Assembly: GCA_017411805.1 (NCBI GenBank) | Contig: JAFQPI010000046.1 | Location: forward strand, 1-43,389 | DNA length: 43,389 bases | Reading direction: 5' to 3' | Source: Clostridia bacterium | Lineage (GTDB): Bacteria > Bacillota > Clostridia > Oscillospirales > CAG-272 | Shown here: positions 1 to 43,389 of the stretch, one piece after another | How positions within the stretch are numbered: position 1 is the stretch's first letter | Layout: the number at the start of each line of letters is the position of its first letter | Notes under the pieces: generated by a model | What the model saw: only the letters and a program-made list of their open reading frames with translations | What the model was told of the DNA's origin: nothing | Databases searched by the model: none | Program-made: the position numbers and the translations under genes

Positions 1-32
1 GTCTCGCTGCGGCTCGGTCACGCTCGCGTTCT

Positions 33-149
33 GACAACGCACCGCGTTGTCATTCATTGCGCTCGCGCCGCTTCGCTACCCCGCGAAGCGGGATTTCATC
101 GCTAAGCGATTTCATCCACCGAAGGTGGATTTATTCCGCCAAAGGCGGA
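33..149. repeat. Array of five perfect mini-hairpins
   Basis: Five perfect inverted repeats with 3-nt loops follow one another: 33-51 (GACAACGC arms), 80-92 (CCCGC), 98-110 (ATCGC), 114-130 (ATCCACC) and 135-149 (TCCGCC). They differ in sequence but share the layout stem, 3-nt loop, stem. They are non-coding, their function is unknown, and similar chains occur at 12515-12731 and 14665-14738. Confidence 0.7.
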
Positions 150-156
150 TTTAGTT

Positions 157-190
157 GAAAAAAGCCAAGTCTTTCGACTTGGCTTTTTTC
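157..190. terminator. Bidirectional intrinsic terminator
   Basis: A 10-bp stem (AAGCCAAGTC / GACTTGGCTT, loop TTTC) is flanked by an A-run and a T-run, so it can work in both directions. On the minus strand it follows the duplicated tRNA-Ser 3' end at 191-218. Confidence 0.75.
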
Positions 191-218
191 TGGCGGAGAT
201 GGAGAGATTTACGAACTC
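191..218 (-). pseudogene. Duplicated 3' end of tRNA-Ser
   Basis: The first 20 nt are identical to 364-383, the 3' end of the tRNA-Ser gene including CCA. After a 2-nt insertion the next six bases also match. The rest of the tRNA is missing. A tRNA 3'-end copy next to a terminator is what a used attachment site or an unequal duplication leaves behind. No integrase is visible nearby. Confidence 0.65.
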
Positions 219-220
219 AT

Positions 221-296
221 GCATGCGCGTAGATGCTGATCGAGAGTTAAGTTACTGCTACGCGCATGCTATGGCGAGTTTGCGGTGCAAACTCGC
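221..296. repeat. Two inverted repeats between the tRNA copies
   Basis: A 12-bp perfect inverted repeat (GCATGCGCGTAG at 221-232, its complement at 258-269) is followed by a 10-bp one with a 3-nt loop (GCGAGTTTGC at 274-283, complement at 287-296). No gene is seen in 212-324. Confidence 0.6.
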
Positions 297-324
297 GGAG
301 TTCTGCATCGGTACAGCTTCACGA

Positions 325-362
325 ACAAAAAGAGGCATCACGCAAGGTGATACCTCTTTTTG
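325..362 (-). terminator. Terminator of the tRNA-Ser gene
   Basis: The arms AAAAAGAGG and ATCAC pair with GTGAT and CCTCTTTTT around a short loop, and a T-run follows on the minus strand. It lies directly after the tRNA 3' end. Confidence 0.75.
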
Positions 363-363
363 T

Positions 364-455
364 TGGCGGAGATGGAGAGATTTGAACTCTCGCGCCGGTT
401 ATCCCGACCTACACCCTTAGCAGGGGCGCCTCTTCGGCCTCTTGAGTACATCTCC
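364..455 (-). tRNA. tRNA-Ser (GCT)
   Basis: On the minus strand the acceptor GGAGATG (455-449) pairs with CATCTCC. This is followed by discriminator G and an encoded CCA (366-364). The D stem is CTC/GAG. The anticodon stem CGCCC/GGGTG encloses loop CTGCTAA, giving anticodon GCT (AGC codons, serine). A long variable arm (GGTCGGGATAACCGGC region) confirms class II, and the T arm is GAGAG-TTCAAAT-CTCTC. Length is 92 nt. It has its own consensus promoter at 501-529 and a terminator at 325-362. Confidence 0.95.
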
Positions 456-500
456 GTATTGTACTCTCGCGAGCGGCCGTTTGCAGAACTCGCGGATAAT

Positions 501-529
501 ATTATACCCTATTTCCGCGCGTTTGTCAA
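501..529 (-). promoter_or_regulatory. Promoter of tRNA-Ser
   Basis: On the minus strand TTGACA (529-524), a 17-nt spacer and TATAAT (506-501) form a full consensus promoter. Transcription would start near 494, about 40 nt before the mature tRNA. Confidence 0.85.
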
Positions 530-619
530 GATGTTTTTGCGTTTTTCTTTGCAATTTACAATAATTATTTGCTTTTTGCCGCGCTTACCCTGCTTATAAA
601 GGAGTTGTTGTCCGCTTTT

Positions 620-649
620 TTGACAGCTTTGCATCCTTTGTGCTATAAT
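620..649 (+). promoter_or_regulatory. Housekeeping promoter upstream of ECF sigma gene
   Basis: TTGACA at 620-625, an 18-nt spacer and TATAAT at 644-649. The leader to the start codon at 785 would be about 130 nt. Apart from this and the candidate ECF promoter at 716-741, I see nothing else in 530-784. Confidence 0.75.
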
Positions 650-715
650 AGAGTAGGATAAACCAAAGAGTCGACGCAGATTTTTTATCCGATTATAAAA
701 ATTTTTTTACCAAAA

Positions 716-741
716 CGAAACCTTTTTAGTTTTTTTCCGTA
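716..741 (+). promoter_or_regulatory. Candidate ECF-type autoregulatory promoter
   Basis: CGAAAC (716-721), exactly 16 nt rich in T, then CGTA (738-741). This is close to the known TGAAAC-N16-CGTA pattern of ECF sigma factors of the sigma-W class. It lies 44 nt before the start codon of the ECF sigma gene, as expected for self-activation. The assignment is inferred from pattern only. Confidence 0.5.
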
Positions 742-784
742 TATAAAGGGTGAAAGCCGAAAACGAACGAAAGGAGCTTCCGAT

Positions 785-1333
785 ATGAATGATGAAGAGA
801 TAGTTAGGCTGCTTTTTGCGCGCGACGAAGCGGCACTTGGTGCTGTTCAGAAGAAATACGGAAAGCTATGCCTTTCGGTTGCTATGAATATTCTTGGCGA
901 CAGGCAGGACGCGGAGGAGTGCCTAAACGACACACTTTTGGCTTTGTGGAGGCTCGTGCCTCCCGAAAAGCCGCCTCGGCTTGCTCCGTATCTTGTTGGG
1001 ATCACTCGCATTCGTGCGCTGAAAAGGCTCGAATACAAAACCGCAGAATGCAGAAATGGGATCCCGACGCCGCTGGAAGAACTTTCCGAGCTTCTGCCCG
1101 ACAGTTCCTTTACCGAGGAGTCGGACGGCGCGCTGCTTGAGGCTATAGAGTCTTTTCTACGCGCTGAACGTGCCTCGGCACGCAGAATATTCATCAAACG
1201 GTATTTTGCTTTTATGTCCTATTCACAGATCGCCGCCGCTGAGGGCTGCGGCGAGGCAAAGGTGAAATCGCAGCTACACCGTACGCGAGAGCGGCTGCGC
1301 GAGTATTTGAGAAAGGAAGGTTTTGTTATATGA
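785..1333 (+). CDS. ECF RNA polymerase sigma factor
   Basis: This 182-residue protein is an extracytoplasmic-function sigma-70 factor, which directs RNA polymerase to a small regulon when its membrane anti-sigma partner releases it. Region 2 holds the typical signature DAEECLNDTLLALW (about residues 39-52). The C-terminal region 4 helix-turn-helix is recognisable in YSQIAAAEGCGEAKVKSQLH followed by RTRERLREYL. The length is normal for the family. The ATG at 785 has AAAGGAG 9 nt upstream. The stop overlaps the start of the next gene as ATGA (1330-1333), which indicates translational coupling to its presumed anti-sigma factor. Two promoters precede it, one housekeeping and one ECF-like. The target genes are unknown. 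Confidence 0.9.
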   Translation: MNDEEIVRLLFARDEAALGAVQKKYGKLCLSVAMNILGDRQDAEECLNDTLLALWRLVPPEKPPRLAPYLVGITRIRALKRLEYKTAECRNGIPTPLEELSELLPDSSFTEESDGALLEAIESFLRAERASARRIFIKRYFAFMSYSQIAAAEGCGEAKVKSQLHRTRERLREYLRKEGFVI

Positions 1334-3432
1334 AAATTCCGAGAATAATTAACGTTCTGGGCAAGCTCGACGATAGCCTTATAAACGAGGCGATCTCCCC
1401 CGCGCCCCAAGCGGTATCCGTAAAAGAAAAAAGGAGAAGGTATGCAAGGGGTGGTGCGGCCGCCGCGGTGGCTGCTCTTCTTTCGCTGTGCCTGATTGCC
1501 GGAAGTCTCTACTTTGGCGGCGAGGGATCGATAACCGATCCGGTCGGCGGCGAGGGATCGATAACCGATCCGGTCGGCGGCGAGGTCTCGGACTTTGGGG
1601 CCGGCGGCTCCGAGGTCGTTACCGAGACCGGCGGGGTTGATATTGTGATTGTCAGCAGGTATCCCGGGGATATGTCTGCGATAGTTTACTGCAAAGCGGA
1701 TAATGCTCCCACGGAGGATCCCGTTCCTCCTCTGAGCGACGTTGACGATTCTGTGATTATGCAATGGAACAATGTCAACGTGACGTTTCCTCTTTACTGT
1801 ATGCTGAACAGATATGACGACTGCAACGTGCCGTACGGCTTGAAGGTCATGCTTGATGATAAGATAGAGAGTGACCCCGAGTACGCCGCGCAGGCGGATA
1901 AGCTTCTCGCCGAATACTACGCCGCAGAGGATGAGCTCGAGGCTATGGCGGTGATGCTTGACCGTATCAACGAGGTCCTTGACAAAATGCAGACCCACGT
2001 CAGCGAGGAGAGCTACGCCGTAGCAGTTGAGAAGGCCTTCGGCAGACATGTTGCAGAGGAATTCATCAAGGGTGACGGCTTTGACCGCGATGCTTTTATG
2101 GCAAAATATGCGGACGAGATCGACAGACTTTATGAATCCGAGATCATTGACTACGATAACAAATACGCATTCGCCGCTATAGTGCTGAGTACTACCGAGG
2201 AATTTGAAAATCCCGCGGACAGCGAAAAATTCAACGAGGCTTTCATTGCGCTTTACGGCGAGGAGCTTTACGCATCCTATATGACAGAGGGATATTTCGA
2301 CTTCTATTCCTTCTGCTTTTCTAAGGAGGGCTTGGAGCTTAGAACCTACCTTGACGAGAAGACGGGAATGCGCGAGTATTTATCCGTCCTCAGAAGAGAT
2401 ATCGATGATATCGACGATATCCGCAAGGAGCTGAAGGAAGCGGCAGGTAAGTATTACGCGGACGGAAACGTTGATTTCGATCTTTATGAAAGGGATCATG
2501 GCGAGATCTATTCGCGGTTTCGCCAAGCTAAGCAAGCGCGTGAGGACCTTTGGACGCGCTACAAGCTGATCGAGATCAAGAAAACGGTTGAGAGACTTCG
2601 CGGGATCGACGCCGAAGTGGTGACCACTGCGGACGAGGTATATATATACATTGCGCCCGATAAGCTCGGTGAACTTGAAGCCTTCAGCGATCTTACCTTT
2701 ACCATTGCGGATAGGATCTCGTCTCTTTCGGGAGGCTACTACGATTGGAACGGTATCGCGGTAGAGATCGATCTTTTCACTTATCTAATGAGAAATCCGA
2801 TCGACTCCGGAAACCGTTACGCCGTCGGCATTTCGCTGTCCGAGCGTTTGCACGCCTCTGAGGAATGGGCAGCTCTGCAGAAGGAATACGACCGACTTCT
2901 TGTCGAGAATGCGGACTACGAGCGTCTGTACGATTATTTGAAGCTGCTTGACGAAAACAATTACGGCAAGGAGAGCATAGTGGAGAAGCTTTGCGGATCG
3001 CTGGGCGAATTCGGTGCTATGGCTGCGGAAAGGTATTACTCGGGCGACGAATTCGATTACGACGCCTTCAAGCTTGACAGCGCGGAGGCTCATTCGCGGC
3101 TTTCCGAGTTGAGGAATGCCATGGACGAGTGCGCCGACCGTGTGAGCAAAGAACTTATAGAGGAGACCTATTCGGTATTCTCGGATCAGGTTGAGTATAT
3201 TTCCGTAAGCGAAAACTACGATCTCGTAATCATTTACGTCACGGCAGAGGAGCTTGCCTCCCTGAAGGGCGTTGAGGCGTACAGATTTTCTCTTGTGCCG
3301 GCAATAAGCCCGGAGAACACCGGCGAGCACGATACGTCGCTGTCTTACGATTCGAAGATCCCTGTGAGCCCTGACGACAGCACAGCCCAAACTACGGGTC
3401 CTTCACCCGATTCAAAGACTCCTGCTGAATAA
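1330..3432 (+). CDS. Membrane anti-sigma-like protein with large repeat-containing ectodomain
   Basis: This 700-residue protein has about 38 cytoplasmic residues, one membrane helix (about 42-62) and a very large outer part. The N-terminus carries VLGKLDDSLINEA, similar to FLNGIGDDLIAESEA in the anti-sigma-like protein at 3949-6765. This points to a short sigma-binding segment. The ectodomain is rich in Asp, Glu and Tyr. It shows three related stretches, DGFDRDAFMAKYADEIDRLY, DGNVDFDLYERDHGEIYSRF and GDEFDYDAFKLDSAEAHSRL, and two similar beta segments (VYIYIAPDKLGELEAF and LVIIYVTAEELASLKG). After the helix a 10-residue unit GGEGSITDPV is present twice. I know no named family for the ectodomain. 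The role as anti-sigma or sensor is inferred from coupling and topology. Confidence 0.75.
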   Translation: MKIPRIINVLGKLDDSLINEAISPAPQAVSVKEKRRRYARGGAAAAVAALLSLCLIAGSLYFGGEGSITDPVGGEGSITDPVGGEVSDFGAGGSEVVTETGGVDIVIVSRYPGDMSAIVYCKADNAPTEDPVPPLSDVDDSVIMQWNNVNVTFPLYCMLNRYDDCNVPYGLKVMLDDKIESDPEYAAQADKLLAEYYAAEDELEAMAVMLDRINEVLDKMQTHVSEESYAVAVEKAFGRHVAEEFIKGDGFDRDAFMAKYADEIDRLYESEIIDYDNKYAFAAIVLSTTEEFENPADSEKFNEAFIALYGEELYASYMTEGYFDFYSFCFSKEGLELRTYLDEKTGMREYLSVLRRDIDDIDDIRKELKEAAGKYYADGNVDFDLYERDHGEIYSRFRQAKQAREDLWTRYKLIEIKKTVERLRGIDAEVVTTADEVYIYIAPDKLGELEAFSDLTFTIADRISSLSGGYYDWNGIAVEIDLFTYLMRNPIDSGNRYAVGISLSERLHASEEWAALQKEYDRLLVENADYERLYDYLKLLDENNYGKESIVEKLCGSLGEFGAMAAERYYSGDEFDYDAFKLDSAEAHSRLSELRNAMDECADRVSKELIEETYSVFSDQVEYISVSENYDLVIIYVTAEELASLKGVEAYRFSLVPAISPENTGEHDTSLSYDSKIPVSPDDSTAQTTGPSPDSKTPAE
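1518..1577 (+). repeat. Perfect 30-bp tandem duplication inside the anti-sigma gene
   Basis: Two adjacent identical 30-bp units encode GGEGSITDPV twice, followed by a partial third start (GGE). The length is a multiple of three, so the frame is kept. Identity at DNA level suggests a recent slippage event. Confidence 0.85.
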
Positions 3433-3439
3433 ATTCTTA

Positions 3440-3475
3440 CCGCACGGCGATGAATATTCGCCGTGCGGCATTTTT
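3440..3475 (+). terminator. Intrinsic terminator of the first sigma operon
   Basis: An 11-bp perfect stem (CCGCACGGCGA / TCGCCGTGCGG, 7-nt loop) is followed by CATTTTT. It lies 8 nt after the stop codon at 3432. Confidence 0.9.
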
Positions 3476-3479
3476 GTTA

Positions 3480-3508
3480 TTGACAATCTCTGATTAATGT
3501 GATAAAAT
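3480..3508 (+). promoter_or_regulatory. Promoter copy 1 (before the pseudogene)
   Basis: TTGACA (3480-3485), 17 nt, TAAAAT (3503-3508). It belongs to the ~200-bp duplicated block and is repeated at 7610-7638. Confidence 0.8.
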
Positions 3509-3538
3509 AATAATAATTATGTGTAATAAAATGGAAGT

Positions 3539-3877
3539 GTGCTCTCGATGCAAAGGGTTCTGACTCAAATCAATATCGAAAACTATCCCGAATCGCTTCG
3601 CCCGTTGCTTCTCGGCGCGGATATCTACGACAGCCGATGCGCGAGCGTTTTCAATCAGATTGAGGAATGGGGAATTGCAAAATCGGTTGCCGCGCATTTT
3701 GCAAGCCTTTATCTTGTATATGTCACATGCTACCTCGTGAACGATTGGTTCCCCTTCGAATGAGTTGTTATCGGTATCTTTACCGCAGTCTTTGCCGCCA
3801 CTTATGCGATAATTTGGTTAACCGTCTACCTTATCGTCCGCGCGACGGCGAAGAAGTTGAATAAGAAGATAGCGTGA
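3539..3877 (+). pseudogene. Chimeric pseudogene: phosphotransferase N-terminus joined to DUF3021-like C-terminus
   Basis: The first ~36 codons are the same as those of the phosphotransferase gene at 7669-8463. The sequence then switches, still in frame, to a different protein containing QIEEWGIAKSVAAHF and, near an in-frame TGA at 3761-3763, LVNDWFPFE. Past that stop the same frame continues with VVIGIFTAVFAATYAIIWLT and a charged tail KKLNKKIA to a TGA at 3875-3877. The second part resembles the C-terminal half of DUF3021-type four-helix membrane proteins, which usually sit beside LytTR regulators; this is recognised by pattern and not searched. The internal stop and missing domains make it a broken fusion. 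An intact promoter remains upstream. Confidence 0.75.
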
Positions 3878-3899
3878 TAAAGAAATGTTGAATATTTAT

Positions 3900-3936
3900 G
3901 CCTCAGCCGTGTATAACTTACACGGCTGAGGCTTTT
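3900..3936. terminator. Shared terminator hairpin
   Basis: A perfect stem of about 14 bp (GCCTCAGCCGTGTA and its complement, 5-nt loop) ends in GCTTTTC on the plus strand. It lies between the pseudogene and the convergent LRR gene and could serve both. Confidence 0.75.
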
Positions 3937-3948
3937 CGCTTTAATCAG

Positions 3949-6765
3949 TCAATTCTTTGAATAAACAAAGCTTGCCGAGGTGAACTTGGAGTTCCCTTCG
4001 CGAATTTCCACATTGGATTCGAATTTTGCTTTTGTTCCGTTATAATAAACGGTTTTCAATGATGTGCATCCCTCGAAGGCTCTTTGTTCAACCTTGTTGA
4101 ATGTGGAGGGGAGATAAAGGGTTTCAAGCGCGGTGCAGTCCTTAAAGCAGAGTCTTTCTATGATATAGAATTCCTCAGGAAGCGTGAGTGTTTTGAGAGA
4201 GGTACATCCCTCAAAAGCACCCTCGCCGAGCGACCAAAGCTTTTTTGTTAAGGTTACCTCTTCAAGTGCGGTGCAACCCTTGAAGGCGTATTTTCCTACA
4301 GTTCTGATAGAATGACTGACGGCGGTTGGCTCGAATACGATTTCCTTAAGAGAGGTGCAGTACGCGAAGCATTCGTAACCGATCTCCGTGAGGTTTTGGG
4401 GGATCGTATATGACTCAAGAGACGTGCATTTTGAAAACGTATGGTCGGGAAGAGCGGTCAGGTGCTTTGGCAGGGTAACGCTCTTGAGTGCGGTGCAACC
4501 CTCAAAGATAGACTTTCCAATGCTTCTTACGCTGTCGGGGATCACGATGCTTTCCAAAGATGAGCAATTATGAAATGCGCCAAGCTCGATCTTAGTTACG
4601 CTGCTTGGAATATTTATCTCACTGAGTTTTTCACATCCCGAGAAGGCATATGAGCCTAATGTTGTGATTCCGTCAGAAATTATGACGCTTTCAAGCTCGG
4701 AGCATCTTTTGAAGCAAGCAATCTTGGTGATACCCTTGCCGAGAGTGATGCTTTTCAGTTTGCTGTCTTCGAATGCATGATCAAGTGTTGTTACGCTGTC
4801 GGGAATAACGATTGAGCTGAGCGAGGTCGAGACGAAAACTCTGTAGCCTACCTTCTCAAGCGTGGAGGGGAGGCTGATCTCGCAAAGCGACTTGCAGTAC
4901 GAGAAGGCTTCCTTTTCAATAGAGAGAAGGGCAGAAGGAAGGACTACCTCGCTGAGCGATCCGCAATCGCTGAAGACGCTTTGATTTATTACGGTGACGG
5001 CAGAAGCCGACATATCTGCGCTCTTGAGCTTCGCGCAGTACTTGAACGCCGATTCGCCAACGCTCTCAAGACTTGCGGGGAACGCGACATCAATAAGTCC
5101 GCTCTCAGAGAAGGCAAGCTTGCCGATCGTTTTGAGTCCCTCGGCAAATGGGAAGCTTTCGAGAGAAGTGCATTTCACGAATGCGCTTGTTTCTATTTCG
5201 CTCAAGGAGGAGGAAGCCTTGATTTTCTTTAATGAGGTGCAGCCGTAAAAGGCACCGTTTTCAATTTTCTCTGCGGATGACAGATCGACTTCGGTAAGTG
5301 ATGTGCAACTGCTGAACGCAGCTATGGGGATCGTTTTGAAGCCCGAAAGATCGATTTCGCGCAATGCCGCGCAATCCTTGAAGGCATATTGCGATAATTC
5401 GGTGACGCCGGGCATAGTAACCTTGACGAGAGAGGTGCAACCCGAAAATGCGCTCTTCGGCAATGAGGTTATGGTTGCCGGAAGGACGATCTCGGTTATA
5501 TTAGTGCATTTTCTGAACGCCTCGATGGCGGTTACGATGTCGCCGTCGGGAGATTTCTCGGGAATTACGATAACACCGGTGCCGTCGCCGTCCTCGTCGG
5601 GGCATACCGTGCAGGTGCCGTCGCCGTTGGATTTAAAGGAAATCTCGGCAGGCGGGGGACCGACTGTCTCGCCCAGACAGACAAGAGTATCTACTGTCAT
5701 TATTTTGATGCCGTTTTCCTTGATCGCATCCCACGCCTCTTGCGTTCCCTTAAAGGTAACGTGTTTACTCAATGACGGGTGGAATGGCGTTCTGCCAATG
5801 CTTTCAACCGTTGCAGGGAGAAGGATCTCGACATATAAGCCGTCGCCATAAAACGCCCACTGGCCTATCGTTCTGAGGTGATCTCCGCAATCTATTTCGA
5901 CAAGTCTGCAATCGTAGAAAGCCTCTTCCTCGATATTGCGAATGTTTGGCATAGTTATGGTTTTGAGCGATTTACAGCTATTGAAGGCGCGGATATCTAT
6001 CTTACGGACCATGATGAAATCCACGTCACAGAGCGCGGAGCAGTTAGAAAAGGCATAGGACCCTACGGTTTCAACGCCTCCAAAGGAAATACGGGTAAGC
6101 GAAGTACAATCCACAAACGCGCGCGGGGGGATCTCCTTGAGAGTTGAAGGGAAGGTTACACTTTTGAGAGCTTTGGCTCCCTTGAAGGAGGCTTCAATCT
6201 TTTCTATGCCCTCGGGAATAACGAGGTCGGCGGAGAGTTCGTTTTTATTGACGAAGATAATGCTTTTTTGGTCGGAGGATACAACAAGTCCTTCCGAGGC
6301 GTTCATCTTGCCTTCCTCTGCAACTTTGACCAATGAAAGGTTTTTGCATGCATCACTCCAGCCGCTTTCCACATTGCTTACAGTGGATGAAAGGATGATA
6401 GTTTGTATTGAAGTATTTTCGGGAAATGCAGTTGCTGAAATGCTTACAACGCCTTCGGGAATCGTAACCTCTGTTTCATTTCCGAGATACGAGATAAGAA
6501 CGCCGTTTTCAATAATGAAATAATTGTGCGGTTCTTCCGGTACGGTCGTATCTGAAGTCGGGAATAAACCTGCGCGATATAATAGGAAAGCAGAGAGAGA
6601 GACCAGAGCCAGCGTCATAATTATTGCAGCGATAAGTATGGTGGCTTTACGGAAAGATCTATTTGTTTTCATGACTTTTGAGCCTCGGACGAAAGCTTCG
6701 CTTTCCGCAATGAGATCGTCTCCGATTCCGTTAAGAAACTCCGGAATAAAAAGAGCGTTTGTCAT
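3949..6765 (-). CDS. BspA-type leucine-rich-repeat protein with anti-sigma-like N-terminus
   Basis: This 938-residue protein starts with about 42 cytoplasmic residues containing FLNGIGDDLIAESEA, then one membrane helix (about 43-65). The rest faces outward, as a type II membrane protein. The outer part is made almost entirely of BspA/LRR_5 repeats of 22-24 residues with cores such as IGKSIFEGCTALKSVTLPKH and AFEGCTSLKTLTLPEE. A break near residues 340-380 splits the repeats into two blocks. No sorting signal is present. Its start overlaps the stop of the ECF sigma gene as ATGA (6762-6765), and GGAGGG lies 9 nt upstream. BspA repeats usually bind host or matrix ligands. Here I infer that they form the sensor part of an anti-sigma factor. 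Membrane proteins with LRR ectodomains exist, but this pairing is unusual. Confidence 0.85.
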   Translation of the reverse strand: MTNALFIPEFLNGIGDDLIAESEAFVRGSKVMKTNRSFRKATILIAAIIMTLALVSLSAFLLYRAGLFPTSDTTVPEEPHNYFIIENGVLISYLGNETEVTIPEGVVSISATAFPENTSIQTIILSSTVSNVESGWSDACKNLSLVKVAEEGKMNASEGLVVSSDQKSIIFVNKNELSADLVIPEGIEKIEASFKGAKALKSVTFPSTLKEIPPRAFVDCTSLTRISFGGVETVGSYAFSNCSALCDVDFIMVRKIDIRAFNSCKSLKTITMPNIRNIEEEAFYDCRLVEIDCGDHLRTIGQWAFYGDGLYVEILLPATVESIGRTPFHPSLSKHVTFKGTQEAWDAIKENGIKIMTVDTLVCLGETVGPPPAEISFKSNGDGTCTVCPDEDGDGTGVIVIPEKSPDGDIVTAIEAFRKCTNITEIVLPATITSLPKSAFSGCTSLVKVTMPGVTELSQYAFKDCAALREIDLSGFKTIPIAAFSSCTSLTEVDLSSAEKIENGAFYGCTSLKKIKASSSLSEIETSAFVKCTSLESFPFAEGLKTIGKLAFSESGLIDVAFPASLESVGESAFKYCAKLKSADMSASAVTVINQSVFSDCGSLSEVVLPSALLSIEKEAFSYCKSLCEISLPSTLEKVGYRVFVSTSLSSIVIPDSVTTLDHAFEDSKLKSITLGKGITKIACFKRCSELESVIISDGITTLGSYAFSGCEKLSEINIPSSVTKIELGAFHNCSSLESIVIPDSVRSIGKSIFEGCTALKSVTLPKHLTALPDHTFSKCTSLESYTIPQNLTEIGYECFAYCTSLKEIVFEPTAVSHSIRTVGKYAFKGCTALEEVTLTKKLWSLGEGAFEGCTSLKTLTLPEEFYIIERLCFKDCTALETLYLPSTFNKVEQRAFEGCTSLKTVYYNGTKAKFESNVEIREGNSKFTSASFVYSKN

Positions 6766-7325
6766 AAATAATATCCCTCCTTCTTCAGATAATCCTTGAG
6801 TTTGTTTCGTGTGCGTATCAGTATTTTGGTTGTGTTTGAGATGCTTGTGCCGAATTTGTCTGAAATGAATTCTTTCGTTTCGCAGAAAAAGTATCTTCTT
6901 ATGAAGATAGCTCGGTCACGCTCGGAGCAGGTTCGCAAAAAGCGGTCGATAGTATCTTGAAGCTGTGATATCGCAATATTTTCGGAAATGATATCGTCTT
7001 CCGAAAATAAGCAGTCTTCCAGCTCCTCAAAGGCAACTATGGGAGCATTTCTTTTTCCTCTCATGCGAGCCTTGAGCTTGTCAACCGATAGATTGTGTAC
7101 TGTTTTTGCCAAATAGGCAACAAAGTTTGCAGGTTTTGCGGGCGGAATGCTTCTCCAAATACGCAAATACGCATCATTTACGCATTCTTCGGCATCTTGC
7201 GGATTGTTAAGAATATTGTTGGCGAGATTAAAGCAATAATCAGCATATCTTTTTTGCGTTTCCTCCAGTGCACGCTCGTCACGGCTCCAAAAAAGCTTAA
7301 TTAAATCGTTTGTAGTCATATCCAT
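6762..7325 (-). CDS. ECF RNA polymerase sigma factor
   Basis: This 187-residue ECF sigma factor is a relative of the one at 785-1333. Region 2 contains NNPQDAEECVNDAYLRIWRS. Region 4 contains ETKEFISDKFGTSISNTTKI followed by LIRTRNKLKDYL. The start at 7325 is favoured over the ATG two codons later because AGAGGTGAT sits 4-7 nt before it. It is coupled to the LRR anti-sigma-like gene by an ATGA overlap. The gene looks more AT-rich than the carbohydrate genes downstream and lies between long direct repeats (3437-3648 and 7569-7777), so the pair may be an inserted cassette. A sigma-A-like promoter (7422-7450) and a possible ECF promoter (7390-7416) precede it. Confidence 0.9.
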   Translation of the reverse strand: MDMTTNDLIKLFWSRDERALEETQKRYADYCFNLANNILNNPQDAEECVNDAYLRIWRSIPPAKPANFVAYLAKTVHNLSVDKLKARMRGKRNAPIVAFEELEDCLFSEDDIISENIAISQLQDTIDRFLRTCSERDRAIFIRRYFFCETKEFISDKFGTSISNTTKILIRTRNKLKDYLKKEGYYL

Positions 7326-7389
7326 TGGATCACCTCTTTCTGTTTTCGGGTTTTGTTGCCCTCAACAATTATGACGACATTTTTCGTAA

Positions 7390-7416
7390 AACGGGACAAA
7401 AGAAAAACAATTTTCG
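7390..7416 (-). promoter_or_regulatory. Candidate ECF-type promoter of the second sigma operon
   Basis: On the minus strand CGAAAA (7416-7411), 17 nt of T-rich spacer and CGTT (7393-7390). It resembles the element at 716-741 in front of the other ECF gene. It is a weaker match than that one. Confidence 0.35.
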
Positions 7417-7421
7417 AATAA

Positions 7422-7450
7422 AATATATCATGTTTTCGTAAAAAAGTCAA
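7422..7450 (-). promoter_or_regulatory. Promoter of the second sigma operon
   Basis: On the minus strand TTGACT (7450-7445), 17 nt, TATATT (7427-7422). The leader is about 90 nt. In the rest of the 7326-7668 gap I see only the duplicated terminator/promoter block starting near 7569. Confidence 0.7.
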
Positions 7451-7568
7451 CATTGTGCCGGATTCAACTTATTGTTTTACTGATAAGTACGATGCTTATA
7501 TGTTATTGTTAATGCTTCACAGCTGACATCACAGTTTCTTCTGAAAAGGTCAAGGGATGCTTTTTTGT

Positions 7569-7777
7569 TTACCGCCCAGCCGAAAGTTTGGCTGTGAGGA
7601 ATTTTTTTATTGACAATTTCTGATTAATGTGATAAAATAATTATGATTATGTGTAATAAAATGAAAGTGTGCTCTCGATGCAAAGGGTTCTGACTCAAAT
7701 CAATATCGAAAACTATCCCGAATCGCTTCGCCCGTTGCTTCTCGGCGCGGATATCTACGACAGCCGATGCGCGAGCG
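7569..7777 (+). repeat. Direct repeat of 3437-3648
   Basis: From TTGACA onward (7610-7777 against 3480-3648) the two blocks are almost identical, differing at a handful of positions in the promoter region and none that I see in the coding part. The preceding hairpin terminators (7577-7607 and 3440-3475) are in the same place but have diverged. The two copies bracket the LRR/sigma pair. Confidence 0.85.
7610..7638 (+). promoter_or_regulatory. Promoter of the phosphotransferase gene
   Basis: TTGACA (7610-7615), 17 nt, TAAAAT (7633-7638). It is duplicated at 3480-3508. Confidence 0.8.
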
Positions 7778-8463
7778 GCGCGGAGGTGCTTTTCATCGAC
7801 CGCGGCAACGGCTATTTTCTCAAAAGCATGAAACGCGGTGAGCTTGAAGCAGAGGCGAAGATGACGAAATATTTCGGCAGTCTCGGGCTTGGCGCAAAGG
7901 TTTTGGCGTTTGAGCAGGGTGAGCGCGACTATATGCTGACAGAGCGCGTTCACGGTGAGGATTGCACGCATGCGCTCTATCTTTCCGATCCCGAGCGGCT
8001 TTGCGATCTCTATGCCGAGCTGCTTTACGATCTTCACCACCGTGATTACACGGGCTGCCCCGTGCAGAATCGTATAGAATCCTATACGGCGCTTGCCTTT
8101 GAAAACTACCGCACGGGCAATTACGATAAGGATTCCTTCCCCGATTCCTTCGGCTACGCGTCGGCAAATGAGGCTATGGCGGTGATAGAGAAGTATGGAT
8201 CGTCGCTTAAGAATGACACTCTGATCCACGGCGACTACTGCTTGCCGAACGTAATGCTCGATAATTGGAAGTTCTCCGCCTTCATCGACGTCGGAAACGG
8301 CGGTGTTGGCGACCGTCACATCGACCTTTTTTGGGGAGTCTGGACGCTTTGGTACAATCTTAAAACTAACCGATATGAGGATCGCTTCCTCGATGCGTAC
8401 GGCAGGGGCAATTTTGACCCCGATATGCTCCGCATCGTTGCGGCGTTTGAAGTATTCGGATAG
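7669..8463 (+). CDS. Aminoglycoside 3'-phosphotransferase-like kinase
   Basis: This 264-residue protein has the APH/choline-kinase fold signature. The Brenner motif is HGDYCLPNVMLD with catalytic Asp near residue 189 and Asn near 194. The metal-binding stretch is FIDVGNGGVGDRHIDLFW with Asp near 207. The HGDYCLPN and GVGDRHID wording resembles APH(3') enzymes, which transfer phosphate from ATP or GTP to aminoglycosides. Chromosomal members of this group often have unknown small-molecule substrates, so resistance should not be assumed. Length is normal. The start is uncertain: GTG at 7669 or ATG at 7678, and neither has a clear ribosome site. A 37-nt gap separates it from the solute-binding gene. 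Confidence 0.8.
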   Translation: MLSMQRVLTQINIENYPESLRPLLLGADIYDSRCASGAEVLFIDRGNGYFLKSMKRGELEAEAKMTKYFGSLGLGAKVLAFEQGERDYMLTERVHGEDCTHALYLSDPERLCDLYAELLYDLHHRDYTGCPVQNRIESYTALAFENYRTGNYDKDSFPDSFGYASANEAMAVIEKYGSSLKNDTLIHGDYCLPNVMLDNWKFSAFIDVGNGGVGDRHIDLFWGVWTLWYNLKTNRYEDRFLDAYGRGNFDPDMLRIVAAFEVFG

Positions 8464-8500
8464 AAAAAATAATTTATAATATGTTTTTGGAGGAAATGTT

Positions 8501-10000
8501 ATGAAAAACATCACTCGCGTCATCATTGCCATACTTATTCTTGCAATGATGCTGCCTGCGGCACTCTCGTGTGCGCAGACGGAAACTCCCGGTGAAACGA
8601 CCGCTCCTGCGGCAACCGAAGCTCCCGACGGTACCGAGGAGTCCACCGAAGCAGAGGACACTATCTTTGCATCCAGCAACATTCCCGATGATTTGAAGTT
8701 TGACGGAACTACAGTCAATATCCTTTATTGGGATGATGTACCCAACGTGGAATTCTTCGTCGAGGACCTTACGGGCGAAGCAGTCAACGACGCCATCTAC
8801 AGAAGAAACGCGAAGGTTCAGGAGCAGTTCAGCGTTAACCTTAACTATGTTGGCACATCCGGTAATAACCAGAATATGGGTTCGTTTGTAAATGCTTGCG
8901 TAAACAGCACACAGGCGGGGGCAGACGCTTACGATATGTTCTGCGGTTATTCTATGACCGGCGCTACCCTTATGACTCAGGGCGTTACCCAGGATCTTAC
9001 CAATTATGATATTATGGAATTTGACAAGCCCTGGTGGCCCAAGAGCCTTATTTCCAAGGCTACGGTCCGCGAAGGCATCTATTTCGCATCGGGCGATATT
9101 TCCACAAACTTCATTCATATGATGTATCTCGTTATGTTCAACAAAGAAATGCTGTTGGATATTCATAATATGAATGCCGAGGAACTTTATGATTCCGTGT
9201 ATAAAGGACAGTGGACGCTTGATAAGTTCATTGAACTGACAAACGGTACTTATCTTGAGCAGGACGGCGATAACCTTCTCAGTGAGGGTGACCGCTACGG
9301 CGTTGTTGTAACCAACGTACATTTCGACCCCTTCTATGCAGGCTCAGGACTTACCACCATCGAGGTCAACAGTGACGGCGATCTCGTACTTTCCGCAGAC
9401 CTCTTCTCGCAGAAGACCGTTGACCTTCTTGAAAAGCTCTGCGAGCTTCTTCACACCTCGGGCAACGCTTATATCAAGAAGAGTGAGCCTCTCTTTGCCG
9501 CCGGCCAGGCACTTTTCATTGTTGACCGTCCCTACATAATTACAAGAAGCCTTACCTCTACAAGCTTTAACTTCGGTATCCTTCCCATCCCGAAGTATGA
9601 CGCAGAGCAGGCAGAGCACCTTACCTGCCTTGGCTTCGGTTATACAATGTATATGGTCTCGACCGCAGCTCCGAACCCCGAGGCAGCGGCGGCAACCATC
9701 GAGCTTATGGCATACCAAAGCTATCTCAACGTGACCCCTGCGCTCTTTGAGGAATCTATGAAGCTTCGTTATGCTGACCAGAGTGACGATGCGTTTATGT
9801 TCGATATCGTTCGCGAGGGTGTTGACATTGACATTGCCAGACTCTTTACCACTCAGCTTGATAAGATGTCCTACAGCATCTTCCGCAATGCCGTAAACAC
9901 CAACGGTGCGGGAAGCTATATGTCGGCACAAAAGGGTCACGAAAGAGCCCTCAATAAGAAGATAACGGATATCAACACAACCTTGAAGAGTCTTCAGTAA
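8501..10000 (+). CDS. Extracellular solute-binding lipoprotein (sugar ABC type)
   Basis: This 499-residue protein starts with a lipoprotein signal peptide (MKNITRVIIAILILAMMLPA, lipobox ALSC with Cys near residue 24), then a Thr/Glu/Pro-rich linker and a type I solute-binding fold. It should capture an oligosaccharide or similar ligand outside the membrane. It is a clear paralogue of the protein at 22034-23518: both share VNILYW, EFFVE, YRRN and a W(W)P region. No permease or ATPase of this transporter class lies in the window, so it must use components coded elsewhere or act only as a sensor. GGAGG lies 8 nt before the ATG. A terminator follows at 10005-10050. Confidence 0.85.
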   Translation: MKNITRVIIAILILAMMLPAALSCAQTETPGETTAPAATEAPDGTEESTEAEDTIFASSNIPDDLKFDGTTVNILYWDDVPNVEFFVEDLTGEAVNDAIYRRNAKVQEQFSVNLNYVGTSGNNQNMGSFVNACVNSTQAGADAYDMFCGYSMTGATLMTQGVTQDLTNYDIMEFDKPWWPKSLISKATVREGIYFASGDISTNFIHMMYLVMFNKEMLLDIHNMNAEELYDSVYKGQWTLDKFIELTNGTYLEQDGDNLLSEGDRYGVVVTNVHFDPFYAGSGLTTIEVNSDGDLVLSADLFSQKTVDLLEKLCELLHTSGNAYIKKSEPLFAAGQALFIVDRPYIITRSLTSTSFNFGILPIPKYDAEQAEHLTCLGFGYTMYMVSTAAPNPEAAAATIELMAYQSYLNVTPALFEESMKLRYADQSDDAFMFDIVREGVDIDIARLFTTQLDKMSYSIFRNAVNTNGAGSYMSAQKGHERALNKKITDINTTLKSLQ

Positions 10001-10004
10001 CTAA

Positions 10005-10050
10005 AAAAGAGGCTGATTCATTGACAAAATCAATGGATCAGCCTCTTTTT
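10005..10050. terminator. Bidirectional terminator
   Basis: A long stem (AGGCTGATTCATTGA pairing with TCAATGGATCAGCCT, one G-T pair) is flanked by AAAAAAG and CTTTTT. It serves the solute-binding gene and the convergent AraC gene. Almost the same hairpin is found at 34533-34572. Confidence 0.85.
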
Positions 10051-10867
10051 AATATATATCAACAATACTGTTGCGGAACTCCTTCGGCGTCATGCCTGTT
10101 ACCGATTTAAATACTTTGTTGAAATGCGATTGCGAGCAAAAGCCGGTTTCAAGCGCGATCGTCAGCATAGATTCGCGTCCCGCTGCGATGAGCTTTTTTG
10201 CCTTTTCGATCCGCATTTTGGTGACGTATGCGTAAGGTGTTTCGCCGAAGGCTTCCTTGAATGACGTGTGCAGGTAATTCGGCGAGAGATTGACCTCGGC
10301 GGCAATTCTTTCAAGTGGGCAGTTTTCCGAGAAGTGTTCAAGGATGAATTCGCGCGCGGCGTGGATAGAGTCGCCGACGGGGGAGGCGGATTCGGCTCGC
10401 GTACTCTCACCGCAGATTTTATGCAAACGGTACAGAAGATCCAAAAACAGCGCATTTGCTCTCAAAGCGGTTATGCTGTCCGCGCTTGCGCCGAAAAGCC
10501 GACGCTCAAGCTTCGAGAAAAGCGCGATCATCTCGTCTGCTTTGGTGCGGTCTTCGATATAGGTGTATGAGGGAAGCGATGAAAGCAGATCGGCAATTCC
10601 TTCACTGCGGGCGCCTTCTTGCATAATTCTGATATATCCGCATTTAACAGGGAAGTCGCTTCGGCGGACGTCTCCCGGCTTGGCAGAAAGCAGCATTCCT
10701 CGGCGCACCTTGCGATGATCGTCGTTCATATAGCTCACCCCGCCGTCCTCAAGAAATATCTCAAGCTCATAGCATGTGACGGTTCTCGGCAGGCTTCTTG
10801 TCTGTTTTTTTCGCAAAAGCGAGCTGTCGAATATTCCGCAGCTTATGTCCTTTTCGGGTATCAGCAT
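10049..10867 (-). CDS. AraC-family transcriptional regulator
   Basis: This 272-residue regulator has an N-terminal ligand-sensing part of about 165 residues and a C-terminal AraC DNA-binding domain of about 100. The first helix-turn-helix is in PLERIAAEVNLSPNYLHTSF, and the second in IALETGFCSQSHFNKVFKSV, followed by the family signature TGMTPKEFRNS. AAGGAG precedes the ATG at 10867. It is divergent from the glycoside-hydrolase gene at 11060, which it probably controls; this is inferred from position. A 14-bp palindrome (10954-10967) sits in the spacer of its proposed promoter. Confidence 0.9.
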   Translation of the reverse strand: MLIPEKDISCGIFDSSLLRKKQTRSLPRTVTCYELEIFLEDGGVSYMNDDHRKVRRGMLLSAKPGDVRRSDFPVKCGYIRIMQEGARSEGIADLLSSLPSYTYIEDRTKADEMIALFSKLERRLFGASADSITALRANALFLDLLYRLHKICGESTRAESASPVGDSIHAAREFILEHFSENCPLERIAAEVNLSPNYLHTSFKEAFGETPYAYVTKMRIEKAKKLIAAGRESMLTIALETGFCSQSHFNKVFKSVTGMTPKEFRNSIVDIY

Positions 10868-10945
10868 ATTATTTCTCCTTATCGCCGCAGAGCTTATGAG
10901 TTCGGCTCTCTTCGGCTATACCGTAAGATCGTGACAAAAATAGAG

Positions 10946-10974
10946 TATATATTGCCTTTTCAAAGGCGTAACAA
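10946..10974 (-). promoter_or_regulatory. Tentative AraC-gene promoter with palindrome in the spacer
   Basis: On the minus strand TTGTTA (10974-10969), 17 nt, TATATA (10951-10946). The spacer contains the perfect palindrome GCCTTTTCAAAGGC (10954-10967), a possible regulator site. A TATAAT for the plus-strand gene lies at 10980-10985 without a good -35 box, as in activated promoters. Confidence 0.4.
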
Positions 10975-11059
10975 CGTGATATAATTAAAATAATAACGTA
11001 TTCATTATATCAGAAATTGACCGAAATGTAAATAGGAAAAATAAAAATCGGAGGCAAAT

Positions 11060-12484
11060 ATGGAAAGACTTAAAAAGATAGGCACACTCCCGAAGCTCTC
11101 GTCGAGCGAGATAGAGTATTCGAGGATCGGAATCGGATTTGAAAAGCTCGACCGCGGCGTTTTCGATCCCGAAAAGGCATACGACAAGGTCGCTGCTCTC
11201 GGCGTAAAGAAGGTCAGGATCCAGTCGGGTTGGCTGAGGACAGAGCGCGAGCGCGGGGTTTATGATTTCTCGTGGCTTGACAGCATTGTAGATAATCTCA
11301 TCGCGCGCGGAATGGAGCCCTGGATCTGCCTCTGCTACGGCAACCCGCTTTATACCGATTTTGCCGCAAAGATCTTCGGTGCGGTCAAGTGCCCTCCGAT
11401 GGGCGAGGATGCAAGACGCGGTTGGGTCAATTACGTGACCGCGATCACCGAGCATTTCAAGGGCAGAGTTGAGTTCTGGGAGATCTGGAACGAGCCCGAG
11501 CTCGGCTGGAAGCATTATTTTGAGGAAACGAAAGCAGATTACGACCTCAAGAAAAATGCGCAGGAATATGCGGAGTTCTCGATCGATACCTCGAAGGCGA
11601 TCAAGGCGGTCGATCCCGAAGCGAAGGTCATCGGATTCGCGCTCGCGCACACCCGCGCGCCCTATTTCGTCAATACCACTCTCCGTGCGGGTATGGGAGA
11701 TTACATCGACTATATTTCCTTCCATCTCTATTCCGCCGCCGATTGGCAGAGAGAGGACGTCATCCGCGCGCTCCGTTCGCTCGTTGATATGTACGATCCG
11801 AGCATCGGACTCATTCAGGGCGAGGGGGGCGCGCAGTCGAGAAGCGACGGCAACGGCGCGGTCAAGGGATTTTCCTGGACACCCGAAAAGCAGATGAAGA
11901 TACTGTTGCGTACACTCGTCACAGATCTCCACTCGGGCGTTGAATTCACATCGTATTTCTCAACTATGGATATGATCGAGGCACTTTACGGTGTTGTCGG
12001 CGATAAGTCCACGTATCTCGATTACGGCTATTTCGGCGTTCTCGGCGCGGATTTTGACGAGGACGGCGTTGCAACGGGTGAATATACGCCAAAGCCCTCC
12101 TACTATGCGCTCCAGACTCTTGCCACACTCTTCAAGGGTAACGTCAAACCCGCGAATATTCCTTATTACCGCGCGTATAATCCCTCGCGCCGAATCAACG
12201 CGACCGAGGAAGACGAGTCGGCAAAGATCTACGGCTTCGAGCTTGATGACGGCAGCCACGCGCTCGTTTATTGGAATGCGACTCCCGTATTGACCACTAC
12301 CTACGAGGGCACGATCTCCTTTGCCCTCTGCGGACAGAAACCCGAGGACATCCGCATCTGCGATCTCCGAAACGGCACCCTCTACACCCTCCGCGAGGAT
12401 ATGATCGAAGACGCGGGTGAGGATATCGTAAGACTCAAGAATATCCCCCTCCTCGACGCACCGCTTGCAATTTTGATGAAGTAA
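11060..12484 (+). CDS. Clan GH-A glycoside hydrolase, GH39-like
   Basis: This 474-residue cytoplasmic enzyme (no signal peptide) has a GH39-like (beta/alpha)8 fold. The acid/base Glu is in FWEIWNEPE (about residue 145) and the nucleophile Glu in GLIQGEGGAQS (about 255). The spacing of 110 residues fits GH39 beta-xylosidases and iduronidases. The N-terminal segment ALGVKKVRIQSGW and the YISFHLY strand also fit that clan. It probably cleaves a glycoside taken up by the cell; the exact sugar cannot be told. GGAGG lies 6 nt before the ATG. It heads a same-strand gene series reaching 17485 and is divergent from an AraC gene. The exact GH family number is uncertain. Confidence 0.8.
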   Translation: MERLKKIGTLPKLSSSEIEYSRIGIGFEKLDRGVFDPEKAYDKVAALGVKKVRIQSGWLRTERERGVYDFSWLDSIVDNLIARGMEPWICLCYGNPLYTDFAAKIFGAVKCPPMGEDARRGWVNYVTAITEHFKGRVEFWEIWNEPELGWKHYFEETKADYDLKKNAQEYAEFSIDTSKAIKAVDPEAKVIGFALAHTRAPYFVNTTLRAGMGDYIDYISFHLYSAADWQREDVIRALRSLVDMYDPSIGLIQGEGGAQSRSDGNGAVKGFSWTPEKQMKILLRTLVTDLHSGVEFTSYFSTMDMIEALYGVVGDKSTYLDYGYFGVLGADFDEDGVATGEYTPKPSYYALQTLATLFKGNVKPANIPYYRAYNPSRRINATEEDESAKIYGFELDDGSHALVYWNATPVLTTTYEGTISFALCGQKPEDIRICDLRNGTLYTLREDMIEDAGEDIVRLKNIPLLDAPLAILMK

Positions 12485-12514
12485 GCGCAAAACCGTAGGA
12501 GACGGCGCGGAATG

Positions 12515-12731
12515 AAGGAGCGAAATCCTCCCGCGAGGGGAGGATTTACTCCTTCCAAAATGTCGGCGGGGCGCCGCCATTTTGAAGCGCAAAGGATAGT
12601 TTCGCGCTCTTCGGAGCGCGACTTAAGGCTCTGCCTTAAGGATCCGCAAACTTTTGAAAAAGTTTGATCAAAACTTTCCCGCTGTTGTAATTCAATAAAA
12701 TTGAAAATTTCCGAGCAAAGCGAGGAAATTT
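12515..12731. repeat. Chain of six hairpins in an intergenic region
   Basis: Successive inverted repeats: 12515-12554 (AAGGAG / CTCCTT enclosing AAATCCTCCC / GGGAGGATTT), 12557-12583, 12603-12620 (CGCGCTC), 12622-12640 (CTTAAGGC), 12647-12666 (CAAACTTT) and 12706-12731 (AAATTTCC). No gene is seen in 12485-12803. The layout matches the array at 33-149. Confidence 0.65.
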
Positions 12732-12736
12732 ACTTT

Positions 12737-12767
12737 ATTTTGCATTTTGCATTTAGCATTTTGCATT
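12737..12767. repeat. TGCATTT iteron cluster
   Basis: Four tandem units of the type GCATTTTGCATTTAGC. About 30 nt are the exact reverse complement of the left end of the element at 27206-27363. Confidence 0.8.
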
Positions 12768-12803
12768 CACATTACACTTTTTTGATCAAGGAGTACAAAT
12801 AAT

Positions 12804-13496
12804 ATGAAAATCACCTGGCTCGGACAAGCAGGCCTTCTTTTCGAGCGCGGAGGCGTTTCGATAATGATCGACCCCTACCTGTCGAATTACGTCGAAAAGG
12901 TTCAGCCCGCAAATTACCGCCGTTCGCCCGTAAACGAAGCTTATTTCAATATCGATCCCGATATCATGATCTTTACGCACGATCATATTGACCATTACGA
13001 CCCCGAGACCGCGCCCGTTTTCTTCAAGAAATCGAAAAAACCTATGTCCGTCCTCGGACCAACCTCTGTGCGAACAAAGGCTATGGGCGATCTTTGCGGT
13101 CAGAATTTCATTCTATTTGATAAATATACGAGCGTAACGCTTGAAGGCTTCATCTTCACCGCCGTCCGTGCCGCGCACAGCGACCCTTACGCGATCGGAG
13201 TCGTTATCGAGGACAGAATCGAAAACCGTGTCTATTACGTCACGGGCGACACGCTCTATAACAGCAGAATTTTTGACAGCCTGCCGGACACGGGGCGCAA
13301 TATCGACGTCCTCTTTTTGCCCATCAACGGTGTCGGAAACAATATGAATATGGAGGACGCCGCTCGGTTTGCCAAGAAAACACACGCAATGAACGTCGTT
13401 CCGCTCCATTTCGGTATGTTTGATTCACTTGACCCGAAGGATTTCCCTTGCAGAAATAAAGTAATTCCCGAGATTTGGGAAGAGATCGAGGTATAA
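12804..13496 (+). CDS. UlaG-like metallo-beta-lactamase-fold hydrolase (lactonase)
   Basis: This 230-residue protein has the metal-binding motif THDHIDHYD (His59, His61, Asp63, His64), TGDTLY and a late PLHFGMFD. These fit the UlaG subgroup of the metallo-beta-lactamase fold, whose namesake opens the lactone ring of ascorbate 6-phosphate. The known reaction suggests a sugar-acid lactonase or phosphodiesterase here. The start has AAGGAG about 10 nt upstream. The next gene, a sugar-acid dehydratase, starts only 2 nt after the stop, so a lactonase-then-dehydratase sequence is likely. The substrate is inferred, not shown. Confidence 0.8.
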   Translation: MKITWLGQAGLLFERGGVSIMIDPYLSNYVEKVQPANYRRSPVNEAYFNIDPDIMIFTHDHIDHYDPETAPVFFKKSKKPMSVLGPTSVRTKAMGDLCGQNFILFDKYTSVTLEGFIFTAVRAAHSDPYAIGVVIEDRIENRVYYVTGDTLYNSRIFDSLPDTGRNIDVLFLPINGVGNNMNMEDAARFAKKTHAMNVVPLHFGMFDSLDPKDFPCRNKVIPEIWEEIEV

Positions 13497-13498
13497 AA

Positions 13499-14659
13499 AT
13501 GAAGGTTATTGACGTTAAAACTTTTGCGGTCGATTGTTTCCGCACGAATTGGATGTTCGTCAAGGTCTACACCGACGAGGGAATCGACGGCGTCGGCGAG
13601 GCGACGCTTGAATATAAGGAAAAGGCGCTCATCGGCGCGGTCGAGCATATAAAGGAATACCTCGTCGGTAAGGATCCGCGCACGATCGAGAAGCATTTCC
13701 ACGACATTTACCGCGATGCGTATTGGCGCGGCGGTCCCGTGCTCATGAGTGCGCTGTCGGCAGTCGAGATGGCTCTTTGGGACATCCTGGGCAAATCGCT
13801 CGGCGTTCCCGTTTATCAGCTCCTCGGCGGCAAGGTCAATGAGAAATGCCGTATTTACGTAAACGGATGGTTCTCTGGCGCGAAAACTCCCAAGGAGTTT
13901 GCCGAAAAGGCGAAGATCGCCGTAAAACGCGGCGTTACCGCTATGAAGTGGGATCCCTTCGGCAAGAGTTATCTTGAAATTTCAAATAAGGATCTCGATA
14001 CCGCTCTTCGCAATATTGCGGCGGTCCGCGAGGCTGTCGGCGACAAGGTCGACCTTCTGATCGAGGGTCACGGACGCTTCAACGTACCCACGGGTATCAA
14101 GATCGCAAAGCTGATCGAGGAATTCAAGCCCCTCTTCTTCGAGGAGCCGACCCCTCCCGACAATCTGGAGGCACTCAAGGCAGTCCGTGAGAAATCTCCC
14201 GTTGCGATATCCGCGGGCGAGAGACTTTATTCGCTGAAGGACTTCAAGGACCTCTTTGAAATGCGCGCCGCCGATTATATTCAGCCCGACGTCAGCCACG
14301 CGGGCGGAATTATGGAGCTCAAGAAGATCGCGTCGATGGCGGAGACCTACTACATCCCCTTTGCGCCGCATAATCCCTCGGGACCCGTCGCAAACGCGGC
14401 GACTCTCCAGCTTGCGGCTTGCTGTCCGAACTTCTCGATCCTCGAAATTATGTACAGCGACGTCACCTGGCGCGCCGACGTTACGAACGAGTCGCTTGAA
14501 TACGCGGACGGTTATATAACCATTCCCGATAAGCCGGGTCTCGGAATCGAGATCAATGAGGAGGAATGCCTTAAGCATCCCTATCAGCCGCATACGCTTC
14601 GCCACTACACGGGCGCGCTGACCGATATCCGTCCGCCCGAAACTGCGTTCTATTTTTGA
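13499..14659 (+). CDS. Enolase-superfamily sugar-acid dehydratase (galactonate/mannonate dehydratase-like)
   Basis: This 386-residue enzyme belongs to the mandelate racemase/muconate lactonizing subgroup. Catalytic residues read directly: Glu189 and His191 in LIEGHGRF, Glu215 in FFEEP, Glu241 in SAGER and His291 in APHNPSG. All are shifted by six from Asp183, His185, Glu209, Glu235 and His285 of E. coli galactonate dehydratase as I remember them. A C-terminal GLGIEINEE also fits. It should dehydrate an acid sugar to a 2-keto-3-deoxy acid with Mg2+. The first ligand is Glu and not Asp. The ATG at 13499 is chosen because GAGG lies 8 nt before it and homologues start MKVIDVKTF; an upstream in-frame ATG adds eight unlikely residues. 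Confidence 0.85.
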   Translation: MKVIDVKTFAVDCFRTNWMFVKVYTDEGIDGVGEATLEYKEKALIGAVEHIKEYLVGKDPRTIEKHFHDIYRDAYWRGGPVLMSALSAVEMALWDILGKSLGVPVYQLLGGKVNEKCRIYVNGWFSGAKTPKEFAEKAKIAVKRGVTAMKWDPFGKSYLEISNKDLDTALRNIAAVREAVGDKVDLLIEGHGRFNVPTGIKIAKLIEEFKPLFFEEPTPPDNLEALKAVREKSPVAISAGERLYSLKDFKDLFEMRAADYIQPDVSHAGGIMELKKIASMAETYYIPFAPHNPSGPVANAATLQLAACCPNFSILEIMYSDVTWRADVTNESLEYADGYITIPDKPGLGIEINEEECLKHPYQPHTLRHYTGALTDIRPPETAFYF

Positions 14660-14664
14660 TTATT

Positions 14665-14738
14665 CGATTGTAAAACTGCGTTTTACAATCGAGGGTACGC
14701 GCGCTTATCGCCGCTTGACAAAATCGGAGATTTTGTCA
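14665..14738. repeat. Two perfect hairpins after the dehydratase gene
   Basis: A 12-bp stem with 3-nt loop (CGATTGTAAAAC, 14665-14691) and a 10-bp stem with 3-nt loop (TGACAAAATC, 14716-14738). Neither is followed by a clear T-run. They form another chain of the type seen at 33-149. Confidence 0.6.
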
Positions 14739-14871
14739 GCTCCCCTCGGCGCGCGGACTCGCTCCCGCTCGTCTTAGCGGTGTTTTTTCGTCGGCAAAGC
14801 CGCCCAAAAAACGATTTTATTAAAATGATGAATTAATACAATTGACTATTCTATTTTTTAGAGGTAGTAAA

Positions 14872-15645
14872 ATGAAAAGTGTACTTATCACCGGCGCGAC
14901 GATCAACACGGGCGTTGCCATAGTTGAAAAATTCGCCTCGGAGGGCAAAAATGTCGTCTTTACGGGCAGAGACCCCGTGAAGGTCGCCGAGGCAGAGAAG
15001 AGCTATCGCGCGAAATTCCCGAATGTCGATATCATCGGATGTGCCATCGATTCTCTCATCGATGAGAGAACGGTCGACGAGGACGGAGTTGCGGAATTGT
15101 TCGAATTCCTTGACACAAAGGGCATTTTCGTTGAAACTCTAGTTCTCAACGCCGCTGATCAGGGTCTCGGTCAGAAGATATTTGAGAATCCGATCACGGA
15201 TTTTATGAAGGTGCTCAACACAAACGTCGTCTGGAACTATTGCCTCTGCAAGCACGCGGCGGCGAGAATGAAGGAAAACGGCGGCGGAAATATCGTCTTT
15301 ATCAATTCGAATACTGCTTACCGCGCGATCCCCGACCGTGTGGCGTACGTTGCGTCGAAGGGCGGTCAGCTCGGGCTGATGCGCGCGTTGGCAATAGATC
15401 TTGGAAAGTACAATATCCGCGTAAATGCCGTGCTTCCGGGTATGATCAGGACCGACCGTTGGGTCAAGAATCCCGATTTCTACGCCACCGTGCCCTCGCG
15501 TTATACCCCCATCGGCGACGTTGCCGACGGCGCGGATATCGCGGACGCCGTCTGGTATTTTGCCGAATGCGCACGCAATACAACGGGCGCAGAGCTCGTC
15601 GTCGACGGCGGCAATACTGTTCAGCTTTATCCGATTATTAAGTGA
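14872..15645 (+). CDS. Short-chain dehydrogenase/reductase
   Basis: This 257-residue protein is a classical SDR. The nucleotide-binding TGATINTG motif is near the N-terminus, the catalytic triad is Ser146, Tyr159 and Lys163 (YVASK), and RVNAVLPGMIRTD follows. It would oxidise a hydroxyl or reduce a keto group of a pathway intermediate with NAD(P). The ATG at 14872 is preferred because AGAGGTAG stands 5-10 nt upstream; an earlier in-frame ATG would add ten residues of no family likeness. It follows the dehydratase in the same direction across a hairpin-rich 212-nt gap, and a small Cys-rich gene starts 1 nt after its stop. Confidence 0.85.
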   Translation: MKSVLITGATINTGVAIVEKFASEGKNVVFTGRDPVKVAEAEKSYRAKFPNVDIIGCAIDSLIDERTVDEDGVAELFEFLDTKGIFVETLVLNAADQGLGQKIFENPITDFMKVLNTNVVWNYCLCKHAAARMKENGGGNIVFINSNTAYRAIPDRVAYVASKGGQLGLMRALAIDLGKYNIRVNAVLPGMIRTDRWVKNPDFYATVPSRYTPIGDVADGADIADAVWYFAECARNTTGAELVVDGGNTVQLYPIIK

Positions 15646-15646
15646 T

Positions 15647-15934
15647 ATGAAGCTGTTTGGTAAAAGATTTCCTTTTGCGGATTCTCCGGATACGATGTGC
15701 TTTACTTGTTCCCACGTGCTGAACGATAAGGAGCCGGTATTGTATATTTCACACGACGAGGACGGCTGTTGGCAGTTTCTGTGCGGCAGAAGCCATACGG
15801 AGAATGAAGCAAGAATCGTTTCTTTGGCGGAAATGATAGAAATTGATAAATCCGTTGCAAAATTTGCTGATTTGAAATGCGGGGAATGTGCGGAAAAATG
15901 TAGCGGTTCTTGGGTTGTACGGAAGAAGGTATAA
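15647..15934 (+). CDS. Small cysteine-rich protein of unknown function
   Basis: This 95-residue soluble protein has CFTCSHV near the N-terminus, ISHDEDGCWQFLCG in the middle and LKCGECAEKC near the end. The Cys pairs could bind one zinc ion or an Fe-S cluster. I do not recognise a named family with confidence; short proteins with a VSHDEDG-WQFLCG core occur as uncharacterised genes in Firmicutes and Bacteroidetes. The ATG follows the SDR stop by a single nucleotide and uses no clear ribosome site of its own, which suggests coupling to the SDR. It ends before the second glycoside hydrolase gene. Function is unknown. Confidence 0.65.
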   Translation: MKLFGKRFPFADSPDTMCFTCSHVLNDKEPVLYISHDEDGCWQFLCGRSHTENEARIVSLAEMIEIDKSVAKFADLKCGECAEKCSGSWVVRKKV

Positions 15935-16045
15935 TGATTATCTGATATATCACCGGATATAAATTGCAAAAAAGCCGAAGGAGCCCGCGCAACTATATTT
16001 TACCGCAAGTAAAACCAATATGTACTTATATGAAAGGATTTAGCA

Positions 16046-17485
16046 ATGAAGATAAAGATCAACCGATCCGAAAAACTCGGCAGATACATCGATCCCACTC
16101 GTTTTCAGAACAGCACTCTGCGCTATTCGCCGCCCGAGGATTTTCCCGCATATATGGCAAAAGAGATCGGCCGCGCCGAGGTTATGCGCGTCTGGATCAC
16201 GCTTGACGAGTATTGGGATTACAGAACGGGCACGTTTTATCCCGACTACGACATCGGCGTTGCGCGTTACCCCACCGAGGAGCTACACTACCCCTACGAT
16301 TGGAAAAACATCGTCCCCGCTCCCTCGGGAACGCGATTTGTGGCTTACCTTACCTCACACGCAAAGGAGGCAGACGAGCTTCTCCTGAACGTCCGCCGAC
16401 TCGAGCGCGAGGTTTCGGACGGAGTCATAACATACGATCAGTATGAAAGTATATTCGAGAAGTCTGTCGAATATTGTAAAGAACTTGCGCCGAATATCCG
16501 CTATATCGAGTGCTGCAACGAGGTCGATATCCGCTCGTTCGGACTGCTCACAGCCGAGGAATACGTAAAGATATATCTTTGCGCATACCGTGCCGTCAAG
16601 CGTCTCAATGAAAAGCATAACTATGAGCTCCCCCTCGAGCTCGGCGGTTTTGCGGCGGCGCATCCGATCACGGTCTGGGATATGATGCGTGAGATCGTTG
16701 AAAAGCTGCAAAAGATGGGCGTGGAGATGGATTTTTATTCCTACCACCACTACGACGCGCACGCGGTTCCGACTCTCGTGGGCAAGAAAAAGTATGAGAT
16801 TGCGAAGCTTTCGGGAGTCGATAAGCTGAAATATCTCGTGAAGCTTCATAATGAAATGCTTGCGGATCTCGGATTGCCGAAAAAGCCCGTCTTCCTCAAC
16901 GAGCTCGGCAAGGCGAAAACAACTGGCATTGACGGCGATTCGCTCTACAACGCCGCGGGTATCATCACCTATCTGCTCGCCTTCGGATGCGAGGAAGAGC
17001 CCGAGCTTTGTCCTTTCCCCTGGTGCACCTTCCATAACCCGAAGCTGCAGATATCTTTCACGCAATTCCTGCTCTGCGAGGACGGAAGCTACGCAATGAC
17101 ACCGAACGGAGTCGCGGTCAAGATGCTCCACGAGCTTTGCGGCGAGCGGCTCGGAGTTACGGTTGAAGAAGCACTCTCACGCGATGCCGAATATTGCGCC
17201 GTTGCCGTCGAGGACGAAAAGGGAATATCCGTGATCGTTGTCAACACCTCGGGCGAATCGATCGTCGGCGAGCTTGAGATCGCGGGAATGCCCGAGGGTG
17301 AGTATACCATCAAGGGTCACCTCTGCGACTCGAGCCATAATAACGTAGTCACGGGCAAGACCTGCACGGGTAAGGCTGTTGAGATGACGGCTGAGGCTGT
17401 CCGCAAGGTCGGCGAGGACGGAATTTTCAGACATTTCTTCTCGCTTGAAAAGAACGCCTTTACGCTATATAGAATTGAAAAGTAA
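16046..17485 (+). CDS. Clan GH-A glycoside hydrolase, family uncertain
   Basis: This 479-residue protein has no signal peptide. It has a TIM-barrel layout with a probable acid/base Glu in ECCNEVDIRS (about residue 159) and a nucleophile Glu in VFLNELGKAK (about 286). YSYHHYDAH supplies a typical strand with His. The last ~90 residues form a beta domain (GISVIVVNTSGESIVGELEI) as in GH39/GH51-type enzymes. It is related to, but clearly different from, the hydrolase at 11060. A ribosome site AAAGGA precedes the ATG. It closes the same-strand series and is followed by a bidirectional terminator. The substrate is probably a small oligosaccharide in the cytoplasm. Confidence 0.7.
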   Translation: MKIKINRSEKLGRYIDPTRFQNSTLRYSPPEDFPAYMAKEIGRAEVMRVWITLDEYWDYRTGTFYPDYDIGVARYPTEELHYPYDWKNIVPAPSGTRFVAYLTSHAKEADELLLNVRRLEREVSDGVITYDQYESIFEKSVEYCKELAPNIRYIECCNEVDIRSFGLLTAEEYVKIYLCAYRAVKRLNEKHNYELPLELGGFAAAHPITVWDMMREIVEKLQKMGVEMDFYSYHHYDAHAVPTLVGKKKYEIAKLSGVDKLKYLVKLHNEMLADLGLPKKPVFLNELGKAKTTGIDGDSLYNAAGIITYLLAFGCEEEPELCPFPWCTFHNPKLQISFTQFLLCEDGSYAMTPNGVAVKMLHELCGERLGVTVEEALSRDAEYCAVAVEDEKGISVIVVNTSGESIVGELEIAGMPEGEYTIKGHLCDSSHNNVVTGKTCTGKAVEMTAEAVRKVGEDGIFRHFFSLEKNAFTLYRIEK

Positions 17486-17492
17486 TGAAAAA

Positions 17493-17526
17493 TACCGCTT
17501 CATCGGTTGCGATGAAGCGGTACTTT
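17493..17526. terminator. Bidirectional terminator
   Basis: A perfect 12-bp stem (TACCGCTTCATC / GATGAAGCGGTA, 6-nt loop) is preceded by an A-run and followed by CTTTTTA. It separates the glycoside-hydrolase gene from the convergent histidine kinase gene. Confidence 0.9.
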
Positions 17527-18813
17527 TTATTGTTTCGGTAAAATTATCTGCACGCCGAACATATCGTCTTCCTCGAAGTAGTCGATCATTCCGCCGTATT
17601 CGGCGACGATGTTTTCTACGATCTTATGACCGAGGCCGTGGGCGGCGCGATCCTTCTTGGTCGAGGCAAGGTCGGGATTGTCGGCGAGGACGGGGCGGGA
17701 GACGGTGTTCTTGCAGATTATCATTCGGTTCGTGTTTTCGATCGAGAAGAGAAGCTCGATGCGCTTTTCGTCAAGTCCCTCGATCGCCTCAACGGCATTG
17801 TCGAGGATATTGCCCATCAGGGACGCCAGATCCTTATCCGCAATGTCGGAGAGGTCGCCGACCGAGCCCGAGATGACGATCTGCGTGTCCTTGAGCGTTC
17901 CGAGTCTTGAGTTGATCAGATAATCGAGGGTTCTGTTATCCGAGCGGATGATCCTGCCCATCGAGTCAAGGCTTGGCATCAGCTCGCGCAGATAGCTGCG
18001 GCAAGCCTCAGTATCGCCCTCGTCGAGCTGTGCCGAGATCAGCGAGAGGCTGTTCTTCATCTCGTGCTGCATGTGTCGGACGCTCTGCCAGAGTGCGGTC
18101 GCCTCCTTGTGGCGCGCGTTGTCGAATTCGGTCTTCTCCTCGAGAAGGCGGAGCTCATATTCGCTCTTTTGCAGGCGTTGTATCTGCGAGAGCATAAAGT
18201 AGAGCATTACGTTCGTCATTACGAATGCAAGCGCGATGACGGTTATCTGAAAACCCGTGACACCGCTGTTCTCGAGGGTGGCGACGTACATGGTCATTCC
18301 GAGACCTATCATCGTCGCGACCGAGATGAGGAACGTGAAGATCGCGCTCTTTTTGTTTATCGATCCGTCGATCGAGAAGAATGCGAGTATCAGCCTTACG
18401 ACGGCGAAGAGAATGATCTTATGCAGGGTCAGATAGATGTATCTTGCGGTCGTGACGCTGCCTTGGAAAAGGAGGTTGACGTCGCCGATGATGGAGGAGA
18501 TCGCAAGAAAGAGCAGACTGCTCGCCGCCATCAGCATTATCCAATAGGTCATTACGGCGAGGATCTGCCTGAAGGTGATCTTACGCTTGACGAAGACGGT
18601 GTATAGAAGCGCGAGCAGCATACAGATCAACACGCCGACCAGATTGAAGTCGGCGAGGTATTTATCGCAGAAGAGAGTGAGCGCGAATAGAAGAGAGGCG
18701 GCTATGATCGGGTATATCGGCTTCGGTTTCATTCCGATAAAACGGGTGATGAACCATATCGCAAGCACGGAATCGAAGAGGCTCGCGCCGAATTCGAAGA
18801 GGATCGGGATCAT
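17527..18813 (-). CDS. AgrC-like sensor histidine kinase (GHKL)
   Basis: This 428-residue membrane kinase has about six N-terminal membrane helices (to about residue 205) and a short coiled stretch. It then has a dimerisation box MQHEMKNSL with the phosphorylated His near 250. The ATP-binding N box is SLMGNILDNAVEAIEG, and the glycine box is GLGHKIVENIV. This is the HPK10/AgrC type, usually sensing peptides. No peptide precursor or AgrB-like protease is nearby. Its start overlaps the stop of the response regulator by ATGA (18810-18813). The signal is unknown. Confidence 0.9.
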   Translation of the reverse strand: MIPILFEFGASLFDSVLAIWFITRFIGMKPKPIYPIIAASLLFALTLFCDKYLADFNLVGVLICMLLALLYTVFVKRKITFRQILAVMTYWIMLMAASSLLFLAISSIIGDVNLLFQGSVTTARYIYLTLHKIILFAVVRLILAFFSIDGSINKKSAIFTFLISVATMIGLGMTMYVATLENSGVTGFQITVIALAFVMTNVMLYFMLSQIQRLQKSEYELRLLEEKTEFDNARHKEATALWQSVRHMQHEMKNSLSLISAQLDEGDTEACRSYLRELMPSLDSMGRIIRSDNRTLDYLINSRLGTLKDTQIVISGSVGDLSDIADKDLASLMGNILDNAVEAIEGLDEKRIELLFSIENTNRMIICKNTVSRPVLADNPDLASTKKDRAAHGLGHKIVENIVAEYGGMIDYFEEDDMFGVQIILPKQ

Positions 18814-19547
18814 TTCGAGTACCTCCTGCGGATAAACTGCATGTAGGCTTCCTTGAAGCGCGGCTGTTTTGATCGGCTGATCGTTATCTCCGAGCCGTCC
18901 GACATAATAACCGTGCTGTTTTCAACTACTCTTCTTACCTGCTCGAGATTGATTATGTAAGCCGAATGGATCTTGAAAAATCTGCTGTCATTGATACAGA
19001 GAGCTTCAAGCGAGGTGATCGTTCCGCGGCATTTGTATTCGGTTCCGCCGATACAGCGGATGGTGTAATAATTTCCGCTGCTCTCAAAGCAGGAGATATC
19101 AGATGTGCGGAGAGTGATGGGTCCGTCGGTGCAGATGAAGCTGACGGTCTTGTTCTGTTGCGTGACCTTTTCAATCGCCTTGAGAAGCGCCGCGGGAAGC
19201 TCTTCGGCAAGGTGTGACTTGCGCAGAAAACGGAATGGACTGTAGGCAAAGGAGCTGTAGACGAAATTATCGTAAGCCGAGACGAAGATGATCAGCGTTT
19301 CGGGATATCGTTCCGCGATTCTTTCGGCAAGATCAAAGCCCGTGATTCGCGGCATGTCGATATCGAGAAAAATGATGTTGAAGGCATCTTTTTCAAGATG
19401 CGACAGAACGTCCGCGGCGGATGTGAAGGCGGGATATACGCGGCAGTCGGATGCCTCGGGTATTTCGCGCGCGCAAAGAGCTGAAATATCACGCTCAAGT
19501 GCCTCGGCAAAGCTTTTGCTGTCGTCGCAAACGGCAATTTTTATCAT
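18810..19547 (-). CDS. LytTR-family response regulator
   Basis: This 245-residue protein has a receiver domain with acidic pair Asp8-Asp9, the phosphorylation site Asp62 in IIFLDIDMP, and a conserved FLRKSH segment. A LytTR DNA-binding domain follows (about 135-240) with SGNYYTI, FKIHSAYIINLEQV and ITISRSKQPRFKEA. The ATG at 19547 is chosen because GGAGG lies 6 nt upstream; the reading frame is open further upstream but has no ribosome site. It pairs with the AgrC-like kinase and is transcribed from its own promoter (19579-19607), divergent from the AraC gene at 19707. Confidence 0.92.
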   Translation of the reverse strand: MIKIAVCDDSKSFAEALERDISALCAREIPEASDCRVYPAFTSAADVLSHLEKDAFNIIFLDIDMPRITGFDLAERIAERYPETLIIFVSAYDNFVYSSFAYSPFRFLRKSHLAEELPAALLKAIEKVTQQNKTVSFICTDGPITLRTSDISCFESSGNYYTIRCIGGTEYKCRGTITSLEALCINDSRFFKIHSAYIINLEQVRRVVENSTVIMSDGSEITISRSKQPRFKEAYMQFIRRRYSK

Positions 19548-19578
19548 CACGAGCCTCCAATTTGTCTGAATATATATA

Positions 19579-19607
19579 AATATATCATATTTATGCCCGC
19601 AAGTCAA
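19579..19607 (-). promoter_or_regulatory. Promoter of the two-component operon
   Basis: On the minus strand TTGACT (19607-19602), 17 nt, TATATT (19584-19579), ending about 30 nt before the start codon. Confidence 0.75.
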
Positions 19608-19637
19608 GCATATGGGTATATTTTAACAGATTTGACC

Positions 19638-19666
19638 TTGACAACAAGTCGCAAAAGTGATATTAT
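19638..19666 (+). promoter_or_regulatory. Promoter of the AraC gene with putative operator in its spacer
   Basis: TTGACA (19638-19643), 17 nt, TATTAT (19661-19666). The spacer holds AAGTCGCAAAAGT (19646-19658), found again at 20600-20612 before the next operon. A regulator bound here would block its own promoter. Confidence 0.65.
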
Positions 19667-19706
19667 TATCTTAAAAGAACGAAAAATAAGCAATTTGAGG
19701 TTGAAA

Positions 19707-20615
19707 ATGAGGCAGGAAATTTCAATTCCGCTCGCAAGCGGAAAGAAGATAAAGGTCAGATATGCGAACGAGGACGTCTCTCCCGAGACTTATTACGATC
19801 ATATGCACGACCATTCGCTTCTTGAGGTCTGCATATTCCTTTCCGGCAAGATGCTCCATTTTTCCGGCGGACACACCTACCGCCTTTCGCGCGGAGAGCT
19901 CTTTTTTGCGCGCCCGGGCGAGCTTCATTACGCTCTTGCGGCAGAAAAATCGGTTTACGAGCGGTATGCTTTCTGGGTTCCCGAGGACGTATTCGACTTT
20001 TTGATCGGCGGCAGGGAATCGACGGTCTCGGTCTTTGGCGATGAAAAGCGCGGAGAGGGAAGGGTGTTCAGCCTCCGCGAGGGAAAGCTTGAAGGTCTTA
20101 TCGAAAGGCTCGAATATCTTCGCGATTCGATTCCGGGCGGCGATTCGGTCGTGATATTCGCGCGCCTCTGCGAGGTCATAAGCTATATCAACAAGAGCGC
20201 GGACGAATCGGATTCGGCTTACGGAAACGGAAGCCGCGAGATCCCCGCGATAATACACAACGTCATCCGCTACGTCCGCGATAACTATCAGACTATCACG
20301 GGAATTGACGAGATCGCCGGTAAATTCTACATAAACCGCGATTATCTAACCCGTGTTTTTTCAAAATATACGGGTATGACGGTTCACGATTATATCCGCG
20401 TCATCCGTATAAACCGTGCCCGCGCCATGCTCGCCGACAAAAGGGGTGTCACCGAGACGGCGTATGCCTGCGGCTTCAACAGCACGTCATATTTCATCCG
20501 CGTTTTCTCAAAGTCGGTCGGCTTGACTCCCGCAAAATTCCGTACACTCGGTACAGAAATGCTGTCAAAACCCAACAACATTGTTGCGGAAATCAAAAAA
20601 AGTCGCAAAAGTTAA
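19707..20615 (+). CDS. AraC-family transcriptional regulator with cupin-like sensor
   Basis: This 302-residue protein has an N-terminal AraC-type cupin domain: HDHSLLEVCIFLSGKMLHF and RLSRGELFFARPGELHYAL form the usual sugar-binding beta barrel. The C-terminal DNA-binding domain has two helix-turn-helix units (IDEIAGKFYINRDYLTRVFS and TAYACGFNSTSYFIRVFSKS), with GLTPAKFRTL at the end. The ATG at 19707 is preferred because GAGG precedes it. It lies between a two-component operon and the FAD-oxidoreductase operon. The shared 13-nt motif in its own promoter and upstream of that operon suggests that it represses itself and activates the operon. Confidence 0.9.
   Translation: MRQEISIPLASGKKIKVRYANEDVSPETYYDHMHDHSLLEVCIFLSGKMLHFSGGHTYRLSRGELFFARPGELHYALAAEKSVYERYAFWVPEDVFDFLIGGRESTVSVFGDEKRGEGRVFSLREGKLEGLIERLEYLRDSIPGGDSVVIFARLCEVISYINKSADESDSAYGNGSREIPAIIHNVIRYVRDNYQTITGIDEIAGKFYINRDYLTRVFSKYTGMTVHDYIRVIRINRARAMLADKRGVTETAYACGFNSTSYFIRVFSKSVGLTPAKFRTLGTEMLSKPNNIVAEIKKSRKS
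20600..20612 (+). promoter_or_regulatory. Putative AraC operator upstream of the FAD-oxidoreductase operon
   Basis: AAGTCGCAAAAGT is identical to 19646-19658 and is followed in both places by a similar NANATT. It overlaps the last codons of the AraC gene and lies upstream of a promoter with TATAAT at 20659-20664 but a poor -35 box, the usual layout of an activated promoter. Confidence 0.5.
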
Positions 20616-20708
20616 ATTTTTGGTAGGAATTTTAGTATCTACATATCTAAATAAGCGTTATAATTAAGTTGATAATTATATTTTCATTTATAGGAGCACT
20701 TTTATATT

Positions 20709-22007
20709 ATGGATAAGCTTACGTATTCGAGCACTCTCCCCTATCTCGGAGAGTATGACATCTGCGTTATAGGCGGAGGACCCGCAGGCGTTTGCGCCGC
20801 TATCGAAGCCGCACGCGAGGGCAAGAAGACCGTCATCGTTGAAACAACGGGCATGCTTGGCGGCATGGCAACGGCGGCTCTCGTCGGTCCCTTTATGACC
20901 TGCTATGACAGTAAGGGTGAGGAGAGAGTCGTACGCGGCATTTTCGATGAGATCGTTGACCGTACCATCGAGATCAACGGTGCGATCTCGCCCGACGAGA
21001 CCGACGCGCCGAGCGTTTATACCTCCTTCCTCAAGAAGTATCATCGCCGCGTCACTCCTTTCGACTCCTATGCTCTTCAGCTCGTTCTTGACAGAATGTG
21101 CATCGAGGCGGGAGTTGAGATCTTCCTTTACACAAAGTACGTTGACAGCGTCCTCGAGGACGGAAAGATAAAGTCGATCGTCCTTGCGGCTCCCGAGGGA
21201 CTTGTTGCCCTTAAGGCTGAGCTCTTCATCGACTGCACGGGCAACGCAGACGTTGCAGCAAAGTCCGGTGTCGAGACCTGGTGGGGCTCGGAGGACGGTA
21301 TGCTTCCTCAGCCCGGAACGCTCTTCTTTGAGGTCGACGATGCAGACGACGAGGCTTTCGAGGGCAGAGGCAAGCGTCCGACACAGCCTACAAAGTGTTA
21401 CAGAAAACCCATTCCCGGCACTTATAAGGTAAACCATTACCGCGTTTACGGCGTCAATGCCAACAGCGCAAGAAGCATGACCGATGCGCACATCGAGGCT
21501 CGTGAGCAGGTCCTCGATTCCTACAAGGATCTTCTTGAGACCGAGGGCTTTGAGCATTGCAAGATCACGCAGGTCGCTCCCGTGCTCGGTATCCGCGAGT
21601 CGAGACATATCGTCGGTAAGTACCGCTTGACGGTAAACGATATCTCCGAGGGCGTTTTCTTCGATGATACTGTCGTCGTTTTCGGCTACGGAATGGACGT
21701 CCACAGCCGCGACGGTCAGATCTCGGGCGGCTTCCACGGCAAGACAGCAAGAAAATACACCATCCCCTACCGCTCGCTCGTTCCCGAGGGATGCTCGAAT
21801 CTTCTCGTTGCGGGCAGACCGATCTCGGCTGAATCTCAGGCTGCGGGCGCGTTCAGAGTAATTCCCGCTTGTATGGCTATGGGTCAGGCTGCGGGTCAGG
21901 CTTGCGCTATCGCGCTTGGCGCGGGATGCGAGGTTGGCAATATCGATACCGATCTCCTCCGCGACCGTCTCCGCGCACACGGCGCGATCGTTGATTACGA
22001 AAAATAA
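20709..22007 (+). CDS. FAD-dependent oxidoreductase (FAD_oxidored family)
   Basis: This 432-residue flavoprotein has an N-terminal dinucleotide-binding motif CVIGGGPAGVCAA (glycines 22, 24 and 27) and an acidic end to strand 2 (VIVE). It then has ETTGMLGGMATAALVGPFM, DCTGNADVA and a C-terminal AGRPISAESQAAGAFRVIP that contacts the flavin. These match the PF12831-type enzymes common in polysaccharide clusters of Firmicutes and Bacteroidetes, where the substrate is usually unknown. No signal peptide is present, so it acts in the cytoplasm. AGGAG stands upstream of the ATG with a rather long spacing of about 12 nt. It leads a series of four genes, the rest of which are secreted. Confidence 0.85.
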   Translation: MDKLTYSSTLPYLGEYDICVIGGGPAGVCAAIEAAREGKKTVIVETTGMLGGMATAALVGPFMTCYDSKGEERVVRGIFDEIVDRTIEINGAISPDETDAPSVYTSFLKKYHRRVTPFDSYALQLVLDRMCIEAGVEIFLYTKYVDSVLEDGKIKSIVLAAPEGLVALKAELFIDCTGNADVAAKSGVETWWGSEDGMLPQPGTLFFEVDDADDEAFEGRGKRPTQPTKCYRKPIPGTYKVNHYRVYGVNANSARSMTDAHIEAREQVLDSYKDLLETEGFEHCKITQVAPVLGIRESRHIVGKYRLTVNDISEGVFFDDTVVVFGYGMDVHSRDGQISGGFHGKTARKYTIPYRSLVPEGCSNLLVAGRPISAESQAAGAFRVIPACMAMGQAAGQACAIALGAGCEVGNIDTDLLRDRLRAHGAIVDYEK

Positions 22008-22033
22008 AAATTCAGAATAAAGAGGTTTTTGTT

Positions 22034-23518
22034 ATGAAAAGGTTCAATACTGTCAAGTCTCTTGTTTCTATCCTTTTGGCACTGATGATGCTTTTGCCAT
22101 GTCTTGTTTCCTGTGCCGACACGGGAACGGCTGAAGTGACAACCGCGCCCGTCACCGCCACGACCACAGAGGGCTCGGGCGATTCTGTGATCGAGGAGAC
22201 CACCAGAGATACGCTTCCCGAGCTTGATTTCGGCGGGGAAGAGGTAAACATCCTTTATTGGGAAAACGCAAATAACAATGAGTTCTTCGTTGAGGAAACC
22301 GACGGAACCGATATCAACGACGTTGTTTACAGACGTAACGAGAACGTTCAGGACAGACTTAATTTCAAGTTCGCGTGGAACGGTCAGAAGGGCGCAAAGG
22401 GCAATCTTGAATCCTTTGTCACCTATATGAGAACGGGAATCGACTCGGGCGAGAATATCGAGATCGTAGCCGTTCACAGTATGGTTATGGGTGCGGTCGC
22501 GGCTGAGGGCTATCTCCAGAATCTCGGCGACGTTGATCACATCAATCTTGATTCTCCCTGGTGGCCGGAGGATCTTGTTGAGAACTCGACGATCAAGGGC
22601 AATATCTTCTTCGTTTCGGGAGATATCTCGCTCAATACCCTTCTCGGTATGGAGGGCGTATTCTTCAATAAGGATATGACAGAATCCGATCTTTACAGCC
22701 ACGTTCACAATAAGACCTGGACCATTGAGCAGATGTTCAACGAAAGTAAGGATGCTTATAAGGATTCTACCGGCGACGGCAAGAGCGATGACGACGTATT
22801 CGGCTACATAACCTATTCCGGTATGATCAACGCTATGTGCATCGGTATGGGCATCAGGATCACCGATAAGGACGAGGAGGGCTTTATCAAGCTTTCCGAT
22901 ACGTACGTTTCGGAGAAGACTCAGACTCTGATCGAGATGCTCAATTCCTATTTCTACAATAACAATGCCTGGTACTATACTCCCAAGAGCTGGAACGGCG
23001 CGGCTGAAACCTTCAGCGATGGACGCGCACTTTTCACTATGGCAAGCGTGCGTTACACTGTAAACGAGCTTGCCGGCTCGGACGTAACATACGGTATCCT
23101 TCCCGCTCCGCTTTATAATACCGACCAGGAAAGCTACCATACTCTGATGGCAAATACCTATACCATGTTTGGTATTTCGATCGGCTGTAAGGATACGACA
23201 AGACCCGGTGCGGTCATCGAGGCAATGGCTTCCGAGGGCTACCACACCGTAACACCCGTTGTATTCGAGGTTGCGCTCAAGGCGCGTTATTCTGATGACA
23301 GCTCGGATGCTATGATGTTTGACGTTCTCCGCGAGAGCGTTGTCATGGAGATCGGTCTCGTATTCAGCGATATGATCGGCGGCCTTCCCTCCAAGGCACT
23401 CTTCACTCTCGTAAATAACAAGAACGCGGACTGGATGTCCTATATGAAGCAGTACGATAAAAAGATAAATGGCAAGAACGGTTATCTCGATAAGCTCAAT
23501 CAAGCATTTGATAATTAA
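22034..23518 (+). CDS. Extracellular solute-binding lipoprotein (sugar ABC type)
   Basis: This 494-residue lipoprotein is a paralogue of 8501-10000. The signal peptide has lipobox LVSC (Cys near residue 28) and is followed by a Thr-rich linker. The core begins with VNILYWENANNNEFFVEE and YRRNENVQDRL. It would bind an oligosaccharide for ABC import, but no permease or ATPase lies beside it. The ribosome site AAAGAGG precedes the ATG, and the gene follows the FAD oxidoreductase by 26 nt. The downstream GLUG surface protein starts 22 nt after its stop, so the three are probably co-transcribed. Confidence 0.87.
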   Translation: MKRFNTVKSLVSILLALMMLLPCLVSCADTGTAEVTTAPVTATTTEGSGDSVIEETTRDTLPELDFGGEEVNILYWENANNNEFFVEETDGTDINDVVYRRNENVQDRLNFKFAWNGQKGAKGNLESFVTYMRTGIDSGENIEIVAVHSMVMGAVAAEGYLQNLGDVDHINLDSPWWPEDLVENSTIKGNIFFVSGDISLNTLLGMEGVFFNKDMTESDLYSHVHNKTWTIEQMFNESKDAYKDSTGDGKSDDDVFGYITYSGMINAMCIGMGIRITDKDEEGFIKLSDTYVSEKTQTLIEMLNSYFYNNNAWYYTPKSWNGAAETFSDGRALFTMASVRYTVNELAGSDVTYGILPAPLYNTDQESYHTLMANTYTMFGISIGCKDTTRPGAVIEAMASEGYHTVTPVVFEVALKARYSDDSSDAMMFDVLRESVVMEIGLVFSDMIGGLPSKALFTLVNNKNADWMSYMKQYDKKINGKNGYLDKLNQAFDN

Positions 23519-23540
23519 AATATAAGAAAGGGTACAAAAA

Positions 23541-25001
23541 ATGAAAAAGATCACAGCACTTACACTTGCGCTTATTCTTATGCTTTCCTTGGCTTCCCTC
23601 GGTACCTCTGCCGCAACGATGGCGGGCTCTACCGACGTTGACGTCTGGGACGGCACGACCGCGGCAGGCTTTTCAAGCGGCAGCGGCCTTCAGAACGACC
23701 CCTATATCATCAAGACGGGCGCAGAGCTCGACCTTCTTGCATCCACCTGTATGGGCGGCGAGAAATATGAAGATACATATTTCAGACTTGAAGCGGATAT
23801 CGACTGGGGCGGAAACATCTGGACTCCTATCGGATATGACACGACAAATCTTTTTGCAGGACATTTTGACGGCAACGGTCAGACCATTTATAATCTCGAG
23901 TGCTTTGAGGTTTATGCAGGCATCTTCGGCGTTATCAAGGGCGGTTCGATAAAGAACCTCAAGGTTGACTACGCTACCTTTACCACGGATACAAGATATG
24001 CCGGCGGTATCTGCGCTTGGATGAAGCTTGCTACCATCGAGGGCGTATCCGCGGGCGAGCACGTTATCGTTCAGGGTACCGATATCATGATGAATACCGC
24101 TCAGATGGGCGGCTGCTTTGGACTCGTTCACAGCTCCACCGTTCAGGGCGCAACCTTCTACGGAACTCTTAATTGCTACAGCGTAACAGGCTCCTGCTTT
24201 ATCGGCGGTATTGCCGGTGTTGTAGGCGGCGAGGCTACTATGAAGTATTGCGTGAACTACGGTAAGGTAAACAACCCCAATACTCCTCCCGTAGTTGATA
24301 ACGTATGCTATACCGGCGGTGTTGTCGGCGGTATCGGCGCATCGAGCAAAATCGGTACGGTTGAGTTTTGCGTAAACCACGGTGAGGTCAATTCCATCGA
24401 CGTTGCGGGCGGTGTTGCCGGCAGAATCCACGTTGATAACAGCGTAATGAGAAATTGCTACAACCTTGGTCAGGTTACCGGCGCGAGAGCGGGAACGGTT
24501 CTCGGATACCTCTCCAAGCTCTACGTCCTTGAGAGTAACTGCGGCGTTGAGTCTGCAGGCGTATCCAAGGCACTCGGCTATGAAAAGCCCAGCGAGGATC
24601 CCGCATATAAGGCTCCCGGCGACTCCAATATCAAGGTTGAGACTGAGAACGTTATCACTACCATCAGCGAATATAACGAGGCTGACGGACAGACTGCCGT
24701 TATCGTTCCGATATTCAATACCGTAACTCCCACCGAGCCCGCCGAAACTACTGCTCCCGATACCACCGAGGAACAGACAACCGAGGCTCCCGATACGACC
24801 GAGAAGCCCGAGGATTCTACAAAGGAAGAGACTCCCGAATCCACCAAGGCTCCTTCTACATCTGCTCCCGAGAATAATGATAATGAGACTCCTTCCAACA
24901 CAACAGCTCCCGAGAAGGAAAAGGGCTGCGGAGGCGTAGTATCCTTTGCCGCAATCCTTCTTTGCATCATTCCCGTTGCGGTAATTTCCAAAAAGCATTA
25001 A
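23541..25001 (+). CDS. GLUG-repeat surface protein with GCG-type C-terminal anchor
   Basis: This 486-residue secreted protein has a signal peptide (MKKITALTLALILMLSLASL). A right-handed beta-helix region follows with GLUG-like repeats (FDGNGQTIYNLECF, YAGIFGVIKGGSIKNLKVD and several CVNYGKV/CVNHGEV turns up to about residue 345). A Thr/Glu/Pro-rich stalk of about 90 residues comes next. The tail is KGCGGVVSFAAIL plus a hydrophobic helix and KKH. The tail looks like a sorting signal but has GCGG where LPXTG would be. I infer attachment to the cell surface; the enzyme is unknown. GLUG proteins often bind or display adhesins or glycans. A hairpin (25011-25043) follows the stop. Confidence 0.8.
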   Translation: MKKITALTLALILMLSLASLGTSAATMAGSTDVDVWDGTTAAGFSSGSGLQNDPYIIKTGAELDLLASTCMGGEKYEDTYFRLEADIDWGGNIWTPIGYDTTNLFAGHFDGNGQTIYNLECFEVYAGIFGVIKGGSIKNLKVDYATFTTDTRYAGGICAWMKLATIEGVSAGEHVIVQGTDIMMNTAQMGGCFGLVHSSTVQGATFYGTLNCYSVTGSCFIGGIAGVVGGEATMKYCVNYGKVNNPNTPPVVDNVCYTGGVVGGIGASSKIGTVEFCVNHGEVNSIDVAGGVAGRIHVDNSVMRNCYNLGQVTGARAGTVLGYLSKLYVLESNCGVESAGVSKALGYEKPSEDPAYKAPGDSNIKVETENVITTISEYNEADGQTAVIVPIFNTVTPTEPAETTAPDTTEEQTTEAPDTTEKPEDSTKEETPESTKAPSTSAPENNDNETPSNTTAPEKEKGCGGVVSFAAILLCIIPVAVISKKH

Positions 25002-25010
25002 TTGTCAAAT

Positions 25011-25043
25011 AAGCTTCTGTCGACATTTTTCCGTCGGCAGAAG
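25011..25043 (+). terminator. Hairpin after the GLUG gene, weak terminator
   Basis: An 8-bp stem AGCTTCTG / CAGAAGCT with an inner CGAC / GTCG pairing. There is no strong T-run after it, so it may be partial termination or mRNA protection ahead of the next gene. Confidence 0.45.
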
Positions 25044-25057
25044 CTATCTGTATAAAA

Positions 25058-27205
25058 ATGAAAAGAATGTTTATTGAAAAACTGAATTTACGTCTTCTTG
25101 CGCTTCTTCTTGCGCTTGTGATGCTTGCCTCCGCGTTTGTTGGATGCTCGGGCGGTGAAGAAGCTGAAACAAGCAGCGGCGTTACGTCCGATGCATCATC
25201 TGAATCACCCGTAACGACTTCGGGTATTCCCGAGGGCTATACACTTGAGCTGACGCTTGATTATTCCGTCGTTCGATCGGAAAATGCAAGCGAGAGCGCA
25301 AGAGGCGCGTCTATCGAGCTGAAAAACGAGCTTTCCGATCTCTTCGGCAAGGATTTCCCGATCACCGAGGACTGGAAAGCCCCCGCGGAGGGCGCGCTCG
25401 AGATACTTATCGGCTCAACCAACCGTCCCGAATCGCAGTCAGCGACCGAGACTCTCGGCGGTGAGCTGCGCTATTCGGTATCGATCTCGGGTAAGACTGT
25501 CGTGATCGCATCGCCGAGCGATGCTATTCTCCCTTATGCCGTTGATTATTTCGTCAATAATATAGTATATTTTGATGCCGAAAGCACTCGCGTATATCTT
25601 CCTTCGGAGCTGAATTACGTCAGCGACGTTTTCTCGACCCTTGCGATAGCGAGCGGAGGTAAGGCGCAGTACGGAATGGTATATTCTCAGCATGCAAACG
25701 CCTTGGTAAAGGCGGAGTACGTCAAGCTGCAGTCCGGAGTCAATTCGATCCTGGGCAACAAAACGCAGATGATAAAGAATGACGCGCTCTCAAAGGCGGG
25801 CAAGTACAGCTCCGAGACGCTTGAGATCCTTATCGGAAGCACGGGTCATCCCGAGAATCCCGAGGGACGAAAGCTTTTTGATTATGACGAATGCGGATTT
25901 TGCGTTGTCGGAAACAAGATAATCATCACGGGCAGAACTCTTCCCGCGACCTTCTATGCTACCGAGAGATTTCTTGAGCTGCTTCAGGGTTCGGTAAGTA
26001 CAGCCGATGACGGAACAAAGCAGATCCTTCTCCCATATGCCGAGCCGGTTATCTGGGAATATAAGGATTATTGCAATGGTATTCCCGAGGTCTCGCTGAC
26101 TCTGACGGAGGCGTATGATTGCGGAGACGACGTTGTCACCATGCTTTATGCGGACGGAAAGAAGAGCGATTACGACAGCTATATCTCATCCGCTGAGGCA
26201 GAGGGATACGTTACTGTCTCTTCGCGCACCGCGGGAACCGAGAGCTATGCGGTCCTCGAGTCGAGCAGCGCGAAGACGAGACTTTTCGTCGGACATACCT
26301 CGGACGGACTCAGACTTACCGCCGAGTCGCTCAATACAAGGACCTTCCCGAATGAGGTCGAGGCGGATCCGTACACGACAGATCTGACCATCACTCAGAC
26401 CGCGCTCAATTATTCCGCGCAGGGCGATAATACCAACGGAATGTCCTATGTACTTCAGCTGACCGACGGATCGTTCGTAATCTGGGACGGCGGATGGGCT
26501 ACCGACGCGGCAGATCTTTTCCTCTTCCTTAAGAAAATGGCTCCGCAGGGAAGCATGCCGCATATCAGAATGTGGATATTCACGCATCTTCACGGCGACC
26601 ATTCGAATTGCTATCTCGAATTTGCCGAGGAATATGCGGACGGAGTCAAGCTTGATTACGTCGGCGTCAATATTCCCGAGATCCACAGCGACAACGAGGG
26701 TGAGAGCATTTATTCGAGCGGTAAGCTTAAAAATGCGCTTGTGAAGTTTAAGACCGCACAGCTTGTCAAGCTCCATACCGGAATGCTCCTTAAGATGCCG
26801 GGGGCCGATATCGAAGTTCTCCTGACTCAAGAGGATCTCGGAGTCAATAATCTCTATTCGACCAAGAGAAACGACCAATCCGTTATCACAAGGATCCTTG
26901 CCAATACCGATAAGGTGATCCTTCCCGGAGATGCACAGATCGTTGCGGGCGATTACGTTGTTGCGCGCTATGGCGACTATCTGCAGAGCAATTACGTTCA
27001 GGTGGCTCACCACGGCTCGATAAATAACCCCACCTGCCTCGATTTCTATAAGTTTGTCAAGCCCACGTACGTGCTTTTCCCCGGCGCGCAGAAAAGATAC
27101 AATGAAAACAAATCCACGCCCGAGAATAAGTACCTCATCAATCTCGTCGGACAGAAAAACGTCTTCGTCGCCGATGGGGGAGATAAGACCATAACGCTGG
27201 ATTAA
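25058..27205 (+). CDS. Secreted lipoprotein with metallo-beta-lactamase domain
   Basis: This 715-residue lipoprotein has lipobox FVGC near residue 29. The first 430 residues form an unrecognised extracellular region containing two similar stretches, LEILIGSTNRPES (about 105) and LEILIGSTGHPEN (about 265). The C-terminal 250 residues form a metallo-beta-lactamase fold with THLHGDHSN (His510, His512, Asp514, His515), LPGDAQ and VAHHGS. The HHGS motif is of the ComEC/Rec2 type. It may hydrolyse an ester or phosphodiester outside the cell. The start has no clear ribosome site, so coupling or a later ATG at 25067 is possible. It ends exactly where an inverted-repeat element begins. Confidence 0.75.
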   Translation: MKRMFIEKLNLRLLALLLALVMLASAFVGCSGGEEAETSSGVTSDASSESPVTTSGIPEGYTLELTLDYSVVRSENASESARGASIELKNELSDLFGKDFPITEDWKAPAEGALEILIGSTNRPESQSATETLGGELRYSVSISGKTVVIASPSDAILPYAVDYFVNNIVYFDAESTRVYLPSELNYVSDVFSTLAIASGGKAQYGMVYSQHANALVKAEYVKLQSGVNSILGNKTQMIKNDALSKAGKYSSETLEILIGSTGHPENPEGRKLFDYDECGFCVVGNKIIITGRTLPATFYATERFLELLQGSVSTADDGTKQILLPYAEPVIWEYKDYCNGIPEVSLTLTEAYDCGDDVVTMLYADGKKSDYDSYISSAEAEGYVTVSSRTAGTESYAVLESSSAKTRLFVGHTSDGLRLTAESLNTRTFPNEVEADPYTTDLTITQTALNYSAQGDNTNGMSYVLQLTDGSFVIWDGGWATDAADLFLFLKKMAPQGSMPHIRMWIFTHLHGDHSNCYLEFAEEYADGVKLDYVGVNIPEIHSDNEGESIYSSGKLKNALVKFKTAQLVKLHTGMLLKMPGADIEVLLTQEDLGVNNLYSTKRNDQSVITRILANTDKVILPGDAQIVAGDYVVARYGDYLQSNYVQVAHHGSINNPTCLDFYKFVKPTYVLFPGAQKRYNENKSTPENKYLINLVGQKNVFVADGGDKTITLD

Positions 27206-27363
27206 ATGCAAAATGCTAAATGCAAAATGCAAAATGAACCGATAATTTAATTTTGAAGTTCTATATAAACAAAGGACTGAATCCAAATTCAGTCCTTTAA
27301 TATTTAGAAAGATAAATGATGTTTTCTGCCAATTTTGCATTTTGCATTTTGCGTTTTGCATTT
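27206..27363. mobile_element. MITE-like element with ATGCAAA iteron ends and an internal terminator
   Basis: The left end (27206-27236) is a run of ATGCAAA and CTAAATGC units, and the right end (27332-27363) is the same in inverted orientation with a few changes. Between them lie AT-rich sequence and a 12-bp terminator hairpin (27271-27298, AAAGGACTGAAT arms, T-run after). There is no coding capacity. A third copy of one end stands at 12737-12767. The left end follows the stop codon of the preceding gene directly. Confidence 0.6.
27271..27300 (+). terminator. Intrinsic terminator inside the inverted-repeat element
   Basis: A 12-bp perfect stem with 4-nt loop, preceded by an A-run and ending in CCTTTAA. 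It is likely to end the 20709-27205 operon. Confidence 0.75.
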
Positions 27364-27487
27364 AGTTACAACACACCATTTATCATTATATCACATCTTA
27401 ATCAAGATGTCAAGAACAAATTCAGCGAAGTGCTTAAAATCGGCGCGTTGTACAAAAAATATTTGTATAATTTGTGCAATCTGCATA

Positions 27488-27516
27488 TTGCAATTGATAA
27501 AAAGCTGTGATATAAT
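27488..27516 (+). promoter_or_regulatory. Promoter of the putative non-coding RNA
   Basis: TTGCAA (27488-27493), 17 nt, TATAAT (27511-27516). The predicted start of transcription is near 27523. The 27364-27487 stretch shows nothing else. Confidence 0.65.
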
Positions 27517-27813
27517 ATAGTCACAGGAAAGGAAGGTATAAGCCAATGTACAATTAAGTACCGACTCTCCGAAGCAAAGACTTGAATAACTCGATGCTAT
27601 GGCGGCGGATCATAGGTCGAAAAGAGACGTAGCCGGGAGGCTGAAAAATAAGATCACTTTCGCGTGATAAAAGGGCACGGATTGTAGGTCGATTATATAG
27701 ATGGTTCAAGTCGAGGTCTTCAAATATGAGTCAGAGGAACCTTCGCCTTTATCCAATATTCAAAGATGCGCGAAAAAGCATATGGGTATTCTCCATAGAG
27801 AAAAAAGAAAGTG

Positions 27814-27906
27814 ATGCTTTTTAACTTGTGTGATGATGAGGAAAAGGTAGATAAAGAAAGCGAGGATAATCAAATGATGTTAGATACTAAGATCGATCAC
27901 AAATGA
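27814..27906 (+). CDS. Possible 30-residue acidic peptide inside the RNA unit
   Basis: An ATG at 27814 opens 30 codons rich in Asp, Glu and Lys (DDEEKVDKESEDN in the middle) and stops inside the 5' arm of the terminator. The start codon is part of a paired stem and only a weak A-rich ribosome site precedes it. A shorter 10-codon version could start at 27874 after GCGAGG. It may be chance, or a leader peptide. Confidence is low. Confidence 0.25.
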   Translation: MLFNLCDDEEKVDKESEDNQMMLDTKIDHK

Positions 27907-27957
27907 CCCTTGGCTGGCAGGTGTAAAGAAACCGCAGTCAAGGGTCATTTGTTTTTT
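27899..27957 (+). terminator. Very strong terminator of the RNA unit
   Basis: CACAAATGACCCTTGGCTG pairs with CAGTCAAGGGTCATTTG with one G-T pair. Further pairing in the loop (GC-GGT with ACC-GC) follows, then TTTTTTT. It is the longest stem in the window. Confidence 0.9.
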
Positions 27958-27981
27958 TGAATATTTGGGAGGATTTATGTC

Positions 27982-28010
27982 TTGACATAAGTCTTTTTTT
28001 ATTGTATAAT
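27982..28010 (+). promoter_or_regulatory. Promoter of the flavodiiron gene
   Basis: TTGACA (27982-27987), 17 nt, TATAAT (28005-28010), a full consensus. The leader is about 20 nt. Confidence 0.88.
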
Positions 28011-28037
28011 TTAAAAAAACACATGGAGAAGACATAA

Positions 28038-29381
28038 ATGAAAATTTCCGATTCTATCAAATATATAGGTGTAAACGACCATGAAATTGACCTGTTTGAG
28101 GGTCAATACGACGTGCCGAACGGCATGGCGTACAATTCTTACGTGATAATCGATGAAAAGATCGCTGTTTTTGATACGGTTGACGCGCGTTTCGGCGAGG
28201 AATGGAAGGCAAATCTAAAGGCGATGCTTGATGGCAGAGAACCCGATTACCTGATCGTTCAGCATATGGAGCCCGACCACTCCTCGAACATAAATCTCTT
28301 TTGCGATGAGTTCCCGAAGGCTACCGTCGTCGCTTCCGAGAGAGCTTTTATTATGATGAAGCAGTTCTTCGGACGCGATTATGCGGATCGCAGGATCGTT
28401 ATCAAGGACGGCGATACTCTCGGACTCGGCAAGCATACTCTCAATTTTATCGGCGCGGCTATGATCCATTGGCCCGAGGTCATGATGACTTATGAATCGA
28501 GCGAGAAGGTGCTCTTTTCGGCTGACGGATTCGGCAAATTCGGCGCGCTTGACGTGGATGAGGACTGGGCTTGCGAGGCGAGAAGATATTATTTCGGCAT
28601 CGTCGGCAAGTACGGTGCGCAGGTACAAAAGCTTCTCTCTAAGGCATCGGGACTTGAGATCAAAACGATCTGCCCCCTCCACGGACCCGTTCTGAACGAG
28701 GATCTCGGTTATTATATAGACCTTTACAACACCTGGTCGAGCTACGGCGTTGAAAGTGAGGGCGTGGCGATCGCGTACACCAGCGTTTACGGAAACACGA
28801 AAAAGGCTGTTGAATTGCTCGCCGATGAGCTTCGCGCTCTCGGTTGTCCGAAGGTCGCGCTCAGCGATCTCGCGCGCGACGATATGTCCGAGGCTCTCGA
28901 GGACGCGTTCCGCTACGGCAAGCTCGTTTTGGCAACGACTACTTATTCGGGCGATATTTTTCCCTTTATGCACAATTTTATCCACGCGCTCGCCGAGCAC
29001 GGATACCAGAAGCGCACCGTGGGTATAATAGAAAACGGAAGCTGGGCGCCGACGGCGGCTAAAAAGATGAAGGCGATGCTTGCAGAGTGCCGTGACATCA
29101 CCTTCACCGATACTACCGTCACCATCCGCTCCGCTATGACCGACGCGAACAGAGAGGAGATAAAGAAGCTCGCACTCGAGCTCGCGGGCGAGTATAATAA
29201 AACCGAAAGTGAGAATAAAGGCGTGAAATACGTATGTGAGATATGCGGCTACGAATACGATGAAGCCGCAGGCGATCCCGACAACGGAATCCCCGCGGGA
29301 ACGAAATTCGAAGACCTCCCCGAAGACTGGTGCTGCCCGCTCTGCGGAGTTGGTAAGGAGAATTTTAAGAAGGAAGAATAA
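28038..29381 (+). CDS. Flavodiiron protein fused to rubredoxin
   Basis: This 447-residue cytoplasmic enzyme has three domains. The metallo-beta-lactamase-like diiron domain has HMEPDHSS (His76, Glu78, Asp80), [15 protein letters not shown] and CPLHGPV. A flavodoxin domain follows (about 252-390) with FMN-binding [12 protein letters not shown] and [14 protein letters not shown]-terminal rubredoxin (about 398-447) has CEICGY and CCPLCG. The family reduces O2 to water, or NO to N2O, with electrons from rubredoxin, and protects anaerobes. The fused rubredoxin makes it a two-step unit needing only an NADH reductase. It has its own promoter and a terminator (29387-29420). Start is set by GGAG 10 nt upstream. 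Confidence 0.95.
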
Positions 29382-29386
29382 AATGT

Positions 29387-29423
29387 AACGCCCCGACAAG
29401 AAAGTCGGGGCGTTGATTTTATT
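29387..29423 (+). terminator. Terminator of the flavodiiron gene
   Basis: An 11-bp perfect stem (AACGCCCCGAC / GTCGGGGCGTT, 6-nt loop), then TGATTTTATTT. It overlaps the end of the convergent gene at 29419. Confidence 0.88.
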
Positions 29424-30444
29424 TATCCGAATCGGTTTTCTTTAATGAAAATCCGTTCTTTCTGCTGCAGCCGGCACGTCCGCCGCCGGCACAAGCACAG
29501 GCACAGGCACAGGCGCATCCTCGGCCGCCTCCGCCGCCGCTTCGGCTTGAATTATGGATGTTGCGTGCGCTGACGTAGTGCGGGTTCGTTCTGCCGTAGA
29601 CGTGAACGCGGTGTCCGTATCCGACAAGGAATCCGCGTCCCCGGCAGTAGGAAACGTAGCTGTCGACTATGTAGACCTCAGCAACTATTAGCAGAATTAT
29701 CAGAATAACCGCCAAGGCTATGATGCCGCCCTTTGTCTCGTTCAGCTCATTGTAAGCTCCGCTGTCATCGAAGTGAGTGTGAGCCACGGTATCCGCGCCG
29801 CTGAAAGCATCTTCGGAGTAATCAACGCGCATCGTTCGGTATCCGCCGCAATCGAAGCTGCCTGACCAGACGTAATAGCCCTTTTTGCTGTCAGCTTCGT
29901 CCGCAGAGGTGCATCCGTCGGTCTGCTTCCATCTGAATTCGTAATTTTCAACGGGAATAGCATTGAACCATCCGGGAACAAAATCATAGTAATATCCCGC
30001 GCTCTTTCGGCAAAGCATGTCTCCCTGCGTTGTTTTGAAGGAGAATTCGATCGTCGTACCGCCGTAATAAAAGCCAACGAAATCAAGTCTCAGCGCGACG
30101 TAATCGCTGTCTGCTATTTTGGTATAGCTTTTGATATTATCGGAGAGAGAATCCTCGTCTACCGAAAAGTTGCGGTTGGGCATTCCGATCTCTACCCAGG
30201 AAAGCGGCTCGGTGGCATCGAGTGCCTGCCACGTGAAGGCGTATTCGATATCGAGCTTGCCGTCATCACGCGGAGTGACGGTTACGCTGTAGTATTTGAT
30301 GAGGTCCTGCGGCTGTGGGGTATAGAGGATCGCAAAGATGACGGCAACAACCTGTATGATCATGCAGAAGACGAGCGCGACCGTATTTCCCGTCGGGAAG
30401 GTGCGGTTCTTTTTTATCTTTTCGGGTGTATACTTTTTGCTCAT
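29419..30444 (-). CDS. Two-helix membrane protein with cytoplasmic (Cys-Ala)5 tail
   Basis: This 341-residue protein has a basic cytoplasmic N-terminus and a first helix (about 21-43). An external beta-rich domain follows (about 50-240), with a pattern like DUF2207-type exported domains. A second helix (about 242-268) and a C-terminal tail on the inside complete it. The tail holds a Ser/Gly-rich stretch, (Cys-Ala)5 at about 310-319, then GGGRAGCSRK. The ATG at 30444 is preferred because AAGGAGG precedes it; an earlier ATG lies inside the upstream gene. The start overlaps the stop of the radical SAM gene by ATGA, so both are made together. I infer that the tail may be modified by that enzyme. 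No known named family is assigned. Confidence 0.75.
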   Translation of the reverse strand: MSKKYTPEKIKKNRTFPTGNTVALVFCMIIQVVAVIFAILYTPQPQDLIKYYSVTVTPRDDGKLDIEYAFTWQALDATEPLSWVEIGMPNRNFSVDEDSLSDNIKSYTKIADSDYVALRLDFVGFYYGGTTIEFSFKTTQGDMLCRKSAGYYYDFVPGWFNAIPVENYEFRWKQTDGCTSADEADSKKGYYVWSGSFDCGGYRTMRVDYSEDAFSGADTVAHTHFDDSGAYNELNETKGGIIALAVILIILLIVAEVYIVDSYVSYCRGRGFLVGYGHRVHVYGRTNPHYVSARNIHNSSRSGGGGGRGCACACACACAGGGRAGCSRKNGFSLKKTDSDK

Positions 30445-31820
30445 TTTGCCGCCTCCTTTCTGCTTCTGAAGGGACAGGAAAGCGCTTCCGTCTCGGTCAT
30501 CTTGCGTAGCGAACGGCATTTTTCATGCTTCCAGATCTTCTTGAAATCATCTGTGAGGATATTGCCGAGATCAGCATCCGATCCAAGCCAGCTCTGGCAG
30601 GGAACTGCGGTGCCGTCGGGCGCGATCGCCATATTGGAAAGTGCCGCGCCGCACATAGGTACGTTCATGCCGAGAACCTCGAGCTTTTCTGCGGCGATGA
30701 GTCCGGGAGAGGTAAAGTCGATCTCCATATCGGCGCCGTCGCAGTATTCCTTGGCGTTTTTGATGATAGAGTAAAGCTCGTCCGAGGAAAGATCGTATTC
30801 CTCATGGTTGATACCCGCCATACCCGTGCAGATGAGACCGCTTGCGGTCACGAAGCTTACGCCGAGGGAGCGGACGAATTCGAGAGTTTTGGCGTAATCC
30901 GCGTTCTTTTTGCAGAGGGGAGTGTTGACGCTGACGTCAAGCCCTGCAGAGACGGCGTTTTTGATGCCGTTTATCGTGTCGGAGAAATGAGAGCAGCCGA
31001 CAAGGTCGTTGTGGATCGATTCATCGTGCGAATAGAGGGTGACCTGAACGCTGTCGAGCCCCGCTTCACGCAGGCTGTTCGCAAGCTCGGGGGTGAGCTT
31101 TACGCCGTTTGTGTTGAGACGGGTGACGAATCGCTTGGCGTATCCGACGAGCTCAGCGAGATCCTCGCGCATAGTCGGCTCGCCTCCCGTGAAGGTCAGC
31201 ATAGGTACTCGCGCGTCCCAAAGCTTGTCGATGACTTTTTTCCATTCATCCGTACCGAGCTCGCGTGACGCGCTCTTGCATTGACCCGCGGCGTAGCAGA
31301 AGCGGCATTTCTGATTGCATTGCCATCTGCCGCTTTCGTCGGTCATCGCGCTGACCATGAGATCAAAGCGGTGGGGCGCGGTCATTTTACTTGCATATGA
31401 GTGGAGCGAGAGCTTTTCGATCTCGATCTCGGGATCATCACGCCTTGCAACCGCAAAGAGCACGCGCATTATCTCGTAAATATCCTCCTCGATCGCCTCA
31501 CGCGTAACCGATGGATAGACCGAGCGCACGGATCTTACCGTGTTTTCTATGATCGTTTGTTCATCCTCGTCCGAGATCGGCTTACCGTCAAAGTGGTTGA
31601 CCTCCCTCATAAAGTTCGAGAGGACGATCGCCCAGGAGTAGCCGATCGGGAGCAGGAAATAGCCGTTGAGGATGACGACGTAGGTGCTGTTTCCGAACAG
31701 CGAGAATTTCGGCGGAACGAGATGTATCCGCACAACACCGGGACCTCCCGGGTTGAAGGTGCAGTGACTCACACCCGATTTGAACTCTTTATATTGAGCT
31801 AATTTGTTTTTGAATCCCAT
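30441..31820 (-). CDS. Radical SAM protein with SPASM-like C-terminus
   Basis: This 459-residue enzyme has the radical SAM motif CNQKCRFC (Cys168, Cys172, Cys175) that binds a 4Fe-4S cluster and SAM. TFTGGEPTMRED and NTNGVKL follow. The C-terminal Cys-rich region (MCGAALSNM, VPCQSWLGSD, LGNI, KCRSLR, LSCPF) looks like a SPASM domain for extra clusters, as in peptide-modifying enzymes. An unusual N-terminal extension of about 150 residues precedes the SAM core, with two hydrophobic stretches (VVILNGYFLLPIGYSWAIVL). It follows a DUF559 gene by 21 nt and overlaps the Cys-Ala membrane-protein gene. A role in modifying that protein is inferred. Confidence 0.85.
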   Translation of the reverse strand: MGFKNKLAQYKEFKSGVSHCTFNPGGPGVVRIHLVPPKFSLFGNSTYVVILNGYFLLPIGYSWAIVLSNFMREVNHFDGKPISDEDEQTIIENTVRSVRSVYPSVTREAIEEDIYEIMRVLFAVARRDDPEIEIEKLSLHSYASKMTAPHRFDLMVSAMTDESGRWQCNQKCRFCYAAGQCKSASRELGTDEWKKVIDKLWDARVPMLTFTGGEPTMREDLAELVGYAKRFVTRLNTNGVKLTPELANSLREAGLDSVQVTLYSHDESIHNDLVGCSHFSDTINGIKNAVSAGLDVSVNTPLCKKNADYAKTLEFVRSLGVSFVTASGLICTGMAGINHEEYDLSSDELYSIIKNAKEYCDGADMEIDFTSPGLIAAEKLEVLGMNVPMCGAALSNMAIAPDGTAVPCQSWLGSDADLGNILTDDFKKIWKHEKCRSLRKMTETEALSCPFRSRKEAAK

Positions 31821-31841
31821 TTGTTATACCTTTAGAAATAA

Positions 31842-32219
31842 TTATTCGTTTGTGTGGTTATCGGATACTGCCCCTGTTAACACATAATCTATATATCTGC
31901 ATACGGAAATAAAATCTTCGTCAATTTGACGATTCGAAAATCTGATAACTCTAAGATCGTATCCTTCAAGGATGCTTGTGCGATATTCATCTTTATTTCT
32001 GCCCTTGGATGAATGATGCTGTGAACCGTCTATCTCTATAACAAGCTTTGCCTTGTGACAATAAAAATCCGCTATAAAGTTATCTATGGCTTTTTGCCGC
32101 TGAAATCTGCATTTGTGCTTTGCCAAAAATCCATACCATAAGCGTTTTTCTTGAGGTGTAGCGTTTTTTCGCAAGTTTTTGGCAAGAACGATATTTTTTT
32201 TGTTGTAATCAAGTGACAT
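31842..32219 (-). CDS. DUF559 (Vsr-like) endonuclease-domain protein
   Basis: This 125-residue protein has the DUF559 layout. The N-terminal segment AKNLRKNATPQEKRLWYGFL leads to QKAIDNFIADFYCHKAKLVI, then EIDGSQH. The PD-(D/E)XK-type core is built by Asp of ADFY and the EID residues. The family is related to the very-short-patch repair endonuclease, but most members have no proven role. AAGGAGG gives a strong ribosome site for the ATG at 32219. It precedes the radical SAM gene by 21 nt on the same strand and may be co-transcribed. It is next to a cluster of inverted-repeat elements, so it may belong to mobile or defence-related DNA. Confidence 0.85.
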   Translation of the reverse strand: MSLDYNKKNIVLAKNLRKNATPQEKRLWYGFLAKHKCRFQRQKAIDNFIADFYCHKAKLVIEIDGSQHHSSKGRNKDEYRTSILEGYDLRVIRFSNRQIDEDFISVCRYIDYVLTGAVSDNHTNE

Positions 32220-32257
32220 ATCGTGATCCTCCTTGATTATAAAATCGGTAAAATATT

Positions 32258-32555
32258 ATTGCGCGGGTTCCTTCCACCACTTCCGTGGTCCCAAGCTGCG
32301 GTACGCAGGTATTCCCTCACCGGAGGGAGGCAGATTGGTTTCCGCGTAATCCGTTGCTTGTTCAGCGAATTTTGTTTAAAGCTATAGAATTGCTTTGGCA
32401 AACAGGAAGTTTTAAATAAAATATTCCTAACTGCTTTTTACGGTTTAAGACAAATGTTATTCGCTGAAAAGCCAAAGTGGTTTGCGCTGACTCCTTAACC
32501 TCCCTCCGAGAGGGAGGGGGACCGGCGCAGGCCGGTGGAAGGAGCCTGCGCAACT
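32258..32555. mobile_element. Inverted-repeat element A (MITE-like)
   Basis: Two inverted arms (32261-32334 and 32489-32555) each contain a GGAGGGAGG hairpin and a GGACC...GGTGGAAGGAG hairpin and end in GCGCAA. Inside them sit an inverted CAGCGAAT (32363-32370) and ATTCGCTG (32459-32466). The ~90-nt centre is AT-rich and non-coding. Element B at 40651-40985 has the same plan. Confidence 0.65.
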
Positions 32556-32599
32556 TCATATTCATGCTTTTTTAGTCTCTATGATATACCATATTGCTG

Positions 32600-32700
32600 T
32601 TAACGGTATAAGACAAAACGATATTCGCTGAAAAGCCGAAGAAGTTTGCGCCGACCTCTTAGCCTTCCTCCGAGATGGGGATCGTGGTGGAGGAGAAACT
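32600..32700. repeat. Degenerate half copy of the element
   Basis: This stretch is a direct, imperfect copy of the right half of element A (32441-32520), with GGTATAAGACAAA, ATTCGCTGAAAAGCC (32623 onward) and a decayed CCTTCCTCCGAGA hairpin. No gene is seen in 32220-32769. Confidence 0.6.
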
Positions 32701-32769
32701 TTGACTTTCTTAAGCTCCTGCTTATTGGGCTGATGCTTACTGTCCCCCGAAAAAATTGGTCAGGTCGAA

Positions 32770-32985
32770 TTAGTTTTTATTGTTTAGTAGAGATCTGATA
32801 TATTTACTTCTTTTTCCGTTCCACAAGCAATAAATGCATTTTCCGTCTTTGAAAACATGATTACAGTTTTCATATCCATACAGAATATGTGCGCACTCGG
32901 GGCATAAAGACATCATTTTTGAACTCGACAGCAAAAATTCGCTACCGCACTCATCACAAATTCCTATTTTTTTATTCATTGGCAT
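32770..32985 (-). CDS. Small zinc-ribbon protein
   Basis: This 71-residue protein has CDECGSEF, LCPECAHI and KCIYCLW, three Cys pairs with a nearby His (NCNHVF) that could hold one or two zinc ions. It has a basic tail. The start at 32985 overlaps the stop of the PHP gene by one base (TAATG); a second ATG at 32979 is also possible. The overlap suggests that it is translated by re-initiation after the PHP protein. I do not recognise a named family. Function is unknown. Confidence 0.6.
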   Translation of the reverse strand: MPMNKKIGICDECGSEFLLSSSKMMSLCPECAHILYGYENCNHVFKDGKCIYCLWNGKRSKYIRSLLNNKN

Positions 32986-34343
32986 TAAACCCTAAAATAC
33001 TTCTCCATCATCTCGGCGACTTGGCCCTTCATTGCCTTGAGGACGGCAACGGCGCGGCTGTCGCCCGCGATATAGCGGTTCATATAGTAGCCCTCAGCCT
33101 CGCAAGCGAGGTCGTGGAGCGGATAGAAATTTTCCATAAGGAATGATCCGTATTTGATCAGGCGGAAGTCTCCGACGAGGCGGTATTCCTTACTGATGGT
33201 ATCGACGGCGAGCGAGTATTTTTCCTTGATCGCGTTGATGAGAGCGACTCTTTCGTTTGCCTTGGCAAAAACGATGGTAGAGCAGATGTCGCCGTTGCGG
33301 TTGTGCTCGGTCGAGCCGTGGCTGTCGGTGCTTCCGACAACGGGAGGATCAAAGCCCTCGGCGCGCATCTTGTAGTAAAGCGCGGTCTGGAATCCGTTAT
33401 GTGAGAAGAAATTCTCACCGCCGAGAACTTCGAAGGCGTCGAAAGGCTGATTCTTGTAGACGAATTCGGTGTAATCCTCGGGGAGCTGCATCATCTGGCA
33501 GAGCCAATAGGGATGCGGGAAGATTCCGAGACCGCCTGCCGCCTGCACCTGTTCGTGTGTCCACTCGAGGACGGCGTAGCTGAGTCTTTCAGACTCATGC
33601 TCGCGCGGCACGCTCTTTGAACGCTCGCGGATCATTTCCTTGAACTCATCGACGGTCATCGTCTCGGGAGCGTTTCCGTCGATCGAGCGGTATCTGAGCG
33701 ATGAGCCCGCCTTTTCCTCGTTCTTCGATGGTGTAACGAGGGCATTTACGCTGAAAGTACCGCCGAAATTGACGTAATGGACGTTGTTGAGAGGCAGATG
33801 GATCTCCTCACCCTGAATGATGGCGAGGTCGGTAAGGTCGCCGTAAGCCTCGATAGCCTCGAGGGAGGGATAGTAGCGGTAGTGGTCGGAAATGACGGTG
33901 AAGTCATATCCCTTCGCGCGGTAGTTTGCGGCAACGGTCGCGGGGCCCTCCTTGCCGTCCGAGCGGCAGGTATGCATATGCAGGTCGCCGCGATAGGGGT
34001 ATCTGCCCGCCATATCTTCCGCGAGGCTGTAGACGGAAAGGGTGAATTTCGGTTTTGCCGCGGGGTCTTCGCAGACGTTGATAAAATGCTCACCCTCGCC
34101 CTCAAAGAAGGCGGTGAAACGTAGGCATCCGTCGCAATCGGGCTCGACGCTCAGCTCGCTTCTGCCGCTTCTCTCGGGGTAAACGCTCGGATTCGACTGA
34201 TTGACCTTGAAGATTTTCAAGGTGTAAATATGATCCTGAACGAATTCCGCCTGCAGACCGAGGGGCCGGATCGTAATTTTTTGCTCGGAGTCACCGAGGA
34301 ATACCTTAGGGTAAATATCATAGCTGTAAAGAATCTGTTTCAT
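32985..34343 (-). CDS. PHP-domain metal-dependent phosphoesterase with N-terminal beta domain
   Basis: This 452-residue cytoplasmic protein has an N-terminal beta-rich domain (about 1-110) and a PHP domain. The metal ligands are in GDLHMHTCRSDG (Asp120, His122, His124), VISDHY, GEEIH, FPHPYW and STDSHG. The PHP core resembles the CehA/McbA-type group that cleaves phosphoesters or carbamates, though the substrate is unknown. The start is supported by AAAGGAG. The promoter lies at 34378-34406. It is followed by an overlapping zinc-ribbon gene. A second, shorter PHP gene is at 38321-39250; the two are not close relatives. Confidence 0.85.
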   Translation of the reverse strand: MKQILYSYDIYPKVFLGDSEQKITIRPLGLQAEFVQDHIYTLKIFKVNQSNPSVYPERSGRSELSVEPDCDGCLRFTAFFEGEGEHFINVCEDPAAKPKFTLSVYSLAEDMAGRYPYRGDLHMHTCRSDGKEGPATVAANYRAKGYDFTVISDHYRYYPSLEAIEAYGDLTDLAIIQGEEIHLPLNNVHYVNFGGTFSVNALVTPSKNEEKAGSSLRYRSIDGNAPETMTVDEFKEMIRERSKSVPREHESERLSYAVLEWTHEQVQAAGGLGIFPHPYWLCQMMQLPEDYTEFVYKNQPFDAFEVLGGENFFSHNGFQTALYYKMRAEGFDPPVVGSTDSHGSTEHNRNGDICSTIVFAKANERVALINAIKEKYSLAVDTISKEYRLVGDFRLIKYGSFLMENFYPLHDLACEAEGYYMNRYIAGDSRAVAVLKAMKGQVAEMMEKYFRV

Positions 34344-34377
34344 TGCATACTCCTTTTTCGGGAAGATTTACGGAATC

Positions 34378-34406
34378 ATTATAGCTTTATTTTTGGGCAA
34401 AGTCAA
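34378..34406 (-). promoter_or_regulatory. Promoter of the PHP/zinc-ribbon operon
   Basis: On the minus strand TTGACT (34406-34401), 17 nt, TATAAT (34383-34378). Confidence 0.8.
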
Positions 34407-34532
34407 TAGAAAAGCGAAAAAAATATATAATAATTAAAAAACGGCGGTGGAAGAGGATGGAGAGGAAAATAGTAAAAAGCGTGCGCGCTCGTTTGCTACT
34501 ATTCGATCGCCCACGCGATGCTCGTTAGATAG

Positions 34533-34572
34533 AAAAGAGGCTGATTCATTGACAAATCAATGGATCAGCCTC
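34533..34572 (-). terminator. Terminator of the ABC operon
   Basis: The hairpin AGAGGCTGATTCATTGA / TCAATGGATCAGCCTC is followed on the minus strand by TTTTCT. Its sequence is almost identical to the hairpin at 10005-10050. Confidence 0.8.
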
Positions 34573-34578
34573 ATAGCT

Positions 34579-36966
34579 TTATTCGTTCGGGATCAGTCGG
34601 TCGATGACCTTGTGCTCGCCCGACGAATTGGTATAGGTGATGCGGACGAGTGTGCCTCCGCGTGTCGTAGCCGCGATAGCGCGCGAGCGTCCGATATAGT
34701 CCTCCCATTCGGTTTCGGGAATCGAGGTCAACGGCGCACCCTTATCCGCGTGAATGACGTCATCGAAGGATTGAATCGCGAAGAACGTACCGTAACCCGT
34801 AGGATTCTTTCCGGCAAGATAGGGATCAAATTCCATAGTTTCGACCTTTATTACCTTCATTTTGCCGTCAAAGGCATTGGTAAGCCCGTAAGTTTCAAGT
34901 AAATCAAGCGTTCTTGCGTATTTTTCGGTTATATACCAGGTTCTGCCGTTCGCGTCCTCGGGAGTCCTGCCTCCGTCAAAGTAGATCATCGTTCCGTCGC
35001 CCGACGTTTTGTAGCTTTGGACAAAGCGGATGATTCCGAGCACTTTATCGTCAGAAAAATATCTGTCCTCATATGAAAGATCGGCAAAATCGTAGGTCAG
35101 AGCCTCAAAGAGCGCGTCGTTCTGCTCGGTCGTGAGCATATCGAGGTGAACGATGTCGGAGAAGAATTCGTCCGCCGCCTCAAATTTCGTCTCGCCCGAT
35201 CTGTAGATATCGGCGTCCTTTCCGAGGCTGTTGTTGATATAGTTCTCCTTGAAGCCACGGCAGGTTTCAATGGAGCAGACCTTCTCGATTGCGTCGAGAG
35301 TCAGGTATCTGTAGAATCGCTCAACGCGCCTGCCGTCCTTGAGGGTATAAACGATGTAGAAATTGCATTGAATTGCCGAATCGGATACGTCTTTCTCAAG
35401 CTTGCAGTCGCCCCTCGTTTTCATTCCCGAGTCGATAACGTATCTGTGGATATCGCGGACGGCTTCGATGTCGCCCTCGTCGGTAAGCACGGGCATATCG
35501 CCGAGAGACATCCACCAACTCAGTTTAGCGTGTGCCTTTACACTTTTTGTGATCAGATTGAAATCCGCTTGCGGTGCACCGTCCGTGTAAAAGCCTCCCT
35601 CAAAAGACATATTGATTCTCGATACACTCAGAGCCGCAGGATTTCCGACGTAGTTTATCACGGCACTTTCGATTTCTGCGGTCTCTGGAATATAATCGGA
35701 ATATCCGAAAGCATCGAAGGCGCATATCAGAACGCAGAGAAGAAGCGCGGATACGCCACCGATCGCGGAACGGAATTGCCCAAGACTGCTCTTGAGGGAC
35801 GCTTTGTAAACCGCGATCAGGATGAAGAAAACGACCGCAAACGCCACGCAGATGAGCAGTGTAAGCAAATATCTGTTCAGGGCAAGCTCGCCGACGAAGG
35901 AGGATATACCGACGGCAGCAAGGATAGCGGAGATGACGCAAACGGGAGAGTATATTCCCGCCTTTCCCGCGTATTCAGCCGGTCTGCGGACGAAGAAGAT
36001 GCAGGCGAGGGCGGCGAATATCAGCGTGAGAGCGAGCGCAAGGAAGAAGGGGAGATAGGGAAGTCTGATGAATTCCTTGCGGTAAGCCTCGATAACGAAA
36101 TCGTTGATCCACTTTTCGTTGCCGTTTGCGGGGATCGAAACGCCCTCAAGCATGTCTTTAAACGCCGTAAAAGCTCCGAATTTTTTGGCGTACATTAGAA
36201 TTGAATCAAAATCCGATGCCGCATCACTGATGAAAAGGCTGTTCTCGGGAAGTCCGAGCGCCGAGCCGTGCAGGAAGTTGGCGAAGATGTGGCGGAGCAT
36301 ATTTCCTATCGCGTAGGGAGCGGCAAGTATTCCTCCGATCGAAAGCAGAAAGTCGAGAAATCTGCCCGAAAGTACGGCAAACAATATCGAAAGCGTATAG
36401 ATGCAGAGCTCAAGCAGGATATAAACCGCGAAATAGCAGAGCGAGTAGGGAAGCGTCAGCCCCGTGGTGTCGCCGCCGACTTGAGAGACGTGGATCGCGT
36501 AGCTGAGTCCGAAGGAGACGGCGTCGCAGAGTGTGATCAGTCCCGCGCCGAAAAGGTATCTGATGAGAAATTGATTGCGAAGCGATACGCCGTGCGAGAG
36601 CGTGGTGAAGCACTCGTTCTTCCGCCAGAGAAAGCCGAAAAGCGTGAGTGCGTAGACGATCGCGACGATCGCGGAGGCGTAGGGAAGAGTGTTGCCGAGC
36701 TCGGCGTCACGGTTGATGATACTGAAGGACGCCACGTCGTGAAAATTCCCGCCGAAAAAGTATTCTCCGGTCAGGGAACTCTTGATGTAACCGACCCCCG
36801 TCGAATCCCAGCTGAAGATGAACCATCCCGCCCAGGTGTGGAACCCGATGACGGCCAGCGAGATGAGGGCAAGCCACGCGTAACGCTTGGCAACGTATTT
36901 GAAATAATGCGCGTCAGGAGAAAAGCCCCGAGATTTCAATTCCCTCACCTCCCCTCGTGGTTTCAT
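34579..36966 (-). CDS. ABC exporter permease with large C-terminal extracellular domain
   Basis: This 795-residue membrane protein has about nine hydrophobic segments between residues 30 and 435 (for example WLALISLAVIGFHTWAGWFI and LLTLLICVAFAVVFFILIAV). A soluble C-terminal part of about 350 residues follows, probably outside, ending in HKVIDRLIPNE. The order GntR, ATPase, permease on one strand fits YtrA/YtrB-type peptide-antibiotic exporters, which respond to cell-wall-active agents. Its start overlaps the ATPase gene by 53 nt, a longer overlap than usual; GAGGAG stands about 10 nt upstream of the ATG. The C-terminal domain is not recognised. Substrate and stimulus are unknown. Confidence 0.75.
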   Translation of the reverse strand: MKPRGEVRELKSRGFSPDAHYFKYVAKRYAWLALISLAVIGFHTWAGWFIFSWDSTGVGYIKSSLTGEYFFGGNFHDVASFSIINRDAELGNTLPYASAIVAIVYALTLFGFLWRKNECFTTLSHGVSLRNQFLIRYLFGAGLITLCDAVSFGLSYAIHVSQVGGDTTGLTLPYSLCYFAVYILLELCIYTLSILFAVLSGRFLDFLLSIGGILAAPYAIGNMLRHIFANFLHGSALGLPENSLFISDAASDFDSILMYAKKFGAFTAFKDMLEGVSIPANGNEKWINDFVIEAYRKEFIRLPYLPFFLALALTLIFAALACIFFVRRPAEYAGKAGIYSPVCVISAILAAVGISSFVGELALNRYLLTLLICVAFAVVFFILIAVYKASLKSSLGQFRSAIGGVSALLLCVLICAFDAFGYSDYIPETAEIESAVINYVGNPAALSVSRINMSFEGGFYTDGAPQADFNLITKSVKAHAKLSWWMSLGDMPVLTDEGDIEAVRDIHRYVIDSGMKTRGDCKLEKDVSDSAIQCNFYIVYTLKDGRRVERFYRYLTLDAIEKVCSIETCRGFKENYINNSLGKDADIYRSGETKFEAADEFFSDIVHLDMLTTEQNDALFEALTYDFADLSYEDRYFSDDKVLGIIRFVQSYKTSGDGTMIYFDGGRTPEDANGRTWYITEKYARTLDLLETYGLTNAFDGKMKVIKVETMEFDPYLAGKNPTGYGTFFAIQSFDDVIHADKGAPLTSIPETEWEDYIGRSRAIAATTRGGTLVRITYTNSSGEHKVIDRLIPNE

Positions 36967-37834
36967 AGCGGAAGATCTCCTCGAGATTCATCGGGTAGTC
37001 CTCGAAAAGAAGGACCGTGCCGAATTGCGAAAGCTCCCCGCGAAGCTGCTCGGGCGTCTTGCCCGAAACGAAGGATATTACTTTTCCGTCGCATCTGAGG
37101 TTCCCGAGATCAAGCTTTTCAAGCTTGCTTACGTTTACAACCTCGCTGAATCCGACGCGATAGCGGCGGTATTTTGCGCGAGCATCGTCGATGTCACAGC
37201 TGAAGACGATGTTCTGACGGTTGAGAAGCCCGACGGTGTCGCAGACGCCCTCAAGCTCGTGTAGGTTGTGCGACGCCATAATGACAGACGCGTTCGTTTC
37301 CGCCATATACTCGACCATCAGCTCGCGGACGGTCTGTCTGACGCCGGGGTCGAGTCCGTCAAAGGATTCGTCGAGCAGAAGGTAGCGCGCCTTTGAAGCG
37401 AGCGCAAAGGATATCGCCGCCTGACGCTTCATTCCCTTCGAGAAGGAATTGATGCGTTTGTTTTTGTCAAAGCCGAAGATTCGGCAGAGCTTGTCGAAGA
37501 TCTCCTTTGAAAAATTCGGGTAGAAGCCGCCGTAGTAACGCGCCATTGCGTCGGGCGTTGACTGCGGTAGGTAGTAGGGCTCGTCGAAAACACAGAAGCA
37601 TTCGCGCTTGAAGCGTTCGCTTCCCGTGACCTTGACGCGATCTTCACCGATGTCGGCAAGTATCTCGCCCGTGTCGGGGCGGTAGAGACCGCCGATCAGA
37701 TTGAGCAGCGTTGTTTTTCCCGCACCGTTATAGCCGACAAGACCGTAGATCGAGCCGTCCGAGACCTCGAGATCAATATCTCTTAGGACCTCTGTGCCCG
37801 AAAAACTCTTGTCGAGGTTATGGATAATTATCAT
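36914..37834 (-). CDS. ABC transporter ATP-binding protein
   Basis: This 306-residue ATPase has Walker A GYNGAGKTTLLN, signature SFSKGMKRQ, Walker B YLLLDESFDGLDP and switch His in MASHNLHEL. The C-terminal ~85 residues (FSEVVNVSKLEKLDLGNLRC onward) are an added domain seen in ABC-2 exporters. It couples ATP hydrolysis to the permease at 34579. The start overlaps the GntR stop by ATGA, with GGAGG upstream. The stop lies inside the permease gene, giving a 53-nt overlap. The three genes form one operon under the GntR operator at 38234-38260. Confidence 0.92.
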   Translation of the reverse strand: MIIIHNLDKSFSGTEVLRDIDLEVSDGSIYGLVGYNGAGKTTLLNLIGGLYRPDTGEILADIGEDRVKVTGSERFKRECFCVFDEPYYLPQSTPDAMARYYGGFYPNFSKEIFDKLCRIFGFDKNKRINSFSKGMKRQAAISFALASKARYLLLDESFDGLDPGVRQTVRELMVEYMAETNASVIMASHNLHELEGVCDTVGLLNRQNIVFSCDIDDARAKYRRYRVGFSEVVNVSKLEKLDLGNLRCDGKVISFVSGKTPEQLRGELSQFGTVLLFEDYPMNLEEIFRYETTRGGEGIEISGLFS

Positions 37835-38208
37835 TGATCTTCCTCCTTTTTGTAAATTTCGGAAAGGATTCGCAGAGCCGCATCCGACGAAAGTCCCGCG
37901 TCGCGAACACGGGTGAGCGTCAGTCTGAGCTCATCTTCAGCCTTTGCGAGGATGTTTTTGTTCTCGATTGCGCATACCGTGACAAAAAATCCTGCGCCGG
38001 GGCGGCTCTCAATGACTCCGTCCGCCTCAAGCTGAGCGAAAACCTTTTTGATCGTATTGAAATTTAAAGACAGCTCGCTCGCAAGCGCGCGCAGAGAAGG
38101 GAGCTTATCTCCGGGAGAGAGGACTCCCGAATTGATAAGCGCGATGATCTGTGTCTTGATCTGCTCATAGATCGGTATTCTTGAAGAGTGGTCGATTACG
38201 ATCAACAT
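37831..38208 (-). CDS. GntR-family regulator (YtrA type)
   Basis: This 126-residue repressor has an N-terminal winged-helix domain: PIYEQIKTQIIALINSGVLS, GDKLPSLRALASELSLNFNT, IKKVFAQLEADGVIESRPG. A short tail of ~45 residues follows. The length fits the YtrA subgroup, which controls ABC exporters. The ATG at 38208 is preferred because homologues start close to IDHSSRIPIYEQI; a longer frame upstream would run through the promoter. It binds, by inference, the palindrome at 38234-38260 directly after its own -10 box. It is coupled to the ATPase gene by ATGA. Confidence 0.9.
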   Translation of the reverse strand: MLIVIDHSSRIPIYEQIKTQIIALINSGVLSPGDKLPSLRALASELSLNFNTIKKVFAQLEADGVIESRPGAGFFVTVCAIENKNILAKAEDELRLTLTRVRDAGLSSDAALRILSEIYKKEEDQ

Positions 38209-38233
38209 TCCCGGTTCCGCCTTTGAAAAAATA

Positions 38234-38260
38234 AACTGTGCTACTTTTGGTAGCACAGTT
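38234..38260 (-). promoter_or_regulatory. Putative GntR operator
   Basis: A perfect inverted repeat, AACTGTGCTAC / GTAGCACAGTT with 5-nt gap, lies directly after the -10 box. A third half site (CTGTGCTAT on the minus strand) overlaps the -10 box. The position fits repression of the operon by its own regulator. Confidence 0.75.
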
Positions 38261-38289
38261 ATTATAGCACAGTATTTGGAGGTTGTCAA
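38261..38289 (-). promoter_or_regulatory. Promoter of the GntR/ABC operon
   Basis: On the minus strand TTGACA (38289-38284), 17 nt, TATAAT (38266-38261), a full consensus. Confidence 0.88.
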
Positions 38290-38320
38290 TAGAATTTAGA
38301 AAATTTTTCCGAGGATGCGG

Positions 38321-39250
38321 TCAGTCGCCGATCTCCGACTTTATGCAATTCTCGATCACAGAATCACGCTCGGGGCAGAGAACTCTTGACTTGATCTCGT
38401 TGAAGAAGAATTTCTGCGTGCCGCAAGAGCATTCGGGGACGTAGAATTCGCTCTCCTCGGGGTTCTCGAAGCTCGAATAATAGCCTCCGCAGAGTCCGTC
38501 GTGGTCGCTTCCGCCCGAGATAAATAGCTTATGCTCCTTTGCGATCTTCAGCGCCTCGAGTCTTTCATCGGGGGTCAGCAGATGATGCCAGACCTCAAGT
38601 CCGGAAAGCCCCATTTCTATCAGCTCGGGGATCGCGTGCAGTTGCTTATGAGGGTGCGCGGCGACTGCAAAGCCTCCTGCATCGCGGATGAGGCGGAGCA
38701 TCTTGTCGATCGGCTTGAATTCATAGGGCGGCTTGACCTCGCCGCGTCTCTTGCCGTAGACGGTGTGGAAAAAGTTCATGTAATCGAGGTCAGTCGCAAG
38801 TCCTTTTGCCTTCATCGTCTCGAAAACGTGGTTGTTGCAGAGCCATGTGACACCGCGGTTGTATTCAAGAACCTCCTCCCAGGCGATACCGTGAATGAGA
38901 CCCTCCGCAAGTCCGCGCTCGAAGAGGATGCGGGTCTGTTCAGCCTCGCAGAAGCTTCTTTGCTCAAGATATTCCTTCATTTCGGGATATTCGGGGTCAA
39001 AATCGAAGCCGACTATATGGAAATTCATACGTCTTTCGCGCCAGGGCGAGGAAAATTCGCATCCGAAGATGAAATCGAGTCCGGCGGCTTCACATTCGCG
39101 GCGCATATCGGCGTTGCCCGTAGTCGTATCGTGATCGGTCAGCGAAAGTGCGCGGTAGCCCTCGCCCTTTGCGATGCGGACGAGCTCTGCGGGCGTATAA
39201 ACGCCGTCCGAGTGCGTCGAATGGAGATGAAGATTTGCAAATTGTTTCAT
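38321..39250 (-). CDS. PHP-domain metal-dependent phosphoesterase
   Basis: This 309-residue protein has an N-terminal PHP motif NLHLHSTHSDGVYTP (His8, His10), SLTDHDTT, FGCEFSS, VAAHPHK and GGSDHDG, the usual order of metal ligands. It resembles the TrpH/YciV group that acts on small nucleic-acid-derived phosphoesters, but the inserted MNFHIVGFDFDPEYPEMK region and the late Cys pair (ECSCGTQ) differ. The ATG at 39250 is chosen because AGAGG precedes it by 5 nt. It is divergent from the ketopantoate-reductase-like gene, and the two promoters overlap. The substrate is unknown. Confidence 0.85.
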   Translation of the reverse strand: MKQFANLHLHSTHSDGVYTPAELVRIAKGEGYRALSLTDHDTTTGNADMRRECEAAGLDFIFGCEFSSPWRERRMNFHIVGFDFDPEYPEMKEYLEQRSFCEAEQTRILFERGLAEGLIHGIAWEEVLEYNRGVTWLCNNHVFETMKAKGLATDLDYMNFFHTVYGKRRGEVKPPYEFKPIDKMLRLIRDAGGFAVAAHPHKQLHAIPELIEMGLSGLEVWHHLLTPDERLEALKIAKEHKLFISGGSDHDGLCGGYYSSFENPEESEFYVPECSCGTQKFFFNEIKSRVLCPERDSVIENCIKSEIGD

Positions 39251-39278
39251 ATTACCTCTCACGTAAACAAAATTTTAC

Positions 39279-39331
39279 TTGACAAATTAAATATACAATG
39301 CTATTATATAATAAATGATCAAAAAAGTCAA
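39279..39331. promoter_or_regulatory. Overlapping divergent promoters
   Basis: On the plus strand TTGACA (39279-39284), 17 nt, TATTAT (39302-39307) for the reductase gene. On the minus strand TTGACT (39331-39326), 17 nt, TATAAT (39308-39303) for the PHP gene. The two -10 boxes share the same bases, so polymerase can use only one at a time. Confidence 0.75.
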
Positions 39332-39348
39332 CAGAAAGAGGTATAAAA

Positions 39349-40368
39349 ATGGGCAGATATGCTATCTACGGCGCGGGCTCGCTCGGAACGGTGCTCGGCG
39401 CGTACATTACCAAAAACGGAGGCGGGATCGACCTGATCAACCGCAACCGCGCACACGTTGCCGCGCTCCGTGAAAAGGGCGCACATATCACGGGCACGGT
39501 CGAGCTGAGCGTTCCCGTAACTGCTTACACTCCTGACGAGATGAGCGGAAAATACGATATTATCCTCCTTATGACCAAGCAGCTTTTCAATAAGGAAGTC
39601 GTTACGACTCTCAAGGATTTCCTTGCGGACGACGGGGTGATCGTCACTCTGCAGAACGGTCTGCCCGAGCCGGGTATTGCCGAGATCGTGGGCTCGCACA
39701 GGACCGTCGGATGCGTTGTTGAATGGGGCGCGACTCTCTCGGCTCCCGGTGAATGCACGCTGACGAGCGATCCTGCGTCGCTCTCCTTCCATATGGGCAA
39801 GATGGAGGGCATCACCGACGAGAGATTCAACGAGGTCAAGGCACTTCTCGAGCTGATGTGTCCCGTTCACGAGGAGCAGAACCTCATCGGCGCGAGATGG
39901 TCGAAATTACTGATCAACGCCACTTTCTCGGGTCTCGGCACGGTTGTCGGCGGTGTTTTCGGCGACGTTTCCGAGAACCGCGATGCCGCAAAGGTCGCAG
40001 TGCGCTGTATGAAGGAGTGCATTGACGTAGGTCACGCCGCGGGCGCGGAATTTGCTCCCGTGCAGGGCAAGAATATCACGGCGCTTTTCTACTATAAGAA
40101 CGCGCTCAAGCGCGCGTTTGCGACGTTCCTTATTCCGATCGCTATGAAGAAGCACCGCGCGATCGAGCCCTCGATGCTCCAGGACCTCAAGAAGGGCAAG
40201 GCTTGCGAGATCGATGCCATCAACGGCATCGTCTGCGAGTGGGGACGCAAGTGCGGAGTCAAGACTCCCATCAACGATCGCATCGTTGAGATCGTCAAGA
40301 AATGCGAGGCGGGCGAGCTTAAGCCTTGCAAGGAGAATATCAAGCTTTTTGATGATCTTTTGAAATAA
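39349..40368 (+). CDS. Ketopantoate reductase-family dehydrogenase
   Basis: This 339-residue protein has an N-terminal NAD(P)-binding YGAGSLGTVLG, LLMTKQ, and TLQNGLPEP followed by HRTVGCVVEWGA. A helical C-terminal domain follows, with ARWSKLLINATFSGLG (Lys and Asn typical of PanE active sites) and SMLQDLKKGKACEIDAINGI. The family reduces 2-ketopantoate to pantoate with NADPH for coenzyme A synthesis. Many paralogues reduce other 2-keto acids, and the gene is not near panB, panC or panD, so I do not assign panE. AAAGAGG precedes the ATG. A terminator follows at 40400. Confidence 0.85.
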   Translation: MGRYAIYGAGSLGTVLGAYITKNGGGIDLINRNRAHVAALREKGAHITGTVELSVPVTAYTPDEMSGKYDIILLMTKQLFNKEVVTTLKDFLADDGVIVTLQNGLPEPGIAEIVGSHRTVGCVVEWGATLSAPGECTLTSDPASLSFHMGKMEGITDERFNEVKALLELMCPVHEEQNLIGARWSKLLINATFSGLGTVVGGVFGDVSENRDAAKVAVRCMKECIDVGHAAGAEFAPVQGKNITALFYYKNALKRAFATFLIPIAMKKHRAIEPSMLQDLKKGKACEIDAINGIVCEWGRKCGVKTPINDRIVEIVKKCEAGELKPCKENIKLFDDLLK

Positions 40369-40399
40369 GAATTGCGGTAGAACCACGTATAATAATGTT

Positions 40400-40437
40400 G
40401 GAACCGGACGCTTTTATCGCTCCGGTTCCTTTATCTT
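40400..40437 (+). terminator. Terminator of the reductase gene
   Basis: A 9-bp perfect stem (GGAACCGGA / TCCGGTTCC, 12-nt loop), then TTTATCTTTTTT. The 40438-40650 stretch holds a weak CCTTCCCC / GGGGAAGG hairpin (about 40478-40500) and nothing else. Confidence 0.8.
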
Positions 40438-40650
40438 TTTTGCCATCCTCATCTACCGCCGTCAAGCGACGATCCACCTTCCCCCCACTTGGGGAAGGTT
40501 AAGGAGTTATTTCGATAGCTTCGTTAGTAAAGCGAACACCGAACAATCAATTATCATCAACTATCAAATAGGAATAATTTATTGAAATAGTTTGCAAAAA
40601 ACGCAAGTCATCACTCTCTGCCCAAAGCTCGTGTGGCAAAACGTAAAAAA

Positions 40651-40985
40651 GCGCGATCGCAGGCTCCTTCCACCGACCTGCGTCGGTCCCCCTCCCTCCC
40701 GGAGGGAGGCAAATGGATTCGTGCAAAACTCGATGTTTCTACAGCGGATATCGTTTGTATCTGTAATTTTACACATTTAAATAGGAATATTATATTTTAA
40801 TCAGTTTACACTCACAATGGAGTTTGTGCACACCTTTTCAATAAAATATACCAATCTGATAAAACAGAATTATTGCTGTAAACAATATTCGCTGTACAAA
40901 TAATGAATAACGCAGTGACCAATTAGCCTCCCTTCGGGAGGGAGGGGGACCGACGCAGGTCGGTGGAAGGAGAACGCGTAACTAT
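40651..40985. mobile_element. Inverted-repeat element B (MITE-like)
   Basis: Arms at 40660-40709 and 40925-40973 are inverted copies of one ~50-nt unit. The unit contains two hairpins, CCTCCCTCC/GGAGGGAGG and ACCGAC/GTCGGT, with the arm edge GGTGGAAGGAG. Inside lie CAGCGGAT (40742-40749) and ATTCGCTG (40887-40894), also inverted. The centre is AT-rich and has no gene. It shares its plan with 32258-32555. Confidence 0.7.
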
Positions 40986-41002
40986 AGATTATCGCAAAAT
41001 TC

Positions 41003-41031
41003 TTGACAATCCTTCTGTTTTGATGTATAAT
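41003..41031 (+). promoter_or_regulatory. Promoter of the metallophosphatase gene
   Basis: TTGACA (41003-41008), 17 nt, TATAAT (41026-41031), full consensus. It starts just outside inverted-repeat element B. Confidence 0.88.
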
Positions 41032-41066
41032 TATTTTAATATTTTTCATCAGAAAGGAACAGAAAA

Positions 41067-42044
41067 ATGATTCCTACCGCAAAGCATACTTTACGATTCC
41101 GCGAGGACGGCTCCTTCCGCATCCTTATGGTCTCGGATATTCAGGATAAGCTCGAATACGATCCCCGCACTCTCGCGGGTCTTGATGCCGTGATCGAAGC
41201 GGCGAAGCCCGATCTCGTCATCCTCGGCGGAGACAACGTCGACGGCAGAAAGCTCAAGCCCTATGATGAATTTGTCAAATATATGGAGATCTTCACCTCT
41301 CCCATGGAGAAGAGACAGATCCCCTGGATGCACGTATTCGGCAACCACGATTACGATACCGAGGTCTCGGGACCCGAAATGCAAAAAGTATACGAGTCCT
41401 ATCCCTATTGCATCTCCTCTCACAGCGAGGGTATTCCCGGTGTGACCAATTATATGGTGCCTGTGCTCGCGCACGATACCGACCGTGTCGAGTACGCAAT
41501 CTACGCATTCGATTCGCATTATAAGGAGAGAACACGCCGTGCCGGCGTAAGCCACGAGGATCTGATGCTCCCCAATCGCGAGCCGTTTTATAAAAAATGG
41601 GAGCCCATCTACTTTGAGCAGCAGATGTGGTATTGGAATCTATCAAAGGAGCTTGAAGCAAAAGAAGGCCATCCCGTTCGCGCTATGGCTGTAATGCACG
41701 TGCCTCCCCATGAGATCATGATGGCGGTGAACAACCCTGCAGAGACGGGTTATATAGGACACGACAGGGAGAGCTTCCAATGCCCGATGGTCAACTCGGG
41801 TGTTTACGCGACGATGCTCGAGAGAGGCGACGTCGAGATCATCGCGGCGGGTCACCTGCATAAGAATATCTCGGACGGAGTTTACGGCGGCATCCGCTTC
41901 ACTCTCGATGCAAGCGCAGGATTCTCTGTCGGAGGAATAGACGAGCTTCGCGGCGGGCGTGTCTTCGATATCCGCACGGACGGAACTCACGAGACCCATA
42001 TGATATATTGCAAGGATTACATCGACATCACCAAACCCGAATAA
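41067..42044 (+). CDS. Calcineurin-like metallophosphoesterase
   Basis: This 325-residue protein has the metallophosphatase motif series: MVSDIQD, GGDNVDG, FGNHDYD, MHVPPHE and AGHLHKN. These bind two metal ions for hydrolysis of a phosphoester. The type with DIQD and a long loop (NREPFYKKWEPIYFEQQMWY) resembles purple-acid-phosphatase-like/Dcr2 proteins of eukaryotes and Firmicutes. No signal peptide is present, so it acts in the cytoplasm. AAAGGAAC precedes the ATG. It is monocistronic by spacing and has a strong promoter. Substrate is unknown. Confidence 0.88.
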   Translation: MIPTAKHTLRFREDGSFRILMVSDIQDKLEYDPRTLAGLDAVIEAAKPDLVILGGDNVDGRKLKPYDEFVKYMEIFTSPMEKRQIPWMHVFGNHDYDTEVSGPEMQKVYESYPYCISSHSEGIPGVTNYMVPVLAHDTDRVEYAIYAFDSHYKERTRRAGVSHEDLMLPNREPFYKKWEPIYFEQQMWYWNLSKELEAKEGHPVRAMAVMHVPPHEIMMAVNNPAETGYIGHDRESFQCPMVNSGVYATMLERGDVEIIAAGHLHKNISDGVYGGIRFTLDASAGFSVGGIDELRGGRVFDIRTDGTHETHMIYCKDYIDITKPE

Positions 42045-42095
42045 AAATATTTTGTCAATTTGTCACAAAAGTAAGATAAATTATTAAAAAATATA

Positions 42096-42124
42096 TTGAC
42101 ATACTATTAATCGCATGATATAAT
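42096..42124 (+). promoter_or_regulatory. Promoter of the surface-protein gene
   Basis: TTGACA (42096-42101), 17 nt, TATAAT (42119-42124), full consensus, about 40 nt leader. Confidence 0.88.
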
Positions 42125-42171
42125 TAAGCTATCAAAATGGCAAAAGCCTATATAAATAAAAGGAGAAAAAC

Positions 42172-43296
42172 ATGAAAAAGTATTTTGTAAGACCTCTTTG
42201 CCTTATTCTTATGCTTGCTATGCTCGTTCCTATGATGGGTATTATGGCAAGTGCCGCAGAGCTTACCAACCTTTATGACGCATCCAAGGCTGTTTGCGGT
42301 ACTCCCAACAGCTCAAAGAGAGACACCGATCCCAAGTATAACGAAAACTACTATTGCTCCGAGCCCATCTACGTTAAGGAAGGCGACGTTATTACCGCAG
42401 GTCCCGTATTTGTTAAGCAGGGCTATTACTTTACTGCTTATAAGGAAGACGGAAGCGTTCACACCAAGCAGATCAAGTATGCTAACTGCACCGAGATCGA
42501 AGTTGTTCAGGGCAACCTTTCTATCGTTAAGTGGACAGTTCCCGCAGGCGTTGATTCCATCAGAATGGCAACATCCCAGATCTTCCGCGACAGCACACTC
42601 ATCACAAAGAACCAGGAGTTCGGTAAGGCTGATTTCCTTGCATATATGGCAAAGAATAACATCGAGCTGCCCTTCCTCAACGGCGTGAGCGCAGATACCC
42701 TCACCAACATTCTCCCCACAGAGAATACCTTTGCAGGAGAGGTTAAAAAGGCCGGCGAAACTGCAAACACCACCCATATTACATCCGATTACATCCCCGT
42801 AAAAGACGGCGATATGATCTATTACGGTGCGAGCCTCATCCCCACTTCCGATAATGCCCATCAGCTTGTTATGTATGATGCTGATAAGAAGGCAACCACC
42901 AATGTAAACACTGATTATACCGTATTTATCGGTGCGATCGATGATACCTATGGTATCTACGCATACAGAGTTCGTCCCGGCTCGGCATACGTTCGCGTCG
43001 TTTCTGATGCTAAGCTTTACAACGAAGGCAAGATCCTTGTAACCTTCAACCAGCCCTTCACTGTTGAAGGCTACAACAACTACTTCAATCCTCCCGAGAC
43101 CACTGAGCCCGCTCCCGAGACCACTGAGCCTGCTCCCGAGACGACCGAACCCGCTCCCGAGACGACTGAGCCCGCTCCCGAGACCACAGAGCCCGTAACT
43201 CCTCCCACGACCGGTGACTCCGCTCTTGTATTCGCGGCTATCGCGATCATTTCTCTCGTCGGCGTTGCAGTTATTGCAAAGAGAAGAGAGAACTGA
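42172..43296 (+). CDS. Secreted surface protein with two-fold repeat and sortase-like signal
   Basis: This 374-residue protein has a signal peptide (about 1-29, ending ASAAE). Two related beta domains follow, at about 58-160 (PIYVKEGDVITAG ... VPAGVDSIRMA) and about 200-300 (YIPVKDGDMIYYG ... RPGSAYVRVV), each ending near LVT/LIT plus NQ-F. The stalk has four to five PETTEPA repeats. The anchor is PPTTGDSALVFAAIAIISLV with KRREN. TTGD replaces the usual LPXTG of sortase substrates. GGAG lies close before the ATG. The codons are biased in a way expected of a highly expressed gene (few AGA/ATA), judged by eye. Ligand unknown. Confidence 0.8.
   Translation: MKKYFVRPLCLILMLAMLVPMMGIMASAAELTNLYDASKAVCGTPNSSKRDTDPKYNENYYCSEPIYVKEGDVITAGPVFVKQGYYFTAYKEDGSVHTKQIKYANCTEIEVVQGNLSIVKWTVPAGVDSIRMATSQIFRDSTLITKNQEFGKADFLAYMAKNNIELPFLNGVSADTLTNILPTENTFAGEVKKAGETANTTHITSDYIPVKDGDMIYYGASLIPTSDNAHQLVMYDADKKATTNVNTDYTVFIGAIDDTYGIYAYRVRPGSAYVRVVSDAKLYNEGKILVTFNQPFTVEGYNNYFNPPETTEPAPETTEPAPETTEPAPETTEPAPETTEPVTPPTTGDSALVFAAIAIISLVGVAVIAKRREN
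43090..43195 (+). repeat. PETTEPA stalk repeats
   Basis: About five copies of a 21-bp unit encode PETTEPA. The copies differ only in a few third bases. Confidence 0.8.
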
Positions 43297-43349
43297 GTTG
43301 CTTGGCAACAGTGATCAGAAAAAACGTGATATAATTCTTTAATGAAAAA

Positions 43350-43374
43350 GCCCGATCTGCTTGAAGATCGGGCT
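43350..43374 (-). terminator. Terminator for a gene beyond the right edge
   Basis: A 10-bp stem (GCCCGATCTG region with complement) has an A-run on its left side, which is a T-run on the minus strand. It would end a minus-strand gene entering from the right. No other feature is seen in 43297-43389. Confidence 0.6.
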
Positions 43375-43389
43375 ATGTATTGACAATGA

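Follow-up and report, generated by a model that had tools for sequence, protein, structure and literature searches.

Radical SAM maturases such as SkfB, the sporulation killing factor sactisynthase, and SuiB/CteB modify short peptides. These enzymes combine an RRE with radical SAM and Twitch or SPASM domains, in that order, and a Cys-containing candidate substrate is encoded adjacent to them, as it is at the locus described here. In the ACGX system a low-complexity, Cys-containing repeat, also in a short peptide, has been proposed as the target of a radical SAM/SPASM enzyme. The general layout of the membrane protein at our locus (extracellular domain, TM segment, Gly-rich end) is similar to that of the DUF2207/TPM/LemA envelope proteins. 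The nearest published idea that we found concerns TIGR04222 membrane proteins, which likewise have a Gly/Ser-rich, Cys-containing disordered C-terminus and an adjacent RiPP-type enzyme gene; some members with Cys-bearing tails are proposed to be substrates of MNIO enzymes (PMC12452194). Table 3 of that report gives 490 of 1372 TIGR04222 genomes as lacking an MNIO, a loose association.

In the window, by which we mean the whole 43,389-nucleotide stretch of Clostridia DNA that was analyzed, a gene for an enzyme that resembles SkfB and SuiB/CteB is followed on the minus strand by the gene for a membrane protein that ends in Cys-Ala repeats (Table 1). That such enzymes are nearly always encoded beside a membrane protein with a strongly conserved tail suggests that this tail, part of a full-size membrane protein, is chemically remodeled by the enzyme. 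Our preferred reading, to which we give a probability of roughly two in three, is that of a two-gene modification cassette in which the RRE/radical SAM/Twitch enzyme works on the tail of the co-translated membrane protein. Where SkfB-like maturases have a short ribosomal precursor peptide as substrate, the candidate here is a two-TM protein of 309–476 aa (28 proteins), and its repeated Cys-Ala core also differs. From the TIGR04222 systems the cassette differs in enzyme class (radical SAM, not MNIO), in membrane side (tail predicted to be cytoplasmic, not periplasmic) and in the tightness of pairing, which is near-strict here. Among the matches listed, we found no published description of the enzyme/tail-protein pair or of the membrane protein, and surveys of radical SAM enzymes may mention the pair.

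Table 1. Features of the proposed cassette (window coordinates).
Feature	Position	Strand	Basis
Enzyme gene, radical SAM/Twitch (SPASM-like), proposed tail maturase, 459 aa	30441..31820	-	ORF and Pfam
RRE-like N-terminal domain, aa 30-125	31446..31733	-	Model secondary structure and superposition
Radical SAM cluster motif C168-x3-C172-x2-C175	31296..31319	-	Invariant in 32/32 aligned family enzymes
Auxiliary-cluster (Twitch) region C390-X12-G-X4-C408 ... C449	30474..30653	-	3 Cys invariant in 32/32
Shine-Dalgarno AGGAGG of membrane-protein gene	30452..30457	-	Read from sequence
ATGA overlap, enzyme stop/membrane-protein start	30441..30444	-	Sequence
Membrane-protein gene, proposed substrate, 341 aa	29419..30444	-	ORF, homologues, AlphaFold model
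TM helix 1, aa 18-40	30325..30393	-	AlphaFold model, hydropathy/charge
Predicted extracellular beta-sandwich domain, aa 47-210	29815..30306	-	AlphaFold model, fold matches
TM helix 2, aa 233-267	29644..29748	-	AlphaFold model, hydropathy/charge
Predicted cytoplasmic disordered Gly-rich tail, aa 271-341	29422..29634	-	pLDDT <50; positive charge after TM2
Core motif CACACACACA-GGGRAGC, aa 310-326, proposed modification site	29467..29517	-	Conservation and codon test

The ATGA overlap of the two genes, claimed in the original prediction, was found again, with AGGAGG upstream of it. The open frame of the membrane protein (29419–30519, minus strand) is longer than the 341-aa gene, and its true start is almost surely the M at 30444. 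Directly upstream of the enzyme gene is a DUF559 gene (31842–32219, minus strand, Pfam E 1e-26), which was not among the neighbors recognized at 11 family loci. A flavodiiron-type protein with a C-terminal rubredoxin is encoded convergently with the cassette (28038–29381, plus strand).

The window enzyme was matched by the Pfam models Radical_SAM (E 9e-22) and SPASM (E 9e-9). The radical SAM motif CX3CX2C and the Twitch/SPASM motif CX9-15GX4C-gap-C, with its intervening G403, are present in all 32 aligned enzymes, and three extra Cys, as in a full SPASM domain, are present in 13 or 14 of them. The earlier description of the enzyme as SPASM-like is in keeping with the Pfam matches, with the amendment that the auxiliary domain is a shortened Twitch and not a full SPASM. 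In its structural model the enzyme is predicted to consist of RRE, radical SAM and Twitch/SPASM domains, with SuiB and SkfB as the nearest structures over most of the chain (SuiB on model residues 18–459, SkfB on 30–454). These superpositions span the N-domain, which is modeled as RRE-like with three strands and three helices. None of the eight enzymes scanned was matched by Pfam PqqD, so the RRE assignment is one of model and superposition only. The predicted RiPP-maturase architecture supports a peptide-modifying activity. The particular reaction is unreadable from the sequence because no NCBIfam equivalog was above its cut-off among the best 25 matches of each list. All of those of the window enzyme were far below cut-off (e.g., 67.8 bits against a cut-off of 300 for the SkfB equivalog TIGR04403), and the enzyme of locus L105, at 62 bits, did not reach the 400-bit cut-off of the ACGX enzyme model TIGR04340.

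The body of the membrane protein was modeled as a beta-sandwich resembling the N-domains of ribophorin I/Ost1 and of M1 aminopeptidases. Charge and the AlphaFold model, with its two TM helices, favor the cytoplasm as the side of the tail, in agreement with the topology first proposed; hydropathy and charge fit this placement in 23 of 28 homologues, and the TM2 charge rule is broken in 5 of the 28. The window protein matched no NCBIfam family at E<=1 and no Pfam model above cut-off, and five homologues matched no NCBIfam family at E<=0.1; TIGR04222 went unmatched at these same thresholds. DUF2207 (PF09972) was also unmatched, at E<=1 by the window protein and that of L138, and at E<=0.1 by those of L096, L105, L038, L034 and L094. 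Between TM2 and the tail, seven relatives (L037, L038, L039, L040, L044, L045 and L046) have a CxxC...CxxC segment resembling a zinc ribbon, with a sub-cut-off Pfam match in L038 (E 0.005); the window protein lacks such a segment. In L094, L095 and L098 the frame of the tail protein stays open beyond the repeats and passes a hydrophobic segment before it reaches a Pfam TPM domain, so that the repeats are internal, and a lipobox-like AAGC was seen by eye between the repeats and that domain. The tail proteins of L094 and L101 had sub-cut-off Pfam matches to a YxzE-like putative bacteriocin around and after TM2 (E 0.008 and 0.002), which are probably an effect of composition.

The whole tail of the window protein reads SGGGGGRGCACACACACAGGGRAGCSRKN. 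It ends in GRGCACACACACAGGGRAGCS, with exactly the five Cys-Ala pairs and one further Cys of the original prediction. The string CACACACAGGGR.GC is nearly constant in 17 proteins with identities to the window protein as low as 26%, and mean column identity among these proteins is 0.99 in the 17 motif columns versus 0.47 in the 294 others. In a codon test of 15 tail codons we counted 8.4 synonymous differences per pair versus 0.12 residue differences, and therefore selection acts on the tail peptide. The same test rules out a DNA microsatellite or repeat as the source of the tail. The (CA)4 DNA pattern matches the window's own genome at the tail only (two overlapping places); this single site, the recurrence of the tail with the enzyme across the phylum and the selection on the peptide mean that the tail is not a product of chance.

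Some variation was observed around this core. The longest unbroken Cys-Ala run is 3 to 6 units (28 proteins), and outer repeats vary (e.g., CVSC, CAHSSC). The tails of f154 and f216 are of the style GC[AHY]CVSCACACVSCACACACAGG[GR]GAGC. In f113, in which the membrane-protein gene precedes the enzyme gene, GGSSCACACACACASSGGCT stands at the very end of the protein, and the repeats of f118 are likewise at the very C-terminus. Genome G295 has two tail proteins in tandem ahead of one enzyme (L035:6782-7708 and 7771-8706), the second of which reads CACACAYACACAGGGRAGCS, with Tyr in place of a Cys and the register preserved.

The original prediction had proposed searching genomes for (Cys-Ala)n tails that occur away from this enzyme. 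Among the nearest relatives, enzyme and tail protein were both present in the same 6 of 59 genomes. Four of five loci on GTDB contigs (L007–L010) carry both genes; the fifth (L011) is a distant archaeal radical SAM protein with 30% identity and no CACACA frame, and was left out of the counts. We then used a class sample of 391 genomes and a phylum sample of 398, with 15 genomes common to both and the union counted as 774; in both, the enzyme profile searches scored up to four candidates per genome. In the class sample, tested with a (CA)4-Gly DNA pattern for the tail and the enzyme profile at E<=1e-60, tail and enzyme were each found in 10 of 391 genomes, nine of them the same. The tail-bearing genome outside these nine is G415, and the enzyme-bearing one is G373. 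Several incomplete loci were observed. In G415 the tail is accompanied by a 131-aa enzyme end at the start of a contig. In G289 the enzyme and the membrane-protein body reach the contig end in a Gly stretch, and the repeats start another contig. The enzyme of G373 (L107) is intact; the membrane-protein gene there is split in two by a transposase region, one frame of which matches DDE_Tnp_1, and still reads CACACACACACAVGGRVGC. The membrane protein that comes after the enzyme in G250 is cut by a contig end before its tail; the tail in that genome belongs to a second membrane protein, 58% identical, on another contig that cuts off its start, where adjacency to an enzyme is not visible. With one enzyme found and two cut membrane-protein genes (L058:3-413 and L037:4951-6210), G250 has either two such genes in tandem, like G295, or a second locus.

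In the phylum sample the enzyme was found in 14 of 398 genomes, including that of the window. The 13 others are distant (218–367 bits), and each is adjoined by an ORF matching the membrane-protein profile. The tail is visible at 12 of these 13 loci, and L103 leaves its contig inside the repeats; L100 has a run of N before the expected tail position. Two enzyme-bearing genomes had no pattern match (G668 and G778); at these loci the contig stops within the repeats or a run of N intervenes. In the reverse search the (CA)4 pattern occurred in 17 of 398 genomes, 13 of which have tails by context (G000 and 12 others), and the remaining four showed only hexamer arrays at the places translated. The hexamer arrays in G547, G589, G644 and G565, and those at extra places in G816 and G620, lack the Gly-GGGRAGC context and were rejected as tails. 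Those translated were L108 (G547), L110 (G589), L118 (G644), L121 (G565), L119 and L132 (G816) and L123 (G620), and those outside the translated set are on G565 C34, G816 C92 and G620 C22.

In G456, the only genome of the phylum sample with a tail but no enzyme match at 1e-60, the tail is directly upstream of a 200-bit enzyme relative whose C-terminal Cys pattern is, by eye, that of a full SPASM. Family members scored at least 200 bits versus at most 78 bits for non-members (20 genomes), with one exception, an 82-bit fragment in G644. This 126-aa enzyme piece (L144/L151) is 73% identical to the enzyme of L096, the surrounding 11 kb yielded no membrane protein, and it is a decayed family copy. 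With G415 and G456 counted as having both genes, G778 as having the enzyme alone and G644 as lacking both, the 774 genomes divide into 24 with both, 1 with the enzyme only, 0 with the tail only and 749 with neither. The tails in both samples adjoin this enzyme except where contigs break or, in one case, the gene is split; no genome with a Gly-context tail but lacking the enzyme was found in either sample, and the tail was not widespread on its own there. In a tree that combined 32 enzymes of the family with 8 further ones, two labels were changed because an outgroup member chosen by score, L144 of G644, falls inside the family; the other outgroup branches are very long, and we do not claim monophyly of the family. 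A scan of viral contigs, bearing on a mobile-element reading, found no relative, and a plasmid scan gave two partial radical SAM matches of about 30% identity.

The gene coupling, the co-occurrence and the constraint on the tail are direct observations, the domain architecture and topology come from models or prediction only, and the tail is very probably the enzyme's substrate. In the mechanism that we propose, the enzyme would dock on the tail, or on the segment of about 40 residues between TM2 and the repeats, and generate a 5'-deoxyadenosyl radical. This radical would abstract H from a backbone or side-chain carbon near the Cys residues, and a Cys sulfur would then, most likely, be joined to carbon as a thioether. 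The product would be a compact cross-linked Cys/Ala/Gly cap. Sulfur-to-carbon bonding is our first guess because Cys is what conservation holds, and we lean only slightly toward thioether chemistry. PapB, another maturase of the radical SAM class, accepts Cys-Xn-Asp motifs in which n ranges from 0 to 6 (PMC9413430), and therefore short rings are chemically possible. Most known sactipeptides, as described in PMC8326336, are hairpins with distant acceptors; the Cys-Ala adjacency of the tail is unlike most known members, which counts against a thioether cassette. Of the originally proposed RiPP-like modification of a membrane-anchored protein, the RiPP-maturase architecture with an RRE-like N-domain has gained support, and the bond formation is something we still infer.

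An unlikely alternative is that the enzyme is an epimerase that turns alternate residues of (Cys-Ala)n to the D form with no cross-link; the resulting alternating D/L segment would present every Cys on the same face, where metal or a membrane could be bound. The strict i, i+2 periodicity of the core is consistent with this, as are the EpeE structures among the fold matches of the enzyme model. In addition, PMC8326336 describes the radical SAM peptide epimerase PoyD as working in a 1,3 pattern and EpeE as having two [4Fe-4S] clusters.

We rate no higher the chance that the membrane protein is an oversized precursor whose tail, once modified, is cleaved and set free as a signal, metallophore or antimicrobial. 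General RiPP logic, the predicted lack of structure in the tail and the C-terminal position of the repeats in f113 and f118 are in favor of release. However, the tail is predicted on the cytoplasmic side, the body is predicted to be a folded domain, the repeats are internal in the three TPM fusions, and no protease or exporter was seen by eye as a constant neighbor among the unannotated genes of the 11 loci listed. The modified cap probably stays on the protein.

CxC ladders are in general metal ligands, and this, with the zinc-ribbon-like segment of the seven relatives, would suit a plain metal- or Fe-S-binding arm next to an enzyme that modifies something else, but this is the least likely reading given the near one-to-one gene pairing in both genome samples, the RRE-type maturase architecture, the absence of any other constant partner seen at the family loci, and the Cys-free, Gly-rich ends of DUF2207-type proteins that lie away from the enzyme. 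Such proteins were found in 3 of 12 enzyme-carrying genomes searched; three of their four frames (L139, L141 and L142) were seen to their end without (Cys-Ala)n, and L140 ends early.

If the cassette reading is true, RiPP-type radical chemistry reaches beyond small peptides to full-size membrane proteins whose fold and location are retained, and there is a first handle on an envelope-protein family unnamed by NCBIfam or Pfam models. So regular a substrate makes the enzyme reaction easy to test, and the Cys-Ala repeat would be usable for thioether engineering. TPM and LemA genes come after the cassette in one other lineage (L096), and because of this we guess, loosely, at a role in envelope maintenance or sensing. 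Going further, the cassette might, phylum-wide, equip the cytoplasmic end of the resident membrane protein with a permanent Cys ladder, polycyclic through thioethers (or with alternating D/L residues), serving as a structural, redox or metal-binding cap with no released natural product; we consider this tentative, with the odds somewhat against it.

Elsewhere in the window we noted short 7-bp tandem arrays (ATTTTGC, AAATGCA) at 12737–12767, 27204–27236 and 27332–27363, the latter two directly after the ORF at 25058–27205. At 43091–43195 a 21-bp unit is repeated five times, and one of its frames reads PETTEPA by hand translation, possibly a linker.
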